A stretch of 64,000 nucleotides of DNA from NCBI RefSeq assembly GCF_022170785.1, contig NZ_CP081870.1:2034001-2098000 (forward strand). Reading direction: 5' to 3'. Of this stretch, positions 1 through 64,000 are shown in pieces. The stretch is from Rossellomorea marisflavi. Its GTDB lineage: Bacteria > Bacillota > Bacilli > Bacillales > Bacillaceae_B. How positions within the stretch are numbered: position 1 is the first letter of the stretch; each line of letters starts with the position of its first letter. Made by a program: the position numbers and the translations under genes. The notes under the pieces are model-generated. The model was given only the letters and a program-made list of their open reading frames with translations. It had not been told where the DNA came from and made no database searches.

Positions 1-59
1 AAAGCCAATAAAACAAAGAAAATTTATATATTAATTAAGAAATTATGACAGAAATATTG

Positions 60-113
60 TATAATCTTCTTTGGTTTAGTACACTTTTATAAGGACAACA
101 TGAAGGAGGAAGT
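60..113 (+). promoter_or_regulatory. yneF -10 box and ribosome binding site
   Basis: A TATAAT hexamer lies at 60-65; no convincing -35 box is seen at the usual distance. A strong GAAGGAGGA ribosome binding site at 102-110 sits the usual distance before the ATG at 120. Confidence 0.45.
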
Positions 114-119
114 AATCGT

Positions 120-341
120 ATGTCAACGACCGCTATAGCTATTCTGGTCGGCGTGATCGCACTGCTTGCCGGAGTTGCGCTAGGGTTCTTCATCGCTCGT
201 AAGTACATGATGAGCTATCTTAAGAAAAACCCGCCGATTAACGAACAAATGCTACGCATGATGATGATGCAAATGGGACAGAAACCATCTCAGAAAAAAA
301 TCAATCAAATGATGAATGCTATGAACAAAAACATGAAATAA
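120..341 (+). CDS. yneF: YneF family (UPF0154) small membrane protein
   Basis: This 73-residue protein has one N-terminal transmembrane helix (about residues 5-26, ending in the basic stretch [11 protein letters not shown]). A soluble Met/Asn/Lys-rich tail follows, with the conserved [21 protein letters not shown] region of the UPF0154 family. Length matches the family (about 72 residues). The start is set by GAAGGAGG just upstream. Its function is unknown; in Bacillus it sits downstream of tkt and close to the ccdA cluster, which fits the ccdA cluster 8 kb further on. The 3' end carries the left copy of an 82-bp direct repeat, so the last part of this ORF was probably supplied by an integrating element that rebuilt the gene. 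Confidence 0.93.
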
Positions 342-346
342 TCATC
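265..346 (+). repeat. Left 82-bp direct repeat (attL-like, in the yneF 3' end)
   Basis: Positions 265-346 match 2893-2974 with one mismatch (A at 287, G at 2915). The repeat covers the last 26 codons of yneF and 5 bases beyond its stop. This is the pattern left when a tyrosine-recombinase element integrates in the 3' end of a protein gene and restores it. Confidence 0.85.
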
Positions 347-477
347 GCTGATATACCAAGGGTTGACTGCACTTCATTTGATGATTTTTATATAGATTGA
401 AGATAATCTTTACAGAAAGGTTAAACCTTCTTCTATTTATTGCATTTGATATGGTTAATCTTTCGTATAATCCAAAA

Positions 478-525
478 ACAACCACTTTTCCTGTGAAAAA
501 TTAAGCAGGGGGAGTGGTTTTTTTG
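478..525 (+). terminator. Rho-independent terminator after yneF (element side)
   Basis: AACCACT at 479-485 pairs with AGTGGTT at 513-519, with an inner CCTG/CAGG stem, followed by a T run. It overlaps the putative start of the broken recombinase. Confidence 0.6.
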
Positions 526-987
526 TTGCTTTTAGAAGATGTGATTAATAAGTATCTCTATCACTGCCAAGCAAAGGGATATTGAAAGAAGACAATGAAA
601 AATAAGCGTTTTGAATTGAAACAAGCTCAGTGTTACCTTCAAGACAAAAGAGGGATATTGAGCCTTGATAGTGTAACCGTGCATGATTTAAGGGCTTATG
701 TAAGGTTCAAGGTTCAAATTGGTTTAAAACTGCAAAGTACTGTGACTCTGTTCAAGGTAATAAGGGCGTTTTTTTCTTGGTGTGAGAAAGAGGAATATAT
801 TAGAGTAAACCCATCTATTAAAGTTGAGTTACCTAAAGTACCGAAAAGGATAGTTGAAGTACTTACTACTGATGAAGTTTATAGGATGATTAACGCTTTT
901 TCTTATAGACCTATTTAGAGGCAAGAAACAGAGCAGTGTTATCTATGATGACTGATCTTGGATTAAGGGCTATGGAAATCGTTAAAT
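523..987 (+). pseudogene. Broken tyrosine recombinase (phage integrase), N-terminal half only
   Basis: Reading from TTG at 523 (GGGGGAG upstream) gives the SAM-like N-terminal core-binding domain of XerC/D-type recombinases (LEDVINKYLYHCQAKGY, then LQSTVTLFKVIRAFFSWC, then NPSIKVELPKVPK). An in-frame TGA at 583-585 interrupts it. A one-base deletion in the T run near 914-916 shifts the frame, and the reading frame resumes as EARNRAVLSMMTDLGLRAMEIVK, the start of the catalytic domain with the first catalytic Arg region. Homology stops near 987. The rest of the catalytic domain (HxxR and the Tyr nucleophile) is absent, so this gene is dead. An ORF beginning at the internal ATG at 595 is only a fragment of it. 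Confidence 0.85.
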
Positions 988-1289
988 CTCTATATCCATT
1001 CTTCACTCTAATCTTATGGATCCATTTCTGAATTTCACCTGGTAGCTTTTCTCGGGTAGTGTTGATATCCGTAAACTGAGTTACACCAAACCCAACGACT
1101 TCATACTTGAAATCCACTGTGAATCGAAAATTTTCACCCATTTCAAATTATTAAAACGTATAGTGTCATAAGTATTATCTCAAGTTTATCATTAAAATAT
1201 TCTTTTGCGACTATTTGGACAATTATCCCTTAAATAGTGTTAGTCTTACAATGTTACAAAATAATACAAAAAGAGGAGAGGATTGTAGA
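988..1289. other. Gene-poor stretch, possible minus-strand gene fragment
   Basis: The recombinase homology ends abruptly near 987. From 1141 back to about 988 the minus strand is open and begins MGENFRFTVDFKYEVVGFG. There is no good ribosome binding site, and the frame then runs through the antisense of the recombinase, so it is at most a truncated fragment I do not recognise. The junction near 987 looks like a deletion or rearrangement end-point. The rest (1142-1289) is A+T-rich leader of the next gene. Confidence 0.3.
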
Positions 1290-1739
1290 ATGGGAAAGAA
1301 GCTAGTCAAGTTTTTGTTTATCTTCGCTTTAGTAGGTAGTGGGTTCTTCGGCGTTGTTGGGAGCAAAGCCGAAGCAGCAAGCAGCAATGGAGGTTACATT
1401 AAGACAAATGGTGGTAAATGTACAGTCCGTTTATATTCGGATTACTACACTTATTCCAAAACAGCATCCACTGTTGACGCTTGGGCAACCGCATCAGGAA
1501 CATGTAACACTATGTATTATACAATGAGAATCAAATATGGCGATTCTGGACATAACGCAGGCACGCAGATCCATACGGGAAGCTTCAGCTTCCAATCCCC
1601 TGCAAAGGCATTCTCGATTAGTAGAATTGGTAAAGCAGAACCGTCCAATACTTACAGAGTATGGATCGATGTTTACTCTAACTCAGCTAAAACTAACAAG
1701 ATTGGTTCAACAGATACAAAAGTGATTATTAATCGCTAA
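1290..1739 (+). CDS. Small secreted protein, unknown function
   Basis: The 149-residue product starts at ATG 1290, chosen because AAGAGGAGAGG lies 10 bases upstream. An in-frame ATG further upstream (1215) has no ribosome binding site. Residues 1-29 form a classic signal peptide (Lys-rich start, hydrophobic core, cleavage around SKAEA-AS). The mature part, about 120 residues, is rich in Ser, Thr, Tyr and Gly, has just two cysteines (in GGKCTVRL and SGTCNTMYY) that could form one disulfide, and alternates like a beta-sandwich. No catalytic motif is seen. It lies inside the decayed element and is intact while its neighbours are broken, so it is probably cargo of that element. Function unknown. 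Confidence 0.75.
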   Translation: MGKKLVKFLFIFALVGSGFFGVVGSKAEAASSNGGYIKTNGGKCTVRLYSDYYTYSKTASTVDAWATASGTCNTMYYTMRIKYGDSGHNAGTQIHTGSFSFQSPAKAFSISRIGKAEPSNTYRVWIDVYSNSAKTNKIGSTDTKVIINR

Positions 1740-1750
1740 ATAGATAGTAA

Positions 1751-1779
1751 ATACCCTCAACCATGAGGGTATTTTTTTT
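1751..1779 (+). terminator. Terminator after the secreted-protein gene
   Basis: ATACCCTCA-acc-ATGAGGGTAT hairpin followed by a run of T. Confidence 0.85.
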
Positions 1780-2048
1780 GGACTTATTTAGTGGGAACCT
1801 TGAAATAGTAGTGATAATAATTTTTATCTATTTTTCATACAATTTTACGGAAATGTGTATAATGATTTATTTTAAGTAATTAAATTAACCTTTATATAAT
1901 AGCAATGGTGAGAGTGAGTATGGAAAAATCAGTCTAAATATTCATGCTGATTTATATTAGTTTATTTTTGATAATTAAAACATTTTGACTTCTTTATTAT
2001 TCTAGAATCGTGTCTTGTAATGGAGGCGACAACATAAGCGAGCACAGA
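1780..2048. other. A+T-rich intergenic region
   Basis: No coding region supported. There are several TATAAT-like hexamers (for example GTATAATG near 1858 and TATATAAT near 1893). A GGAGG at 2022-2026 is followed after seven bases by ATA instead of ATG (2034), in frame with the next fragment. This may be a mutated start codon. Confidence 0.35.
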
Positions 2049-2159
2049 ATGATACGGAAAGAACTCCCAGATGTAATGGGACCGATTCATGTAAAATCCT
2101 TTCTGGGAATTGGAAAAAAGCAAACTTACGAAATGATGAGAATCTACCTTAGGAGCTAA
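2049..2159 (+). pseudogene. Truncated excisionase-like (HTH_17) gene fragment A
   Basis: The frame reads KELPDVMGPIHVKSFLGIGKKQTYEMM, the first helices of the MerR-like HTH_17 domain found in excisionases (compare LPEVLTTKYIQEILGMSRR in the intact relative at 2307). It then runs out at a TAA at 2157-2159 where the wing and the VGRLYKVSK strand should be. An ATA at 2034 sits where the start codon is expected after GGAGG, so initiation may also be lost. It lies in the decayed element. Confidence 0.65.
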
Positions 2160-2326
2160 TACCCAAACATGTACAAGAGGTCCAGGGGATTGGTAGGAGA
2201 CAGGTTTATGAGTTAATAGGTGATGCACCATTTCCTGTAGTTAAAGTCGGCAAACTATATAAAGTGTCAAAGAAAGTATTCTTAGATTGGTTGGATGGAA
2301 AGGAAAATGAATCAGATGAAAATTGA
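2160..2326 (+). pseudogene. Excisionase-like (HTH_17) gene fragment B, no start codon
   Basis: A frame without any start codon reads ELIPKHVQEVQGIGRRQVYE, then LIGDAPFPVVKVGKLYKVSK and a C-terminal WLDGKE, ending at TGA 2324-2326. It is a nearly complete HTH_17 excisionase-type domain lacking its N-terminus. Fragments A and B look like two tandem paralogues collapsed by a deletion. The stop overlaps the start region of the next paralogue, as expected for translationally coupled tandem copies. Confidence 0.65.
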
Positions 2327-2501
2327 AGATTTACCGGAAGTATTAACAACCAAGTATATACAAGAGATATTAGGAATGAGTAGGCGTGGTGCTTATGATT
2401 TCATGGAAAAACCACCGTTTCATGTAGCGAGAACAGGACGACTTTATAAAGTATCAAAACTGGTGTTTCTTAAATGGTTGGAAGGTGAATCAAATGATTG
2501 A
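2307..2501 (+). CDS. Excisionase-like HTH_17 DNA-binding protein
   Basis: A 64-residue protein. ATG 2307 follows GGAAAGG; an ATG at 2316 is an alternative. Residues about 8-60 form a MerR-like helix-turn-helix with wing, the HTH_17 type used by phage/transposon excisionases (ILGMSRRGAYDFM, then PPFHVARTGRLYKVSK, then FLKWLEG). It overlaps the previous fragment by 20 bases and the next ORF by 8 bases, which suggests an operon of paralogues. It is the only apparently intact member here. It could have been the recombination directionality factor of the dead recombinase, or a small regulator; the sequence does not decide. Confidence 0.65.
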   Translation: MNQMKIEDLPEVLTTKYIQEILGMSRRGAYDFMEKPPFHVARTGRLYKVSKLVFLKWLEGESND

Positions 2502-2744
2502 TGTAAAAGTAAACCAGGAAGAAGTAAAAGAAATCTATCTAGATGAATTAAAGAAGGCTATTGAGGAAGCAGAGAAGGAGGCAATATTCTGGGATACTAA
2601 GGAACTAGTAAGGCAAACTAAATTTTCTCTAAGTACGATTCAAAAAACATTCTTTGATGAAGAAGGTTTCGCTAAATATAAACTTGGTGGTAAGTGGATG
2701 TTCTAGCTGAAAAGACAAGGGAGTTTCTTTTGGAATGGATATAG
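2494..2744 (+). pseudogene. DUF771-like DNA-binding protein, frameshifted near the end
   Basis: Starts at ATG 2494 after GGAAGGTG. It reads IDVKVNQEEVKEIYLDELKK, then an acidic helix, then IFWDTKELVRQTKFSLSTIQK, which is the layout of the phage DUF771 family (short N-terminal strand, YEEL helix, then xWxxKDLxxxTxxSxxxxxExxL). The frame stops at TAG 2704. One frame over it continues as AEKTREFLLEWI to TAG 2742-2744, the usual family ending, so a single-base indel near 2700 has broken the C-terminus. This is a family-level guess from memory of DUF771 proteins. Confidence 0.5.
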
Positions 2745-2892
2745 AGGCAATCTAGATATTAATAGAAGAAAGATTAACCGAAATAAAGCTAGTACCTTGA
2801 TTCTTAATGGACACTTACCTACTTCCATGGTATATTCTTTAAAATAGGAAAAGTGACTTTGGATTCCTTATTAATGTTGATTTAACAATATT

Positions 2893-2974
2893 TGATGCAA
2901 ATGGGACAGAAACCGTCTCAGAAAAAAATCAATCAAATGATGAATGCTATGAACAAAAACATGAAATAATCATC
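2893..2974 (+). repeat. Right 82-bp direct repeat (attR-like, orphan yneF 3' end)
   Basis: Matches 265-346 except for one base (G at 2915). It encodes the last 26 codons and stop of YneF without a 5' part, so it is a non-functional gene end separated from its gene by the inserted element. Confidence 0.85.
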
Positions 2975-3075
2975 CCTGTTCGATGGGACTGAGATAAATC
3001 ATTTCGCTACGTTTTATTGGAGAGTAAGACTTTTCTACTGGAATTGCTGTCAGATTGGTTTATCCGTTTTATCGC

Positions 3076-3109
3076 AAAAAGCCACTTTCCATCGGGAAGT
3101 GGCTTTTTT
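3076..3109 (+). terminator. Terminator, probably the original yneF terminator
   Basis: AAAAAGCCACTTTCC-atc-GGGAAGTGGCTTTTTT, a near-perfect long stem with a T run. Confidence 0.9.
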
Positions 3110-3219
3110 GAGGGAAGGAAAGGTGAAGGTTCTCTAAAATGATGGATTTCACAAATTAGGATGAATATCATTCTTCAACCAATTTGATTTGTGGTAAACT
3201 ATAGTCCGGAGGTTGTTGT

Positions 3220-4341
3220 ATGAAAAAATGGATGATTGCTTCACTTTCACTATTGATCTTCGCATCAGGATGCGCGAATAAGCCTTCTGAAGTTATTAAT
3301 GATGAAACACTTGAAGCACAAAGCAAGGCAGCCGGTAAGGCGAGAGAATATTTAACCTATAAAATTGATCAAGAAAAAAAGTCCGTCAATCGCGGACTGA
3401 TCACGCAGACGGTGAATAACCGCAGCGATATGGATGAAATTGAAACGGGCTTGATGTCTCAGTCGATTAAATACTTTCCCCCCGATAAAGTGAACTATCA
3501 GGAAGGTCAATACCTGACCGGCATCAAGGATTGGATCAAACGTAAGTCTTCTTCAAATAAAACAGGTTTGAATCCTGAATTGGAGATAAAGGACGGTATG
3601 GGATGGGAGGAGCAGGTGAAGCTCGAAAAGGACAATCCTGCCTATCTTGCTTACATACATGAACAAAACTACGTAGATTCTGATGGAAAGATTCAAGGGA
3701 TTTCCTTGGGACTAGCCATGAATTCGGTCGATTATATCAGGGTGCAGGACAGTCAAAAGCTTATGCACTTTGACGAAAAGCAAATCAGTTCAAAAGAAAT
3801 GGCTGCATACGGGAAAAAGGCAGCCGAAACGATCGTGAAGCGAATCAGGAAAAACTCGAAACTAAAAGATGTTCCTATTATGATTTCCCTTTATAAACTC
3901 CAGCCGACCAATAGCGTCGTGCCCGGAAATTACTTCACCACGGCATTTATCGATGGCAACGACAACTCCATCAAGAAGTGGAGTGACCTCGATGAAGAAT
4001 ATTATTACTTCCCAAGTGACAAAGGGGAAGAGAAAAACCGGGACCTGGCGAAGAACCTGTTGAACCTTGAAGATGAGGTAGCCAAGTACTTCTCGCACCA
4101 AGATATCAAACTTGTCGGTAAAGCCCTGTACTCCAATGATTCAATCAATAAGCTTGTGATCGAGGTGAACACAGGTATGGTCAAAGAGGCAGAACTGATC
4201 GGATTTTCCCAAGTGTTCGGCACTGAAATCGTCGATTATTTCCCTAATATCCCTGTGTATGTGTACGTTAAAACACCTAAAGGGGTCAAGGCCACGATGG
4301 TAAAAGAAGTGGACCAGGAACCGTTCGTCGACATTCAATGA
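3220..4341 (+). CDS. camS: CamS family sex-pheromone-type lipoprotein
   Basis: The 373-residue product begins with a lipoprotein signal peptide: basic MKKWM, hydrophobic core, and lipobox ASGC with the acylated Cys at about residue 18. The rest is a single extracytoplasmic domain matching the CamS family (staphylococcal cAM373 pheromone precursor; B. subtilis YerH), with motifs such as SLGLAMNSVDY, VPGNYFTTAFI and VGKALYSNDS. In staphylococci the pheromone peptide comes from the signal peptide; whether that holds here cannot be seen. GGAGG lies 7 bases before the ATG, and a hairpin terminator follows at once. It stands alone between the yneF element and an ABC exporter. Confidence 0.88.
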   Translation: MKKWMIASLSLLIFASGCANKPSEVINDETLEAQSKAAGKAREYLTYKIDQEKKSVNRGLITQTVNNRSDMDEIETGLMSQSIKYFPPDKVNYQEGQYLTGIKDWIKRKSSSNKTGLNPELEIKDGMGWEEQVKLEKDNPAYLAYIHEQNYVDSDGKIQGISLGLAMNSVDYIRVQDSQKLMHFDEKQISSKEMAAYGKKAAETIVKRIRKNSKLKDVPIMISLYKLQPTNSVVPGNYFTTAFIDGNDNSIKKWSDLDEEYYYFPSDKGEEKNRDLAKNLLNLEDEVAKYFSHQDIKLVGKALYSNDSINKLVIEVNTGMVKEAELIGFSQVFGTEIVDYFPNIPVYVYVKTPKGVKATMVKEVDQEPFVDIQ

Positions 4342-4366
4342 GCATCTCTTCGGAGGTGCTTTTTTT
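4341..4366 (+). terminator. Terminator after camS
   Basis: AGCATCTC-ttcg-GAGGTGCT stem followed by seven T. Confidence 0.85.
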
Positions 4367-4474
4367 GCGCTGTAATCCGTGGTGATTTCTTTTGAAATGG
4401 CTGTTTTTTTCGTTTATTACTGCCTGAGTATTTGGTAAAATAAAGAGTCTTAAGAAAATTATGGGGGAGTAGAT

Positions 4475-6217
4475 ATGAGGGTATTTTTAGATTTAAAGTG
4501 GTTTTTTCTCCAAGAGAAAAAGTCATATATCACCGGGATTTTGATCCTTTTGATGGTAGCCTTCCTGCAGTTGATCCCACCCAAAGTCGTCGGGATCGTC
4601 GTGGACGGGATCAAGGACGGTACCCTGACGCGTTCCGATATGATAAGGTGGATGCTGCTTCTTGCGGGAACGGCAGTGGCTATGTACGGGTTGAGATATG
4701 TGTGGAGAATCATGATATTCGGTTCAGCGAATCGACTTTCAAAGCTTCTCAGGAACAAGCTTTATCACCATTTTACGAGGATGGCTCCTTCGTTTTTTCA
4801 GAAAAGGCGTGTTGGAGACCTTATGGCTCATGCCACCAACGATTTGCAAGCCATCCAGCAAACGGCCGGTTCGGGCGTATTGACCCTGGTTGATTCCTTG
4901 TCAACAGGTGGATTCGTCATCATCGCCATGGCCTTCACGATCAGTTGGAAACTCACGCTGATAGCATTGATCCCAATGCCCTTCATGGCCATATTGACAA
5001 GTTACTATGGAACGCTTCTTCATAAACGCTTCCATAAGGCACAGGAAGCGTTCTCATCACTGAATGATAAGACTCAGGAAAGTGTGACTGGAGTCAAGGT
5101 GTTGAAGACGTTTGGTCAAGAAAAAGAGGATATCCAATCCTTTAAGCGTGAGTCGGAAGACGTCGTGCAAAAAAATATGAGTGTGGCAAGGGTAGACTCA
5201 TTGTTCGATCCCACCATTTCCATCATTGTAGGTCTTTCGTTTTTCCTTTCCATTGTATTCGGATCGAGGTTTGTGCTGAGCGGTGAACTGACGATAGGAG
5301 AGCTCATATCATTCACAACCTATCTTGGTTTGCTCATTTGGCCGATGCTTGCATTTGGTTGGTTATTCAATATCGTCGAGCGTGGGAGGGCTTCCTACGA
5401 CCGGGTGTCGAGATTATTGGGGGAAGAAGTCGAAATTGCAGATGGAACGGTTAGGGAGCAGCCGAAAGGTGATATCGAATTTACCATCGGATCATTCGCT
5501 TTTCCAGGAGAAAAGCACCCCGCTCTTAAAGATATCCACTTTACTTTGGCAAAGGGCGAAACCCTCGGGGTGGTCGGAAAAACCGGATCAGGAAAAACAT
5601 CTCTTCTGAAACTTCTACTCAGGGAATTCGAAGGCTATTCCGGAGAAGTTCACTTTGCAGGTCTACCAATTACAGCGTATACGCTTGACTCATTACGGCA
5701 ATCGATTGGATATGTTCCTCAGGATCACTTCTTGTTCTCTGCGACGATCAAGGAAAATATCGCCTTCACTGATCCGCTGTCATCCATGGATAAGGTGAAA
5801 CGAGCCGCAGAGTCTGCCCAGATCCATCATGATATAGAAGGGTTCTCTCAAGGGTACGATACCGTTGTCGGAGAAAGGGGAGTCTCACTTTCAGGAGGAC
5901 AAAAACAGCGGATATCCATCGCCCGGGCGTTGCTGATGGAACCGGAATTGTTGATACTCGACGATTCCCTCTCTGCTGTCGATGCGAAGACGGAAGAAGC
6001 CATCCTTACTTCACTGAGGAAAGAACGTGAAGGAAAGACCACCATCATCACCTCCCATCGCCTGAGCGCCATCGTTCATGCCGATCTGATTTTGGTCATG
6101 GATGGAGGGGCGGTGATCCAAAGGGGGAGACACGAAGAGCTGATGGTGGAAGACGGCTGGTACAAGGAGATGTATCTCCGTCAGCAATTAGAGGATATTG
6201 TAGAATATGGAGGGTGA
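4475..6217 (+). CDS. Heterodimeric ABC exporter, subunit with degenerate NBD (BmrC/YfiB-like)
   Basis: A 580-residue half-transporter: six-helix exporter domain (about residues 15-310) followed by an ATPase domain. Visible motifs are Walker A GKTGSGKTS (about 370), Q-loop YVPQDHF, signature LSGGQKQRIS, Walker B LLILDDSLSAVD and switch His ITSHRLSAI. The residue after Walker B is Asp, not the usual catalytic Glu. This is the hallmark of the degenerate subunit in asymmetric exporters such as BmrC of BmrCD or TM287. GGGGGAG precedes the ATG. The partner gene starts 4 bases after the stop, so the two are co-translated. Likely a multidrug or lipid exporter; the substrate cannot be read from sequence. 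Confidence 0.87.
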   Translation: MRVFLDLKWFFLQEKKSYITGILILLMVAFLQLIPPKVVGIVVDGIKDGTLTRSDMIRWMLLLAGTAVAMYGLRYVWRIMIFGSANRLSKLLRNKLYHHFTRMAPSFFQKRRVGDLMAHATNDLQAIQQTAGSGVLTLVDSLSTGGFVIIAMAFTISWKLTLIALIPMPFMAILTSYYGTLLHKRFHKAQEAFSSLNDKTQESVTGVKVLKTFGQEKEDIQSFKRESEDVVQKNMSVARVDSLFDPTISIIVGLSFFLSIVFGSRFVLSGELTIGELISFTTYLGLLIWPMLAFGWLFNIVERGRASYDRVSRLLGEEVEIADGTVREQPKGDIEFTIGSFAFPGEKHPALKDIHFTLAKGETLGVVGKTGSGKTSLLKLLLREFEGYSGEVHFAGLPITAYTLDSLRQSIGYVPQDHFLFSATIKENIAFTDPLSSMDKVKRAAESAQIHHDIEGFSQGYDTVVGERGVSLSGGQKQRISIARALLMEPELLILDDSLSAVDAKTEEAILTSLRKEREGKTTIITSHRLSAIVHADLILVMDGGAVIQRGRHEELMVEDGWYKEMYLRQQLEDIVEYGG

Positions 6218-6221
6218 GCAG

Positions 6222-8018
6222 ATGGAACCGATACCTGCACTTAGCCCCAAGGATCAGCGAAAGATCTTTTTCCGCCTGATGGGGTATGCAACGCCGCATC
6301 GAAAGACGATTTATTTGGCTTTCTTTTTACTCTTATTAACAACAATCGGGGATGTGTTCGGTCCCATTCTCATAAAGGTATTCATCGATGACTATCTGAC
6401 ACCGGGAGTTTTCCCATATGGCCCACTAGTAGCCCTGGGCACGGGTTATCTCCTCATTCAACTGGGGAACGTCGTGGTCTCTTACTTTCAACTGCTGAAG
6501 TTCCAAGAAATCGCCCTCAAGATCATCCAGCAGCTAAGGGTCGATGTGTTCACCAAAGTCCAAGGCCTCGGGATGAGATATTTTGATCATACTCCTGCAG
6601 GCAGCATTGTCTCGAGGGTCACCAATGATACGGAAGCGATAAAGGATATGTTCGTAAGCGTCCTCGCTTCTTTCATCCAGGGAGGATTCTTGATCATCGG
6701 TATCTTCATTGCCATGTTTGTCCTCAATGCAAAGCTCGCAGTCTTTTGTTTGTTCATCCTCCCTGTATTGATCTGGATCATGAGCCTGTACAGGAAGTAT
6801 AGCTCCGTATTTTATCAAGATATGAGGGAGAGACTGAGCCAGTTGAACGCAAAGCTGAGTGAATCTCTCTCCGGGATGTCCATCATTCAAATATTCAGGC
6901 AGGAAAAGCGGATGAGGGAAGAATTCGGAGAAACCAATGAACAGCACTTCAATGCGAATATGAGAAATATCAAAGTGGATGGTCTTCTTCTGAGACCGGC
7001 TATCGACCTGGTATATGCAGCGGCCCTGATGGTGGTATTGACCTATTTCGGGGTGGCCTCATGGGATCGTCCGATTGAAATCGGGGTTTTGTATGCATTT
7101 GTGAACTATCTGGATCGTTTCTTTGAACCCGTCAACCAGATCATGATGAGGCTCAGTCTGTTCCAGCAGGCCATCATCGCCTCGAACAGGGTGTTCACCC
7201 TTCTGGATGAACAAGAATTGAATCCTTCCCAGGGAAAAGACGGGCAATCGTTGAAAATCGGCGATGGGAAGATTGTGTTTGATAACGTATCTTTCTCGTA
7301 TGACGGGAAGCAGGATGTGTTGAAGAACATCTCGTTTACAGCAAACCCTGGGGAAACTGTAGCCCTCGTCGGTCATACGGGAAGTGGAAAGAGCTCGATT
7401 ATCAATCTTTTGATGAGATTCTATGAATTCGAGCGGGGAAGGATCTTGATTGACGGAGAGAGCATCAAGTCATACCCCGTTCAAGAAATAAGAAGAAAGC
7501 TCGGGCTCGTCTTACAAGATCCGTTTCTATTCTATGGTGATGTGAAAACGAATATCCGGTTGTACAATGAGCAATTAAGTGATGAAGAGGTAAAAGCGGC
7601 AGCGGAATTCGTCCAGGCAGACAGCTTTATCCGAAACCTACCTCAGGGGTATGATGATCCTGTGGTGGAAAGAGGCTCGACGTTCTCAAGCGGTCAGCGG
7701 CAGCTTATCGCCTTTGCACGCACGATTGCCACCAAACCGAAAATCCTTATATTGGATGAAGCGACGGCGAATATTGATACGGAAACGGAAGAAGCCATCC
7801 AGGGAGCACTCTCCAAGATGAGAGAAGGACGCACGACCATTGCCATTGCCCACAGACTCTCCACTATTCAAGATGCCGATCTGATCCTTGTCCTCCATAA
7901 AGGGGAGATCGTCGAGAGGGGTACCCATAAGGAATTACTGGACCGCAGGGGAATCTATCACAAAATGTATCTGCTCCAGAATGGGATGGTTGAAGGAATG
8001 GAAGATGCCATGATCTGA
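6222..8018 (+). CDS. Heterodimeric ABC exporter, catalytic subunit (BmrD/YfiC-like)
   Basis: Start placed at ATG 6222 because GGAGGGTGA lies 6 bases upstream; an ATG at 6207 overlapping the previous gene has no such site. The 598-residue half-transporter has six transmembrane helices (about residues 20-305), then an ATPase domain with Walker A GHTGSGKSS, Q-loop LVLQDPF, Walker B ILILDEATANID with the catalytic Glu, and His switch IAHRLSTI. Its signature is FSSGQRQ rather than LSGGQ, which complements the Asp-substituted Walker B of the upstream subunit: one canonical and one degenerate ATP site. Length fits YfiC (about 604) better than the 673-residue BmrD. A terminator follows. Confidence 0.87.
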   Translation: MEPIPALSPKDQRKIFFRLMGYATPHRKTIYLAFFLLLLTTIGDVFGPILIKVFIDDYLTPGVFPYGPLVALGTGYLLIQLGNVVVSYFQLLKFQEIALKIIQQLRVDVFTKVQGLGMRYFDHTPAGSIVSRVTNDTEAIKDMFVSVLASFIQGGFLIIGIFIAMFVLNAKLAVFCLFILPVLIWIMSLYRKYSSVFYQDMRERLSQLNAKLSESLSGMSIIQIFRQEKRMREEFGETNEQHFNANMRNIKVDGLLLRPAIDLVYAAALMVVLTYFGVASWDRPIEIGVLYAFVNYLDRFFEPVNQIMMRLSLFQQAIIASNRVFTLLDEQELNPSQGKDGQSLKIGDGKIVFDNVSFSYDGKQDVLKNISFTANPGETVALVGHTGSGKSSIINLLMRFYEFERGRILIDGESIKSYPVQEIRRKLGLVLQDPFLFYGDVKTNIRLYNEQLSDEEVKAAAEFVQADSFIRNLPQGYDDPVVERGSTFSSGQRQLIAFARTIATKPKILILDEATANIDTETEEAIQGALSKMREGRTTIAIAHRLSTIQDADLILVLHKGEIVERGTHKELLDRRGIYHKMYLLQNGMVEGMEDAMI

Positions 8019-8029
8019 TGGGATTCAAA

Positions 8030-8061
8030 CAGGCAGCCCTTTCGGGGCTGCCTGTTTTTTT
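8030..8061 (+). terminator. Terminator after the ABC exporter operon
   Basis: CAGGCAGCCC-ttt-CGGGGCTGCCTG hairpin followed by a T run. Confidence 0.9.
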
Positions 8062-8109
8062 CGTATATTAGAATACTATTAATCAAAAATTTTAATAGGG
8101 ATGGCCGGC

Positions 8110-8283
8110 TCAATGAAGGACAACAGCATTTTTTATGTATTGCGCATTATAACGGTTCAAGAGGCGATCGAGTTCCTGGCTGAACTGGATGGCTTGAGGA
8201 GACGTCAATCCATTCTCGGCGACGATGGCAATGAGTTGGGCGCGTTTGAGTTCAATTCGATCAAGTAGCTCTTTTTTAGACAC
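8110..8283 (-). CDS. ynzD: Spo0E-like aspartyl-phosphate phosphatase
   Basis: A 57-residue protein starting at GTG 8283 with AAAGGA upstream. It contains the Spo0E-family signature SQELDRLLNRY near residues 35-45, preceded by an amphipathic helix (KKELLDRIELKRAQLIAIVA). Spo0E, YnzD and YisI dephosphorylate Spo0A~P and so delay sporulation; the signature Ser-x-x-Leu-Asp carries the key residues. Its place directly upstream of and divergent from ccdA matches the B. subtilis ynzD position, which is why I give that symbol. It is cytosolic and short, like its relatives. Confidence 0.85.
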   Translation of the reverse strand: MSKKELLDRIELKRAQLIAIVAENGLTSPQAIQFSQELDRLLNRYNAQYIKNAVVLH

Positions 8284-8550
8284 GGCTGTTTCCTTTCTTT
8301 TGTATAACCTGACAAGGTCTATACAAAACTAGTAATAACTGTAACTTTTTTATTAGTATATCGAAAAACGAAGTTTTTTCAAAGTAAAAATTCGTTTTTA
8401 TTAAAAAGATAAGAGTCTTTAATGTTTTTGTTAACAATGCTTGTTCCCTGTAATCATACCGACATAAACCTTTCACATGAACATTTCTCATAAAGTTCAT
8501 TTTTGTCTGATAGAATAGAAATATAAAATAAATATAAGGGGGATGTCAAC

Positions 8551-9255
8551 TTGTCTGATGTAAATATTTTTCTTGCGTTCGGCGCGGGGGTCCTTAGCTT
8601 CATTTCCCCGTGCTGCCTTCCGCTCTATCCGGCTTTTCTATCATACATAACCGGAATGAGTGTAAGCGAGCTGAAAGCCGAAAACGCCATGCTTCAAAAA
8701 AGGAGCCTGCTCCATACACTGTTCTTCTTGATCGGCTTTTCCGTTATCTTCATCGCCATCGGATTCACTTCTTCATTTGTCAGTGGTTTCTTCACTCAAT
8801 ATCAGGACCTCATCCGGCAAATCGGTGCGATCTTTATTGTGATTTTCGGTTTGATGGTGATCGGTGTATTCAAGCCTGAGAGTCTGATGAAGGAAAGACG
8901 ATTTGAATTCAAGAATCGTCCTGCCGGTTTTTTAGGGTCGATCTTGATCGGGATGGCGTTTGCTGCCGGCTGGACACCGTGCACGGGACCAATCCTAGCT
9001 TCTGTTATCGCGCTGGCGTCGAGCAATCCTGGGTCGGGTATGATTTATATGCTGGCCTACGTTCTGGGTTTTGCCATCCCGTTCTTCGTTTTATCATTCT
9101 TCTTGGGGAAAATGCAGTGGATCAGAAGAAATACCGGCCGGATTATGAAAATCGGCGGATACATCATGATTGTCGTGGGGGTCATGCTATTCTTCGATTG
9201 GATGACCAGACTTCTTGGATATCTGATTTACGTCTTTGATTTCACAGGCTTCTAA
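8551..9255 (+). CDS. ccdA: Cytochrome c biogenesis protein CcdA
   Basis: A 234-residue membrane protein with six predicted helices, starting at TTG 8551 after AAGGGGG. The two redox cysteines of the family are visible in [11 protein letters not shown] (about residue 21) and WTPCTGP (about residue 142). CcdA carries reducing power from cytoplasmic thioredoxin across the membrane to apocytochrome c maturation (ResA) and, in spore formers, to StoA for cortex synthesis. One extra Cys sits beside the first active one, which is common in Bacillus CcdA. It is followed by the CheY-like yneI and ccdC genes, the B. subtilis order. Confidence 0.95.
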
Positions 9256-9341
9256 TCCTTTCCAATCTATGATATAGTGAAAGCGATAAATTCCAATAAG
9301 TTACACATTTAGATAGAACAAGGAAGAGAGGGGGGCGAAAC

Positions 9342-9701
9342 GTGGCGGGCATTCTGATTGTGGACGATGCAAAGTTCATGAGGGTCACCTTGGGGAATAT
9401 GGTACGCTCCGGAGGACATGTCGTGGTGGGGGAAGCAGAGAACGGACTCGAGGCGGTAGAGAAGTTCAAGGATCTTCAACCCGATCTTGTCACCATGGAT
9501 GTCACAATGCCGGAGATGGACGGGATTCAAGCAGTGAAACGGATCATTGATGACTATCCAGGTGCTGTGATTATCATGTGTTCTGCCATGGGTCAACAAC
9601 GTGTAGTAATGGACGCAATCGAGGCCGGGGCAAAAGACTTCATCGTCAAGCCCTTTGAAGAGAGCAGGGTCTTAGAAGCAATAGGGCGCATACTTTCGTA
9701 A
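9342..9701 (+). CDS. yneI: CheY-like single-domain response regulator YneI/CcdB
   Basis: A 119-residue receiver domain with no output domain. Acidic pocket VDDAK (residues 7-11), phospho-acceptor Asp53 in TMDVTMPEMDG, conserved Ser/Thr position in CSAMG and Lys103 in VKPF are all present, so it should be phosphorylatable. GTG 9342 follows AGAGAGGGGGG. It lies between ccdA and ccdC as in B. subtilis, where it is dispensable for cytochrome c maturation and its kinase partner is unknown. An orphan PAS histidine kinase is encoded 1.3 kb downstream here, but nothing proves they are partners. Confidence 0.93.
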   Translation: MAGILIVDDAKFMRVTLGNMVRSGGHVVVGEAENGLEAVEKFKDLQPDLVTMDVTMPEMDGIQAVKRIIDDYPGAVIIMCSAMGQQRVVMDAIEAGAKDFIVKPFEESRVLEAIGRILS

Positions 9702-9789
9702 GGGTTTACATAAAATACGGCTGAAGTGTTTTCGTTTTATGGAAGAATCATGTTATACTGATGATAAGCTAGAAAGTAGAAGATAAAGG

Positions 9790-10275
9790 ATGATGATGGT
9801 TATGGTGATTGCTTCATCCATAGCAGCGATTATTATGGGGTTCATGGTGATCTTTATCCGCACGAAAGCCCAAAAGAAACCAGTAAGCGCAAAAAAAATC
9901 ATATTGCCTCCGGTGTTCATGAGTACAGGGGCCCTTATGTTCATATCCCCCTTCTTCAGGGTTCATCCTCCTCAAATCATAGAGGCGCTGTTTGTAGGAA
10001 TGGTTTTCTCCATCCTATTGATCAAAACGTCCAAATTTGAGATCAGGGATGATGATATTTACCTTAAGCGGTCAAAGGCATTCGCATTTATTTTAATCGG
10101 GTTGCTGATTATCAGGATTGTCGGTAAAGTCTTATTGAGCACCTCCATCGACTATGGGGAATTAAGCGGTATGTTCTGGATCCTCGCATTCGGAATGATC
10201 GTGCCGTGGCGCATAGTGATGTATATCCAATATAAGAAGATCCATCAGGAACACCAGAGCTTTTCAACGATTTAA
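9790..10275 (+). CDS. ccdC: CcdC family membrane protein
   Basis: A 161-residue protein with four to five hydrophobic segments and the family stretch FRVHPPQIIEALFVGMVFS, matching CcdC (YneJ), whose gene follows ccdA-yneI in B. subtilis. Its role is unknown and it is not essential for cytochrome c synthesis there. Several in-frame ATGs crowd the start (9790, 9793, 9796, 9802). The AAAGGA site at 9785-9790 argues for 9796 or 9802. Convergent with the minus-strand yneK pair, sharing a bidirectional terminator. Confidence 0.88.
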   Translation: MMMVMVIASSIAAIIMGFMVIFIRTKAQKKPVSAKKIILPPVFMSTGALMFISPFFRVHPPQIIEALFVGMVFSILLIKTSKFEIRDDDIYLKRSKAFAFILIGLLIIRIVGKVLLSTSIDYGELSGMFWILAFGMIVPWRIVMYIQYKKIHQEHQSFSTI

Positions 10276-10314
10276 AAAAAAGGCTGTCGCAACCAGATGC
10301 GACAGCCTTTTTTT
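10275..10314. terminator. Bidirectional terminator between ccdC and the yneK pair
   Basis: AGGCTGTCGC-aaccagat-GCGACAGCCT with A run on the left and T run on the right, so it works on both strands. Confidence 0.9.
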
Positions 10315-10418
10315 CATTTTCTGTCCTTCTTGATCTTTCGGTAGAAGAAGATTCCACCAGAAGTGAGAATGAGCAAATAAAGTAAAATCGGTAGTAGAAG
10401 GATCGGGCCTATATTCAA
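10314..10418 (-). CDS. Putative 34-residue membrane peptide coupled to yneK
   Basis: TTG at 10418-10416 overlaps the yneK stop (ttTTGA arrangement), which is typical of translational re-initiation. The frame gives a 34-residue peptide: about 22 hydrophobic residues (IGPILLLPILLYLLILTSGG), then IFFYRKIKKDRK, a single-pass membrane peptide with a positive C-terminus. It ends exactly at the shared terminator. It has no independent strong ribosome binding site. I recognise no family. Credible because of coupling, charge pattern and exact fit between gene and terminator, but small ORFs arise by chance. Confidence 0.45.
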   Translation of the reverse strand: MNIGPILLLPILLYLLILTSGGIFFYRKIKKDRK

Positions 10419-10840
10419 AACAGATGCCTGTATGGAGATGCATCGATTTCCATTTCATCCAGTTTCTTCAGAAGGAATTTATGATCCCTTTTCGGTGTCG
10501 CCATAATATATCCCTTGATGATCAGATCCTCCGATATATCTTCTGCATGTTCTGAAACGGCTAGTTCCCCGATCTTGCCAGCTATTTTATGCTTCGCCAC
10601 ATCTCGGAACAACTCAGGTACCGGAGTGACGAGTTCATTGAGCATTTTCTTCCCATCATCATTCCATAGATGAATCGTTTCATTCACATAATGCTCTTCC
10701 CAGTCCATATCCGACTTTCCATCTTCCTTAGGAAAACGTTTAAGGAATTTTCTGAACATGAAGAATCCCCCGATGGCAAATGAGGCTGTGAGAAATACGA
10801 CCCAAAACAAAATAAAGTAGAGAAACCATCCTTCAAGCAC
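10415..10840 (-). CDS. yneK: YneK family protein (DUF2621)
   Basis: A 141-residue protein starting at GTG 10840 with GAGGTGATC upstream. One N-terminal transmembrane helix (about residues 4-29) precedes a charged cytoplasmic domain with DWEEHYVNETIHLW and KIAGKIGELAVSEH. It matches the DUF2621/YneK family by size, topology and position next to ccdC. Function unknown. Confidence 0.82.
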   Translation of the reverse strand: MLEGWFLYFILFWVVFLTASFAIGGFFMFRKFLKRFPKEDGKSDMDWEEHYVNETIHLWNDDGKKMLNELVTPVPELFRDVAKHKIAGKIGELAVSEHAEDISEDLIIKGYIMATPKRDHKFLLKKLDEMEIDASPYRHLF

Positions 10841-11041
10841 GTGATCACCTCAACATTTTGTGTATTCCCTTACATTATTATAATCAAGCTGGTGAAATGT
10901 GACAAGATGATGCGCAAAATTCGACGAATTGTATGATGTTCTCAATAAGAAATGATATACTGATGATAGCGTTCATGTAAATTCTTTCTATTAATGACAT
11001 TTTTTAATTTACGAAGTGTTAGGAGAAGGGGTCGTTCTGTG

Positions 11042-12379
11042 ATGAGGTATCGGGGAAGGGTATCAATGACATTGATCGGAATCATCTTCATTCTTATATG
11101 GGATATTGTTTACTATATCGAGATGAATCTGCAGATGGATGCGGTATTGAATATCATGTCCTCATGCATCTTATTAATCGTCTTGTATTGGGTGGGAGGT
11201 TATCTGGATAAGAAATCAGAGAAAATAGCATCCTATAAAGATAGTAAAGATGAGATGAAGATCATCAATGAAGAGATGCAGCATGTGCTTCAAAGCATTG
11301 AAGAAGTTGTTTTTCATACAGACGCAAAGGGGTGCTTTCAATTCCTAAACCGATCCTGGGCAGAATTCAGCGGATATTCGGTGAAGGAAAGCCTACAGAA
11401 AAATGCCCTTCACTTTATTTCCTTGCATGAGAGACATGAAGTGTTGCGAATGATCAGACAGCATATCGATCAGGGCAAACCAAAATTCAAAATGGATTTT
11501 TCCTATCAGAAGCGCGATGGAACACAACGCTGGGGAGAAATGAACATCAAGCTGAACTATGATCAGGCAGGCAGGCTTGTGGGGACGGTGGGAACGATTT
11601 CCGACGTGACAGATCGCATCCATACGGAAGAAGAGTTGAAGGAGCTGAATGAAACACTGGCCATTGAATCGCAAAAGCTTTCAGTAGCCGGTCAGCTTGC
11701 TGCGGGCATCGCCCACGAAGTGAGGAATCCCCTTACTTCCATTAACGGATTTCTACAGCTTATAAGGGATGATGCAGATGAAAAGACGAAAGATTATCTT
11801 GAAATCATCTTTTCGGAAATCAAGCGAATCGAATTGGTCCTGAGTGAGTTACTGATCCTCGCAAAGCCCCAGACCGTTTCATATCGCCATATTGATGTCA
11901 AAGAAACGCTTGTGCATGTGCAGAAACTGTTGAATACCAATGCCATCCTCTATAACATCGATATTCGAACGGAATTTTCACCTGACGATCTCTTTATTAA
12001 AGGGGATGAAAACCAGTTGAAGCAAGTGTTCATCAACCTGATAAAAAATGGGATTGAATCCATGCCCAGGGGAGGGACCATAACCCTTAAAGGGCTTCTG
12101 AACAAACACAATAAGGTCGTATTGACGTTTGAGGACCAGGGTGTGGGGATGAAGCGGGATATCCTCGATAAGCTCGGGGAACCTTTTTTCACAACCAAAA
12201 CGAAGGGGACTGGGCTGGGTTTGACGATCTGCCTCAGGATCTTGAGGGATCACCGGGCTGATGTCAGGGTGAACAGTGAGCCGGGAGAAGGAACAAAATT
12301 TTTCCTATCCTTTGAATCCGCAGGCCCTCCCACTCGAAAAAAGCGTGAAAAATCTGATGCTCAGGCATCTGTGCGGTGA
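11042..12379 (+). CDS. PAS-domain sensor histidine kinase (sporulation-kinase type)
   Basis: Start set at ATG 11042 (or GTG 11039) because AGGAGAAGGGG lies upstream; the longer frame from 10994 has no site. About 445 residues: two transmembrane helices (about 10-30 and 36-55), a PAS domain (about 80-205, SIEEVVFHTDAKG to TVGTISDVTDR), HisKA with phospho-acceptor His225 in GIAHEVRNPLTS, and HATPase with N box NLIKNGIESM, G1 DQGVGM, F box FFTTK and G2 GTGLGL. The architecture is that of KinA-E-type orphan kinases that feed the Spo0 phosphorelay. No response regulator gene is adjacent. Confidence 0.88.
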   Translation: MRYRGRVSMTLIGIIFILIWDIVYYIEMNLQMDAVLNIMSSCILLIVLYWVGGYLDKKSEKIASYKDSKDEMKIINEEMQHVLQSIEEVVFHTDAKGCFQFLNRSWAEFSGYSVKESLQKNALHFISLHERHEVLRMIRQHIDQGKPKFKMDFSYQKRDGTQRWGEMNIKLNYDQAGRLVGTVGTISDVTDRIHTEEELKELNETLAIESQKLSVAGQLAAGIAHEVRNPLTSINGFLQLIRDDADEKTKDYLEIIFSEIKRIELVLSELLILAKPQTVSYRHIDVKETLVHVQKLLNTNAILYNIDIRTEFSPDDLFIKGDENQLKQVFINLIKNGIESMPRGGTITLKGLLNKHNKVVLTFEDQGVGMKRDILDKLGEPFFTTKTKGTGLGLTICLRILRDHRADVRVNSEPGEGTKFFLSFESAGPPTRKKREKSDAQASVR

Positions 12380-12598
12380 AAATAAGCATAGGAAAAAGGT
12401 CACTCTTAAACCCCGGTATGAATTGAATATTCTTAAAATTATAACTTTGGAGAAATTAGGAAATATTCCTTTACTTCAGCTCTGACCCCATGATACTATA
12501 CATTTTGTGGAGTTTACACAATGTTCCAGTGCAGGATCAGGCATTGGATGATCAGGGTGTAAGACCTTACATATGAATGTACGAGAGGGGAAACAAAC

Positions 12599-13114
12599 AT
12601 GAAAAAATGGTTGATTGCAGGATTGGGACTTTCACTTGCACTTGTCGGTTGTTCCAATGCCGATGAAGACAAAAAGGAAAGCACAAACAAATCAGAAGAA
12701 AAAGCAGACGCTAAAGGCGATCTAATGGATTACTACTTGAACCTTACCACAACTGTAAATGGTGTGGATGGAGATTTGAACGCGTATGAGGGTGCGATTG
12801 CAGGCGAAGAGCCACCTAAAGGCGATGAGCTCAAAACCCTTCAAGACGCTGCTGCAGCATCGGCTACAGAGACAGCCACAGCGGTAGAGGGAATGGACAT
12901 CCCGAAAGGACTGGAAGACCAGAAGGCAGACTTGGAGAAATTCCAATCTACCCTAGCTGAATCATACAAAATGAAGTCGGAAGAATTGGCGAAAGATGAT
13001 GCCAACACTGAAGAAGCCGACAAGAAATTTACGGAAGCAGAATCTCAAATTTCCAAGATCCTTGAAGATGAAGGACTATCAAGCCCAAGTCTTGCAACTG
13101 ATCTTAACGGTTAA
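12599..13114 (+). CDS. Lipoprotein of unknown function
   Basis: A 171-residue protein with a signal peptide and lipobox LVGC (Cys at about 18), a 25-residue Lys/Glu/Asp-rich linker, then an all-helical acidic domain with regularly spaced Ala, Thr and Glu (DAAAASATETATAVEGMDIP and a C-terminal QISKILEDEG helix). It is probably a membrane-anchored coiled-coil or helical-bundle protein outside the cell. GAGAGGGGAAAC precedes the ATG. I cannot name its family or function. A terminator follows. Confidence 0.75.
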   Translation: MKKWLIAGLGLSLALVGCSNADEDKKESTNKSEEKADAKGDLMDYYLNLTTTVNGVDGDLNAYEGAIAGEEPPKGDELKTLQDAAAASATETATAVEGMDIPKGLEDQKADLEKFQSTLAESYKMKSEELAKDDANTEEADKKFTEAESQISKILEDEGLSSPSLATDLNG

Positions 13115-13121
13115 TACAGAA

Positions 13122-13153
13122 GGGACCTCCTATTACAGGAAGGTCCTTTTTTT
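13122..13153 (+). terminator. Terminator after the lipoprotein gene
   Basis: GGGACCTCCT-attac-AGGAAGGTCC followed by seven T. Confidence 0.85.
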
Positions 13154-13213
13154 GTTTCAAGGGTACCTTCAATCTGCAAAGCTTCCTATAGTAAAGGAAA
13201 GGAGGTGCTCAAG

Positions 13214-13351
13214 ATGGATGCGTTCATTTCATTCATATCGGAAGTCGGTTTTCCCATCGTCGTAACCATGTATCTGCTGTATCGGATCGAAACCAAGCTA
13301 GATGCTGTCATTACCTCGTTGCAGACGCTGCCCGACCGGATGAAGGATTGA
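13214..13351 (+). CDS. YvrJ family small protein
   Basis: A 45-residue peptide from ATG 13214, set by a near-perfect AAAGGAGGTG site. It reads VGFPIVVTMYLLYRIETKLD, then ITSLQTLPDRM, the YvrJ-family pattern (one hydrophobic helix, then an amphipathic helix with RIExKLD). The family is of unknown function and is found next to phage-like or competence-related genes as well as alone. It is bounded by terminators on both sides and so is its own transcription unit. Confidence 0.85.
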   Translation: MDAFISFISEVGFPIVVTMYLLYRIETKLDAVITSLQTLPDRMKD

Positions 13352-13375
13352 AAAGGGGGAGTGATCCCCTTTTTG
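13351..13375 (+). terminator. Terminator after the YvrJ-family gene
   Basis: AAAAGGGGGA-gtg-ATCCCCTTTTT hairpin directly after the stop. Confidence 0.75.
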
Positions 13376-13461
13376 TTATGGCCTCCTGCTGATAGTGGGA
13401 CAGGGGCTTGTACTGTCTGATATAATTTGAGATAACAGATTACGAGAAAGGAAGAGATCAT

Positions 13462-14604
13462 GTGAAGTTCATACATACTGCCGACTGGCATCTCGGCAAG
13501 CTTGTGCACGGTATCTATATGACAGAAGAACAGCGCTACGTCCTGGACAGGTTCGTTGAGCTTGTAGAGGGGGAGAAGCCGGATGCCGTCGTCATCGCCG
13601 GTGATTTATACGACCGCAGTGTCCCTCCGACAGAAGCAGTCGAGCTGCTGGATCAAACCTTATACAAAATCAATGTGGATCTGAATACCCCCATTGTGGC
13701 CATTTCAGGTAACCACGATAGTGCAGAAAGGCTGTCATTCGGTTCTTCGTGGTATAAACATAGCGGTTTTCACTTGAAGGGGAAGCTGACGGACGATTTC
13801 ACCCCTGTGACGATCAACGGAGTGCATTTTCACTGTGTACCTTACTGTGAGCCTGGTACGGTCAAACATCAACTCAAGGATGAACGTATCACTTCTCACC
13901 ATACGGCCATGGAAGCAATCGTATCGCGCATCAAAGAAAATCTGGGGGATGGACCCAATGTACTGGTCGGACATGCTTTTGTACTTGGCGGCCAAACCAC
14001 TGATTCAGAAAGGATATTGTCAGTGGGAGGTTCAGGGTGTGTCGGGGCTGAATTATTTGATGCCTTCGATTACACGGCTTTGGGACATCTTCACAGTCCT
14101 GATGCCATTAAGCATGATAAAATCCGCTACTCGGGGTCCTTGATGAAATATTCATTTTCCGAAGCGGCCCAAAGAAAATGCGTCACCATTGTTGAGATGG
14201 ACCGTGATGGGGAATTTCAACTGAAAGAGAAGATCCTTAAACCCCGTAATGATATGAGGGAAATTGAAGGGTATCTGGATGAGCTCCTCGATCCCGCTTT
14301 TTATACAGAACAGGAAGTGGGGGATTACCTCAAAATAACTCTGAGAGACCAGGGAGCCCTGATCGACCCCATCAATAAATTGCGTCAAGTATATCCAAAT
14401 GTCCTTCATCTGGAACGGAAGATTGAACGTACAGACGAAAAAAAGAAGCAACTCGTACGTCTACAGCAACATAAACAGACATCGGGTATCGACCTGTTCA
14501 AAGACTTTTATAACGAAATGACCAGCAGTGAATTTACTCATGAAAAAGAAGTCCTCATCCAAAAGGTCCTGGAGAAAGCCACAAAGGAGGTTGAAGCACG
14601 ATGA
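13462..14604 (+). CDS. sbcD: Exonuclease subunit SbcD
   Basis: A 380-residue Mre11-type nuclease from GTG 13462 (GAAAGGAAGAG upstream). All calcineurin-like phosphoesterase motifs are present: HTADWHLG (residues 4-11), AGDLYDR, SGNHDS, GHAF and GHLH. With SbcC it forms the dsDNA exonuclease and ssDNA endonuclease that cuts hairpins and palindromes and processes protein-blocked ends. Its end overlaps sbcC by 4 bases (ATGA), so the two subunits are coupled. Confidence 0.96.
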   Translation: MKFIHTADWHLGKLVHGIYMTEEQRYVLDRFVELVEGEKPDAVVIAGDLYDRSVPPTEAVELLDQTLYKINVDLNTPIVAISGNHDSAERLSFGSSWYKHSGFHLKGKLTDDFTPVTINGVHFHCVPYCEPGTVKHQLKDERITSHHTAMEAIVSRIKENLGDGPNVLVGHAFVLGGQTTDSERILSVGGSGCVGAELFDAFDYTALGHLHSPDAIKHDKIRYSGSLMKYSFSEAAQRKCVTIVEMDRDGEFQLKEKILKPRNDMREIEGYLDELLDPAFYTEQEVGDYLKITLRDQGALIDPINKLRQVYPNVLHLERKIERTDEKKKQLVRLQQHKQTSGIDLFKDFYNEMTSSEFTHEKEVLIQKVLEKATKEVEAR

Positions 14605-17600
14605 AGCCATTACAGCTGACCATGCAGGCTTTCGGTCCATATGCATCCAGGGAAGTCATCGACTTCAGGGAACTGGAGAATCGGACGATGTTTGTCATCT
14701 CCGGTAAGACGGGTGCAGGAAAGACGACGATCTTCGATGGGATTTCATATGCCATATACGGAAAAGCAAGTGGGGAAGACCGCAATCCCGTTGATCTGAG
14801 AAGTCAATTTGCCAAGGAAGAAGAGTTGACGGAAGTGGAGCTTCTATTCACCCTGCGTGGAGAAACCTATAGAATATGGCGTTCCCCGCAGCAAGAGAAA
14901 AAGAAGGCAAGAGGAGAAGGATTCACGACTATGAATGCACGCTCGGAGCTTTATCGACTCGGTGGCGATGGAGATGAACTGCTTGCGGCAAATGTGCGTG
15001 AGGTAGACGAAAAGATCCGCAGTATGATTCAACTCGATGCCAACCAGTTCCGTCAAATCCTTATGATTCCACAGGGAGAATTCAGGAAGCTTCTCACTTC
15101 GGACAGTAAGGATAAAGAAATCATCCTTCAAAGGCTTTTCCATACTGAATTGTACAGAGCTGTCCAAGAACAACTGAAGGAAGAAGCCGACCTCCTCAAG
15201 AATCGGGTATCTTCCTCCGTTGAGGATCGCACCCGGGAGTTATTGAACATTCGTTTTGTTGACAATGAAAGCATGCGAGAACTGCTCCTCTCCGATCCCC
15301 TGAAGGATCAGGCCATTATGGAGCTTCTCCCGGCCCACATCGATTCATTGAACGAGTCAAAGGGTAAGATCGAAGTGGAACTGGTGGGAATCCAAGAAAA
15401 AAGGGATGCCCTCCAACGGGAACTTGCCGAGGCCAAGTCACTGGACGAGCAGTTCAATTTAAAAGAAACCCTCCTCGAGAAGAAAGGAGAACTGGAAGGG
15501 GGTAAACCCCGTATAGAGCAGTTGGAAAGGGAAATCAAACTGGCCAACTATGCAGCTCTCCTTGTACAGCAGGATGATTACTGTAAAAAACTGAACAAAA
15601 AGCTGAAAGCGGAAGAAGACATACTCCAGCAGCTTACGGACGCGAAGAAACAAATTGATGCCCGTCTCGTAAAGGCCAAAGCGTATTTTGAAGAAGAGGC
15701 AAAAAGACAGGAAGAGCGTGATCAGGTGGCACGTTATGTGCTGGAACTTGAAGGAATGGAAAAACAGGTCCAATCCATCGATGACCTTCAAAGGAACACA
15801 GCCAAGTTGAAGCAAGAACAGGATCAGTTCCATTACAATGTCCATACCACAAAAAAACAGGCCGACGGTGTCAGGGAAGGAATCAAAGAACGGGAAGCTG
15901 AGCTTGAAAGGGAGGATGAACTATTTAAAGAGATTCATGGTGTCGAAGAGACTATCCGTGAGAAGAAGGAAAAGCAGGACCTTTTAGAAGAGTTGTCCAG
16001 CCTTTTTCAAAAGGAAGAAGCACTATTGAATTCAGTCAGGGCACTCAGGAGGGACGAGGCTTCTAATGATGCCCGTTTGTCCGATGCACGGTCCACCTTC
16101 CTTTACCTTGAGGACAAACGTAATTCCGCTCATGCAGACCGGCTCGCGGCTCTGCTGGAAACGAACCAGCCCTGTCCGGTCTGCGGGTCCCTTCACCACC
16201 CTGAACCTGCAACAGGTCAATCAGAATTACCTTCAGAATCAGAGTTGGAGGCAGCAAGGGAAGCAAAGGAAGCCCTCGAGGAAGTGAAAGGGAGGCTCTC
16301 CATCGAAATCGGCCGGGAAGAAGGCAGGCTACAAGGAATCCAGGATCAGTGCCGGGACAGGTCTGAGCGCTTGAAAGAGCGGATGGGTCCATTTGAACGG
16401 GATGAAATCCAAGTGAAATCACAGGAGAATCGTGAAGAAATCATTAACCTCAGCTTAAAACTGAACCACTTGAAATCACGTGAAGAGAGGGTGAGGGTCC
16501 TTAAAGAGGAAGTGAAACATCAGAGAGTGAAGCTTGAAGAACTCCAAAAGGTGATCCTAGACGCTGAGAATCAACTGGAAAACGCAAAATCTGCGTATGT
16601 TACCTCTCATGCGAAACTGGTGGAGATCACCTCCTCCATACCGGAGAATCTTCGCTCCCCTGATGCATTCAGGACCGAATTATCCAAAGCCAAAAAACAA
16701 AAAGAAGAACTGCAACGCGCTCATGAGCTGGCCCAAGAAGCCTTTAACAAACTTCAAAACGAAGAACAGATCAAACAAGGGCAGATTGCGGATAAACAAC
16801 AATTGCTCACTTCCTTGCAGGAAGAAATGAAGGAAGAAAGGCAACATTTCAAAGATATGTTGGATAAGCAAGGCTTCAAGGACTATGGTGCATATATAGA
16901 AGCCAAAAGAAATGAAGAACAAATCCTTCATCTTACTGATCAGGTGAGAAAGCACGGAGAAGAAATGCGGTCGGTCCATGATCGTCTGTCTGACCTCATG
17001 AAGCATCTTGATGGGAGGGAACGTCCTGACCTCGAGTCCTTGAATCAAAGCCTCATCCTCTGTACCGAAGAATGGAAAACGGCCAATCAAGAACTTAATC
17101 GCATTCAGACCGATATATCCCAGAATGAAGGAATCTTTCATAGGGTCAATGACATCAATGAAGGAATCAAGGAACTTGAGGCACAATATCTTACCGTGGG
17201 TCACCTGGCGGAAATCGCCCGTGGACAGAACACGAATCGTATTACGTTTGAACGGTATGTACTCGCTTCTTTCCTTGAAGATATCTTATTGGTGGCAAAT
17301 GACCGACTGAGGAAGATGACTTCGGGCAGATATGAGTTGATCAGGAAAAATGACAGAAGTAAGGGGAACGTGCAGAGCGGGCTTGAGCTGCTGGTTTTCG
17401 ATCAGTTCACAGGACAGGAGCGGCATGTGAAGACCTTATCTGGTGGAGAGAGTTTCAAAGCGTCCCTCGCATTGGCGTTGGGGCTTGCTGATATCGTTCA
17501 ACAGCATGCAGGGGGAGTGTCCCTTGAGACCATGTTCATAGATGAAGGATTCGGTACCCTGGACCCTGAATCACTTGATCATGCCATCGAAGCTCTAATG

Positions 17601-17732
17601 GATATTCAAAGCAGCGGAAGACTCGTCGGGATCATATCACACGTCCCTGAATTGAAGGAACGCATCGATGCAAGACTTGAGGTCATTTCTTCCCAGAATG
17701 GGAGCCACACAGAATTCAGGATTTCAGGATAG
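14601..17732 (+). CDS. sbcC: Exonuclease subunit SbcC
   Basis: A 1043-residue Rad50/SMC-type ATPase. Walker A GKTGAGKTT near residue 35, a first coiled coil, the zinc hook CPVCG with Cys525 and Cys528 at the apex, a second coiled coil, then signature LSGGESF (about 945) and Walker B METMFIDEGFG-like near 975-985. Hook position close to mid-protein is as expected. Very rich in Glu, Lys and Gln in the coils. Works with SbcD at stalled or hairpinned DNA ends. Starts inside the sbcD stop. Confidence 0.96.
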   Translation: MKPLQLTMQAFGPYASREVIDFRELENRTMFVISGKTGAGKTTIFDGISYAIYGKASGEDRNPVDLRSQFAKEEELTEVELLFTLRGETYRIWRSPQQEKKKARGEGFTTMNARSELYRLGGDGDELLAANVREVDEKIRSMIQLDANQFRQILMIPQGEFRKLLTSDSKDKEIILQRLFHTELYRAVQEQLKEEADLLKNRVSSSVEDRTRELLNIRFVDNESMRELLLSDPLKDQAIMELLPAHIDSLNESKGKIEVELVGIQEKRDALQRELAEAKSLDEQFNLKETLLEKKGELEGGKPRIEQLEREIKLANYAALLVQQDDYCKKLNKKLKAEEDILQQLTDAKKQIDARLVKAKAYFEEEAKRQEERDQVARYVLELEGMEKQVQSIDDLQRNTAKLKQEQDQFHYNVHTTKKQADGVREGIKEREAELEREDELFKEIHGVEETIREKKEKQDLLEELSSLFQKEEALLNSVRALRRDEASNDARLSDARSTFLYLEDKRNSAHADRLAALLETNQPCPVCGSLHHPEPATGQSELPSESELEAAREAKEALEEVKGRLSIEIGREEGRLQGIQDQCRDRSERLKERMGPFERDEIQVKSQENREEIINLSLKLNHLKSREERVRVLKEEVKHQRVKLEELQKVILDAENQLENAKSAYVTSHAKLVEITSSIPENLRSPDAFRTELSKAKKQKEELQRAHELAQEAFNKLQNEEQIKQGQIADKQQLLTSLQEEMKEERQHFKDMLDKQGFKDYGAYIEAKRNEEQILHLTDQVRKHGEEMRSVHDRLSDLMKHLDGRERPDLESLNQSLILCTEEWKTANQELNRIQTDISQNEGIFHRVNDINEGIKELEAQYLTVGHLAEIARGQNTNRITFERYVLASFLEDILLVANDRLRKMTSGRYELIRKNDRSKGNVQSGLELLVFDQFTGQERHVKTLSGGESFKASLALALGLADIVQQHAGGVSLETMFIDEGFGTLDPESLDHAIEALMDIQSSGRLVGIISHVPELKERIDARLEVISSQNGSHTEFRISG

Positions 17733-17740
17733 GAGGATGT

Positions 17741-18553
17741 ATGATGAAGCGGGTGATCGGAGTAGATGCAGGCAGTACGTTGACCAAGCTTGTTTATGAA
17801 GAGGATGGAAGAATGCACTACAAAAAATTCCCTACGTATGATCATCTTTCAATCCGGAATTTCCTTAAGCTTGGTGCTGCTGATTCAGTGGTGGTGACAG
17901 GTGGAAGGGCAGACCTGTGGAGGGAAGCGCAATGCGTCCCTCTTCATGAATTTGATGCCGTCACACAGGGAACCCGTGAGCTGCTGAAACTTCAAGGGAA
18001 ATCCCTGGAAGAGTTCATATTGGTGAATATCGGAACAGGGACATCCTTCTTCCAAGTGAAAAAAGACGAGTATGAACGGATGTTAGGCAGTGGGATCGGC
18101 GGTGGGATGTTCATGGGATTAGGCACGAGGTTAACAGGGGTGACCGACTTTCAGGAACTGGCGAGACTTGCCGGAGGAGGTACACGGCATAATGCCGACC
18201 TTCTCGTCGGGGATATATACAGGGAAGAAGAGGTGGGCATCGCACCGCATTTGACGGCGGCAAATTTCGGGAAATCTCCTTCTTCCACTGAAAGCCCGGG
18301 AGATCGACTGAGATCGTTAACGAATATGATGGCGGAAACCTTAATCCTTTTATCAATGAGCATCGCCACCCATTTGCCCAAGCCCGTACTTGTGTTTGTC
18401 GGAAATGGTGTGGAGGGAAATGCAGCGCTTCAAGCAGATTTGGGAAGTTTCAAGGCATGGTTAGGGTATGAGCCTGTATTCCCTGATAACGGTGGGTATG
18501 CAGGAGCCATCGGATCCTATATCAAAGGGTTGAATTCACAAAATGGTCAATGA
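17741..18553 (+). CDS. coaW: Type II pantothenate kinase
   Basis: A 270-residue cytosolic kinase for the first step of coenzyme A synthesis. N-terminal phosphate loop GVDAGSTLTKLVY, second phosphate motif NIGTGTSFF, adenosine region GNGVEGN and length close to staphylococcal CoaW (267) identify the acetyl-CoA-insensitive type II enzyme. Two ATGs (17741, 17744) follow AGGAGG; either may be used. It follows sbcC after 8 bases and could be the last gene of that operon. Bacillaceae often have CoaX (type III) as well; whether this genome does is not visible. Confidence 0.93.
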   Translation: MMKRVIGVDAGSTLTKLVYEEDGRMHYKKFPTYDHLSIRNFLKLGAADSVVVTGGRADLWREAQCVPLHEFDAVTQGTRELLKLQGKSLEEFILVNIGTGTSFFQVKKDEYERMLGSGIGGGMFMGLGTRLTGVTDFQELARLAGGGTRHNADLLVGDIYREEEVGIAPHLTAANFGKSPSSTESPGDRLRSLTNMMAETLILLSMSIATHLPKPVLVFVGNGVEGNAALQADLGSFKAWLGYEPVFPDNGGYAGAIGSYIKGLNSQNGQ

Positions 18554-18634
18554 TAATCAGCTGGCGGTGATTGTATTTGTACCCATTCTTTACTAACATA
18601 GAATGTGGAGAACAGAATCAGAGGGGGTATGGCT

Positions 18635-19228
18635 TTGAAAAGGAAAGCGTTTTTATCGGTAATCGGACTTATCATGATCCTTCTGTCAGCTTGTAGTAAC
18701 AGCGGTTTCCAAGCAGATACCAATTATAAAGTGGGGAATTTTTCATTCATCAATCAAAAGGGTGATACCGTGTCCTTGGATGATCTGAAGGGAAAGGTGT
18801 GGATTGCTGATTTTATCTTCACCAATTGTGAAACGGTCTGTCCACCGATGACATTCAATCTCACCAAGCTTCAAAAGGAACTGAAGGATGAAGGGGTAGA
18901 GGATTATCGCATCGTATCCTTCAGCGTTGATCCCGAGAATGATACGCCCGAGAAATTAACGGATTACATAGGCAACTTTGAAGCAAATACCGATAAATGG
19001 GATCTTCTTACAGGCTATGAATTCGACAATATTAAAAATCTGGCCGAGAAATCCTTCAAATCGGTCGTGGCCAATGTATCAGATTCGGATCAAAAGATAC
19101 ATGGGACCAGTTTCTACCTGGTTGACCAAGAGGGGACCGTCGTGAAAACCTATAGTGGGAATTCGGATGTTCCATATGATGAAATGGTTTCAGATATGAA
19201 AGCCCTTATAAAAGAAGGGAAAAAATAA
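18635..19228 (+). CDS. ypmQ: Sco1/SenC family copper-binding lipoprotein (BsSCO)
   Basis: TTG 18635 is preferred because AGAGGGGG lies about 8 bases upstream; ATG 18629 is too close. The 197-residue lipoprotein has lipobox LSAC, then a thioredoxin fold with the copper ligands Cys-x3-Cys in NCETVCPP and the distal His in KIHGTSFYLVD. It should insert Cu into the CuA centre of cytochrome c oxidase on the outer face of the membrane. Stands alone here, with a terminator 40 bases downstream. Confidence 0.92.
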   Translation: MKRKAFLSVIGLIMILLSACSNSGFQADTNYKVGNFSFINQKGDTVSLDDLKGKVWIADFIFTNCETVCPPMTFNLTKLQKELKDEGVEDYRIVSFSVDPENDTPEKLTDYIGNFEANTDKWDLLTGYEFDNIKNLAEKSFKSVVANVSDSDQKIHGTSFYLVDQEGTVVKTYSGNSDVPYDEMVSDMKALIKEGKK

Positions 19229-19577
19229 GCCTGATTAAGGCCGACACAAATGCATAGTAGACATAGTAAAACCCGAACTGTATTTGCTTGAGAAAAAGCA
19301 GAATAGGTCGGGTTTTTATTATGCTGTGTCATCGTTTCTAGCGTTCGATCGATGTGCAAGATTTAGTCCTGAACGGAAAACATCAGCGATAGGAAGTACC
19401 TATACGGATCCTGTCCGTCATGAAGTGATACCTTTTTAAATCTGTCTCATGAAAGATATTTCTATCATGGTGTGGACTGTCATAGACTGGATAGTGGACG
19501 ACGTGGTAAAAGTGGCCGATTGCGGTTTCGGTATGATAGAGTAATGAAGATAGTTTGAAAAGCGCAGGTGAAGGAAC
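19229..19577. other. Intergenic region with terminator
   Basis: A terminator-like structure at 19268-19319 (AAACCCGA pairing with TCGGGTTT, with an inner TGCTT/AAGCA stem, then T run) ends ypmQ. A 31-codon ATG frame (19449-19544) is open but has no ribosome binding site; I do not call it. Nothing else seen. Confidence 0.55.
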
Positions 19578-19745
19578 ATGAGGAATAATGGTATATTTAT
19601 TGTGGATTGTCTTATAACATTCTTTATTCTACTTTGGGGATTGAATGCTTTTTTGAATGGAGAAGTCATTAAAGGGAGCTTGTTTGTACTATGTTTTCTC
19701 ATCATGGCCGGAGTGTTCCTTTTTCGCTTCAGGCAGAAGAAATGA
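19578..19745 (+). CDS. Small two-helix membrane protein, unknown
   Basis: A 55-residue protein from ATG 19578, with GGTGAAGGA just upstream. Two hydrophobic helices (about residues 6-25 and 32-50) are joined by the polar loop NGEVIKG and end in the basic tail RFRQKK. The gene ends 18 bases before the VanZ-family gene on the same strand, so the two probably form an operon. I do not recognise a family; real coding is supported by the ribosome binding site, topology and spacing. Confidence 0.6.
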   Translation: MRNNGIFIVDCLITFFILLWGLNAFLNGEVIKGSLFVLCFLIMAGVFLFRFRQKK

Positions 19746-19763
19746 GGATGGTGATGGAGTAAT

Positions 19764-20315
19764 ATGATGGAGCTTTGGCGTTCATTCGGCTGGTCGGTGC
19801 CGATCTTGCTTACGGCCGCCACCGCCTTGATCATGATCATCATCACGAATCAAGGGCGATCCCGAAAGAGGGATCTTCTTCCGAAAGTGTTCACGATTCT
19901 CTCAATCGGTGCCGTCTGCCTCCTGACATTGACCCCTCTGGATGGACCGAATATATCGGAAGGACAAACCAATTTTGAGCCGTTTTCAAACTTGAAGTTG
20001 AATCTCCATGGGGCGCACATTGAAGTTCCAATTCGGAATCTATTGGCTAACGTCCTTTTGTTCGTCCCGTTCGGTTTTTTCGCAGCCTGGTGGATGAAAC
20101 GGAAAAAGGCATTGTGGTGGAAAGTGACGGGTGCTGGAGCACTTCTATCCTTGATCATTGAAGTATGTCAGTATGTGTTCCCTCTCGGAAGGGCGACAGA
20201 TATCGATGATTGGATGATGAACACCCTGGGTGCCTTGGTGGGGGTCCTCTTGTTTCAGGTCGGCAAGAGCCTATATAGAATAGTAAAGAACAACTGGAGA
20301 AGGGGAAGGCCGTAG
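19764..20315 (+). CDS. VanZ family membrane protein
   Basis: A 183-residue protein with four to five transmembrane helices. The VanZ-like core is clear: NLLANVLLFVPFGFFAAW, then IEVCQYVFPLGRATDIDDW and MNTLGALVGVLLF. VanZ of enterococci gives low-level teicoplanin resistance and newer work links the domain to lipoglycopeptide tolerance; the chromosomal Bacillus members have no settled role. GATGGAG precedes the tandem ATG codons. Likely co-transcribed with the small membrane protein upstream. Confidence 0.88.
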   Translation: MMELWRSFGWSVPILLTAATALIMIIITNQGRSRKRDLLPKVFTILSIGAVCLLTLTPLDGPNISEGQTNFEPFSNLKLNLHGAHIEVPIRNLLANVLLFVPFGFFAAWWMKRKKALWWKVTGAGALLSLIIEVCQYVFPLGRATDIDDWMMNTLGALVGVLLFQVGKSLYRIVKNNWRRGRP

Positions 20316-20389
20316 ACTACGGCCTTCCTTTCTTATGTATCACGCCCCTCCATAAGACAAATGCTATAGGAAAAAGGAGGAGGGATAAA

Positions 20390-21595
20390 ATGAAAAAATG
20401 GATGATTTGGATTCTGAGCCTCTGCCTGTTCCTATCGTATTTACTCTGGCTGATGAATGTGGATGTGAAAAAAGGAGCGGCAGAATATGAACAAAATCAT
20501 CCACCGGTCCAGACGTCCTTTTATCATGGTAAGGCATCCATTTTGAATGATGGAAAATCATTTTACTCTTCCTTAACAGCAGATGTGGAGAAAGCCAGTC
20601 AATCCGTGAGCATTCATTTCTTCATCATACGGGATGATGAAGTGACCCGCCCCTTCTTCTCTTTGCTACAAAGAAAGGCAGAGGAAGGAGTAGATATTCG
20701 GTTATCGGTGGACGCGATCGGATCAGATATGAAAGGCAGGACGATCGAAGGATTGAAAGCAAGCGGGGTGAAATTCCTCAAAAGCCGATCCGTCAAACCG
20801 GAACATATATTTTATCGGCTGCATCACCGGAACCATAGGCGCATTATCGTCATTGATGATGCCATCACCTATATAGGTGGATTTAATCTGGGTAAAGAGT
20901 ATATTGGGAAAGATCCCGACCTTGGCTACTGGAGGGATTATCATCTTCGGATCGAAGGTGGTGTTTCCAGGGAAGCTTCCCTTCAATTTAATCGTGATTG
21001 GAAAGAAGATGGTGGCAAGGGAAAGCAACTAACAGAAGGGAAATCGACCATACGTTCCGGGGATTCCCGTTATTCTCTGCTATTCAGTACAGGTGGGGAT
21101 CTGGAAGGACGGATGATTGATTGGATTGATGACGCAGAGGAAAGCCTGATTGTCGCCACTCCCTATTTCATTCCGACTGATTCCCTCATGCACTCTCTGA
21201 AACGTGCCATTTCGAGGGGAGTGGATGTGAGCATCCTCGTCCCGGATGAGACTGATGCCTGGTTCACGAAGCCACCAGGTTATAAAATCGAAAAAGAGCT
21301 CCTGGAGGCAGGAGCAAGTGTATATCTGTATGAGAAAGGCTTCTTTCATGGGAAGGTCATGATCATCGACCATCAGTGGGCAGACGTTGGAACAGCAAAT
21401 TGGGACCCGCGAAGCTTGTTCCTGAATGACGAAAGCAACTGTATAATCAAAGGGAAGAAGGCAGCAGAACTCGAACAGCTGGTTCTGAAGGATATGGAGG
21501 ATGGCCGCCGGCTGTCATTCAAGGATTTTGAAAGAATTCCCCTGTGGCAAAAAGGCCTCCAATACACACCAAAGTGGGTTTTTCGCTACTTTTAG
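20390..21595 (+). CDS. ywjE: Phospholipase-D family cardiolipin synthase (YwjE-like)
   Basis: A 401-residue protein (YwjE is about 398) with one N-terminal membrane helix and two PLD repeats. The second HKD motif is canonical (HGKVMIIDHQWADVGTANWD). The first reads NHRRIIVIDDAITYIGGFN, so the invariant Lys of HxKxxxxD is Arg. Expected reaction: transfer of a phosphatidyl group between two phosphatidylglycerol molecules to give cardiolipin and glycerol. AAAAGGAGGAGGG lies before the ATG. The Lys-to-Arg change may alter or weaken activity, unless another Lys substitutes. Alone in its unit. Confidence 0.87.
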   Translation: MKKWMIWILSLCLFLSYLLWLMNVDVKKGAAEYEQNHPPVQTSFYHGKASILNDGKSFYSSLTADVEKASQSVSIHFFIIRDDEVTRPFFSLLQRKAEEGVDIRLSVDAIGSDMKGRTIEGLKASGVKFLKSRSVKPEHIFYRLHHRNHRRIIVIDDAITYIGGFNLGKEYIGKDPDLGYWRDYHLRIEGGVSREASLQFNRDWKEDGGKGKQLTEGKSTIRSGDSRYSLLFSTGGDLEGRMIDWIDDAEESLIVATPYFIPTDSLMHSLKRAISRGVDVSILVPDETDAWFTKPPGYKIEKELLEAGASVYLYEKGFFHGKVMIIDHQWADVGTANWDPRSLFLNDESNCIIKGKKAAELEQLVLKDMEDGRRLSFKDFERIPLWQKGLQYTPKWVFRYF

Positions 21596-21691
21596 AAGGG
21601 AATGTGTTACAATGTATAAATGGTTTTTTCTGCCCGTGATCAATTGTCGGGAGCAGAAAGAAGATTGAAACGCAACAAAAGGAGAATATGA

Positions 21692-22135
21692 ATGGACTCG
21701 GCAGTGATATTTGATATGAATGAAACATTTATGAGAGAGGACGACATGAAAGAGGTGTGGAAAGAAGAAGCTCCAGAGCTTATTCACTATCTATCCGCAA
21801 GCGGGTATAGGATATTGGCCGTGAACTGTCCGATGATGAAACAGGCGAAGGATTATTTTCATGAACTTGGCTTGCTGGAATATGTAAGTGATTTTTATGA
21901 TAGGGATGCATCTCTTCCCTTAGAGTTGACGGACTCTTCCAAAGGAATCCTTGTGGGAGGAACTGGAACAAAGCTCTCAGAGATGGACTGTATGACCATC
22001 TGTATCGGGGATCTGTCTTCACAGGATGGGGCGGATGTTTTTCTAGAAAGGCCGATACAACTCAAATCCTACTTAGAGGCGATAAGGGAAGGGGTACAGT
22101 ATGAAAGAAAAGGAGATACTCTCCATATTCAATGA
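21692..22135 (+). CDS. Degenerate HAD-like protein
   Basis: A 147-residue protein that starts like a HAD phosphatase (VIFDMNETFM), but the second Asp of the DxDx(T/V) motif is Asn and no cap domain is present. GDLSSQDGADVF could be a remnant of motif IV. It is shorter than typical HAD hydrolases (200 or more). AAAGGAGA precedes the ATG. Its end overlaps the Nudix gene by 35 bases in another frame, which implies co-translation. Catalytic activity is doubtful; a regulatory or ligand-binding role is possible. Confidence 0.6.
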   Translation: MDSAVIFDMNETFMREDDMKEVWKEEAPELIHYLSASGYRILAVNCPMMKQAKDYFHELGLLEYVSDFYDRDASLPLELTDSSKGILVGGTGTKLSEMDCMTICIGDLSSQDGADVFLERPIQLKSYLEAIREGVQYERKGDTLHIQ

Positions 22136-22727
22136 TCGATACGATCGTATCGGAAGCGCTGATCGTGAAGAGATCCACTCAAAAGGATTTTGGCATGAGA
22201 CGTTTCACTGTTGGATTGCCTTCCGGGATCAAGGAAGGGACATGGTTTATTTTCAACTGAGAAGCATGGGGAAGAGGGACTTTCCTGGTCTGCTCGATAT
22301 AACCGCAGCCGGGCATCTCTTGGACCATGAGGAAGTTTCGGATGGGATCAGGGAAGTCTATGAGGAGCTTGGGCTTGCGCTTACATTTGAAGAGCTTAAC
22401 CCTCTGGGAGCGTTGAAAGAGGAATTGATCGATGGGCCACTGATCGATAGGGAATGGACGAATGTTTTCCTTCTTGAACAGCATGTCCCATTTGAAGCAT
22501 TTCATCTTCAAGAAGAGGAAGTGGTAGGGATATTTGCTGCCGGTCTTGATGATGTGGAGAGTCTGATCAAAGGCGGGAAAGATTCCATCCCAGTGGACGG
22601 ATTCAGGATTCGAAAAGGGAAGAAGGAATACATCAGCTCAAAGGTAGCGTGGGAAGCATTTGTTCCACACGAATCCTCTTACATGCTGCAGGTGATTGAT
22701 CGCATACGTGATAGATTAAGAGAGTAA
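22101..22727 (+). CDS. Nudix hydrolase
   Basis: A 208-residue protein with a Nudix box LLDHEEVSDGIREVYEELGL, whose REVYEELG supplies the metal-binding Glu residues. The segment preceding it (DITAAGHL) is that of isopentenyl-diphosphate-isomerase-like Nudix proteins, and the Gly-to-Arg spacing is one residue shorter than in the MutT consensus. Substrate unknown, probably a nucleoside diphosphate derivative. AAGGGAAGGGG lies before ATG 22101, inside the preceding gene, so the two proteins are made together. Confidence 0.85.
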   Translation: MKEKEILSIFNDRYDRIGSADREEIHSKGFWHETFHCWIAFRDQGRDMVYFQLRSMGKRDFPGLLDITAAGHLLDHEEVSDGIREVYEELGLALTFEELNPLGALKEELIDGPLIDREWTNVFLLEQHVPFEAFHLQEEEVVGIFAAGLDDVESLIKGGKDSIPVDGFRIRKGKKEYISSKVAWEAFVPHESSYMLQVIDRIRDRLRE

Positions 22728-22762
22728 TCCTACATATTTTTATAGAGAAAGAGGGAAATGAC

Positions 22763-23389
22763 TTGAATGGAACGGCACATATGACAGTGGGAGCGGCTGT
22801 CGGTTTCATCATTGCCCAAACGTACGGTGCGGATGCAGTCGATACTGCCTCACTTGTCGCTGCAGGAGGGGTGTCTGCGCTTATTCCGGATCTTGATGTG
22901 AATGGCAAGCTCAGCAATAAAGTGACTTTCTCCTCCAAAATGGTGAGGTCTGCGGTCCAGGTGGTTTCATTGTTTGTGATGCTATACAGCTACTTAGAAG
23001 GAACGGGAAATGAAAGGTGGCTTGGGATCGGGTATGGTGTTCTCATCCTGATCTTCTCGACATTCATCACTCAAAGAAGGATGCTCACCATCACCGGCAT
23101 TGGGATAGCTGCCTGCGGTTTTCAGCTTGATACATCATGGATGTGGCTGATGGGTATCTACGTGATCATCGCCTCGTTGGTTTCACACCGGACGTATACC
23201 CATTCCATCCTGGGGATCATCTATTTTTATTTCGTGGCTCTTGCATTTCAGGGTGCTGTGATGGTGGATGGCTTGTTTCAGGCAGCCATGATCGGCTATA
23301 TCAGCCATCTGATCGGGGATATGAAGTTTCTCCCATTCAATAAAAAGGGAGTGAAACTTTTTCTTCCCCTCTCTTCTAAAGAAATTTAA
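22763..23389 (+). CDS. DUF457/YdjM-type membrane-bound metal-dependent hydrolase
   Basis: A 208-residue polytopic membrane protein starting at TTG 22763 (GAGGGAAA upstream). Conserved motifs of the family are GTAHMTVGAAVGF near the start, ALIPDLD (metal ligands), SHRTYTHSILG and ISHLIGDMK. These His/Asp motifs resemble those of phospholipase-C-like zinc enzymes and the family (YdjM, YfhP in Bacillus) is induced by DNA damage in some species. The substrate is unknown. The gene follows the Nudix gene after 35 bases. Confidence 0.82.
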   Translation: MNGTAHMTVGAAVGFIIAQTYGADAVDTASLVAAGGVSALIPDLDVNGKLSNKVTFSSKMVRSAVQVVSLFVMLYSYLEGTGNERWLGIGYGVLILIFSTFITQRRMLTITGIGIAACGFQLDTSWMWLMGIYVIIASLVSHRTYTHSILGIIYFYFVALAFQGAVMVDGLFQAAMIGYISHLIGDMKFLPFNKKGVKLFLPLSSKEI

Positions 23390-23403
23390 AATGATGGAAA
23401 AGA

Positions 23404-23432
23404 TTGACTGGTCGATCCTGATTCTGTATGAT
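23404..23432 (+). promoter_or_regulatory. Promoter of the trpS T-box transcript
   Basis: TTGACT at 23404-23409, spacer of 17, TATGAT at 23427-23432. Confidence 0.7.
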
Positions 23433-23439
23433 AATGAAA

Positions 23440-23690
23440 ACGATAGTTGAGCGTCGATGAAGAGTAGTAAACGGAACAGATGCCCCAGAGAGCTGATGGT
23501 TGGTGTGAATCAGTGCATATGGCCGTTGAATGGACTTTGGAGCTTCCCGAAATGGGCGGATTTCCCACCGATAAAAGGGAGTCCGGCGGTGGATGGTCAC
23601 CGTTGGCCGATAAGCGCATGCTTGATGCATGAATGAAGGTGGCACCACGGGTCTCCCGTCCTTTTCCGAGGACGGGGGGCTTTTTTGTTT
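23440..23690 (+). ncRNA. T-box riboswitch (tRNA-Trp specific)
   Basis: The leader has the T-box parts in order: AGTA/GA motif in GATGAAGAGTAGTA, distal stem I with GAGAGCTGATGG and GGTGTGAATCAG, a specifier region reading GAA-TGG-ACTTTGG (TGG at 23531-23533 = Trp codon), the T-box core AAGGTGGCACCACGGG at 23636-23651 (pairs with the uncharged tRNA acceptor end), and a terminator CCCGTCC/GGACGGG with T run to about 23690. Uncharged tRNA-Trp should prevent termination and raise trpS expression. Confidence 0.9.
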
Positions 23691-23752
23691 ATAGAGAAAT
23701 CAATGTCATCAGCATTTAGAGAAGCCGACAATCACAGGGGGGAAAGACTAAA

Positions 23753-24748
23753 ATGAAACAAAGGGTGTTAACAGGTATCAAGCCTACAGGGAGAATTCAT
23801 TTAGGGAACTACGTGGGTGCCATCAAGCCTGCACTGAAGCTGGCGGAATCTAAGGAATATCAGGCATCTTACTTCATCGCCGACTATCATGGGATGACCA
23901 AGGTACAGGATGCGGAAGAGATGAGAAACCTTACAAGGGGGATTGCAGCAGCGTGGCTAGCACTGGGTCTTGACCCTGAAAAGGTGACGTTTTATAGACA
24001 GTCTGACGTACCGGAGATCTTTGAACTCACATGGATCCTCTCCTGTATTACGCCAAAAGGACTCATGAACCGCGCACATGCCTATAAAGCCATGACCGAT
24101 GGCAACAAGGGGGCTGGACAGGAAGTTGATCATGGTGTGAACATGGGTGTCTACACATACCCTGTCCTCATGGCATCCGATATTCTGTTATTCCAAGCAG
24201 ACAAGGTCCCTGTGGGAAAAGATCAGCTACAGCATATCGAAATTGCCCGCGATATTGCCGGATACTTCAACAAGCAGTACGGAGAAATCTTCAAACTTCC
24301 TGAACATTTCATCCAGGAGCAGTCGGCTGTAGTACCTGGTTTGGATGGAAGGAAAATGAGCAAATCATACAATAATACCATTCCCCTTTTCGAAGAACCC
24401 GCCAAACTGAAGAAGTTGATCAATAAGATCAAGACCGATTCTTCGCTTCCGACAGACCCTAAGGACCATGATCAATCTGTGATTTTCGCTTTGTACAGGG
24501 AATTCGCCTCTCCGGAAGAGGTCATCGTGATGAAGGACCGGTTCAGGGATGGAATCAGCTGGGGAGAGGCGAAAGCGGAACTGTTCCACGCCATCAATGG
24601 AAAAATGACCGGGCCGAGGGAAAGGTACTTGGAACTGATGGACTCTCCGGAAAAGATGGAGGCTGTACTGGCCCGCGGAGCACAACGGGCAAGGGAGACA
24701 ACCGCTCCTTTTCTGACAGAAATCAAGAAGAAAATAGGGATTCTTTAA
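23753..24748 (+). CDS. trpS: Tryptophanyl-tRNA synthetase
   Basis: A 331-residue class I synthetase. HIGH-type motif PTGRIHLGNYVG (residues 12-23), Trp-binding region with EVDHGVNMGVYTYPVLMASDIL, and KMSKS motif in GRKMSKSYNN near residue 200. It charges tRNA-Trp in the cytosol. GGGGGGAAAG lies before the ATG. Controlled by the T-box directly upstream, whose specifier is a Trp codon, which confirms the amino acid assignment independently. Confidence 0.97.
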   Translation: MKQRVLTGIKPTGRIHLGNYVGAIKPALKLAESKEYQASYFIADYHGMTKVQDAEEMRNLTRGIAAAWLALGLDPEKVTFYRQSDVPEIFELTWILSCITPKGLMNRAHAYKAMTDGNKGAGQEVDHGVNMGVYTYPVLMASDILLFQADKVPVGKDQLQHIEIARDIAGYFNKQYGEIFKLPEHFIQEQSAVVPGLDGRKMSKSYNNTIPLFEEPAKLKKLINKIKTDSSLPTDPKDHDQSVIFALYREFASPEEVIVMKDRFRDGISWGEAKAELFHAINGKMTGPRERYLELMDSPEKMEAVLARGAQRARETTAPFLTEIKKKIGIL

Positions 24749-24776
24749 CGCGAACCCATCCCTTTAGCTTAAATCA

Positions 24777-24815
24777 AAAGCCCGGACATCCTTATTACCA
24801 GGAAGTCCGGGCTTG
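24777..24815. terminator. Bidirectional terminator between trpS and the dehydrogenase
   Basis: AAGCCCGGAC-atccttattaccaggaa-GTCCGGGCTT. The stem is closed at both ends by A/T-rich runs, and the two genes converge on it. Confidence 0.8.
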
Positions 24816-24838
24816 GTCGATTTAATGGGTGAGCTTCT

Positions 24839-25972
24839 TTACGGCTTCAGAATCACTTTGATGTTACCATCGGATTTCTCGTCGAAAATTTTATACCCTT
24901 CGCTTGCCTGTTCCAGAGGAAGCGAGTGGGTGATGATATCAGTCGGGTCAAAAGCTCCGTCTTCAATCATGCTGTAGAGTTTTGGCATCAGATGAATCAC
25001 TGGAGCCTGTCCCATTTTCAGGGAAACGTTCCTGCTGAAGAAGTCACCGATCGGAAAACCATTTGCCTCAGTCGCATAGACGCCCGTCAACTGAACAGTA
25101 CCGAACTTGCGTACCGCCTGAGAAGCAGTGATGATAGGACGGATCGTGCCGAACTGATTGTCAAAATCAGATCCGAATGATTCACCGGAAGCAACAGTCC
25201 CGTCCATCCCGACGCAGTCGATCACGACGTCTGCTCCTCCATTCGTATCTTCGTGCAACAACTGTCCGATGTCCGGATTTCCCGAAAAGTCATAGATTTC
25301 TGCTCCATTCGTTTTCTTGGCATGATCAAGGCGATGCCTTACCTGATCAACGGCAATGACTCTTTTTGCCCCTTTTAACTTGGCGAATTTTTGAGCCATG
25401 AGTCCGATTGGACCACTGCCGAGGATGATGACGGTATCACCAGCCTTCACACCGCTGTTCTCAACGCTCCAATAAGCAGTAGGAATGACATCTGAAAGGA
25501 AAAGCACACTCTCATCAGAAAGTTCACTTTCTTCGGGGACTTTGAACGAGGTGAAATCTGCGTAAGGGACCCTCAGGTATTCGGCTTGTCCACCAGGGTA
25601 ATTCCCGTTCATTTCGGTAAAACCAAAAAGCCCGCCGACTTCACCATGGGGGTTCGATTCATCACATTGACTTTCCATCTGGTTCTGACAGAAGAAGCAT
25701 TCTCCGCAGCCGATATTGAAAGGGATCACGACACGGTCTCCTTTTTTCAATGTCTTGACGTCTGCTCCCACTTCCTCGACGATTCCCATCGGTTCGTGAC
25801 CGACCACATAATCCCGTGGTGGTTCGATTCCTGCCTTATATAAGTGCAGGTCCGATCCGCAAATTCCGCTTGCCGTGATTCTTACGATCATATCTGTGCT
25901 TTCCTGGATATCAGGAGCCTCTACTTCCTTCACCGACATGTTTTCTTTGCCTTGGAACGTTACTGCTTTCAT
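24839..25972 (-). CDS. Zinc-dependent alcohol dehydrogenase (formaldehyde-dehydrogenase-like)
   Basis: Start at ATG 25972 because GGAGTG lies 8 bases upstream; an extra six-codon extension to 25990 has no site. The 377-residue medium-chain dehydrogenase shows catalytic zinc ligands in SGICGSDLHLY and GHEPMG, the four-Cys structural zinc loop around GCGECFFCQNQMESQC, and a Rossmann motif ILGSGPIGLMAQ. It resembles the glutathione-independent formaldehyde dehydrogenase-like subgroup of Bacillus; the real substrate is uncertain. Stands alone on the minus strand. Confidence 0.85.
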   Translation of the reverse strand: MKAVTFQGKENMSVKEVEAPDIQESTDMIVRITASGICGSDLHLYKAGIEPPRDYVVGHEPMGIVEEVGADVKTLKKGDRVVIPFNIGCGECFFCQNQMESQCDESNPHGEVGGLFGFTEMNGNYPGGQAEYLRVPYADFTSFKVPEESELSDESVLFLSDVIPTAYWSVENSGVKAGDTVIILGSGPIGLMAQKFAKLKGAKRVIAVDQVRHRLDHAKKTNGAEIYDFSGNPDIGQLLHEDTNGGADVVIDCVGMDGTVASGESFGSDFDNQFGTIRPIITASQAVRKFGTVQLTGVYATEANGFPIGDFFSRNVSLKMGQAPVIHLMPKLYSMIEDGAFDPTDIITHSLPLEQASEGYKIFDEKSDGNIKVILKP

Positions 25973-26157
25973 CGATGTCACTCCATTCATATTTTGTATG
26001 ATTATTGTAGTTGTTTAGACGTAATAGGGGTGAGGTAAACCTAAGAACTGCATTTCATCGTCATCCACCTTTTCTTCATAAAAAAGTGAATGCGGTGAAA
26101 AATGCATCTATGACCATGAAAGAAGTCTGAGTTTTGGTTAAAATTCGTCAATTCGCA

Positions 26158-26186
26158 TTGACATTTTCCCTTTACTGGTATAAATT
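26158..26186 (+). promoter_or_regulatory. Promoter of the methionine operon
   Basis: TTGACA at 26158-26163, spacer of 17, TAAATT at 26181-26186, 30 bases before the SAM riboswitch. Confidence 0.65.
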
Positions 26187-26216
26187 ATGGGAAAGCCATT
26201 AAACAATCATATACGC

Positions 26217-26373
26217 AATTCTTATCAAGAGAGGTAGAGGGACTGGCCCGATGACACCTCAGCAACCAGCCATGAACAAGGTATGGTGCTAATTCCAGCA
26301 AGCTGATACAGGCTTGGGCGATAAGAGGGACTTAACCATTCAAACCTTCTTATTCGTATAAGAAGGTTTTTTG
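26217..26373 (+). ncRNA. SAM-I riboswitch (S box) with terminator
   Basis: The core follows the S-box consensus: CTTATCAAGAGAGGTAGAGG, then GACTGGCCCGATGAC, CCTCAGCAACC, the pseudoknot and P3 region with GGTGCTAATTCC, and closing GATAAGAG. A terminator (AAACCTTCTTAT-tcgt-ATAAGAAGGTTTTTT, 26342-26373) follows. Binding of S-adenosylmethionine should terminate transcription of the methionine operon; low SAM lets it proceed. Confidence 0.96.
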
Positions 26374-26402
26374 ATGTAAATAGGATTAAAGGAGAGGTCA
26401 CG

Positions 26403-27524
26403 ATGAGCCGACATATTGAAACATTACTGGTGCAGGCGGGGAACAGAAAGGATGCAGGAACAGGTGCTGTCAGTCTCCCCATCCACTTATCGACAGCGTA
26501 TGAACATAAGGGCATCGGGCAGTCGACGGGCTTCGATTATTCCCGTACGGGGAATCCAACGAGAAGTGCATTGGAAGAAATCCTTGCGCAACTGGAAGGG
26601 GGACAGAAAGCATATGCCTTCTCATCCGGCATGGCTGCGGTCCACGCCGTTCTATCGCTATTTCAAAGCGGGGACGAACTGGTCGTTTCCAAAGATCTTT
26701 ATGGGGGGAGCTACAGGCTGTTTAAGCAATACGAAGCACAGTATGGGATGAAATTCCGCTTTGTGGATACAGCATGCATCGAAGAAGTGGAAGCATCTGT
26801 CACGCCATCCACGAAGGGGATATTCGTAGAGACTCCGACGAATCCCCTGATGAATGAAGCACCGATCCGGGAAATCAGCAGGGTGGCAAGGAAACATGAT
26901 GTCCTGCTCATTGTGGACAATACCTTTTATACCCCGGTCATTCAGAGGCCGATTGAAGAGGGTGCTCATATCGTCGTCCATAGTGCAACGAAGTATCTTG
27001 GAGGTCATAACGATGTCCTCGCCGGTGTAGTGGTGGTCGACTCAGAATCTCTGGCCGACCGAATCTATACGGTTCAGAATTCTATCGGTGCCACTCTTGC
27101 ACCATTGGACTGTTGGCTCTTGATAAGAGGAATGAAGACGCTTGGCTTGAGGATGAAACAGCACGAATCAAATGCGAAACAAATTGCTTCGTATCTTGAA
27201 AGTCACCCGTCCATCACTGATGTCCTGTATACAGGGAAAGGCGGAATGCTTTCGTTCCGTCTGAGGAAAGAGGAGTGGGTCGGGCCGTTCCTGGAGCGCC
27301 TGGAGTTGATTACATTCGCTGAAAGTCTTGGGGGAGTGGAGAGTTTCATCACATACCCGGCTACCCAGACGCACGCGGATATTCCCGAAGAAGAACGGAT
27401 CGCTCTCGGAATATGCAACCGGCTACTACGATTTTCAGTGGGAATCGAAAATGCAGACGATCTGATTCAAGACCTTGAGCAAGTTTTGACGAATCTGGAG
27501 AAAGAGGTGTTTTTATATGAGTGA
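26403..27524 (+). CDS. metI: Cystathionine gamma-synthase / O-acetylhomoserine thiolyase
   Basis: A 373-residue PLP enzyme of the Cys/Met metabolism family. PLP Lys197 is in HSATKYLGGHND; SGMAAV, DNTF and the C-terminal RLLRFSVGIE motif are intact. In Bacillus MetI acts on O-acetylhomoserine with cysteine or sulfide. AAAGGAGAGG precedes ATG. It is the first gene behind the SAM riboswitch and overlaps metC by 8 bases. Confidence 0.93.
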   Translation: MSRHIETLLVQAGNRKDAGTGAVSLPIHLSTAYEHKGIGQSTGFDYSRTGNPTRSALEEILAQLEGGQKAYAFSSGMAAVHAVLSLFQSGDELVVSKDLYGGSYRLFKQYEAQYGMKFRFVDTACIEEVEASVTPSTKGIFVETPTNPLMNEAPIREISRVARKHDVLLIVDNTFYTPVIQRPIEEGAHIVVHSATKYLGGHNDVLAGVVVVDSESLADRIYTVQNSIGATLAPLDCWLLIRGMKTLGLRMKQHESNAKQIASYLESHPSITDVLYTGKGGMLSFRLRKEEWVGPFLERLELITFAESLGGVESFITYPATQTHADIPEEERIALGICNRLLRFSVGIENADDLIQDLEQVLTNLEKEVFLYE

Positions 27525-28704
27525 TAAAAAGGAGTTCAGCATCCAGACATCCCTCATCCACAGTAATGGAGTGGATAAAGAGACCGGCGCCGTCAGTACG
27601 CCGATTCATCATGCGACCACATTCCACCAATCGGATTTTGATCAGTATGGAAACTATGATTACAGCCGTTCGGGTAATCCCACTCGTGAGAAAGTCGAAG
27701 AAGCCATCGCGGAACTTGAGGGCGGTGTAAGAGGGTTTGCTTTTTCATCGGGTATGGCAGCCATTTCTACTAGCTTCCTTTTGTTATCAGGCGGAGACCA
27801 TGTCCTGGTATCTGAAGAGGTGTACGGAGGCACGTATAGGATGATCACGGAAGTATTGACCAAATTCGGGATCGAGTACTCATTCGTCGACATGAAAGAT
27901 CTTCACGAAGTCGCCTGCGCCATTCGCCCGAATACTAAGGTGATCTATATGGAGACCCCCTCCAATCCGCTGCTCAATATCACCGATATTGAAGGGGTCG
28001 TCAAGCTTGCTAAAGCCCATGGGTGTATGACGTTCCTTGATAATACATTCATGACGCCCCTCCTCCAAAGACCGCTCAGTCTCGGAGTGGATGTGGTCCT
28101 TCACAGTGCCACAAAGTTCCTTGCCGGCCACAGTGATGTCTTGGCCGGACTCGCCGTCACAGGAGATGAAGAGATTGCCAAAAAGCTCGCATTTTTGCAG
28201 AATTCCTTTGGGGCAGTCCTTGGTGTCCAGGACTGCTGGCTGTTGCTTCGCGGGATGAAGACTCTTCATGTGAGATTGAAAGAGTCGTCCGAATCAGCCT
28301 TTAAGATTGCCAGATTCCTTGAGAAAAGGGGTGAAGTGGAGCATGTATATTATCCGGGCCTCACGTATCACCAGGGTCATGAAATCCAAGTAAGGCAGGC
28401 CGAAGGGCCCGGAGCGGTGCTTTCCTTCCGGCTCAAGGGAGCAGATGAAGTAAAGCAGCTCATCGACCATATCCATATTCCGGTATTTGCTGTGAGCCTG
28501 GGGGCAGTGGAGTCGATTTTATCCTATCCTTCAAGGATGTCGCATGCTTCCATGCCTCGTGAAGAAAGGGAAAGAAGAGGGATCACCGATGGTCTTCTCA
28601 GACTTTCGGTAGGGCTGGAAAATGTCGATGAACTGATTGGGGATCTTTCCAAAGGTCTGGATGCCATTGCATCAAACAAACCGTCAAAGATCATTAACTT
28701 ATAG
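27517..28704 (+). CDS. metC: Cystathionine beta-lyase
   Basis: A 395-residue paralogue of MetI with PLP Lys200 in HSATKFLAGHSDV and the family C-terminus LLRLSVGLENVDELI. It splits cystathionine to homocysteine, pyruvate and ammonia. It starts inside the end of metI (AAAGAGGTG site within metI) and is followed after 15 bases by yitJ, all under the SAM riboswitch. The MetI/MetC split is made from order and similarity; both folds are alike. Confidence 0.92.
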   Translation: MSDKKEFSIQTSLIHSNGVDKETGAVSTPIHHATTFHQSDFDQYGNYDYSRSGNPTREKVEEAIAELEGGVRGFAFSSGMAAISTSFLLLSGGDHVLVSEEVYGGTYRMITEVLTKFGIEYSFVDMKDLHEVACAIRPNTKVIYMETPSNPLLNITDIEGVVKLAKAHGCMTFLDNTFMTPLLQRPLSLGVDVVLHSATKFLAGHSDVLAGLAVTGDEEIAKKLAFLQNSFGAVLGVQDCWLLLRGMKTLHVRLKESSESAFKIARFLEKRGEVEHVYYPGLTYHQGHEIQVRQAEGPGAVLSFRLKGADEVKQLIDHIHIPVFAVSLGAVESILSYPSRMSHASMPREERERRGITDGLLRLSVGLENVDELIGDLSKGLDAIASNKPSKIINL

Positions 28705-28719
28705 GAGGGATGGAACAAA

Positions 28720-30570
28720 ATGAGAGCTTTATTGGATGCACTATCTGAAAACATACTGATTGCGGATGGTGCGGTCGGAACCCTCCTATACTCGTATGGG
28801 GTGGACCGATGTTTTGAAGAATTGAATCTTTCCCATCCTGAAGAAATCATCAATGTGCATAAGCAATATATAGATGCAGGCGCCGATATTATCCAGACCA
28901 ATACGTATGGTGCGAATTATGCGAAACTTTCCAGATACGGTCTTCAAGATCAGGTGAAAGAGATCAATGAAGCAGCCGTACGACTGGCGAAAAAGGCAGC
29001 CGGGCAAGGAACGTATATCCTCGGGACCATCGGGGGGATCCGGGCCATCAATCAGCATATCAGCATTGAAGAAGTGAAAAGGGGCTTTAGAGAACAACTA
29101 TACTGCTTGCTCCTTGAAGGGGTTGATGGGATCCTCCTCGAAACCTATTACGACTTTGAAGAGCTCAAAACTGTTTTGCAAATCGTGAAGAAAGAAACCA
29201 ATCTGCCGGTCATCGCACAGGTATCCATGCATGAAACCGGAGTATTGCAAAACGGGATGGATATAAAGGACGCCCTTGGGGAATTGGAACTCCTCGGTGC
29301 CGATATTGTCGGAATCAACTGCCGGATGGGTCCTTTCCATATGGTAAAGTCCCTGGAGGGAGTTCCTTTGCCCAAGTCGTCCTTTTTGTCGGTCTATCCG
29401 AACGCAAGTCTTCCAAACTATGAGGAAGGTCGTTTTTACTATGCGGCAGAGCCTGACTACTTTGGAGACATAAGCAATGAATTGCGCCTCCAGGGTGCCA
29501 GAATCATCGGGGGCTGTTGCGGAACGACACCCGCCCATATAAAAGCCGTAAAGGAACGGTTGATATCAAGAGAACCGATAAAAGAAAAAAAGGTGATAAC
29601 GCAAGAGCTGATTAAGCTCAAAGATCCCCATATTCAAAAAAACCTCCTCCATAGAAAGGTAAAGGAGAAAAAAACGCTCATTGTTGAACTGGATCCCCCG
29701 AAGCATCTCGACACCGGATTGTTCTTCCAAGGAGCAAAAGCGTTAAAAGAAGAGGGAATCGATGCGATAACCCTTGCGGATAATCCACTTGCTTCCCCCA
29801 GGGTCAGCAATGATGCAATGGGAACCCTTGTCCAACAAAAATTTGGCCTTGATCCCCTTGTGCATATCACTTGCCGTGACCGTAATCTCATCGGCCTGCA
29901 ATCCCACTTAATGGGCCTGCATACCCTTGGTATTCATAATATTCTGGCGATAACGGGCGATCCCGCAAAGATTGGTGATTTTCCAGGTGCTGCCTCGGTA
30001 TACGATCTTTCCTCGATCGAACTGATCGAGCTCATCAAGCAAAATAATGACGGATTATCTTTTTCTGGTAAATCGCTGAGACAACGGACGAATTTTTCTG
30101 TCGGTGCAGCCTTCAATCCTAACTTCAGGCATTTGGATGCTTCCGTAAAGCGTCTCGAGAAAAAACAGCACGCCGGAGCGGACTATTTCATTTCACAACC
30201 GGTTTTCAGTTGTGAACACCTCGTACAAATTGCAGAAGCGACCAGTCATTTACAAGCGCCATTATTCATCGGAATCATGCCATTAATCAGTTCGCGCAAT
30301 GCCGAATTCCTTCATCATGAGGTCCCGGGGATCAAGGTGCCGGATGAAGCACGGAAATTGATGAAAGAAGCAGAGGGGGATCCGCTACAATCCAGGGCGG
30401 TGGGCATGGAAATTGCGAAGGAATTAGTGGAAACGGCAATGGAACTGTTCAACGGTTTGTACATCATCACTCCGTTCATGCGCTATGATATGAGCATTGA
30501 GTTGATCAGGCATGCCAATTTGATTGAAAAGGAAAAGAGGGAAGTACCATATGACCACAACATTGTTTGA
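28720..30570 (+). CDS. yitJ: Bifunctional homocysteine S-methyltransferase / methylenetetrahydrofolate reductase
   Basis: A 616-residue fusion. The N-terminal half (about 1-290) is a homocysteine methyltransferase TIM barrel with the zinc-binding Cys pair in RIIGGCCGTTPAHI and an upstream Cys in GINCRMG. The C-terminal half (about 315-600) is a MetF-type FAD reductase with AITGDPAK, FSVGAAFNPNF and DYFISQPVFS. It makes 5-methyl-THF and may help methylate homocysteine. AGGAGGG precedes ATG. Its last 20 bases overlap metH. Confidence 0.94.
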   Translation: MRALLDALSENILIADGAVGTLLYSYGVDRCFEELNLSHPEEIINVHKQYIDAGADIIQTNTYGANYAKLSRYGLQDQVKEINEAAVRLAKKAAGQGTYILGTIGGIRAINQHISIEEVKRGFREQLYCLLLEGVDGILLETYYDFEELKTVLQIVKKETNLPVIAQVSMHETGVLQNGMDIKDALGELELLGADIVGINCRMGPFHMVKSLEGVPLPKSSFLSVYPNASLPNYEEGRFYYAAEPDYFGDISNELRLQGARIIGGCCGTTPAHIKAVKERLISREPIKEKKVITQELIKLKDPHIQKNLLHRKVKEKKTLIVELDPPKHLDTGLFFQGAKALKEEGIDAITLADNPLASPRVSNDAMGTLVQQKFGLDPLVHITCRDRNLIGLQSHLMGLHTLGIHNILAITGDPAKIGDFPGAASVYDLSSIELIELIKQNNDGLSFSGKSLRQRTNFSVGAAFNPNFRHLDASVKRLEKKQHAGADYFISQPVFSCEHLVQIAEATSHLQAPLFIGIMPLISSRNAEFLHHEVPGIKVPDEARKLMKEAEGDPLQSRAVGMEIAKELVETAMELFNGLYIITPFMRYDMSIELIRHANLIEKEKREVPYDHNIV

Positions 30571-33500
30571 ACAACAGCTCAAGAAGAATATCATGATTCT
30601 TGACGGAGCGATGGGCACGATGCTTCAGCAAGCGAATCTCTCTCCGGGTGATTTCGGTGGGGAAGATCTTGACGGATGTAATGAACATCTGGTATTGACG
30701 GCACCAGACGTCATCACCCATATTCATTCTGAATACTTGCGTGCAGGTGCGGATATTGTAGAGACCAATACATTCGGAGGGACCCCTGTCGTTTTGGAAG
30801 AATACGGAATCGGACATAAGGCGTATGAGATCAACCGTGTGGCTGCAGAACTTGCAAGGAAGGCAGTAGACGCATTCAGCACGCCAGATTGGCCAAGATT
30901 CGTTGCCGGAGCGATGGGGCCGACCACGAAAACGTTATCTGTCACGGGCGGGATCACATTCGATGAACTGGCCGATGATTACAAAGTTCAGGCAGAAGGC
31001 CTACTTGCTGGTGGAGTGGATGTCCTTCTCCTCGAAACGAGTCAGGACGCCCTGAACGTCAAGGCGGCAAACTTAGGGATCAGACAGGCCTTTTCCACTG
31101 CAGGTAGAGAAATCCCGATCCTTCTTTCCGGTACCATCGAGCCTATGGGCACGACGCTTGCGGGTCAGAATATCGAAGCGTTCTATTTATCACTAGAGCA
31201 TTTGAATCCCCTTGTAGTGGGTTTGAATTGCGCAACGGGACCAGAATTCATGACCGATCACCTGAGGACGCTCTCGGGACTTTCATCCTCGTATGTGAGC
31301 TGCTACCCAAACGCAGGGCTTCCTGATGAAGAAGGCCATTACAACGAAACTCCTGCATCTTTAAGCGTCAAGATGAGAGGATTTGCAGAAAAAGGCTGGT
31401 TGAATCTTGTGGGAGGTTGTTGCGGTACGACACCAGAACACATCCGTGCCATTCGTGAAGCAGTGAAGGATCTGCCACCGCGACTACCGGAAGAGATCCA
31501 TCCCCACGCGGTATCTGGCATCGAGCCATTTATCTACGACGATCCCGATAATCGCCCCATCTTGGTAGGGGAAAGAACCAATGTTATCGGGTCAAGAAAA
31601 TTCAAAAGGTTGATTTCAGAAGGGAAGATCGAAGAAGCATCGGAAGTCGCCCGTGCACAGGTGAAGAATGGGGCGCAGGTAATCGATATTTGTCTTGCCG
31701 ACCCTGACCGTGATGAAGCTGAAGATATGAACATTTTCATCCAGGAAGCTGTTAAAAAAGTGAAGGTTCCCCTCGTTATCGATTCAACGGATGAAGAAGT
31801 GATAGAGGGCGCCCTCCGGTTCATACAAGGGAAGGTGATCATCAATTCAGTCAATCTTGAGGATGGGGAAGAGCGTTTTGAAAAGGTGGCTGGACTTGTG
31901 AAAAAATACGGAGCAGCCATAGTGGTGGGAACGATTGATGAGGAAGGCATGGCCGTCAGTGCAGAGCGCAAGGTGGAGATTGCACAGCGCTCACACAAGC
32001 TTTTGACCGGTAAATACGGTATCCGTTCAGAAGATATTATATTCGATCCCCTCGTATTCCCTGTAGGTACAGGGGACGAACAGTATATCGGTTCTGCTTC
32101 AGCCACGATCGAAGGGATCAGGAGGATCAAAGAAGTGCTCCCTGAGTGCCCCCATATTCTCGGTGTAAGCAATGTGTCCTTCGGGCTCCCGCCTGTGGGG
32201 AGGGAAGTCCTGAATGCTGTTTATCTTTATCATTGTACGAAGGCAGGACTGGACTACGCCATCGTCAATACGGAAAAACTCGAACGATTTGCATCCATTC
32301 CCGAAGAAGAGGTGAAGATGGCGGAACGGTTGCTTTTTGATACGACCGATGCCAACCTTGCAGAATTCACTGCCTTCTACCGAGGTAAGAAGAAAGAATC
32401 GAAGGTCCCCGTCAATACCATGACCCTTGAAGAGAGGCTTGGACACTATGTAGTGGAGGGCACAAAAGAAGGACTTTTGCCGGATCTGGAAGAAGCACTA
32501 CAAACATATGACTCGCCCCTATCCATCATAAATGGCCCTTTGATGGCAGGCATGAGTGAAGTGGGAAGGCTCTTCAACGACAATCAACTCATAGTTGCAG
32601 AAGTCCTGCAGAGTGCAGAAGTGATGAAAGCATCTGTAGCCTTCCTTGAACCCCACATGGAGCAAAGCGAATCTTCATCTTCTAAAGGAAAGGTCATCCT
32701 TGCCACTGTGAAAGGGGATGTACATGATATTGGTAAGAATCTTGTTGACATCATCCTCAGTAACAACGGGTATGAGGTGCATGACCTCGGGATCAAAGTG
32801 GCGCCTCAGGAGCTCATTGAGGTCATAAAAAAAGAAAAACCCGACATCGTCGGTTTATCGGGACTCCTTGTGAAATCAGCTCAGCAGATGGTCATTACTG
32901 CCCATGATATGATGCAAACTGGAATCGATGTTCCCATCGTCGTCGGAGGGGCCGCTCTTACCCGCAAATTCACCTCTACGAAAATTGCCAAAGAATATGC
33001 CGGCCTGGTGTTATATGCCAAGGATGCCATGGATGGTCTCAGCATCATGAATGGTATTCAAGATGTGGATAAAAGAAAAGAGCTGGAACAAAAACGGTCA
33101 CTGGACCTCGCTGCACATACTGAACCGGTTGCCATAAAAGAGGAGGAAGGCGGGGGTCTCGCGATAAAGGTCCGTTCGGAGGTATCAACCGACGTCGAGG
33201 TCTTCATCCCGTCAGACTATAACGATCATATTATCCGGGAATTTTCACTCGATCATATCCGTCCATATATCAATGAGCAGATGCTTCTCGGCCACCACCT
33301 CGGAATTAAAGGGAAAATTACAAGACTTCTGGCTGAAGGAGACGAGCGGACGGTTGGACTTAAGAAAATGGTTGATGATTTATTTTTAAAAGCGAAAGAG
33401 GACGGACTGATCCAAGCGTCTGCTCTCTATCGGTTCTTCCCGGCACAGGCATCAGGGGAGGACGTTCTGATTTATGATCCCGAAGATCATCAGAAGGTCA

Positions 33501-33997
33501 TCGAAACATTCCATTTCCCTAGACAAAAAGGGAATCAGCATCTTTGCCTTTCAGATTACTTGAGGCCGGTTGAAAGTGGAGAGATGGACTACGTAGGCTT
33601 CTTTGCCGTCACAGCAGGATATGGAATCCGGAAGTGGGCCAAAAAACTAAAGGAGGAAGGAAGATTCCTCGAAAGCCACGCCCTCCAAGCGTTAGCACTG
33701 GAAACCGCTGAAGGTTTGGCGGAGAGAGTTCATGAAATGATGAGAAGCAGATGGGGGTTCCCCGACCCAGTCGATATGAGCATGCAAGATCGATTCAGGA
33801 CAAAGTATCAGGGACAAAGATTTTCTTTTGGTTATCCCGCTTGTCCCGATCTGGAAGATCAGAGCAAGCTTTTCAAACTGATCCAGCCCGAGCGCATCGG
33901 CATCCACCTCACCGATGGATGCATGATGGAACCCGAAGCATCCGTCACTGCCATGGTATTCGCCCATCCGGAAGCGCGATATTTTAATGTCCTATAG
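30551..33997 (+). CDS. metH: Cobalamin-dependent methionine synthase
   Basis: Start at ATG 30551 after AAGAGGGAAG; the frame is open further upstream to 30524 but without a site. About 1148 residues in four modules: homocysteine domain (zinc Cys in VGGCCGTTPEH), pterin domain (GERTNVIGSRKF), B12 cap and Rossmann domain with the cobalt-ligand His in KGDVHDIGKNLV plus SGLL and GGAALT, and C-terminal SAM-binding activation domain (GIHLTDGCMMEPEASV). It methylates homocysteine with methylcobalamin in the cytosol. Last gene of the SAM-controlled operon. It depends on B12, yet no cobalamin riboswitch is seen here. Confidence 0.97.
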   Translation: MTTTLFEQQLKKNIMILDGAMGTMLQQANLSPGDFGGEDLDGCNEHLVLTAPDVITHIHSEYLRAGADIVETNTFGGTPVVLEEYGIGHKAYEINRVAAELARKAVDAFSTPDWPRFVAGAMGPTTKTLSVTGGITFDELADDYKVQAEGLLAGGVDVLLLETSQDALNVKAANLGIRQAFSTAGREIPILLSGTIEPMGTTLAGQNIEAFYLSLEHLNPLVVGLNCATGPEFMTDHLRTLSGLSSSYVSCYPNAGLPDEEGHYNETPASLSVKMRGFAEKGWLNLVGGCCGTTPEHIRAIREAVKDLPPRLPEEIHPHAVSGIEPFIYDDPDNRPILVGERTNVIGSRKFKRLISEGKIEEASEVARAQVKNGAQVIDICLADPDRDEAEDMNIFIQEAVKKVKVPLVIDSTDEEVIEGALRFIQGKVIINSVNLEDGEERFEKVAGLVKKYGAAIVVGTIDEEGMAVSAERKVEIAQRSHKLLTGKYGIRSEDIIFDPLVFPVGTGDEQYIGSASATIEGIRRIKEVLPECPHILGVSNVSFGLPPVGREVLNAVYLYHCTKAGLDYAIVNTEKLERFASIPEEEVKMAERLLFDTTDANLAEFTAFYRGKKKESKVPVNTMTLEERLGHYVVEGTKEGLLPDLEEALQTYDSPLSIINGPLMAGMSEVGRLFNDNQLIVAEVLQSAEVMKASVAFLEPHMEQSESSSSKGKVILATVKGDVHDIGKNLVDIILSNNGYEVHDLGIKVAPQELIEVIKKEKPDIVGLSGLLVKSAQQMVITAHDMMQTGIDVPIVVGGAALTRKFTSTKIAKEYAGLVLYAKDAMDGLSIMNGIQDVDKRKELEQKRSLDLAAHTEPVAIKEEEGGGLAIKVRSEVSTDVEVFIPSDYNDHIIREFSLDHIRPYINEQMLLGHHLGIKGKITRLLAEGDERTVGLKKMVDDLFLKAKEDGLIQASALYRFFPAQASGEDVLIYDPEDHQKVIETFHFPRQKGNQHLCLSDYLRPVESGEMDYVGFFAVTAGYGIRKWAKKLKEEGRFLESHALQALALETAEGLAERVHEMMRSRWGFPDPVDMSMQDRFRTKYQGQRFSFGYPACPDLEDQSKLFKLIQPERIGIHLTDGCMMEPEASVTAMVFAHPEARYFNVL

Positions 33998-34000
33998 AAA

Positions 34001-34036
34001 AAACAACGGAAATCCTTTAAAGGATTTCCGTTGTTT
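34001..34036. terminator. Bidirectional terminator between metH and rsbR-like gene
   Basis: AACAACGGAAATCCT-ttaa-AGGATTTCCGTTGTT, a perfect 15-bp stem. The minus-strand gene's stop codon lies inside it. Confidence 0.9.
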
Positions 34037-34823
34037 TATGTACAAATGTAAAACCCATTTCCTGAAGCGCGATGGCGATGGTCGGCTTCACTTCCAACGA
34101 TGAAAAATCAATGCCCATTTGAACAGCTGTTTGAGCGACTTCCGGCCTGATTCCTGATAAAACGATGTCCACACCGATGAGGTTGAGTGCGGAAATGATC
34201 CGGAAAAGCTGTTGAGCCACCATTGTGTCAACGATTGCTACGCCTGATAAGTCGATGAATAGAAGGTCCAGCTCTTTTTTTAAACTGTCCTCGAGAGAAT
34301 GGGTGAGGATTGCTTTAGCCCGGTGAGTGTCAATGTCCCCGATCAAAGGGAGGATGCCGACTTTTGGAGCTACTTCAATGATCGGGCTGCTCAACTCACT
34401 GATCAAATCCTGTTGACCCGACAAAATCCGGTCGGAATGGATTTCAAAAGTGCCGAGGAACACATCGGCCACTTTGTCGAATATTCGGTTGACCCCTATC
34501 AACCATTCCAGGAAGACAGGGTCTGCTACGAATGCATCAGGTAGGGTTTCCTTTACCTTATCAACAAAGTTGCGCTTGAACCTATTCAGCTCGTGAATTT
34601 CCAAACGGTGTGGCCTTAAGAGACCCAGTCTTTCATCGACTGCTTTTTCAGCCCAAGCAATAATTTTCTCATCGGACGGCAAAGGCGTGGAACGAAGAAG
34701 AAGGATGAACTCGATCAGTCCCTCCTTCAGTTTGTCGCTTTGAGGTGAACCTTTTGCCCACTCCTCGGCGATCTGATCGCACAATTCAAGGGTGAGGTGT
34801 TGATGGATGAGGTTTGTGTCCAT
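34017..34823 (-). CDS. RsbR-family stressosome protein (STAS domain)
   Basis: A 268-residue RsbRD-like protein: N-terminal globin-like helical sensor (about 1-140, no haem His pattern evident) and C-terminal STAS domain (about 150-262). The STAS part has PLIGDIDTHRAK and LSGVAIVDTMVAQQLF, which hold the Thr residues phosphorylated by RsbT in RsbR. It should build into the 1.8-MDa stressosome that releases RsbT to activate sigma-B. A matching sigma-B promoter lies upstream, consistent with feedback. It is divergent from or unlinked to rsbS/rsbT, as for other RsbR paralogues. Confidence 0.88.
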   Translation of the reverse strand: MDTNLIHQHLTLELCDQIAEEWAKGSPQSDKLKEGLIEFILLLRSTPLPSDEKIIAWAEKAVDERLGLLRPHRLEIHELNRFKRNFVDKVKETLPDAFVADPVFLEWLIGVNRIFDKVADVFLGTFEIHSDRILSGQQDLISELSSPIIEVAPKVGILPLIGDIDTHRAKAILTHSLEDSLKKELDLLFIDLSGVAIVDTMVAQQLFRIISALNLIGVDIVLSGIRPEVAQTAVQMGIDFSSLEVKPTIAIALQEMGFTFVHKTTEIL

Positions 34824-34864
34824 ATGTCTCTCGCTTTCGTATAGAGTTCGATCTCTCGTTATCT

Positions 34865-34889
34865 ATACCCGTCGGGGGAATAAATAAAC
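34865..34889 (-). promoter_or_regulatory. Sigma-B-type promoter of the rsbR-like gene
   Basis: On the minus strand GTTTAT (34889-34884), a 13-base spacer and GGGTAT (34870-34865). This is close to the sigma-B consensus GTTTAA-N12-14-GGGTAT, 41 bases before the ATG. Confidence 0.75.
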
Positions 34890-34947
34890 ACAATATAATT
34901 GTAATTTTTAAATAGGGAATATAGTCTTTCGTGAAGGTAAATAGGGG

Positions 34948-35157
34948 TCAGTGGGATGTCAGATTCTTTTTGGGAAGTCTTAGAAAATCAGGTGATTGAT
35001 ACGATGATTCCATGATGATCAAAATTTTTTCTTCTGAAAAACCGCTGATCATCGCGAGGTTTTCAAGGGTGGGTGCTAATTCCAGCGACTTACAAAATCG
35101 GCAGGCGCTTTGGATGGCCAATAATTCGATATAGTGTCTCGACAGCTTCTCTTTCAA
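34948..35157 (-). CDS. Small sigma-factor region-3-like protein
   Basis: TTG 35157 is preferred because GAAGGGGG lies 9 bases upstream; an ATG at 35166 is right against it. The 69-residue product has a helical start (KEKLSRHYIELLAIQSACR) followed by LELAPTLENLAMISGFSEEKILIIMESS. The latter resembles region 3 of sigma-B/F/G factors (LxRxPxxxEIAxxLGxSxEEVxxxMExxxxxxSL), yet regions 2 and 4 are missing. It may be a stand-alone regulator, an adaptor, or a relic of a sigma gene. Its place between two RsbR paralogues fits a sigma-B link, but this is inference. Confidence 0.5.
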   Translation of the reverse strand: MKEKLSRHYIELLAIQSACRFCKSLELAPTLENLAMISGFSEEKILIIMESSYQSPDFLRLPKKNLTSH

Positions 35158-35564
35158 TTGTTTCATCCCCCTTCATTGGATTGGCCGTCTTCAGGATGGA
35201 GATCTACCCCGATGCAGGAAGGAAAGGTATCATCAAACACCATACAGGGATTCGTTTAAATATTCAATCTATTATCTCTATTATATACTTTATAATTGGA
35301 ATTGTAGAGAAGTATTTTCAAATTCTCTCGGTTTTAAAAAAAATTTGTCGAAAGTTCAATGTCAGGCTAGTATTAAAGAGTTTGATGCTGGTAAAATGTG
35401 AAAGACTTCAGATATACTAATATCATCAAACCGGTTAGTTTAATGAACCTGCAGGGTAGAGGATAAAAGCCGCAATGCTTATATAGTTCATACATACACG
35501 ATTAGGGAGATCCCCCGGTCGCTGCAAAAGGTTTCAGGAAGAGCTGCCTTAAAGGAGGAGCACC
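35158..35564. other. Intergenic region upstream of second rsbR-like gene
   Basis: No supported gene; the stretch is A+T-rich. It holds a possible sigma-B promoter at 35433-35459 and an AAAGGAGGAG ribosome binding site at 35551-35560 for the next gene. Confidence 0.5.
35433..35459 (+). promoter_or_regulatory. Possible sigma-B-like promoter
   Basis: GGTTAG at 35433-35438, 15-base spacer, GGGTAG at 35454-35459. The -10 differs from GGGTAT in one base and the -35 is imperfect, so this is weaker than the promoter at 34865-34889. Confidence 0.4.
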
Positions 35565-36398
35565 ATGCCAAGCAATCAGGATTTTTACGAATTTTTAATC
35601 GAGAGGGCAAAACAGTTAACGGACGACTGGTATAATTCACTTGATAAAAGCAATACATCCGGGGTGTATTCCTCATCGAATCCGCAAGTAATCGAAAATC
35701 TTAAAAATCAAAATTTCGAATTCCATGGAATTCTTTGCAGTATTTTTATTAAAGAGCGACTTGAGTTCGAACACGATCTGGATGAATGGATTCTATCGAT
35801 TGCAAAAGACAAAGAACACATCGACACGCCGAATCATCATATCCTAAAAGAGTTTGTCAGGGTAAGGGAGCAATACCTCGGCTTTTTACAAGAATTCAAA
35901 GATAGGTGGTCCTCTGAAGAAGACGGATTTGATGTTTTTAATGAATGGTGGAAACTGTTGGTTCAATCGTTCGATCACGCAATGGTCCGCTTCGTAGAAA
36001 TGCAGACGGCCGTAGTGAATAAACAGCTCCAGGCTCAGCAGGAAGTCATAAATGAGCTGAGTTCTCCTGTGATCAAGCTGAATGATCAGACTGCCCTGCT
36101 TCCACTTGTGGGCAATATCGAACCCACGAGAGCTGAGTATATTCTTGAAAGTGCCCTTGAACAATGCGTCGAGAAGGGTGTCTCTCAACTATTTATCGAT
36201 TTATCGGGAGTGGTACTGATCGACACGATGGTGGCGCATCAGCTGTTCAATCTCATGGACGCTCTTCAGCTCATAGGTGTCAAACCCATTCTGTCCGGAC
36301 TCCGGCCTGAAATCGCCCAGACAGCCGTTCAGTTGGGATTGAAATTTGATAATCTCACCATCACCTCCACCCTTTCCCAAGCGCTAAACAGGCTCTGA
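35565..36398 (+). CDS. RsbR-family stressosome protein (STAS domain), second copy
   Basis: A 277-residue paralogue of the minus-strand gene at 34017. The N-terminal helical sensor (about 1-155) is very divergent. The STAS domain (about 160-275) keeps LLPLVGNIEPTRAEYIL, LSGVVLIDTMVAHQLF and GLRPEIAQTAVQLG. The DTMVA Thr is present, while the first Thr context is EPTRAE instead of IDTHRAK. AAAGGAGGAG precedes ATG. Two sensory paralogues in one locus suggest that the stressosome of this strain integrates more than one signal. Confidence 0.87.
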   Translation: MPSNQDFYEFLIERAKQLTDDWYNSLDKSNTSGVYSSSNPQVIENLKNQNFEFHGILCSIFIKERLEFEHDLDEWILSIAKDKEHIDTPNHHILKEFVRVREQYLGFLQEFKDRWSSEEDGFDVFNEWWKLLVQSFDHAMVRFVEMQTAVVNKQLQAQQEVINELSSPVIKLNDQTALLPLVGNIEPTRAEYILESALEQCVEKGVSQLFIDLSGVVLIDTMVAHQLFNLMDALQLIGVKPILSGLRPEIAQTAVQLGLKFDNLTITSTLSQALNRL

Positions 36399-36441
36399 AA
36401 ATGGTTGAAATTAGAGAAAGCAATTCTGCTTTCTCTTTATT

Positions 36442-36472
36442 TTGACTTCTGATATCTTGAATTAAAGATAAT
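36442..36472 (+). promoter_or_regulatory. Promoter of the mhqE-mhqD-like operon
   Basis: TTGACT at 36442-36447, 19-base spacer, GATAAT at 36467-36472. The palindrome at 36453-36470 covers the spacer and -10 box. Confidence 0.55.
36453..36470 (+). promoter_or_regulatory. MhqR-like operator palindrome
   Basis: TATCTTGAATTAAAGATA is a 16/18 palindrome. It agrees with the B. subtilis MhqR box as I recall it (tATCTcgaAtTCgAGATa) and overlaps the promoter of the quinone-detoxification genes, so a repressor bound here would block transcription until quinones are present. Confidence 0.6.
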
Positions 36473-36507
36473 TTTCGGTTATACTTTTACTAAAAGGAGG
36501 GGACAAC

Positions 36508-37479
36508 ATGGAGGTAAAAGCAATCAAAGGACATCACCATGTGTCAGCCATCACAGCGAACGCGCGCAAAAACCTGGATTTTTATACTGGTGTTCTCGGC
36601 ATGAGGTTAGTCAAGAAAACAGTAAATCAGGATGATCCATCGGTGTATCATCTTTTTTATGCAGATGAACGTGGGAACCCCGGTACGGATTTTACTTTTT
36701 TTGAAATACCTCCTGCGGCCAGGACCCATTACGGCACGAATAGTATATCTATGACCTCCCTTAGGGTAAAGGATGATCAAGCGCTGGCTTATTGGGAAGA
36801 TCGATTTAGACAGCTTGGGGTTGATCATGAAAGCATTTCAGTCTTTACCGGGCGTGCGTCGATTTCCTTTCGGGATCCCGAAGGTCAGAGATTGATGCTC
36901 GTTTCGGATGAAGAAAATACGGGTGTCTCTGGAGGAATCCCATGGGAAAAGGCGTCAGTGCCTGCTCGCTTTGGCATCACCGGTCTCGGGCCGGTCCAGC
37001 TGACGGTATCGAGGAGTGAACGGACAGCCCGGGTGTTAACCGAAATCCTTGGATATAGGGAAACAAGGTCATTTCCTTCCACGGTGGATGGTCAAGAGGA
37101 TATAAGGGTATTCGAAACAGGGGAAGGGGGAACGGGTAGTGAAATTTTCCTGGAAGAACGTAAGGACCTCCCAGGTGAAAGACCGGGGCGAGGCAGCGTT
37201 CACCATCTGGCACTGAGGGTGGAAGATGAAGCGGAACTACGTAAATGGGTGGAACGCATCGACAAGTCTGGATATGCGAACTCGGGATTCGTTGACAGGT
37301 ACTACTTCAAGTCCCTTTACTTCCGTGATCCAAATGGGATCTTATTTGAACTGGCGACGGACGGACCGGGATTTGACCAAGACGAAGGACTTGAATCGCT
37401 GGGGGAATCACTGGCACTTCCCCCGCATCTTGAACCAAGACGCAATGAGATTGAACAGTCATTAAAACCTTTATCCTAA
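36508..37479 (+). CDS. mhqE: Ring-cleaving dioxygenase, VOC family (MhqE/MhqA/MhqO type)
   Basis: A 323-residue protein with two vicinal-oxygen-chelate domains (about 6-135 and 150-300). Likely metal ligands are the His of KGHHHVSA, the His of SVHHLALRV and the Glu of GILFELATD. Bacillus MhqA/E/O cleave hydroquinone-type rings in response to methylhydroquinone and other electrophiles. AAAAGGAGGGG precedes ATG. It is followed after 13 bases by the mhqD-like hydrolase, the gene pairing of B. subtilis mhqED, and preceded by an MhqR-like operator. Exact paralogue assignment is by context. Confidence 0.85.
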   Translation: MEVKAIKGHHHVSAITANARKNLDFYTGVLGMRLVKKTVNQDDPSVYHLFYADERGNPGTDFTFFEIPPAARTHYGTNSISMTSLRVKDDQALAYWEDRFRQLGVDHESISVFTGRASISFRDPEGQRLMLVSDEENTGVSGGIPWEKASVPARFGITGLGPVQLTVSRSERTARVLTEILGYRETRSFPSTVDGQEDIRVFETGEGGTGSEIFLEERKDLPGERPGRGSVHHLALRVEDEAELRKWVERIDKSGYANSGFVDRYYFKSLYFRDPNGILFELATDGPGFDQDEGLESLGESLALPPHLEPRRNEIEQSLKPLS

Positions 37480-37492
37480 GGAGGATGAGACC

Positions 37493-38104
37493 ATGAAACA
37501 TATTTATCAAAAAGGGACGAAAGAAAATGCACCGACACTTCTGCTATTGCATGGAACAGGAGGGGACGAGCGGGACTTATTGCCTCTCGCTGATATGATT
37601 GACCCCGGCGCATCTGTTCTCAGCGTGAAGGGGAATGTCAGTGAAAACGGGATGCCAAGATTCTTCGCACGGCTCGCAGAGGGGGTTTTTGACGAAAAGG
37701 ATCTCGTTTTCAGGACAAAGGAATTGAAAGACTTTATTGATCATAGCGCGGAAGAGTATGGGTTCGATCGGAATCAGGTGGTCGCTATCGGATATTCGAA
37801 CGGAGCGAACATCGCAGGAAGCATGATCTATCATCATGAAGATTCTCTTGCGGGCGCGATCCTTTTTCATGCCATGGTACCGAGAAGAGGAGTAGCAATT
37901 CCCGCACTTGAAAAACTACCAGTCTTCATCGGCGCAGGCACAGTGGATCCGATCATCCCTAAGCCGGAAACGGAAGAGCTGGTCCGGAACTTGAGGGAAT
38001 CAGGTGCAGATGTAACCGACTACTGGACAAATGGCGGTCATGAGCTTAGGAGAGATGAAGTGGAAGAGGCATCCCGTTGGTTCCATGACCATTTCGTTAA
38101 ATAG
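37493..38104 (+). CDS. mhqD: MhqD-type carboxylesterase
   Basis: A 203-residue alpha/beta hydrolase of the phospholipase/carboxylesterase family. Oxyanion region LLLHGTGGDERD, nucleophile elbow IGYSNGAN with the active Ser, catalytic Asp in GAGTVDPIIP and His in NGGHELRRDE. In the quinone response it is thought to act together with the dioxygenase encoded upstream. TAAGGAGGATGAG precedes the ATG. Cytosolic. Confidence 0.88.
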   Translation: MKHIYQKGTKENAPTLLLLHGTGGDERDLLPLADMIDPGASVLSVKGNVSENGMPRFFARLAEGVFDEKDLVFRTKELKDFIDHSAEEYGFDRNQVVAIGYSNGANIAGSMIYHHEDSLAGAILFHAMVPRRGVAIPALEKLPVFIGAGTVDPIIPKPETEELVRNLRESGADVTDYWTNGGHELRRDEVEEASRWFHDHFVK

Positions 38105-38192
38105 GAGTACAGTCGGGATTCCATCTATCCCCCGGCCTATTGTAGTGGTACAATCTAAGAAGAGGGTATCATTGTAGGAGGCTTCAATAGAT

Positions 38193-38495
38193 ATGCAAAA
38201 ATGTGAAAAATGCGGTCGGTCATTCCGTTGGAAAGATGTTTTATTTTCCATTTGGCAATCCTATCAACCGATTACATGCAGTCATTGCAACACCAAACAT
38301 ACTATCAACTTCACTTCGAAATTCATCGTTTCCTTTATGGTTCTGCTCCTGGCGCTGGTGGTCATTTTTTATTTGGCTCCCGCCAATGGTTGGTCAAAAC
38401 CAGCCACATTCGGAGTCGCACTGGTCGTGGTTTTCTGTATCACTTTCACACTTCCGACCTTTGTACGTTACGAGGTTCCCACAACTAAACGATAG
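38193..38495 (+). CDS. TIGR04104-type putative zinc-finger membrane protein
   Basis: A 100-residue protein. The N-terminus has a zinc ribbon, CEKCGRSFRWK and then CSHCNTKHTINFTSK, followed by two transmembrane helices (about 48-67 and 73-92). This layout, with CxxC-WK-CxxC and paired helices, is the TIGR04104 family common in Bacillus, function unknown. GTAGGAGG precedes ATG; a terminator follows. Confidence 0.8.
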   Translation: MQKCEKCGRSFRWKDVLFSIWQSYQPITCSHCNTKHTINFTSKFIVSFMVLLLALVVIFYLAPANGWSKPATFGVALVVVFCITFTLPTFVRYEVPTTKR

Positions 38496-38500
38496 CAACA

Positions 38501-38530
38501 AGGTGCTTCTTACGAGAAGCGCCTTTTTTA
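38501..38530 (+). terminator. Terminator after the zinc-finger gene
   Basis: AAGGTGCTTCT-tacg-AGAAGCGCCTTTTTT hairpin. Confidence 0.85.
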
Positions 38531-38603
38531 TTTGAAGTAACTGATACGAATACATGTAGGGAAAAAGATAACACTATAGAAAAAGGATAAAGGAGCACTC
38601 CCC

Positions 38604-39587
38604 ATGAGCATCAAAGATATTCAACTCACAACGGCTGAGATTGCTGCCCTTTGGACCACATATATGAAATGTACGGCGATGGATTGCTTTTACCAGCATT
38701 TCCTCATACATATGGAGGATGACGCCATAAGGGATATTCTCGTTCAACACGCAGAGGCCAATACAGGGTGGATCCAGGAGTTAAAGACCATATTCGAATG
38801 TGAAGGGTTTCCTGTGCCTAAGGGATTTTCATCTGGTGATGTAGATCTGACTGTCCCGCCTCTCTTCACCGATATCTTCGTATTGAGCTTTGTGTACAGA
38901 GGAGGGCAAGTGACCAACGAACATTTCACTTCCTTGCTAGAGACCGTGGCTCGAGCCGATGTGCTGTCCTTTTTTGAGAATTCGTTGGCAAAAAGTGTGA
39001 AGCTCTATAAGTCATCGTTGAATCTTATGCTTGAAAAAGGTGTGTATGACCGTCCTCCGAAGATCCCCTATCCGGATCGTGTTGGGTTTGTAAAAGAGAA
39101 CCCTTCCTTGATCGGTCAGATTCTTGGTGAAAACCGGCCGTTAAATGTACTCGAATTGAGCGAACTGTTTTTCATCATTGAGCGTAACTGCATCGGCCTT
39201 GTCCTATTAAAGGGTTTCCTGCAGGTCGTAAAGGACCGGGAAGTAAGTGACTATTTGAAAAAAGGGAAGAAGCTCAGTGAAAAACAGATCACCGCGTTCA
39301 ACAAGATCATTATGGAAGATGATGCATTCCCGACGTATCCGGTAACAATGGAAGTAACGAATTCCACTGAATCACCATTTTCCGATAAGCTTCTTGTGTT
39401 CTTCATTACAAGCTCGAATGCAGTGGGACTAAGTACGATGTGTCACGCCATTACCATGTCCACAAGAAAGGACCTCGGAGTACAATTCGCCATGTTCGTG
39501 ACCGAGATATTAAAGTTTGGGTCTACTGGATTGGATCTATTCGTAAGAAGAGGATGGATGGAAGAGCCGCCGCAAAAGAAAAAATAA
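38604..39587 (+). CDS. DUF3231 family protein
   Basis: A 327-residue all-helical protein made of two similar ferritin-like halves (TTAEIAALWTTYMKCTAMDCF at about 8-28 and LNVLELSELFFIIERNCIGL at about 180-200), the DUF3231 pattern seen in many Bacillus genomes. Some relatives are reported as spore-coat or stress-related proteins, but no activity is established. AAAGGAGCAC precedes ATG. Terminator just behind. A single-gene unit. Confidence 0.78.
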   Translation: MSIKDIQLTTAEIAALWTTYMKCTAMDCFYQHFLIHMEDDAIRDILVQHAEANTGWIQELKTIFECEGFPVPKGFSSGDVDLTVPPLFTDIFVLSFVYRGGQVTNEHFTSLLETVARADVLSFFENSLAKSVKLYKSSLNLMLEKGVYDRPPKIPYPDRVGFVKENPSLIGQILGENRPLNVLELSELFFIIERNCIGLVLLKGFLQVVKDREVSDYLKKGKKLSEKQITAFNKIIMEDDAFPTYPVTMEVTNSTESPFSDKLLVFFITSSNAVGLSTMCHAITMSTRKDLGVQFAMFVTEILKFGSTGLDLFVRRGWMEEPPQKKK

Positions 39588-39603
39588 TCGGAATGATTGG
39601 TTC

Positions 39604-39631
39604 AACCCTCTTTCAGTGGAAAGGGGGTTTT
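39604..39631 (+). terminator. Terminator after the DUF3231 gene
   Basis: AACCCTCTTTC-agtg-GAAAGGGGGTTTT hairpin. Confidence 0.75.
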
Positions 39632-39754
39632 ATGCTACTATAAATATATCCGGTCCATCTTGAAACCCTACTTGATGCGCAGAGTGATTGAGCCTCATTC
39701 AGATTTCGCATCAGGCTGGACAGATGCACATCATACATATCTGGGGGAGCTGTC

Positions 39755-40447
39755 ATGCTGGTAATCATCTATCCATTTAAATTATTCTCTGTTTCCCATA
39801 TCACCGCGATCTTGTTGACACTTGTCGGAATCCTGTTCCTATTCCTGGTCCGTAACAAAATAGGACACAAAGGAAAAAGGGTCCTTAAAATCTGTCTTAT
39901 CGCCAGTCTATTCCTATCTGAATTGACGTTCCAATTGTGGTATCTCATCAAAGGGGAATGGACAATTGAAACGAATCTTCCTTTCCAGCTATGCTCTCTG
40001 TCGATTTACCTTTGTGTGATCATGCTATTGACCAAAAGCTACAGGCTATTTGAGGTAACCTACTTTGCAAGCATGGCGGGTGCGCTCATTGCCATGATTA
40101 CTCCCGAGCTTTTTTATGGTTTTCCTCATATAAGGTACTTTCAATTCTTCATTGCCCATGCGGCAATCATTCTGTCTGCCTTCTACATGATCTGGATGGA
40201 AGGATTCCACGTCAGATTCACTTCCGTTTTAAGGGCGTTTATTTCCCTCAACGCCATCGCAGTGGTGGTGTACTTCATCGATCGGGTCACGGGCGCCAAT
40301 TATATGTTCCTTGCGCATAAACCATACAATTTAAGTCCGATCGACTACCTGGGTCCGTATCCGTGGTATCTCCTATCTTTGGAATTTGTTTCTTTTTTTG
40401 TTTTTCTGCTTTTGTACCAACCTTTCTTTCTTTATAATAAAAGGTGA
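39755..40447 (+). CDS. ywaF: YwaF/TIGR02206 family integral membrane protein
   Basis: A 230-residue protein with six to seven transmembrane helices and the family motif NLPFQLCSLSIYL together with LGPYPWYLLSLEF near the C-terminus. It matches YwaF (about 231 residues) of B. subtilis; the family has no known function. CTGGGGGAGCTG lies upstream of the ATG. Transcribed in the same direction as the PlsY-like operon 68 bases downstream, but with separate leader DNA. Confidence 0.8.
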   Translation: MLVIIYPFKLFSVSHITAILLTLVGILFLFLVRNKIGHKGKRVLKICLIASLFLSELTFQLWYLIKGEWTIETNLPFQLCSLSIYLCVIMLLTKSYRLFEVTYFASMAGALIAMITPELFYGFPHIRYFQFFIAHAAIILSAFYMIWMEGFHVRFTSVLRAFISLNAIAVVVYFIDRVTGANYMFLAHKPYNLSPIDYLGPYPWYLLSLEFVSFFVFLLLYQPFFLYNKR

Positions 40448-40515
40448 ATTTGTTAAAATAGGAAACTTTTTCTTTTACTCTTCGTCTACTATTATGTAAA
40501 GAAAGGCGTTAAATC

Positions 40516-41082
40516 ATGAATTTTATCATCGGAATCACTGTAGTGGTTCTTTCCTACTTAGCAGGGGGGATCATGGGTGCCCACTATTCGGTACGGGGAT
40601 CTGGCGTTGATATTCGGCAGGAAGGAAGCGGAAACGTCGGGGCCACCAATGCTCTAAGGGTCTCAGGCAGAAAGGCATTTGTCCTGGCTGTGATCGTGGA
40701 TATCGCAAAAGTAATTGCCACCTTATTCATTGTGAGTGCAATGACAGACGGAAATATGTATTTGATTGGTTCGTCATTCTTTTTAATAATCGGTCACTTG
40801 TTCCCCTTTCAACTGGGATTTCACGGAGGGAAAGGGGTGGTCGTCTACTTGGCTGCCTCCTTATTTTTATCCCCTCTCGCCATTGCCGGTTTCATCATGT
40901 TGATGGGGATAGGCTATTTCGCTTTGAGGAAATACAAGGTCGCAGGCTTCATCGCCATGACCTCCATACCCGTCACTTCCTATTTGAAGGGTGACCCCAC
41001 AGAGATATCGCTCTCATTGGCAGGACTATTCATAGTGGTAATGCTCATGCATTTGAAACCATCACATCATGTAAAAGCGTAG
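40516..41082 (+). CDS. PlsY-family acyl-phosphate:glycerol-3-phosphate acyltransferase homologue
   Basis: A 188-residue protein with five transmembrane helices and the three PlsY motifs: GSGNVGATNALRVSGRKA (about 36-53, motif 1), GHLFPFQLGFHGGKGVVVYL (about 94-113, motif 2, glycerol-phosphate site) and the third near HLKPSHH. PlsY moves an acyl group from acyl-phosphate to glycerol-3-phosphate to form lysophosphatidic acid. The housekeeping plsY of Bacillus is usually next to parE/parC; this copy instead leads an operon with an acyltransferase-aminotransferase fusion and an LtaS-like gene, so it is likely a specialised paralogue. AAAGAAAGGCG precedes ATG. Confidence 0.82.
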   Translation: MNFIIGITVVVLSYLAGGIMGAHYSVRGSGVDIRQEGSGNVGATNALRVSGRKAFVLAVIVDIAKVIATLFIVSAMTDGNMYLIGSSFFLIIGHLFPFQLGFHGGKGVVVYLAASLFLSPLAIAGFIMLMGIGYFALRKYKVAGFIAMTSIPVTSYLKGDPTEISLSLAGLFIVVMLMHLKPSHHVKA

Positions 41083-41094
41083 GAGGTAATCAGA

Positions 41095-42705
41095 ATGGAA
41101 AGCCATTCTCTCGTCTATAAAGTGGCAACTGAAAAAGAAGAGATGGAGCAGATTAACCGGTTGAATTATCGTACATTCGTAGAAGAAATTCCTCAGCACA
41201 CATCCAATGAGGAGAAGGCCCTCGTGGACCGTTTCCATGACGAGAATACATATATCATTGCCAAATGGGGCAGTGAGGTTGTGGGCATGATCGCCCTTAG
41301 GAGCAATCGCCCTTACTCCCTTGACGGCAAGATCGAGGATCTAGATCGATTCTTACCAAAGGGTTCAAGCACCTGTGAAATCCGCCTTCTATCGGTGAAA
41401 GAAGAATTCAGGAGTACAAGGGTCTTCTTTTCCCTTTGCGATCAGCTCGTAACTCATTGTCTCGACCATGGATATGATATGGCCCTCATATCGGGTACCG
41501 TGAGACAGCTGAAACTCTATAAGAGAATGGGATTCATTCCCTTTGGTGAACGGGTTGGAAGTGGGGATGCCGTCTATCAGCCTATGTATCTTACTAAAGA
41601 AAGCTTTGAATCATCGACAAAAGCATTCATCCGGATGATGGAACGAAAGAACCGTGTGAGGGAGCTGTCATTTCTTCCTGGCCCTGTGCCCATGAGAAAG
41701 AAGGTTATGGATGCTTTCGAGGATGCGACGGTATCCCATCGTAATATAGAATTCATTGAGAACATGGACGAAGTCTGCTTGAAATTGAAGAAACTTGTAA
41801 ATGCAAACCATGTACAGGTTGCGGTAGGTACGGGCACTCTGTCTAATGATATGGTAGCTGCCCAGCTTTCAACCCTTCCCGGACCAGGTTTGATTTTATC
41901 GAACGGTGAATTTGGATACCGTCTTCAGGATCATGCAGACCGCTTTGGTCTGGAGTACACCACCATTTCGAAAGAGTGGGGACAACCAATCTCGTCTGAA
42001 GAAGTGGAAGGGATTCTGAAGCAGAATAGTGAAATCAAATGGATATGGACGGTACACTGTGAAACATCGACAGGGTTTGTCTATGATGTGGAGAGTCTCT
42101 CTGACCTGTCGGTGGGTTATGGTGTACACCTGTGCATCGACGCGTGCAGTTCGGTCGGAATCATTCCCTCGGATTTCGGCCGTGCATACCTTGCCACCAC
42201 TGTGAGCGGCAAGGGGATCGGGGCTTATCCAGGACTTGCGATCGTATTCCACCGAGACCCGATCGAACCCGACAAACGTCTCCCGCGTTATCTGGACATT
42301 GGCCAGTACGATAAGAATGCAAGCATCCCCTTTACTCACTCTTCCAACCTGGTGAACGCCCTGAATACGGCGCTGGATGGGGTGGATACAGCTTCCAGGC
42401 CAATAAGAATGGAACAGCTGAGGCGCCATTTGATCAGCGAAGGTTACCAAGTGATGGGTGAAGACACCTATTCACCGGGAATCGTTACGGTGGCATTACC
42501 AGCGGAAATCCCTTCAAGGGAATTTGGGGATAAATGCCGGAAGAGGGGGTTGATCCTGAGTTATGAAAGCGACTACCTCATGAAGCGGAATTGGATTCAG
42601 CTTGCCCTGATGGGAAGTTATCAGGAATCTGAAATCAACGAAGCTCTTGGTCGGATCAAGTCATGCATGGATACGTATCACAGGGAGTTTGTTTCCCATG
42701 GGTGA
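41095..42705 (+). CDS. Fusion: GNAT/FeeM-like N-acyltransferase plus class V aminotransferase
   Basis: A 536-residue two-enzyme protein. Residues about 8-175 are a GNAT fold; NYRTFVEEIPQH, CEIRLLSVKEEFR and LYKRMGFIPFG recall acyl-ACP-using synthases of the FeeM/autoinducer type. Residues about 190-530 are a class V PLP enzyme close to alanine-glyoxylate or 2-aminoethylphosphonate aminotransferases: GTGTLSND, HCETSTG, DACSSVG and the PLP Lys373 in TTVSGKGIGAYPG. It may make an amine and N-acylate it. Starts 12 bases after the PlsY-like gene and overlaps the LtaS-like gene by 8 bases, hence one operon. Substrates unknown. Confidence 0.8.
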   Translation: MESHSLVYKVATEKEEMEQINRLNYRTFVEEIPQHTSNEEKALVDRFHDENTYIIAKWGSEVVGMIALRSNRPYSLDGKIEDLDRFLPKGSSTCEIRLLSVKEEFRSTRVFFSLCDQLVTHCLDHGYDMALISGTVRQLKLYKRMGFIPFGERVGSGDAVYQPMYLTKESFESSTKAFIRMMERKNRVRELSFLPGPVPMRKKVMDAFEDATVSHRNIEFIENMDEVCLKLKKLVNANHVQVAVGTGTLSNDMVAAQLSTLPGPGLILSNGEFGYRLQDHADRFGLEYTTISKEWGQPISSEEVEGILKQNSEIKWIWTVHCETSTGFVYDVESLSDLSVGYGVHLCIDACSSVGIIPSDFGRAYLATTVSGKGIGAYPGLAIVFHRDPIEPDKRLPRYLDIGQYDKNASIPFTHSSNLVNALNTALDGVDTASRPIRMEQLRRHLISEGYQVMGEDTYSPGIVTVALPAEIPSREFGDKCRKRGLILSYESDYLMKRNWIQLALMGSYQESEINEALGRIKSCMDTYHREFVSHG

Positions 42706-44560
42706 TCGAAAGAGTACGATAAATGATTGGAAGTTTACCTTCATCCCGGTTCTCATCCCGGGATTCGCTTTATGGATCAAGGCCGTCATCGTGCTTTTCG
42801 TCGGTTTTTCCCTGCACATCGACAATCTCCATGATGCACTGCTTGTGCTCATCAATCCGATCGCATCGATTCTCCTCCTCTTGGGAGTAAGCTTTTACTT
42901 CACTAAAAAAATCAGTCGCATCACCATCTTTATCGTCATGATCATTGCGAGTGGAATTCTGTATGGAGACCTTCTTTATTACCGATTTTACTCCGATTAT
43001 GTGACGGTACCTATCCTGTTTCAGTTCAAGAACGTTGGAGGCATCGGACCCAGTACATTCGAATTGATCAGCGGCTGGGACATCCTCTTCTTCCTGGATC
43101 TGATTGTGGTCGGTGTTTATCTCTGGAAGACTCGGGCTATGAGGGTGGATGTTCAAAGGAAGCAAAAAGCAGGGTACATCCTTGGGAGTGTCCTCGTTTT
43201 ACTTGTCACGATCGGAATCGGTCTGCTGAAGTCGCCCTATATGTTCGCTGAATCCTATGATAGGGAGCAGATGGTGAAGGCGATCGGCCCTTATAATTAT
43301 CATCTTTATGACATTGGCATCGCAGCAGGCAAGCCGTTTTCAAGGACACTTGCCACTAAGGCAGATACAAAGGAAACCATTCGTTACATCGACTCCACCG
43401 ACAAAGAAGAATCCGACTTGTTCGGAATTGCAAAAGGCAAAAATCTTGTTCTGGTCAGTATGGAATCCACCCAGAATTTCGTGATCGGTCAAAAGGTTAA
43501 TGGAAAAGAGATTACTCCCTTTCTCAATTCGTTGATCGAGGATAGCTTTTATTTCAGTCAAATCTATGATCAAACGGCCCAAGGAAAAACCTCTGATTCA
43601 GAATTCATGGTGGATAATGGATTATATCCCCTTGCCAGCGGGTCTACCTTCGTGCAACGACCTGAAAATACCTATAGGGCCCTATCGCACCTTTTGGATG
43701 AACAGGAGGATTACTACACGGCTGTTTTCCACGGGAACGATAAAACTTTCTGGAATCGGGACAAGATGTACGAAGCACTGGGTTATGACCGATTCTATTC
43801 CAAAGACGAATATGAAGTAACGGATGATAATTCCGTGAATTACGGCATCAAAGATATTCCATTCTTTCAACAGTCCATGGATTATGTAGAAGATCTTCCT
43901 CAACCTTTTTACGCCAGGTTCCTCATGCTCACGAATCACTTTCCGTTTCTTCTTGATGAAGAGGATCAATTCATAGAAGAAGCGGATACGAGTGAAGGAG
44001 TAGTCAATCGCTATGTGACGACCGTAAGATATGAAGACGAAGCGATCAAGAATCTCATTGAGGATTTCAAGAAGAAGGGACTCTACGATGACACAGTCTT
44101 TGTTTTTTACGGTGATCATTATGGAATCTCCGAAAAGTATGAAACGGGTGCCTTCGAACTCCTTGGTATGGAGGACACCGTCATCAATCATATGAAGCTT
44201 CAACAGGTGCCTCTCATCATCCACGTTTCGGGTGAGGAAGGACGAACAATCGATACGCTTGGGGGAGAAATCGATATCAGACCGACGATTCTTCATTTAA
44301 TGGGGATCGAATCACAGTCGAATCTGTCTTTCGGGCATAATCTCTTCACCAGGGTGGAAAATCACCCGGTGATCTTTAGGAATGGTGATTTTATCACTGA
44401 AAAATTCCTTTACAAAAACAACGTTTGCTACAATAGGAAATCTGAAGAAAGCGAAAACACGAGCAAATGTGATCCTTACAAAGAAATTGTAAGGAAGGAA
44501 CTTGGGCTATCTGATGATATTATCTATGGTGATCTGCTGCGGTTCATAAAAGCGGAATAA
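42698..44560 (+). CDS. LTA synthase family sulfatase-fold membrane enzyme
   Basis: Start at ATG 42698, 10 bases after GGGAG, within the end of the fusion gene; the open frame extends upstream without a better site. About 620 residues: five transmembrane helices (about 12-170), a linker with SRTLATKA, then an extracellular sulfatase-type domain. The catalytic Thr298 lies in QGKTSDSEF; metal ligands are seen in LVSMESTQNF (Glu) and FYGDHYG (Asp, His). LtaS uses phosphatidylglycerol to build or prime glycerol-phosphate chains. The housekeeping LtaS genes are not usually linked to acyltransferases, so a special role is likely. Confidence 0.88.
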   Translation: MGDRKSTINDWKFTFIPVLIPGFALWIKAVIVLFVGFSLHIDNLHDALLVLINPIASILLLLGVSFYFTKKISRITIFIVMIIASGILYGDLLYYRFYSDYVTVPILFQFKNVGGIGPSTFELISGWDILFFLDLIVVGVYLWKTRAMRVDVQRKQKAGYILGSVLVLLVTIGIGLLKSPYMFAESYDREQMVKAIGPYNYHLYDIGIAAGKPFSRTLATKADTKETIRYIDSTDKEESDLFGIAKGKNLVLVSMESTQNFVIGQKVNGKEITPFLNSLIEDSFYFSQIYDQTAQGKTSDSEFMVDNGLYPLASGSTFVQRPENTYRALSHLLDEQEDYYTAVFHGNDKTFWNRDKMYEALGYDRFYSKDEYEVTDDNSVNYGIKDIPFFQQSMDYVEDLPQPFYARFLMLTNHFPFLLDEEDQFIEEADTSEGVVNRYVTTVRYEDEAIKNLIEDFKKKGLYDDTVFVFYGDHYGISEKYETGAFELLGMEDTVINHMKLQQVPLIIHVSGEEGRTIDTLGGEIDIRPTILHLMGIESQSNLSFGHNLFTRVENHPVIFRNGDFITEKFLYKNNVCYNRKSEESENTSKCDPYKEIVRKELGLSDDIIYGDLLRFIKAE

Positions 44561-45036
44561 CGTATAAAGCTCTTTCCAATGTGGAGAGAGCTTTTACTAT
44601 ATTACTGGACTTTGTGCATATGATAGGGGAAGTGGCTCATTCGAAGCAAAACATCACAATCTTGTTTTCATGTTAGCGTGACTTTTACTCCTTATAGTTA
44701 AACGATTGCATACCCAAGTCGAATAGCATTGATTGGATTGGAGCGGTAGGGATCTGATTCCTGGGAAAATGAAGGCTTGACATGCTCTCCGCGGAAAGCA
44801 AAGCGCTGCTTTTACAGCGGGCACTGTATTTAGCCGTCGACTTTCCTATTACCAAGGTGAACATGCCCAAGAATAAGAAACGTTCACCTATCAAATACAG
44901 CCATTCTGTTAACGATCAGGGAGGTTAGGAAGAGATTTGTCGAAAAATGAAGGAATTTCCATGCGCCACAACGAATAGATTAATTAATAGAACCCGCATC
45001 GTACAGAGCGAGTCTTAAACTTTACCAGGAGGTCCT
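44561..45036. other. Intergenic region with terminator and degenerate repeat
   Basis: A terminator-like hairpin at 44566-44595 (AAAGCTCTTTCC/GGAGAGAGCTTTT) ends the operon. Around 44785-44825 the DNA reads CTCTCCGCGGAAAGCAAAGC and continues GCTGCTTTTACAGCGGGC, similar to a dispersed palindromic intergenic repeat that I recall from Bacillus chromosomes. No gene supported. AGGAGGTCCT just before 45037 is the next ribosome binding site. Confidence 0.45.
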
Positions 45037-45924
45037 ATGGAAAATTCAGTAGACTATTTGCCAATAAACCATAAAAAAATTCCAATGAAAGAAATCATCA
45101 AACGGGGGATCTTCATTACCCTTGGTGCCATTATCATGGCTGTAGGGCTGGAAATCTTCCTCGTTCCAAACCAGGTCGTAGACGGAGGGATCGTCGGCAT
45201 ATCCATTATGCTTGCCCATATTACAGGCTTCAAGTTGGGGCTATTTATCTTCATCCTGAACATCCCCTTTTTCTTCGTTGGATACAAACAAATCGGTAAA
45301 ACGTTTGCCCTCTCCACCTTATACGGCATTGCCGTGTTATCAGCATTTACCACCTTCCTTCATCCTGTACCCGCCCTGACAAGCGATGTAATGCTCGCTA
45401 CCTTATTCGGGGGAGTCGTTCTTGGAATCGGTGTCGGGATGGTCATCCGCTATGGAGGATCCCTTGATGGTACAGAAATACTCGCCATCCTCTTTACAAA
45501 ACGTCTACCGTTTTCAGTCGGTGAAATTATCATGTTCATCAATCTCTTTATATTGGCCAGTGCCGGCTTTGTGTTCAGTTGGGACCGGGCCATGTATTCC
45601 CTCCTTGCGTATTTTGTAGCCTTCAAGATGATTGACATCACCATCAAAGGGCTCGATGAGTCCAAATCCGTTTGGATCATAAGCGATAATTATCAAAAAA
45701 TCGGTGATGCCCTCCTTTCAAGACTTGGCAGGGGAGTCACCTATCTGTCCGGGGAAGGTGCCTTTTCAGGTGACGATAAAAAAGTGATCTTCTGCGTCAT
45801 CACAAGACTTGAAGAGGCAAAACTGAAAGATATCGTTTCGGAACACGATCCCACCGCGTTCCTTGCCATCGCTGATATCGCAGAAGTAAAGGGTGGAAGA
45901 TTCAAAAAGAAGGCGATTCATTAA
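45037..45924 (+). CDS. YitT family membrane protein (DUF161/DUF2179)
   Basis: A 295-residue protein. The N-terminal two thirds hold five to six transmembrane helices with GLEIFLVPNQVVDGGIVGIS and GGSLDGTEILAI, followed by a cytoplasmic DUF2179 domain (about 215-285, GDDKKVIFCVITRLEE). B. subtilis has several YitT-type paralogues, with unclear transport function. ATG 45037 follows AGGAGG. It stands alone. Confidence 0.87.
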   Translation: MENSVDYLPINHKKIPMKEIIKRGIFITLGAIIMAVGLEIFLVPNQVVDGGIVGISIMLAHITGFKLGLFIFILNIPFFFVGYKQIGKTFALSTLYGIAVLSAFTTFLHPVPALTSDVMLATLFGGVVLGIGVGMVIRYGGSLDGTEILAILFTKRLPFSVGEIIMFINLFILASAGFVFSWDRAMYSLLAYFVAFKMIDITIKGLDESKSVWIISDNYQKIGDALLSRLGRGVTYLSGEGAFSGDDKKVIFCVITRLEEAKLKDIVSEHDPTAFLAIADIAEVKGGRFKKKAIH

Positions 45925-46023
45925 TTCACAACTTCGACCAAAATTCTTATTGCCCAGTGCCCCTCTTAAATCGTAAACTATATAAGTCTTACTTATTATG
46001 TAGTAATAGAGGAGAACTGACAT

Positions 46024-46842
46024 ATGGAATGGTTGACACTGTTGAAAGCTCTAATTCTTGGAATGGTCGAGGGATTGACCGAATTTGCCCCCGTTTCTTC
46101 CACTGGACACCTGATCGTAGTGGATGACCTGATTATCAAATCACAGGAGATACTGGGCAAATATCCGGCTAATACATTTAAAGTCGTAGTGCAGTTGGGA
46201 TCCATCCTTGCCGTTGTGATTGTATTCAGAGATCGATTCATCGAGATGCTCGGTTTAAGAAGAAAAAAAGAAAAAACACATACATTAAAGCTCAGTCACA
46301 TCATCGTTGGCCTTTTGCCAGCCATGGTCCTCGGTCTATTATTCGACGACTTTATCGATGAACATTTATTTTCCCTTAAAACGGTTCTCATCGGCCTTGC
46401 AGCGGGATCAATCCTGATGATAGCCGCCGATATGTTTCGCCCAAAGGTTCCCGTTATCGAGACCGTCGACCAACTGACCTATAAAAAAGCAATCTTGGTC
46501 GGCCTAATGCAGTGCATCGCCCTTTGGCCTGGATTCTCACGATCGGGTTCAACGATCTCTGCCGGAGTCCTCTTCGGTCTCAGCTACAGGGCAGCTTCTG
46601 ACTTCACGTTCATCATGGCCGTACCAATCATGGCAGGAGCGAGCGGGATTTCCTTATTGAAGAACTGGATGTATATGACGCCGGAATTTGCCCCTTTCCT
46701 CATCACCGGATTCATTAGTGCATTCATCTTTGCCTACTTATCGATCAGATTCTTCTTAACGGTCATCAGCCGTATCAAGCTTATTCCTTTCGCCATCTAT
46801 AGGTTGGTCCTAGTGGCGGTCATTGTGATTTTTTTCATGTAA
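46024..46842 (+). CDS. uppP: Undecaprenyl-diphosphatase
   Basis: A 272-residue polytopic membrane protein (BacA/UppP). Catalytic motifs are intact: GMVEGLTEFAPVSSTGHL (about 14-31, the ExxxE-type site with Ser/His) and GFSRSGSTISAGVLFGL (about 172-188). It removes one phosphate from undecaprenyl pyrophosphate so the lipid carrier of peptidoglycan and teichoic acid synthesis is recycled, and gives bacitracin tolerance. AGAGGAGAAC precedes ATG; palindromic terminator follows. Confidence 0.95.
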   Translation: MEWLTLLKALILGMVEGLTEFAPVSSTGHLIVVDDLIIKSQEILGKYPANTFKVVVQLGSILAVVIVFRDRFIEMLGLRRKKEKTHTLKLSHIIVGLLPAMVLGLLFDDFIDEHLFSLKTVLIGLAAGSILMIAADMFRPKVPVIETVDQLTYKKAILVGLMQCIALWPGFSRSGSTISAGVLFGLSYRAASDFTFIMAVPIMAGASGISLLKNWMYMTPEFAPFLITGFISAFIFAYLSIRFFLTVISRIKLIPFAIYRLVLVAVIVIFFM

Positions 46843-46851
46843 ATACTTAAC

Positions 46852-46878
46852 AAAAAAACTGCCTAGGCAGTTTTTTTT
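46852..46878. terminator. Terminator after uppP
   Basis: AAAAACTGCCTAGGCAGTTTTT, a perfect palindrome followed by a T run. Confidence 0.9.
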
Positions 46879-46959
46879 ATAAAGAGGGGAATACAGTAAT
46901 CCTCTTTACAGTTGGATTATTTTACCTTAAACTAGTTTGATAGATATGAGGGGGTACGA

Positions 46960-47850
46960 ATGATGATTACATTTCAACAGTTGACTCAGAAAGAGGCTGA
47001 GGAAATTGCTTATTCATGGAAGTACGAAGGTATGTATTCATTCTATGATATGACAGAAGATGAAGAAGACCTGCTCGAATTCACAGATGCTCACACCAGG
47101 GGAGAGCACGTTTTTTCCTCGCATGTAAATGGGGAGCTGATTGGATTTCTTAGCTTGGATGTTCTGGATGGGATGATCGATATCGGTCTTGGACTTAAAC
47201 CGGATTGGACAGGAAAAGGGAAAGGACGTGGATTTTTACAGTCCGCCATTTCGTTTATCCAGTCTCACTACACGTTTGATGCGTTGACCCTCTCGGTGGC
47301 GTCATTCAATCAAAGGGCCATATCCCTTTATTCTCATGTTGGCTTTGTACTGAATGGAAGCTTTGTTCAGAGAACAAACGGGGGAGAGTACGAGTTTATC
47401 AACATGATTTTGCCACCCCATACCGGAGTTATAGTAACCAGGGACTTTGACCAATCAAGATTGATGGAAATTCAAGAAGTATATCATTCCGTCGGGTGGA
47501 ATAAGCATTCTTTGGACGTAATACTTGAGATCTATCGAAAGAGTAATGTTTTCAGTATGGTGTATGTGGACGGACGGGTAAGGGGCATGGGAAGAGCGTT
47601 ATCAGACGGGGTTTTCAACGCAGCCATTTATGATGTGGTGACCCACATGGATGTTCAACAACAGGGATTGGGAGCACGCATAATGGACGATTTGCTTGAC
47701 CAACTTGCGCCCGTTTCGTGTGTTCATCTGATTGCGACGACAGGAAATGAAGGATTTTATTTAAAGCAAGGACTGTCCCCACTGAAAACAGGTATGGCCA
47801 GGTATAGAAATGAGAAACTTGAAAAGGAGTACCTCATAAAAGAAAAATAA
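46960..47850 (+). CDS. Tandem GNAT acetyltransferase
   Basis: A 296-residue protein with two GNAT domains. The first (about 1-148) has an acetyl-CoA loop WTGKGKGRGFL; the second (about 155-288) has QQQGLGARIMDDLL. They could act on different substrates, or one may be structural. GAGGGGG lies before ATG 46960 (or 46963). No neighbour gives a hint of the substrate. Confidence 0.83.
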   Translation: MMITFQQLTQKEAEEIAYSWKYEGMYSFYDMTEDEEDLLEFTDAHTRGEHVFSSHVNGELIGFLSLDVLDGMIDIGLGLKPDWTGKGKGRGFLQSAISFIQSHYTFDALTLSVASFNQRAISLYSHVGFVLNGSFVQRTNGGEYEFINMILPPHTGVIVTRDFDQSRLMEIQEVYHSVGWNKHSLDVILEIYRKSNVFSMVYVDGRVRGMGRALSDGVFNAAIYDVVTHMDVQQQGLGARIMDDLLDQLAPVSCVHLIATTGNEGFYLKQGLSPLKTGMARYRNEKLEKEYLIKEK

Positions 47851-47872
47851 GCACCGGAGGATACAGTGCTTA

Positions 47873-48106
47873 TCAGATGATTTGATCCTTTTTGGAGGAC
47901 GGGCTGTTCAATTCCATTTTTTGAAGCTCAAGCTTCATTTTCTCCGTTTCAAGAACAAAGTTTTCATGTTTCATTTGTTCGAGCTTGAGCTGATCTTCAA
48001 GCATTTTTTGTTTATACTTTGTTTGTTTTGTAAAATGATCTGAGATGATTGCAATGATCGGTATGGCAAACACCATGATTACTGCGATTGTGCCGGTCAT
48101 ATCCAT
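47873..48106 (-). CDS. Small membrane protein with coiled-coil tail
   Basis: A 77-residue protein from ATG 48106 with GAAAGGAG upstream. One transmembrane helix (about 6-22), then a Lys/Glu/Met/Leu-rich tail (KMLEDQLKLEQMKHENFVLE and on to about residue 66) with heptad spacing typical of a coiled coil. The layout recalls PspB-like membrane adaptors, but no family is recognised. Upstream at 48149-48165 an imperfect dyad (ACTACTccgtatAGTAGAC) could be a regulator site. Gene converges with the GNAT gene after 22 bases. Confidence 0.65.
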   Translation of the reverse strand: MDMTGTIAVIMVFAIPIIAIISDHFTKQTKYKQKMLEDQLKLEQMKHENFVLETEKMKLELQKMELNSPSSKKDQII

Positions 48107-48293
48107 TTCTCCTTTCGGCTTTTTCTTCCGTTATCAAGAGTATACCAGACTACTCCGTATAGTAGACAGTGGTTTCATGTATTTCTACGAATCAAAAGCA
48201 GTCTTGGTTTCATAATTTATAAGTCACCCTGAACTTTTCCTGCTAATTTCATGATATGCTAGTACTAAAAATTAGAGAATAGTGAGGACATGT

Positions 48294-48968
48294 ATGCGAT
48301 TGAAAAAAATGATACCCAATATGTTCACCCTTGGGAATCTGTACTGTGGTTTTTTATCAATAGGTTTTGCTGCCAGCGGTCAGTTTAAGAATGCCGCCGT
48401 GTTGATCATTATCGGCATGATGCTCGACAGTATGGACGGAAGACTTGCCAGGATGCTGAACGCCGACAGTGAGCTAGGAAAAGAATTGGACTCATTGGCG
48501 GATATCGTGACGTTCGGTGTGGCTCCTTCTTTCCTTGTGTATTATACTTCTTTTTACCATTATGGGTTGCTCGGTTTCATTGTTGCCGGATTGTTCCCCT
48601 TGTTTGGCGGATATCGCCTTGCCAGATTCAATACCAGTCCAAAAAAAGCATCTCTCCATTATTTTGTCGGGGTCCCGATCACCGCTGCCGGTGGAATCAT
48701 GGCCATATTGACATTGTTCGGATCGATGATACCGAATATCGTCATTACCGTGATTTTCACGGCCATGTGTTTCTTGATGGTGAGCAGGATCCGCATCCCG
48801 AGTTTAAAAGAGGTTCCTCTGCCGAAGTACGGGACGATTGTAACCATCTTTCTAGGAGCCATGCTATATGTCATCTATAAAGGTACGTATGAGCAATTCC
48901 CTTACCTTATCTATATCGCGACTCCACTCTATATCGCCTATCTCGCCTACAAATTTGTAAAAAGATGA
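48294..48968 (+). CDS. pssA: CDP-diacylglycerol-serine O-phosphatidyltransferase
   Basis: Start at ATG 48294, 5-6 bases after GTGAGGA; the ORF may extend to GTG 48282. A 224-residue membrane enzyme with the CDP-alcohol phosphotransferase signature (DSMDGRLARML, then ELGKELDSLAD; DG-x2-AR-x8-G-x3-D-x3-D) and about seven helices. It makes phosphatidylserine, the precursor of phosphatidylethanolamine. In B. subtilis pssA is followed by ybfM and psd; here it is a lone gene followed by a terminator. Confidence 0.93.
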   Translation: MRLKKMIPNMFTLGNLYCGFLSIGFAASGQFKNAAVLIIIGMMLDSMDGRLARMLNADSELGKELDSLADIVTFGVAPSFLVYYTSFYHYGLLGFIVAGLFPLFGGYRLARFNTSPKKASLHYFVGVPITAAGGIMAILTLFGSMIPNIVITVIFTAMCFLMVSRIRIPSLKEVPLPKYGTIVTIFLGAMLYVIYKGTYEQFPYLIYIATPLYIAYLAYKFVKR

Positions 48969-48973
48969 AGAAG

Positions 48974-49006
48974 AAAGAGCATGATCCCCGGATCATGCTC
49001 TTTTTT
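48974..49006. terminator. Bidirectional terminator between pssA and chrA
   Basis: AAAGAGCATGATCC-cc-GGATCATGCTCTTTT, a near-perfect palindrome shared by convergent genes. Confidence 0.9.
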
Positions 49007-50185
49007 CTATAAAAATAGTGAACCGGCAACAATTCCGGTCACAACGATGAACCATGGAGGAAGCTTCCAAAACATAAGCATGCTGAAGAGAATGGCAGCC
49101 ATGCCGAAATGAAAGGGAGACGTTATGGAACTCGTCCAAATGGGATCATAGAATGCAGAGATCAATATCCCGACTACACCAGCATTTACTCCCATTAAAA
49201 CTCCGTTCATCCCGGGACTTCTCCTTAGGGCATTCCAGAAGGGAAGGGCTCCGAAGATGAGAAGGAAAGCAGGTAGGAAAATGGCGATTGTCGCCAATAA
49301 AGCATATTCCCATCCGCCAATCGCTCCTCCAAGGAACGCAGCAAATGTAAAGAGAGGACCTGGGACTGCCTGTGCAGCACCATACCCCGCCAAAAATTCC
49401 TGACCGGATATGAGACCGGATGGAACCAATTCTCTTTCCAGTAGTGGAAGGACAACATGCCCCCCACCGAATACCAATGCTCCTGCACGGTAGAAGCTAT
49501 CGAATACCGTCACCGCCATGGTTGAGGTGGCTTCTTTTAATAGTGGAAGCCCAGCCAATAATACGAAGAAGAGAACAAGGCATACGGTCCCGAATGTTTT
49601 ACTGATGGGGAACTGTGAGTGTGTGTGCTGTTTAGTATGCTCGTCGTGTTTCCTATAAAGTAGGAAGCCACATACTCCGGCAAGGATGATGACGGTAACC
49701 TGAGAAAAGGCTGATCCCCATAATAAAGTGAAAAGAATAGCCAAAAGGGCAATCCCTTTCCTGGTTAAGTCAGGGGTAAGTTTAGAGGACATTCCGATTA
49801 TGGCATGAGCAACAACTGCCACAGCAACGATCTTAAGACCTTTTAGCCACCCCGCATCACTTACGCCCGTGTTTCCAAGGAAGATAGCAAATAGCGTTAA
49901 AACGATTACAGAGGGAAGTGTGAATCCTATGAAGGAGATGATCCCCCCGAATTTCCCACCTTTAAGAATTCCGATTCCGATCCCAACCTGGCTGCTGGCG
50001 GGGCCGGGGAGGAACTGACAAAGGGCAACTAGTTCCGAATACGTTTTTTCATCGATCCATTTCTTTTTTCTCACATACTCTTCATGGAAATAACCCAGAT
50101 GGGCGATCGGACCGCCAAATGAAGTCAAACCAAGTCTGGTAGAGATCAGTAATAGTTCAAGCCAAGTCACGATTTTAGATTTCAT
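49007..50185 (-). CDS. chrA: Chromate transporter, long (two-domain) ChrA
   Basis: A 392-residue CHR-superfamily membrane protein. Start at ATG 50185 (GAGGTGATAAGGA upstream); the frame extends to GTG 50197. Two homologous halves of about 190 residues are seen: the N-terminal half has TSFGGPIAHLGYFHEEYV and LCQFLPGPASSQVG, the C-terminal half has FGGGHVVLPLLERELV and YGAAQAVPGPLFTFAAFLGG. ChrA effluxes chromate (in others it may carry sulfate-like anions) driven by membrane potential. It is in an operon with the PadR regulator just upstream. Confidence 0.92.
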   Translation of the reverse strand: MKSKIVTWLELLLISTRLGLTSFGGPIAHLGYFHEEYVRKKKWIDEKTYSELVALCQFLPGPASSQVGIGIGILKGGKFGGIISFIGFTLPSVIVLTLFAIFLGNTGVSDAGWLKGLKIVAVAVVAHAIIGMSSKLTPDLTRKGIALLAILFTLLWGSAFSQVTVIILAGVCGFLLYRKHDEHTKQHTHSQFPISKTFGTVCLVLFFVLLAGLPLLKEATSTMAVTVFDSFYRAGALVFGGGHVVLPLLERELVPSGLISGQEFLAGYGAAQAVPGPLFTFAAFLGGAIGGWEYALLATIAIFLPAFLLIFGALPFWNALRRSPGMNGVLMGVNAGVVGILISAFYDPIWTSSITSPFHFGMAAILFSMLMFWKLPPWFIVVTGIVAGSLFL

Positions 50186-50201
50186 TTTCCTTATCACCTC
50201 G

Positions 50202-50510
50202 TTAATCCTTTATTTCTTTAAAGAGTTCAAAAGCTTTATTTCTGGCTTCATCCAGCACGATGATTCCTTTAAGGGTGATGCTGTAATACTTTCTGATTTT
50301 ACCTTCCACCTTTTTGTCTTCACGCTCCAACAGCCCATCTTTTTCCATGGAATGGAAGATAGGGTATAACGTTCCCGAGCTCATTTGATAGCCATGCTCC
50401 TGAAGTTCATGAAGCATCCACGTTACATATAGGGGCTCTTCTTTGGCATGGTGAAGAATGTGTATATGAATGAATCCTAGAAAGAGCTTCCTGAGTACTC
50501 GATCTTCCAA
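50202..50510 (-). CDS. PadR family transcriptional regulator
   Basis: TTG 50510 is preferred, 8 bases after AAGGAGG; GTG 50519 overlaps the site. The 102-residue winged-helix protein has the PadR layout: LGFIHIHILHHAKEEPLYVTWM, then SSGTLYPIFHSMEKDGLLER (recognition helix and wing) and GKIRKYYSITLKG, with a short C-terminal helix (subfamily 2). PadR genes are regularly next to chrA and probably repress it until chromate stress. An inverted repeat TCGAAATTCGA at 50539-50549, next to CGATATCG, may be its operator. Confidence 0.85.
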   Translation of the reverse strand: MEDRVLRKLFLGFIHIHILHHAKEEPLYVTWMLHELQEHGYQMSSGTLYPIFHSMEKDGLLEREDKKVEGKIRKYYSITLKGIIVLDEARNKAFELFKEIKD

Positions 50511-50538
50511 ACTGTACACCTCCTTATTGTCGGTGAAA

Positions 50539-50554
50539 TCGAAATTCGATATCG
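50539..50554. promoter_or_regulatory. Possible PadR operator (overlapping palindromes)
   Basis: TCGAAATTCGA (50539-50549) is a near-perfect 11-bp dyad and overlaps the palindrome CGATATCG (50547-50554), directly upstream of the padR-chrA operon. Function is inferred from position. Confidence 0.35.
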
Positions 50555-50733
50555 GTTTTCGTAATAATAATATCAGGAATTATCGATCCTTTCTATTCGG
50601 TTGTGGAATTTTACACAATCTTAACAATCCATAATTCAGAAGACGGACAAAAAAATATTCTCCTGTGGCAGATATCCAAGCTATTTTTTTTGAATTGAAT
50701 ATGATAATGAAACTGTTTAGTGGGGTATTGTTT

Positions 50734-53700
50734 ATGAAAATTAATGGTGATTTTAAAAACAACGGTCCTATGGATGTGAATGAAAGTTTTGATTATGTAA
50801 AATCGATAAATTTGGATCCGTATCATGTTCCAGCTGGCTGCCCTTCCATTTTTCCAAAAGGTTCATCTCCATGTCCTTCAGGACCCCAGGGGCCACAAGG
50901 TGCACAAGGGCCACAGGGACTACAAGGTAGTCGGGGAGAAACAGGAGCTCAAGGCCCCCAAGGAGAACAGGGTTTAACAGGAGCTCAAGGTTCGCAAGGG
51001 GATCAGGGCGCAGCAGGGGCTCAAGGACCGCAAGGAGACCAAGGTGCAACGGGAGCTCAGGGACCACAAGGGGATCAAGGTGTTTCGGGGGCACAAGGAC
51101 CACAAGGAGACCAGGGTGTTACTGGAACACAGGGTCCACAAGGGGATCAAGGTGTCACTGGAGCTCAAGGAGTAACCGGATCCCAAGGACCGCAAGGAGA
51201 TCAAGGTGTTACTGGAGCTCAAGGACCACAAGGAGACCAGGGTGTTACGGGAGCTCAAGGTCCACAAGGAGACCAAGGAGTTACGGGAGCTCAAGGACCA
51301 CAAGGAGATCAGGGTGTTACGGGAGCTCAAGGTCCACAAGGAGACCAAGGCGCAACCGGAGGTCAAGGCCCACAAGGAGACCAAGGCGCAACCGGAGGTC
51401 AAGGACCACAAGGAGACCAAGGCGCTACAGGAGCACAAGGTCCTCAAGGAACGCAAGGTTTAACGGGAGCTCAAGGACCACAAGGAGATCAGGGTGTTAC
51501 GGGAGCTCAAGGTCCACAAGGAGACCAAGGCGCAACCGGAGTTCAAGGCCCACAAGGAGACCAAGGCGTAACCGGAGCTCAAGGTCCACAAGGAGACCAA
51601 GGCGCTACAGGAGCACAAGGTCCACAAGGAACTCAAGGTTTAACAGGAGCTCAAGGACCACAAGGAGACCAGGGTGTTACGGGAGCTCAAGGTCCACAAG
51701 GAGACCAAGGAGTTACGGGAGCTCAAGGTCCTCAAGGGGACCAAGGTGTAACTGGAGCTCAGGGACCACAAGGAGACCAAGGCGCAACCGGAGTTCAAGG
51801 CCCACAAGGAGACCAAGGCGCAACCGGAGTTCAAGGCCCACAAGGAGACCAAGGCGTAACCGGAGCTCAAGGTCCACAAGGAACGCAAGGTGTTGCGGGA
51901 GCTCAGGGACCGCAAGGAGATCAAGGCGCAACTGGAGCTCAAGGTCCACAAGGAACGCAAGGAGTTACGGGAGCTCAGGGACCACAAGGAGACCAAGGTG
52001 TAACCGGAGCTCAAGGACCACAAGGAACGCAAGGAGTTACGGGAGCTCAGGGACCACAAGGAGACCAAGGTGTAACCGGAGCTCAAGGACCACAAGGAGA
52101 CCAAGGAGTTACGGGAGCTCAAGGTCCACAAGGAACTCAAGGTTTAACGGGAGCTCAAGGTCCACAAGGGGATCAAGGTGCAACCGGAGGACAGGGACCA
52201 CAAGGGGATCAAGGTGTTACGGGGGCACAAGGACCACAAGGAGATCAAGGCGTAACCGGAGCTCAAGGACCACAAGGGACGCAGGGGTTAACTGGAACTC
52301 AAGGACCGCAAGGAGATCAAGGCGCAACCGGGGCTCAAGGACCTCAAGGGGACCAAGGTGTTACGGGAGTTCAGGGTCCACAAGGAGACCAAGGCGCAAC
52401 CGGAGTTCAAGGTCCACAAGGAGACCAGGGCGTAACCGGAGCTCAAGGTCCACAAGGAACGCAAGGAGTTACGGGAGCTCAGGGACCGCAAGGAGATCAA
52501 GGCTCAACAGGAGCTCAAGGTCCACAAGGAACGCAAGGAGTTACGGGAGCTCAGGGACCACAAGGAGACCAGGGTGTTACGGGAGCTCAGGGACCGCAAG
52601 GAGATCAAGGCGCAACAGGAGCTCAGGGACCGCAAGGAGATCAAGGCGCAACAGGAGCTCAGGGACCGCAAGGAGATCAAGGCGCAATCGGAGTTCAAGG
52701 CCCACAAGGAGACCAAGGTGCAACCGGGGCTCAAGGACCTCAAGGAGATCAGGGCGTAACGGGGGCTCAAGGACCTCAAGGGGACCAAGGTGTTACGGGA
52801 GTTCAAGGTCCACAAGGGGACCAAGGTGTTACGGGAGTTCAAGGTCCACAAGGGGACCAAGGTGTTACGGGAGTTCAAGGTCCACAAGGAGACCAAGGCG
52901 CAACCGGAGTTCAAGGTCCACAAGGAGACCAAGGCGCAACCGGAGTTCAAGGCCCACAAGGAGACCAAGGCGCAACCGGAGCTCAAGGTCCACAAGGAGA
53001 CCAAGGCGTAACCGGAGCTCAAGGTCCACAGGGAGGCCAAGGCGCAACCGGAGCTCAAGGTCCACAAGGAACGCAAGGGGTAACGGGAGCTCAAGGTCCT
53101 CAAGGGGATCAAGGTGCAACCGGGGCACAAGGCCCACAAGGAGATCAAGGCGCAACCGGAGCTCAAGGCCCACAAGGAACGCAAGGGGTAACGGGAGCTC
53201 AAGGTCCTCAAGGGGATCAAGGTGCAACCGGAGGACAGGGACCACAAGGGGATCAAGGTGTTACGGGGGCACAAGGCCCACAAGGAGACCAAGGCGTAAC
53301 GGGAGCTCAAGGACCACAAGGAGATCAAGGCGCAACCGGAGCTCAAGGTCCACAAGGAACTCAAGGTTTAACCGGAGCTCAGGGACCACAAGGAGACCAA
53401 GGAGATACGGGAGCTCAAGGTCCTCAAGGGGACCAGGGTGTAACGGGAGCTCAAGGTCCACAAGGAACTCAAGGTTTAACCGGAGCTCAGGGACCACAAG
53501 GAGACCAAGGAGTTACGGGAGCTCAAGGTCCTCAAGGGGACCAGGGTGTAACGGGAGCTCAAGGTCCACAAGGAACTCAAGGTTTAACAGGAGCACAAGG
53601 TTTAACGGGAGCACAAGGTCCACAAGGAACCCAAGGTGCAACCGGGGCTCAAGGACCTCAAGGAACTCAAGGTTTAACGGGAGCACAAGGTCCACAAGGA

Positions 53701-54282
53701 ACCCAAGGTGCAACAGGAGCTCAGGGACCGCAAGGCACTACCGGAGCACAAGGTCCTCAAGGTACTCAAGGGCCACAAGGTGTGCAGGGCGCACAGGGTC
53801 CAGCTTTCGCGGCAGAAGGTTTTTCAGGCAGAGCGGATGGCATTACAACAGCTGCGTCCCAACAGATTGCTAACTTCTCGGTAGCGGCACCATATTATAG
53901 CAACGCGAACTTTAACGCCACAACAGGGACCTATACAGTACCTGCAACTGGAAGATACTCAATAAAGGCGACCATCAATTATACGACGACAGCTGCCATT
54001 TCGGTAACTCTGGGTGGGGGGATTAATCCATCATTCGTGGTAAGAAGGATTACAGATAGTACGACACTCGTATCAGGTTTGTTCCCGGTGCTCAACGTAA
54101 ACATTGCTTTGGTATTGACCCTAAGGACCATATTGGGAAATGGGACTGTTACGCTTGCTGGAGATGTTCAGCTGAATGCCAACGATACAATTGGATTGTT
54201 TTATGTATCCGACGGTCTAACAGTCAACCTTAATCTTGGGGCTGGCCAAGGAATTGTATGGTCGGTATATCGAATCGCATAA
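50734..54282 (+). CDS. Long collagen-like surface protein (exosporium/spore-filament type)
   Basis: Start at ATG 50734, 8 bases after AGTGGGG; the frame is open further upstream without a site. About 1182 residues. A short N-terminus ([12 protein letters not shown] to [10 protein letters not shown], two Cys, no signal peptide) leads to about 970 residues of unbroken Gly-X-Y collagen repeat. The unit is mostly the 12-mer [12 protein letters not shown] with V/A/L, D/T and A/V/G exchanges. A C-terminal 160-residue beta-rich domain ([20 protein letters not shown] to [10 protein letters not shown]) resembles the BclA/C1q jelly-roll trimerisation head. It likely forms trimeric stalks on the spore or cell surface. 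The usual exosporium leader of BclA is not obvious. Terminator behind. Confidence 0.9.
50881..53800 (+). repeat. 36-bp tandem repeat array (about 80 units) in the collagen gene
   Basis: The coding DNA repeats with a 36-bp period, and neighbouring units are often identical over 20 bases or more. Register slips occur: an extra half unit around 51160-51185 and again around 53575-53605. Array length should vary between strains by slippage or recombination. Long open frames on the minus strand here are by-products of the repeat. Confidence 0.92.
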
Positions 54283-54298
54283 CGTAGAAAGGATACGA

Positions 54299-54332
54299 AT
54301 AAAGCCCCTGCCTGTAGGTAGGGGCTTTATTA
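54299..54332 (+). terminator. Terminator after the collagen-like gene
   Basis: AATAAAGCCCCT-gcctgtaggt-AGGGGCTTTATT hairpin. Confidence 0.85.
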
Positions 54333-54460
54333 GGTCCATGGGATGAAATGATCAAGAATGGCTAGTTCTTTCTTCTCTTTTCTATATTCGCTCAACATAT
54401 TGGCAAAAAATAGACGATAATAGTAAGTAGACACAATAGTCAGAATAAGGGGTGAGGAAG

Positions 54461-55906
54461 TTGAAAAGAAAGATTGGTTATTCCTGTTTACTTCTCATGT
54501 TCCTGTTTCCTTCTTGGACGTTGGCGGGTGACTTTGGTAAAGATGATCCTTCGGGCAATCCCGGTGAGTGGTATGTCGGAACGAATCCAGCTGTACCAAA
54601 GCAGCCGATTTTGTTTGTGCATGGATTGAATAGCTCCTCGAATACTTGGTGGAATGAGAATGATATGTATGATGTTGCTTATCGCAGCGGTTATAAGACC
54701 GCATTCATCGATTTATATCCACAAAAAGATATGTGGGCCAATGGTGCATTGTTAGCTTCGAAACTAAAAGAGATCTATGATTATTTCGGGGTAAAAGTGG
54801 TGGTGGTGGCTCATAGTAAAGGAGGAATCGATACTCAATCAGCTCTAGTACATTTTGGTGCTGATCGCTATGTCTCCAAAGTGATCACGCTATCGAGTCC
54901 GCATCATGGGTCACAGCTGGCTGATTTGGCTTATAGCAATTGGGCCGGCTGGCTGGCAGCCATCATAGGAAGCAAGAATGAGGCGACCGCATCTTTACAG
55001 ACTGGATATATGAGTCAGTTCAGGTCACAAACTGATGGAAGTAGTGGGAAGGTACCTTTTTATACGATGGGTGGAACCTCCTGGGGAGGATTCGGGGGAT
55101 CACTATACTGGGGAGGCCTGTACTTATCTGGATATGGAAGCAACGATGGGGCTGTGACCACAGCAAGTTCAAGATTACCGAATGCTCAGGAGGTTGCCAT
55201 AGGGAAGTGGGATCATAAAACAGTCAAAGAGGGATCTTCGACATTCTCTATTTTTCAGTCATTATTATCGTCATCCTCCACTCATGATGCGATGTCCAGA
55301 AAGGAATCTGCTCTCAAGACCAATACTTCATCCTTCATCCGCGGAGGTGAGTATAAAGAGCATGCGGATGAAACTTTCTGGGTAGAGGTTGGGGCAAAAC
55401 GCATTACGATTGACTGGTTGGCTTCGAACTCGATGGAAGATGTCTACCTTACAAGCCCAGATAACAAGGTAACGGCACTGAAACCATCTGGAAAGGATCA
55501 GGAAAGTTATTTCAACGGTGCGTTTCATCATGTGGGCACGGTTGAAAACCCTATTGAAGGCGAGTGGAAGGTGTCATCTTTGTCAAAAGAACCTGGGGCG
55601 TATTTACTGAATGTTGGTTTCACAAGTCCATTGAATGATGACTTGGTGGTAACGACGACTGAGAAGGGAGTCAGCGTGCAATCAAGTATCGTCAGTGGAT
55701 TCACCGAGCACACAAGGTTTGAGTTCTACCCTAAGGGGAAACCTTTGTCCCAGTCTGTCAAGGGGAGTGGTGCAGTGTTCAATGGAGGAGAAGGAACCTA
55801 CAACCTGACAACGGATATTAAGTCTGATTATAAAGGGAAACCGTTTAATAGAACCATCATCCAGAGTGTTTACCTGAACCAAAACGGCCAGATCGTAAAA
55901 CAGTAG
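54461..55906 (+). CDS. Secreted lipase/esterase with C-terminal beta-sandwich domain
   Basis: TTG 54461 is chosen, with AAGGGGTGAGG upstream; GTG 54452 is inside the site. About 481 residues. Signal peptide to about SWTLAG, then an alpha/beta hydrolase: oxyanion FVHGLNSSSNTWW, nucleophile VVAHSKGGID, probable Asp in GSNDGAVTTASS and His in GKWDHKTVK. Residues about 285-480 form a second domain (ITIDWLASNSMEDVYLTSPD, NPIEGEWKVSS) like the beta-sandwich appended to VWA or lipase proteins. Looks like an extracellular triacylglycerol lipase/esterase; chain length preference unknown. Neighbours are also surface or secreted proteins. Confidence 0.85.
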   Translation: MKRKIGYSCLLLMFLFPSWTLAGDFGKDDPSGNPGEWYVGTNPAVPKQPILFVHGLNSSSNTWWNENDMYDVAYRSGYKTAFIDLYPQKDMWANGALLASKLKEIYDYFGVKVVVVAHSKGGIDTQSALVHFGADRYVSKVITLSSPHHGSQLADLAYSNWAGWLAAIIGSKNEATASLQTGYMSQFRSQTDGSSGKVPFYTMGGTSWGGFGGSLYWGGLYLSGYGSNDGAVTTASSRLPNAQEVAIGKWDHKTVKEGSSTFSIFQSLLSSSSTHDAMSRKESALKTNTSSFIRGGEYKEHADETFWVEVGAKRITIDWLASNSMEDVYLTSPDNKVTALKPSGKDQESYFNGAFHHVGTVENPIEGEWKVSSLSKEPGAYLLNVGFTSPLNDDLVVTTTEKGVSVQSSIVSGFTEHTRFEFYPKGKPLSQSVKGSGAVFNGGEGTYNLTTDIKSDYKGKPFNRTIIQSVYLNQNGQIVKQ

Positions 55907-55917
55907 TGAACATAATG

Positions 55918-55947
55918 AAAGAGCCCACCATTCACGGTGGGCTCTTG
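55918..55947. terminator. Terminator between lipase and protease genes
   Basis: AAAGAGCCCACC-attcac-GGTGGGCTCTTGTTT; convergent genes share it. Confidence 0.88.
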
Positions 55948-55956
55948 TTTTATCTA

Positions 55957-57150
55957 TTAGTATCTTACAGCTTTGTTTGAGTTGATTTTACCATACTTGA
56001 AGTTTGTTCCAGTGCCAGAGATCTTATCGGCGGTTTGCTCAATGGCCTGGCGGATTTGTACGTTATTCTTACCTTGACTTGCCAACAAAGCAGCCAAACC
56101 GGCCACGTGAGGGGATGCCATGGACGTACCAGACATGTAGGAGTAGCCATTATTCGGAACGGTTGATGCTATGTTCACACCTGGAGCAGTGACATCCACC
56201 CACGTTCCGTAATTGGAGAATGATGCTTTTCGATCATTGGAGTCAATGGCACCTACTGCAATAGCATTAGGGTAAGAAGCTGGTTGGAATGTACGGGATA
56301 CATTGTCATTCCCTGCAGCGGCAACGACTACAGCTCCTTTGTTCCATGCATAGTCGACGGCACTCTTAAGAGTTGTGGAGTTGCATTCGCAACCAAGGGA
56401 GAGGTTGAGTACCTTTGCCCCTTGATCAGCAGCATAGCGGATACCTGAGGCAATGCTGTCAAGTGAGCCACTTCCATTGGCATCAAGGACCCGTACGGCA
56501 AGGATCTTCGTATCTGGTGCCATACCGGCTACGCCAATTCCATTGTTCGTATCAGCAGCAACAGTACCGGCAACATGGGTACCATGTCCGTTAAGATCCA
56601 TTGGGTTATTGTCCCTGTCGATAAAGTCGTACCCTTTTATTACTTTTCTTGCAAGATCAGGGTGGTTATAATCCACTCCGGAATCAAGGACCGCCACCGT
56701 TTGAGTGCTGCTTCCACGGGTTACATCCCAGGCAGCAGGGGTTGAGGTGTTTTGTGGTCCATACTGGTAAGCAGAATAGTAAGGGTCATTCGGTGACCAA
56801 GTCGCTTGGAAGGTATAGTTTGGTTCAGCATATTCTACATTCGGATTGTTTTCCAGTGCTTTAACAGCTTGATCGACGTCCGCTACTTCCAATACCTGAA
56901 ATGGATCTTTTGCTGATGCTTTCTGTTCATTTGCCTCCGCTTTGTTCAGAGCAGAACCTTGTGCCTTTTTGGATACACCATCTTTGAATTTGACGATGAC
57001 TTCACCGGATTCGAAAGCGCCTTTATCCACTGTTTTGTTGATAGGTTGGAACGGTTTCGGTGCTTCCTTGGCCAGTGAACTACCTCCGAAGGCAGGGAAT
57101 AAAGCAAGGGAAGTTGCTAAGGATAGAGCGGCTATTTTTTTGAACTTCAT
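55957..57150 (-). CDS. Secreted subtilisin-like serine protease (thermitase-type)
   Basis: A 397-residue preproprotein. Signal peptide (residues 1-27, SSLA-KEA), I9-type propeptide (to about 115, FESGEVIVKFKDG, NPNVEYAEPNY), then an S8 catalytic domain with Asp in AVLDSGVDYNHPDL, His in LNGHGTHVAGTVA, oxyanion Asn in VVAAAGNDN and Ser in MSGTSMASPHVAGL. Closest in appearance to thermitase/Ak.1 proteases, including paired Cys in LGCECNST (possible disulfide). GGAGGAATG precedes ATG. An extracellular scavenging protease, probably expressed on entry to stationary phase. Confidence 0.95.
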   Translation of the reverse strand: MKFKKIAALSLATSLALFPAFGGSSLAKEAPKPFQPINKTVDKGAFESGEVIVKFKDGVSKKAQGSALNKAEANEQKASAKDPFQVLEVADVDQAVKALENNPNVEYAEPNYTFQATWSPNDPYYSAYQYGPQNTSTPAAWDVTRGSSTQTVAVLDSGVDYNHPDLARKVIKGYDFIDRDNNPMDLNGHGTHVAGTVAADTNNGIGVAGMAPDTKILAVRVLDANGSGSLDSIASGIRYAADQGAKVLNLSLGCECNSTTLKSAVDYAWNKGAVVVAAAGNDNVSRTFQPASYPNAIAVGAIDSNDRKASFSNYGTWVDVTAPGVNIASTVPNNGYSYMSGTSMASPHVAGLAALLASQGKNNVQIRQAIEQTADKISGTGTNFKYGKINSNKAVRY

Positions 57151-57520
57151 AAAAGCATTCCTCCATTTTCTATTTTTTTACGACAAATTAGCAGGTCGAT
57201 CCTCCCTTCAGAATTCAAGATGAACAAAGGTCATTGTGATGAATGATAGATATGTAGGGGACCCTTATTACCTAGGATTCTAGCAGGTTGTGACAAAATA
57301 TTGAATAGTTTTAATTTTCTATCAAAAAATGAATTCACTCTCAGTTTTTGATAGATTTCGCATAATGAACGTTTGGCATGAAAAGTTTCATGATTGTATG
57401 GGGTTGAGCAACTTTAAGGATAGGTGAATGGTCACTTATTTTCTCAAATTGAAAATCAAATATAGTAGGTTTCTATAATAATATTATGGTAATTATAAGA
57501 AACTTATGGAAATCTTTCTG
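57151..57520. other. Intergenic region upstream of the protease gene
   Basis: Protease promoter region without a clear consensus. A perfect 10-bp inverted repeat CTATCAAAAA/TTTTTGATAG (57319-57328 and 57345-57354, 16-base gap) could be a regulator site or hairpin. No gene supported. Confidence 0.45.
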
Positions 57521-57544
57521 CTAGTATCAGTATACTGATACTAG
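57521..57544. promoter_or_regulatory. Perfect 24-bp palindrome before a micro-ORF
   Basis: CTAGTATCAG-TATA-CTGATACTAG is a perfect palindrome ending just at the GGAGGTGATC ribosome binding site of the 57556 ORF. It can act as a dimeric repressor operator, or in RNA as a hairpin that hides the ribosome binding site. Confidence 0.6.
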
Positions 57545-57555
57545 GAGGTGATCAT

Positions 57556-57606
57556 ATGGAAATCCGTTTTCCGAAATCTGCAGCATCTCATGCAAAGCCT
57601 GTATGA
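57556..57606 (+). pseudogene. Micro-ORF / broken 5' end of an HD-domain-like gene
   Basis: ATG 57556 has an excellent AGGAGGTGATC site, but the frame (MEIRFPKSAASHAKPV) stops at TGA 57604. Read through that TGA, the same frame continues FGDPLHGAVVIDESPFICRL and ends at TAA 57685. DPLHGxxxIDE resembles the N-terminus of HD-superfamily phosphohydrolases (DPLHGTIxID), so a gene relic with a nonsense mutation is possible. The alternative is a 16-residue leader peptide acting on the next gene: GCAAAG/CTTTGC and GGCGAT/ATCGCC can form competing stems in between. Confidence 0.4.
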
Positions 57607-57706
57607 TTCGGCGATCCTTTGCATGGGGCGGTAGTTATAGATGAATCGCCATTCATATGTCGGCTTTGTCCCTTATTGATCCAATAATGATAAGGAGCTG
57701 ACACGA

Positions 57707-57964
57707 TTGAAAGCAGTAAATCAAATTCCTGATTACTTAATGAGAGAATTACAAAACTATGTTCAAGGCCAAACCATTTATATCCCAAAGCGAAAAGAAG
57801 AGTATAATGCCTGGGGCTCAAAGTCAGGAGGAAGGGAAGCGCTTAAACGGAGAAACACGTCGATCCTTGAAGCCTTTACTGGAGGAGAGTCGATTGCTTC
57901 CATTTCAGATAGGTACTTTTTATCCATCGAGACTATAAAGAAAATCGTCTACGGTAAGCGCTGA
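57707..57964 (+). CDS. CD3324/Mor-type helix-turn-helix protein
   Basis: An 85-residue protein from TTG 57707 (AAGGAGCTG upstream). It has WGSKSGGREALKRRN and a C-terminal helix-turn-helix FTGGESIASISDRYFLSIETIKKIV, the layout of Mor transcription activator-like proteins (CD3324 family). Likely a small DNA-binding regulator. It is preceded by a micro-ORF and a 24-bp palindrome, so its own expression is probably controlled. Target unknown. Confidence 0.72.
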   Translation: MKAVNQIPDYLMRELQNYVQGQTIYIPKRKEEYNAWGSKSGGREALKRRNTSILEAFTGGESIASISDRYFLSIETIKKIVYGKR

Positions 57965-58263
57965 GGCGATACATCGGGATAATCAAGCTTTCATAAGAAA
58001 CAGCTTGCTTTGACCTAAAGGGGTCTGAGCAGGCTGTTTTTTAAAATGAGACAACCTTTACTGGCTTAGGCTACGAGCGAAAATGGTGCTTGGGTCCTCG
58101 TGCATAAAGCAGAAGATCATTCATGACAACTTGACTCACCTTTCATGTAGTCCGAAATCGTTTTTTTCATATATGTGACGTTCTTTCTAACATTGTTCTC
58201 TACCTATGAACATGTGGACGAATGGGATATAGTAGAGGTGAAAAGACGTAAGGAGAGGTCGTA
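57965..58263. other. Intergenic region with terminator
   Basis: A terminator at 57998-58042 (AAACAGCTTGCT pairing with AGCAGGCTGTTTTTT) ends the previous gene. The remainder is leader for the FusB-like gene; AAGGAGAGG at 58251-58259. Nothing else seen. Confidence 0.55.
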
Positions 58264-58902
58264 ATGGAACGATTCATACGAAATGATCAATATAATGAAA
58301 TATCAAATCAAACACAAATCTTACTGAATGGTTATTCCACTGTGAATGACCTGAATGTTCTGCACGCCCTAAGGGGACTTGTGAAAGACAAAGTGACAGG
58401 GCTGTTTACGGATCTGACCGTTTCTCAGGAGGGAATGCTTGAAGCAATCGAGGCAGTAAAGGACCCTGAGCAGGCAGAGGACTTTCTTTCAGGACTTGAA
58501 CCCTATGTGATCCCGTTTCCACCACTGACCGAGGCAAAACTGAAGAAGTTGTTTCCAAAAGTGAAGAAGCTGAAGATACCGGATCTTTTGGAGTTGAACG
58601 AAACGAACCTTTCGTATCTCGGGTGGAATGATTACGGTCAGGAACGCAAATATTTGGTGATTGAACGGGAGGGGAAGCTGACAGGTTTAAAAGGCAGATT
58701 TACTCCTTCTAATAAAAAAGGGATCTGTGCCATCTGTCATTCATTCAGTGAGATTGGAATGTTCATGTCAGAATCAAAAAAATCCCAACAAGGAACCTAT
58801 GTGAACAGAGGGAACTATGTCTGTCAGGATAGCACGGTTTGCAATACTCGAATAAAAGGTCTTGAAAGACTAAACGATTTTCAAGAGCGGATGAAGTCGT
58901 AA
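58264..58902 (+). CDS. FusB/FusC-family elongation factor G-binding protein
   Basis: A 212-residue two-domain protein: N-terminal helical bundle (about 1-85) and C-terminal zinc domain with ICAICHSF and NYVCQDSTVCN supplying the Cys/His ligands. The length matches FusB (213) and FusC. FusB-type proteins bind EF-G and free it from fusidic-acid-stalled ribosomes; chromosomal homologues in Bacillus may act in ribosome recycling or intrinsic fusidic acid tolerance. Strong AAGGAGAGG. It is followed after 97 bases by rlmN, another ribosome-acting gene. Confidence 0.88.
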   Translation: MERFIRNDQYNEISNQTQILLNGYSTVNDLNVLHALRGLVKDKVTGLFTDLTVSQEGMLEAIEAVKDPEQAEDFLSGLEPYVIPFPPLTEAKLKKLFPKVKKLKIPDLLELNETNLSYLGWNDYGQERKYLVIEREGKLTGLKGRFTPSNKKGICAICHSFSEIGMFMSESKKSQQGTYVNRGNYVCQDSTVCNTRIKGLERLNDFQERMKS

Positions 58903-58999
58903 TCCTCAGGGACTGTGTATAAATCCCTTGAAACATTGCGATACTTTCAGTAGTATAGATAAGTAGAAAATCGTAATGTTTTGAAATGAGGGTATAAAA

Positions 59000-60064
59000 A
59001 TGGAGAAAACATCCATATACGGATTAACGATAGATCAGCTCACAGATTGGCTAGTCGAGCACGGCCAGAAGAAATTCCGTGCCGCCCAAGTGTGGGACTG
59101 GTTATATAAGAAGAGAGTAACGGAATTCTCTCAAATGAAAAACCTGAATAGTACCTGCATCGAACTGTTGGACAACCATTTCCACATTCAAACCCTTCAA
59201 CAGGAAATCAAGCAGGAGTCCAAGGACGGAACAATCAAATTTCTATTCAAGCTTCAGGATGGGAACCTGATTGAGACCGTGCTTATGCGCTTTAATTATG
59301 GTCTGAGCGTATGTGTGACCACTCAGGTAGGGTGCAACATCGGTTGTACGTTCTGCGCAAGCGGCTTGCTGAAGAAAAACCGCGATCTATCCAGTGGTGA
59401 AATCGTGGAGCAGATCATGAATGTACAGCATCACCTTGATGCTGCCGGCAAGGATGAGAGGGTCAGTCATATTGTGGTTATGGGAATCGGCGAGCCGTTT
59501 GATAACTATGACAATATGATGGACTTCTTCCGGGTCGTGAATGACCAGAAGGGCCTATCCATCGGTGCACGTCACATTACCGTTTCAACAAGTGGTTTAG
59601 CTGATAAGATTTATAAGTTTGCCGATGAAAACATCCAGATCAACCTGGCTGTATCCCTTCATGCTCCAAACAACGAACTACGGACCAGGATCATGAAGAT
59701 CAACCGTGCCTATCCACTAGAGAAACTGATGCCGGCGATTGATTATTACCTTGAGAAGACAAACAGAAGGATTACGTTTGAGTACATCCTCTTGAGTGAC
59801 GTGAATGATCATGTCGAAGAAGCGAAGCAACTTGCCAAGCTTCTGAAGGACAAGCGACACCTGTCATACGTCAATCTGATTCCATATAATCCGGTTGATG
59901 AGCACAATCAATATCAAAGGAGCACGAAGGATGCCATCGTGAAGTTCTACGGAACTCTCCTGGATAATGGGATCAATTGCGGAGTGCGTGTGGAACAAGG
60001 TTCAGATATTGATGCCGCATGCGGTCAATTGCGCAGTAAACAAATTAAGAAAGCCATGGCGTAA
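59000..60064 (+). CDS. rlmN: 23S rRNA A2503 methyltransferase RlmN
   Basis: A 354-residue radical-SAM enzyme. Iron-sulfur motif [20 protein letters not shown] (SAM contact), VSTSGL, and the C-terminal catalytic Cys in [11 protein letters not shown], paired with the methylated Cys of RlmN-type dual-specificity (also tRNA) enzymes. The [18 protein letters not shown] loop is like that of Listeria/lactobacilli RlmN rather than B. subtilis YloN (CASTLGGLKRNL). With the neighbourhood being unlike the prpC-prkC operon, this may be a second RlmN copy. It methylates C2 of A2503 at the peptidyl-transfer exit tunnel. Confidence 0.88.
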
Positions 60065-60095
60065 TCGAAGGACTGCCGTGAAAATACAATACATG

Positions 60096-60149
60096 ACCGG
60101 TCGATCAGTTGATATGTTGATTCATATCGAGATCGTCCGGTTTTTTTTC
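60096..60149 (+). terminator. Terminator after rlmN
   Basis: ACCGGTCGATC pairing with GATCGTCCGGTT and a long T run; an inner GATATG/CATATC stem completes the hairpin. Confidence 0.75.
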
Positions 60150-60203
60150 TGTGACATTACTCCAGAAGATGAGGGAGAAGCCTCACACCAAATGAGAATA
60201 CAA

Positions 60204-60256
60204 TTGATGCATCAACGATTGAGTATTTGGATGAAACTTATTAGTTGACGCGTCAA
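60204..60256. promoter_or_regulatory. Upstream MarR-type operators (two palindromes)
   Basis: TTGATGCATCAA (60204-60215) and TTGACGCGTCAA (60245-60256) are perfect 12-bp palindromes 41 bp apart, about four helical turns. A degenerate third, TTGACGGGTCAT, is at 60324-60335. They match the site at 60385-60396 in form. Confidence 0.65.
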
Positions 60257-60353
60257 ATATATCGTAGTATGATCATGCTTGTAACCTTTTAAAACATTGT
60301 TTTAAAGAGATTACACACTATGGTTGACGGGTCATGTAATATAGGCTGCACCC

Positions 60354-60396
60354 TTGACAGTCAGGTCGCTTTATAGTATATTAATTGATGTATCAA
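60354..60396 (+). promoter_or_regulatory. Promoter and autoregulatory operator of the MarR operon
   Basis: TTGACA (60354-60359), a spacer of exactly 17, TATATT (60377-60382). The perfect palindrome TTGATGTATCAA (60385-60396) sits immediately after the -10 box, over the likely transcription start. A bound MarR dimer would block initiation. Confidence 0.75.
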
Positions 60397-60432
60397 CTAT
60401 TGAGTGATCAATTGTTAAAGGAGGGGGATGCT

Positions 60433-60867
60433 TTGCCGAATCACTGTTCAGAAGAAGGTAAGATCATCTATCAGCTGAATGACATCTATAAATTAATGAG
60501 TCCCAAGTTCGAACGCTGTACCGGTATCAGTCAGTCACGTCTCGAACTTCTCCATAAATTATTTGATGTTGACGAAATCAGTCAGACCCAGCTACAAAAA
60601 GAGGTTTGTATAGATGGCGCGGCCGTTACAAGACATTTGAAACAGCTTGAAGCTCAAGGCATGGTCTCACGCAGGAAGAATCCTGCAGACAATCGTTTTA
60701 CATTTGTCCGTCTGACGAAAGAAGGAAGAGAAAAAATCGATTCCTTTAAGCGGGAGAAAGAACAATTTATCAGCAGGGTCCTGGACGGTTTTTCAGAGGC
60801 CGAGATGAAGAATCTTTCCGACAGTCTTTCTAGGATTCAGGACAACGTCAATAAAATCAACTATTAA
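60433..60867 (+). CDS. MarR family transcriptional regulator
   Basis: Start at TTG 60433, 5 bases after AAAGGAGGGGG; the earlier ATG at 60388 lies within the operator. A 144-residue winged helix: SRLELLHKLFDVDEISQTQL, recognition helix GAAVTRHLKQLEAQGMVSR, and the MarR wing RKNPADNRFTFVRLTKEG. One Cys near the N-terminus (NHC) and others (RCTG, EVCI) could serve redox or electrophile sensing as in quinone-responsive MarR proteins. It probably represses itself and the following nitroreductase, monooxygenase and SnoaL genes. Confidence 0.88.
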   Translation: MPNHCSEEGKIIYQLNDIYKLMSPKFERCTGISQSRLELLHKLFDVDEISQTQLQKEVCIDGAAVTRHLKQLEAQGMVSRRKNPADNRFTFVRLTKEGREKIDSFKREKEQFISRVLDGFSEAEMKNLSDSLSRIQDNVNKINY

Positions 60868-60885
60868 GAAAAGGGGAATTTCATC

Positions 60886-61521
60886 ATGAATTCAGTTCGC
60901 AATAACGACTTCCAAGACCTCATTACCGGTCGCCGTTCCATCAGGAACTATGATCCGAGTGTGAAAATCAGCAAAGAAGAAATGAAGGAGATTTTAACAG
61001 AAGCAACACTTGCTCCGTCTTCTGTGAACCTTCAACCTTGGCGCTTCCTTGTCATTGATAGTGAAGAAGGAAAAGCCACTCTTGCACCTCTTGCAAAATT
61101 CAACCAAACTCAGGTTAATACATCTTCAGCAGTCATTGCTGTTTTCGTGGATATGAACAGCCTTGACTACACGGATCGCATCTACAACGATGCAGTAGAA
61201 AAAGGCCTTATGCCTGCAGAAGTAAGAGACAGGCAGATTCCTGGGATTAAAGGAATGTTAAGTCAGGTTCCTGTTCAGGAAATGCGTGAAATGAACCTGA
61301 TCGATGCCGGTCTTGTATCCATGCAACTTATGCTTGCAGCACGTCACCACGGATATGACACCAACCCAATCGGTGGGTATGAAAAAGATCAAATTGCCGA
61401 AGCCTATGGAATGGATAAAGAACGCTACTATCCAGTTATGTTGATTTCAATCGGTAAAGCTGCAGACGCCGGGTACCAATCAGTCCGCCTTCCAATCGAT
61501 GAAATCACTGAATGGAAATAA
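60886..61521 (+). CDS. Nitroreductase family oxidoreductase
   Basis: A 211-residue FMN protein of the NfsB/YodC type: RRSIRNYDPSVKIS (FMN phosphate site), ATLAPSSVNLQPWRFLVID, and C-terminal PVMLISIGKAADAG. It reduces nitro groups or quinones by two electrons with NAD(P)H. It follows the MarR gene by 18 bases and so is in the same operon. Together they fit an electrophile detoxification unit similar in logic to yodB-yodC. Confidence 0.88.
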   Translation: MNSVRNNDFQDLITGRRSIRNYDPSVKISKEEMKEILTEATLAPSSVNLQPWRFLVIDSEEGKATLAPLAKFNQTQVNTSSAVIAVFVDMNSLDYTDRIYNDAVEKGLMPAEVRDRQIPGIKGMLSQVPVQEMREMNLIDAGLVSMQLMLAARHHGYDTNPIGGYEKDQIAEAYGMDKERYYPVMLISIGKAADAGYQSVRLPIDEITEWK

Positions 61522-61558
61522 TACAAAACCAACACTAACCATAAGAGGAGAATGAACC

Positions 61559-61858
61559 ATGATTATTACACACGCTGAACTACAAGTGAACCCTGCAAAA
61601 GAAGAAGAATTCCTAGCTGAGATCCGCACACTCATCGCTGCTTCTAAACAAGAAGAAGGAAACGTGGACTACTCACTTAAACGCGATGTTGAAAACCCAA
61701 ATCATTTCACTATGATCGAAATGTGGAAAGACATGGACGCAGTCCAAAGCCATAACAATAGTGAGCACTTCAAGGCATTTGGTGCGAAAGCACAAGCTTT
61801 CCTTGCCGGCCCTCTTGCAGTGCGCATGTTCGAAGGACAAGAATTGAAACTTTCTTAA
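61559..61858 (+). CDS. Antibiotic biosynthesis monooxygenase (ABM) domain protein
   Basis: A 99-residue ferredoxin-like single-domain protein: ITHAELQVNPAKEEEFLAEI, NVDYSLKRDVENPNHFTMIEMW and the dimer signature HNNSEHFKAF. It resembles YgiN-type quinol monooxygenases that act on quinones without cofactor. It follows the nitroreductase by 37 bases; AGAGGAG precedes the ATG. A further palindrome TTGATGAATCAA starts immediately after its stop, and a terminator follows. Confidence 0.87.
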   Translation: MIITHAELQVNPAKEEEFLAEIRTLIAASKQEEGNVDYSLKRDVENPNHFTMIEMWKDMDAVQSHNNSEHFKAFGAKAQAFLAGPLAVRMFEGQELKLS

Positions 61859-61870
61859 TTGATGAATCAA
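61859..61870. promoter_or_regulatory. Fourth MarR-type palindrome
   Basis: TTGATGAATCAA, 10 of 12 symmetric, directly after the ABM stop codon and ahead of the SnoaL-like gene. It has the same half-sites as those upstream of marR. No clear -35/-10 pair is seen next to it. Confidence 0.45.
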
Positions 61871-61873
61871 TAA

Positions 61874-61900
61874 GAAGCAGTTCCACTTGGGACTGCTTTT
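61874..61900 (+). terminator. Terminator (attenuator-like) between ABM and SnoaL genes
   Basis: AAGCAGTTCCA-ctt-GGGACTGCTTTT; leaky or full stop before the last gene. Confidence 0.7.
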
Positions 61901-61928
61901 CTTATTGGGAAAATGGAGGATGTACAAA

Positions 61929-62312
61929 ATGGAAAATTTACAAAAATACTTTGATCTATTCGATCAATCCAGAACAAGTGAAAAAGCGTTTGAGGAATTG
62001 AGCGGACTATTTACAGAAGACATGATGTTTGTATTGAATGGGCATGAAAAACATGGCATCGATCAATGGAATCAATTCGTAAAGATGGTGTTCCAAGAAA
62101 ATGTCGACCTCAAGCATATGTTTGAAGGCTGGGTATACGATGAGAAAGAAGATCTGTATGTAACACCATGGGCGGTTTGTGGAAAACGTAAATCGGGTGA
62201 AGTCTACACCCAGACAGGGAAAGATTTTGCCAAGCTAGACACTTCAGGGAAAATCACGTATCTTGCCAATGTGCCTGACAACACAGACATGTTCTCGGAT
62301 TATAAGAAGTAA
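61929..62312 (+). CDS. SnoaL/NTF2-like protein
   Basis: Start at ATG 61929, 10 bases after GGAGG; an ATG at 61920 touches that site. A 127-residue alpha+beta barrel: helices LQKYFDLFDQSR and AFEELSGLFTEDMMFVLNGH, then MFEGWVYDEKEDLYVTPWAVCGK and a Gly-rich strand. SnoaL-like proteins are isomerases/hydrolases or binding proteins for small aromatics; the activity here cannot be named. It probably belongs to the MarR-controlled cluster. Confidence 0.75.
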   Translation: MENLQKYFDLFDQSRTSEKAFEELSGLFTEDMMFVLNGHEKHGIDQWNQFVKMVFQENVDLKHMFEGWVYDEKEDLYVTPWAVCGKRKSGEVYTQTGKDFAKLDTSGKITYLANVPDNTDMFSDYKK

Positions 62313-62707
62313 TGCGGCATGGATTGACACCTTCTACAATAAGAAGGTGTTTTTTTAATGGGCAGGGAATTTTTTGTCCTTTACTATATTTTATAAGTTT
62401 GAACCATCTCCATACGTCTATTGCCGTGTATCGAATAGGATGAGCTGTTGACCACTACGGTAGCAATAAAAAAATCCTAAAGCTGACATATACGTAGTCA
62501 CCTTGGCGTTGGAGAGCATCCAGTCTTTCTTCGGGGGTAGGGATTAGCATGTCCATGAGTGGAAAGCAAAAGGGTATTCATCATCAAGCAGTGAGAAGCG
62601 CTGCTTTTTTTATGAAAATCTTTAGGAAATGGGTATTCATACAGACAATGGACGCTTGTCCTGCTTATACTATCTTAGACCCAGAGAAAGAGAGGAGGAT
62701 ACAGATT
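62313..62707. other. Intergenic region before the coat protein gene
   Basis: Terminator at 62327-62356 (ACACCTTCTacaataAGAAGGTGTTTTTTT). A second small hairpin with a T run, AAGCAGtgagaagcgCTGCTTTTTTT, at 62585-62610. The frame upstream of cotD is open from 62549 to 62707, but the ribosome binding site GAGAGGAGG at 62691-62699 fixes the start at 62708. A sporulation promoter is likely but not clearly seen. Confidence 0.5.
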
Positions 62708-63097
62708 ATGTATAAAGGAAATAAAGGAGTTCAAGGTGCCCAAAGCGGACAGCAACCAATGAACTGCGGCTATCCGCAGGTTTCTCCAGCCCAAACAAAA
62801 CCAACACAGATGATGCCTGCCCAGACCAGCCCAACAAAACAATACACTGAAAATGTAAACCAGGAAGTTCAAATCCCTATGGTTCACCCGAGCCACACGA
62901 CGCAGGTGAATCACACACATTATAAATATATACACTCTTATCCACACACACAATCGGTGGTCAATTCCGCTTCGGAAGAACATGTATGCGCAGAGCCGCA
63001 ACAAATGATGCCGATGCATCACTGCCCACCGCCATGCCCGCCTCGTCCATGCCCACCACGTCCATGTGGAAGGCCTAGACCAGGATTCTTCTGGTGA
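62708..63097 (+). CDS. cotD: CotD family inner spore coat protein
   Basis: A 129-residue protein from ATG 62708 (GAGAGGAGG upstream). The N-terminal half is rich in Gln, Pro and Thr (YPQVSPAQTKPTQMMPAQTS). The middle has the CotD-like PMVHPSHTTQVNHTHYKYIH and SYPHTQSVVNSAS. The tail is Pro/Cys/His-rich (HHCPPPCPPRPCPPRPCGRP). It would be made in the mother cell under sigma-K and built into the coat. Longer than B. subtilis CotD (75), with extra repeats in the N-terminus. A terminator follows. Confidence 0.85.
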   Translation: MYKGNKGVQGAQSGQQPMNCGYPQVSPAQTKPTQMMPAQTSPTKQYTENVNQEVQIPMVHPSHTTQVNHTHYKYIHSYPHTQSVVNSASEEHVCAEPQQMMPMHHCPPPCPPRPCPPRPCGRPRPGFFW

Positions 63098-63102
63098 AAT
63101 TT

Positions 63103-63131
63103 GATGGTGTCCTAAAAGGGCACCATTTTTT
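63103..63131 (+). terminator. Terminator after cotD
   Basis: ATGGTGTCC-taaaa-GGGCACCATTTTTT. Confidence 0.85.
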
Positions 63132-63199
63132 ATTGTTTGGTTTCGTTCCAAACGGATAGTTGGTATTATGAGGAGTAGAATGTTGAAAGGAATCGGGAT

Positions 63200-64000
63200 A
63201 TGTACAGAATAACAGACCGCAAGATCAAAGATCGTTGTGGGGATCAATCATATAAAAAAGGGCAAGAGTATGTTAGACGCAATCGCGTCTCCATCCTCTC
63301 TATGGGGGATGGGCATGTGAGCGCAACGGTGAAGGGCGATGAGGACTTTTCTGTGATGATCGACCTGAGCAATGACTCTGCATCTTGTTCATGCCCCAAA
63401 CTGGCATCGTTTAAAAAAGAATGCCAACACATTGCCGCGGTGTGGCTGACCATGAAAGATGAGGCGGCAGCTGAAGAACTGATCGCACTCTTCAATGAGG
63501 ATACAAGTGTCCCCACCGTCAAGTCGCATTTTGAAACCAGGGAAACTCTGCAGTTGTCTTGGTACATAAAGTATGAAGAAATCTTATATCTATCTCTTGG
63601 AATCGAAGGTAGGCCCGTTCATGACATCCACGGCTTCACTCAAGCAGTTAAGGAGGGAAAGTGTTTCAGGATCTCAGACGATTTCGATTATCTCCCTTCC
63701 TCCCATTGCTTAAAGCATGAAGACATGAAACTGTTAAATTGTTTAGAGCGTGGGAGAGAAGGCAATCAAAAAGCGGGATCACTTGTGGTTACGGTTCCTA
63801 TATGGAGGGACATTCTTCCTCTTTTAGAGGCAGTTAAGGTTTTCTTCGAATATCCAAAGGGAGAGTGTGTAGAATTTATTATCAACCATGAGTTGCCGGA
63901 CATTGGTTTTCATTTTGATCAATCAGATCTAGGCTTTACCCTTCATATCAGGGGTGTACGGGATTTGGAGATCATTCCTTCTTATGGAGTGGCCATCGAT
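63200..64000 (+). CDS. ywqA: SWIM/SNF2-family helicase, N-terminal part (cut by the window end)
   Basis: The frame opens at ATG 63200 (GAAAGGAA upstream) and runs uninterrupted to the end of the window, 267 codons, so only the N-terminus is seen. A SWIM zinc finger, CSCPKLASFKKECQHIAAVW (residues about 68-87), follows GQEYVRRNRVSILSM. The next segment (about 100-267) is the beta-rich domain that precedes the helicase in Bacillus YwqA-type SNF2 proteins. The helicase core itself lies outside the window, so the assignment is from the N-terminus only. Confidence 0.8.
   Translation, partial: MYRITDRKIKDRCGDQSYKKGQEYVRRNRVSILSMGDGHVSATVKGDEDFSVMIDLSNDSASCSCPKLASFKKECQHIAAVWLTMKDEAAAEELIALFNEDTSVPTVKSHFETRETLQLSWYIKYEEILYLSLGIEGRPVHDIHGFTQAVKEGKCFRISDDFDYLPSSHCLKHEDMKLLNCLERGREGNQKAGSLVVTVPIWRDILPLLEAVKVFFEYPKGECVEFIINHELPDIGFHFDQSDLGFTLHIRGVRDLEIIPSYGVAID

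Follow-up and report, generated by a model that had tools for sequence, protein, structure and literature searches.

What might be the function of a second, divergent PlsY-type acyltransferase that is encoded directly ahead of a protein joining an N-acyltransferase-like domain to an aminotransferase fold, with an LtaS-type enzyme behind it? An earlier note on the window, a 64,000-nucleotide stretch of Rossellomorea marisflavi DNA, had proposed that these genes form a three-part pathway dedicated to an amino- or N-acyl-modified lipid or a lipid-anchored polymer. In the open-licence literature that we searched, no description of this gene set was found, which is not proof of its absence.

Layout and distribution of the locus

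As the earlier note described, the three genes lie on the same strand with a 12-base gap between the first two and an 8-base overlap between the last two, and all are intact (Table 1). A 637-aa reading of the LtaS gene from a TTG at 42647 is a mechanical open reading frame only.

Table 1. Features of the locus, numbered from the first base of the window
Feature	Position	Strand	Description
TMEM164/TIGR02206 integral membrane acyltransferase gene	39755..40447	+	68 bases upstream of plsY2
plsY2	40516..41082	+	188 aa; divergent PlsY-type acyltransferase, the second in the genome
FeeM-like/class V aminotransferase fusion	41095..42705	+	536 aa
LtaS-family enzyme	42698..44560	+	620 aa, starting with the ATG at 42698; third gene, optional
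Terminator-like hairpin	44562..44597	+	immediately 3' of the LtaS stop

Among 397 genomes sampled from the order, 65 carried both the fusion and PlsY2, none the fusion only, 32 PlsY2 only and 300 neither. PlsY2 was directly upstream of the fusion and on the same strand in all 65 fusion-bearing genomes, an adjacency far beyond chance, and the pair was likewise present in 9/9 fusion carriers among 82 genomes of a second class. Flanking genes varied between families while the pair stayed. LtaS, on the other hand, occurred in 53 of 72 loci (one of them a remnant), mostly directly downstream, and was missing from the other 19 and from all nine loci of the second class; it is an add-on to a core pair of PlsY2 and fusion. 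A conserved substitute at the loci that lack LtaS was considered and rejected, as the next genes were mostly unrelated between families. Since the LtaS of the locus is moreover one of four PF00884 proteins in the genome and shares 40% identity with the two closest of them, the idea of a fixed three-part pathway was not upheld. The earlier note had further named, as observations that would speak against a pathway, synteny confined to this strain and a PlsY that is the only one of its genome. However, the synteny reaches beyond a single strain and the genome holds two PF02660 genes; therefore, neither observation counts against the pathway idea.

Domains and active-site residues

The fusion comprises a GNAT domain like those of FeeM and AHL synthases (about aa 1-180) and a class V PLP aminotransferase fold (about aa 189-530, with Lys373), the arrangement that had been read from the letters. 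Both exceeded their Pfam cut-offs (FeeM PF21926, 45 bits against 27; Aminotran_5, 29.8 against 21.5). The top structural match of the first domain was FeeM (2g0b), and its Glu95, Arg97 and Arg106 were invariant; the second has the PLP lysine, core motif residues and fold of its class. Matches to the aminotransferase alone (17 of 82 in one search) and 600-aa open reading frames were not counted as fusions. The alignments comprised 37 of 69 usable fusion sequences and 31 of 81 PlsY sequences. Although FeeM/N-acyl amino acid synthases and AHL synthases belong to the same GNAT superfamily, the domain differs from FeeM-type enzymes in being fused to an aminotransferase fold and paired with a PlsY. 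The Gemella N-acyl serinol synthase of Cohen et al. (2017) reportedly has an aminotransferase-linked architecture, so that a single gene would combine both activities there too; it is not known to have a PlsY partner.

A near-invariant Gln occupies the place where PhnW and AGT have Arg; Gln502 aligns with the Arg of 1m32 and 7e7g, the C-terminal substrate-binding residue in PhnW. As the domain also scored 136.1 bits with the PhnW model TIGR03301 (cut-off 360.8), it does not qualify as a 2-aminoethylphosphonate transaminase. A PEP mutase model had no match anywhere in the genome, so that there is no evident home-made aminoethylphosphonate, and a cell-made supply of this substrate was rejected. 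With the Arg lost, the amino donor is unexplained, and a reaction other than transamination could be meant.

PlsY2 exceeded the PF02660 cut-off (103.8 bits against 24.1) and fell below that of the equivalog TIGR00023 (76.4 against 137.2); the other PlsY of the genome scored higher, with 189.9. The PlsY motifs, previously called intact, are so in part: like the PlsY of PlsX/PlsY glycerol 3-phosphate acylation, PlsY2 has Ser35, Arg45, Lys104 and His177 (Aquifex numbering), whereas it carries Gly in place of Ser142 and Pro in place of Asn180, lacks an equivalent of Glu189 and has a shortened end. Thus, four of the six residues of the full glycerol 3-phosphate pocket are kept. In PlsY, Ser142 touches the 2-OH of glycerol 3-phosphate. 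Position 142 was Ser in 0/82 fusion-paired PlsY2 copies compared with 20/20 housekeeping copies. However, a motif filter had left 12 further PlsY copies out of the housekeeping set, and these have Ser (5), Met (5), Gly (1) or Val (1), so that other paralogues have lost Ser142 as well. Gly142 was also found in 17/19 lone PlsY2 copies and therefore marks the PlsY2 subfamily rather than partnership with the fusion. Among 7,288 homologues, position 142 is Ser in 52.6%, Ala in 33.0% and Gly in 5.2%, and the S142A mutant retains 32% activity (Table 2, PMC5700162). Asn180, of the phosphate clamp, was kept in 3/51 copies with LtaS versus 14/31 without it. Within 20 neighbourhoods of lone PlsY2 copies, no common partner was found; an M23 peptidase gene lies downstream of the lone copy in several genomes of one family.

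The LtaS-type protein matched Sulfatase PF00884 (143.2 bits, cut-off 25) and stayed below the equivalog cut-off of NF053595 (655.7 against 970). Thr298 is present as had been claimed; over 52 loci the nucleophile was Thr in 46 and Ser in 6, and the active-site Glu, His345, Trp352, Arg354, His414, Asp473 and His474 were present in all (residues assigned after the S. aureus enzyme).

A possible route to an amide lipid and its alternatives

Given the computed gene order, co-occurrence, domain identities, kept catalytic-type residues and changed substrate-contact residues, the best fit is the N-acyl-lipid part of the earlier proposal, and we tentatively suggest, as a plausible reading short of a probable one, that PlsY2 and the fusion are two enzymes that together build an amino lipid acylated on both N and O. 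We infer the substrates of this route, the sequence of its reactions and the part taken by LtaS as follows. The aminotransferase-fold domain would supply a small amino compound resembling glycerol 3-phosphate, the likeliest case being the conversion of DHAP into serinol phosphate. Its N-acylation would fall to the FeeM-like half of the fusion, with acyl-ACP as the probable donor. PlsY2 would then use acyl-phosphate to O-acylate the CH2OH that is still free, and the result would be a counterpart of phosphatidic acid that contains an amide. LtaS, where present, would act outside the membrane, perhaps moving glycerol phosphate from phosphatidylglycerol onto the derived lipid. The reaction proposed for the first step, DHAP to serinol phosphate, is that of the DHAP aminotransferases Cj1437 and the N-domain of RtxA, although the product here is proposed to enter a lipid.

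The loss of Ser142 in PlsY2 and the Gln in place of Arg in the aminotransferase support such an amino analogue and amide. Against it stand the Gly142 of lone copies, the other paralogues without Ser142 and the activity left in S142A; the mostly lost Asn180; the unexplained amino donor; the 3/36 genomes of the genus in which PlsY2 has outlived an intact fusion; and the 7/19 fusion loci of a Bacilli outgroup set at which PlsY is not adjacent. A narrower form, which we regard as rather doubtful, is that serinol (2-aminopropanediol) phosphate is the backbone of a membrane phospholipid made by the pair. Similar to phosphatidic acid but amide-linked at position 2, this lipid would be a bacterial cross between glycerolipid and sphingolipid; it would occur in many Bacillales, in Exiguobacterium and in the second class of this phylum, the fusion itself extending to other phyla. 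Should the proposal hold, many Gram-positive bacteria would carry an ester-plus-amide membrane lipid made by a repurposed PlsY, whose chemistry would reach past glycerol 3-phosphate, and a large protein family now annotated merely as aminotransferases or GNATs would gain a function. Amides hydrolyse more slowly than esters, and such a lipid would bear on lipidomics, on alkali resistance of membranes and on the N-acyl amides through which bacteria act on host receptors.

Alternatively, the fusion could release a free N-acyl amide that serves in signalling or as a surfactant, for instance an N-acyl serinol or an N-acyl amino acid. PlsY2 would then be an accessory glycerol 3-phosphate acyltransferase and do no more than feed or even out the flow of acyl groups. 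Free N-acyl amino acids are products of FeeM-type enzymes, N-acyl serinols are reported from bacteria in PMC12594153 and PMC10666787, and PlsY2 persists in some genomes that have no intact fusion; however, the invariable adjacency in the order, the altered 2-OH contact and an active-site decay of PlsY2 that is commoner where the fusion is absent (a count that ignores kinship) make this unlikely. Quite unlikely, too, is a two-step aminolipid like ornithine or glycine lipids, for which the domain would make something other than serinol phosphate, be it an amino acid, an amino alcohol or an aminophosphonate. The order proposed here, N- and then O-acylation, is that of OlsB/OlsA and GlsB/GlsA, in which GNAT-type N-acylation comes first according to PMC11631085 and PMC10666787. 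The O-acyltransferase there is PlsC-like and here of PlsY type (PF02660), and the amino compound is here probably made in the same polypeptide. Against an amino compound other than serinol phosphate stand the phosphate-clamp residues Ser35, Arg45 and Lys104 kept in PlsY2, the low PhnW score, the Gln and the genome without a PEP mutase match, which leaves no evident home-made aminoethylphosphonate.

It is improbable that the locus serves to provide lipoteichoic acid with a special lipid anchor, LtaS acting as the polymerase. The frequency of LtaS at the locus with its catalytic-type residues kept would suit it, as would the finding that no protein of the genome qualifies as UgtP (the top score is 158 bits and the cut-off 500), but LtaS is absent from 19 of 72 loci and from those of the second class, and UgtP-like matches (E 1e-80) do not track the cassette: 6/34 genomes with fusion and LtaS (LtaS confirmed separately in three of the 34), 4/19 with fusion without LtaS and 8/27 without intact fusion. 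An anchor replacing a missing UgtP was thus rejected, and the lipid-anchored polymer of the earlier proposal is possible, though nothing found points to a polymer. Finally, a neighbourhood inherited without shared function is very improbable, for although correlations of 0.92-0.94 between the protein distances of the genes (calculated without species-tree control) are what any co-inherited genes would show, the pair persists while its flanks change and the presence of its members is correlated.

Elements around the genes

The hairpin after LtaS has a T-rich 3' side, and the stretch 44560-44620 folds with -20.3 kcal/mol (z -4.91 relative to 200 shuffled sequences); the hairpin was absent from the output of a consensus scan. 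Between 39000 and 46100 no regulatory RNA was matched in Rfam, and PADLOC matched none of the three proteins. Since 19 promoters were found in 39500-49200 and 18.7 were expected, we make no promoter claim. Upstream, the product of 39755..40447 matched TIGR02206 with 174 bits (cut-off 75), and such a gene precedes plsY2 in 18/72 loci; in Rossellomorea and a few relatives it may be a further gene of the unit.

Gene order at the window locus

The earlier note had described three adjacent genes of the window as an operon, and their positions, common strand, 12-base gap and 8-base overlap were all confirmed. They encode PlsY2, a second and divergent PlsY-family acyltransferase; a fusion of a FeeM-like GNAT domain with a class V aminotransferase; and an LtaS-family protein. 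Since the LtaS stop is directly followed by a strong hairpin whose 3' side is T-rich, the unit probably ends there. The host genome is 4.3 Mb and closely related to Rossellomorea marisflavi JCM 11544 (fusion identity 99.6-100%).

Features of the cassette and its upstream neighbor (window positions)
Feature	Position	Remarks
TMEM164/TIGR02206-type membrane acyltransferase gene	39755-40447	68 bases upstream of plsY2
plsY2	40516-41082	same strand as fusion gene and ltaS
fusion gene	41095-42705	same strand; 12-base gap after plsY2
ltaS	42698-44560	same strand; 8-base overlap with fusion gene
strong hairpin, T-rich 3' side	44562-44597	right after LtaS stop; z -4.91

The TMEM164/TIGR02206 gene is the one preceding plsY2 in 18 of 72 loci compared, and such a gene also sits before the cassette in Cytobacillus spongiae (L128), there on a 690-kb replicon. 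Downstream in the window (45037-48968), membrane-related YitT family, UppP/BacA, and phosphatidylserine synthase genes lie outside the conserved set.

Distribution of the cassette

The 72 loci comprise the window and 71 others, nearly all from Bacillales plus one Exiguobacterium, and include near-duplicates (e.g., the window and L033). In 70 of them the fusion is immediately preceded by a PlsY frame, and the genomes of the other two (L064, L067) each hold a second PlsY elsewhere. An LtaS frame occurs in 53, one being a remnant (L092), and catalytic-type residues are retained in 52. Counting by ORF clusters gave 65 PlsY and 52 LtaS, the PlsY count being lower because overlapping frames hid the gene.

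Among 397 sampled Bacillales genomes, 82 matched the fusion search, 17 of these through the aminotransferase domain only, leaving the fusion in 65. A profile of 31 paired PlsYs, many out of the same genomes, detected PlsY2 in 97 (E 1e-44 or better). All 65 fusion genomes carry PlsY2 as the immediate, co-directional upstream neighbor of the fusion, at a distance of 1-285 bases; PlsY2 occurs alone in 32 genomes, and 300 lack both genes (Fisher p 1e-50, kinship ignored). Correlations between the protein distances of the three gene products are 0.92-0.94, uncorrected for the species tree. Within Rossellomorea, the fusion search matched 34 of 36 genomes, of which 33 hold the gene intact or broken (in two pieces in G035 and G019, with one stop in G005). 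As for the remaining three, G001 retains PlsY2 and LtaS without a fusion, G022 retains PlsY2 only, and in G006, whose match is a gutted remnant, PlsY2 and LtaS persist on either side of it. This remnant (L215, from 7992), sitting between plsY2 and ltaS with its middle missing, is a natural loss.

Twenty-four further loci yielded 21 with the fusion, which is interrupted by a stop in L165 and L177; L125 and L126 come from a second class of the phylum, the other 19 from Bacilli. PlsY is upstream in 12 of these 19 outgroup loci, one of which (L164) shares its genome with L043 of the 72-locus set. The seven genomes where it is absent there hold two to three PlsY genes each, one of the two in G900 being weak. 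Of 82 second-class genomes, nine contain the fusion, with PlsY directly upstream in all nine and LtaS within five genes in none; the PlsY of L125 (G797) has an internal stop, and the fusion of G1113 is in two pieces. The fusion was further found, by name, in Vicinamibacterales, Verrucomicrobia, Pedosphaera, Catellatospora, and one Desulfitobacteriia genome. The two-piece fusions at G035:C1:809287-810850 and G1113:C79:11725-13292 have similar breakpoints inside the aminotransferase domain (about residues 293 and 322), and may represent a frameshift or a natural split.

LtaS is an add-on, being missing from 19 of the 72 loci and from all nine second-class loci. The window LtaS scored 370.5 bits against 2w8d (processed LTA synthase) vs. 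172.1 bits against 4uop (LTA primase), and is 40% identical to each of its two nearest paralogues among the four PF00884 proteins of its genome, itself included. UgtP-like matches bore no clear relation to the cassette, occurring in 6 of 34 genomes with fusion and LtaS (LtaS of G020, G028, and G031 confirmed separately), 4 of 19 with fusion lacking LtaS, and 8 of 27 without an intact fusion. No protein of the window's own genome passed the UgtP cut-off, the best being a 158-bit glycosyltransferase (L291).

Active site of PlsY2

In the Aquifex PlsY structure, Ser35, Arg45, Lys104, and Asn180 are assigned to the G3P phosphate, and the 2-OH is contacted by Ser142 and His177 (PMC5700162; PDB chain numbering runs one higher). 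At the Ser142 position, the 82 paired copies have Gly (73), Met (7), Ala (1), or Leu (1). Of another 25 rows, 20 have Ser; all of these score best for PF02660 in their genomes and are taken as housekeeping. The five with Gly are of paired type: L207 and L208 (already counted in the 82), plus three whose genomes have lost the fusion. Fifteen sequences were left out by a motif filter: a duplicate, two second-class paired copies, and 12 that were aligned separately (5 Ser, 5 Met, 1 Val, and 1 Gly in a non-adjacent G014 copy). The five Met copies are a further PlsY paralogue in five genomes of one family (L217-L221), with a neighbor of 284-285 aa.

Paired PlsY2 retains Ser35 in 82/82, Arg45 in 80/82, Lys104 in 81/82, and His177 in 79/82 copies. 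This pattern would be expected of an enzyme that still binds phosphate and meets another group, e.g., an amide, at carbon 2. The Ser142 change alone is not decisive, since Ala (33.0%) and Gly (5.2%) occur there among homologues at large and the S142A mutant retains 32% activity (PMC5700162). Position 180, in short tails that are hard to align, is Asn in 14 of 31 paired copies without LtaS and only 3 of 51 with it, and Pro in the window.

For the 32 PlsY2-only genomes, 20 stretches were examined and 19 kept; L272 was removed as a housekeeping copy adjoining a glycerol-3-phosphate dehydrogenase gene. Gly142 is present in 17 of these 19, His177 is lost in nine (vs. 3 of 82 paired copies), and Lys104 in six. 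Since lone copies cluster in a few families, retention of the active site mainly beside the fusion is no more than suggested.

A proposed N-acyl lipid pathway

An N-acyltransferase of this superfamily with an O-acyltransferase is the arrangement used in aminolipid synthesis (PMC11631085). The PlsY partner suggests an acceptor resembling G3P, and the presence of an aminotransferase domain on the same polypeptide suggests local synthesis of the amine; conversion of DHAP to serinol phosphate would unite both. An aminotransferase-linked N-acyl serinol synthase was reportedly described in Gemella by Cohen et al. in 2017. An N-acyl lipid pathway, one of the options raised in the earlier note, is still our best inference for the cassette, its three-gene core now being reduced to plsY2 and the fusion and its proposed product sharper and testable. 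The literature describes DHAP-to-serinol-phosphate enzymes, RtxA (PMC3222319) and Cj1437 (PMC11800397), and a slow side activity of this kind in PSAT1 (PMC9283133). Gemella and N-acyl serinols are mentioned in reviews, one of which raises the speculation that phospholipid-like lipids might arise through acylation of N-acyl serinols by hosts (PMC12594153); our search of open-licence papers found no report of bacteria doing so.

Separately, in L176 (G888) and similar genomes a PhnW-like domain lies within a 600-aa ORF, which in L176 is flanked by CDP-OH_P_transf and NTP_transferase genes, a group that by appearance is a PntC-like phosphonate set.
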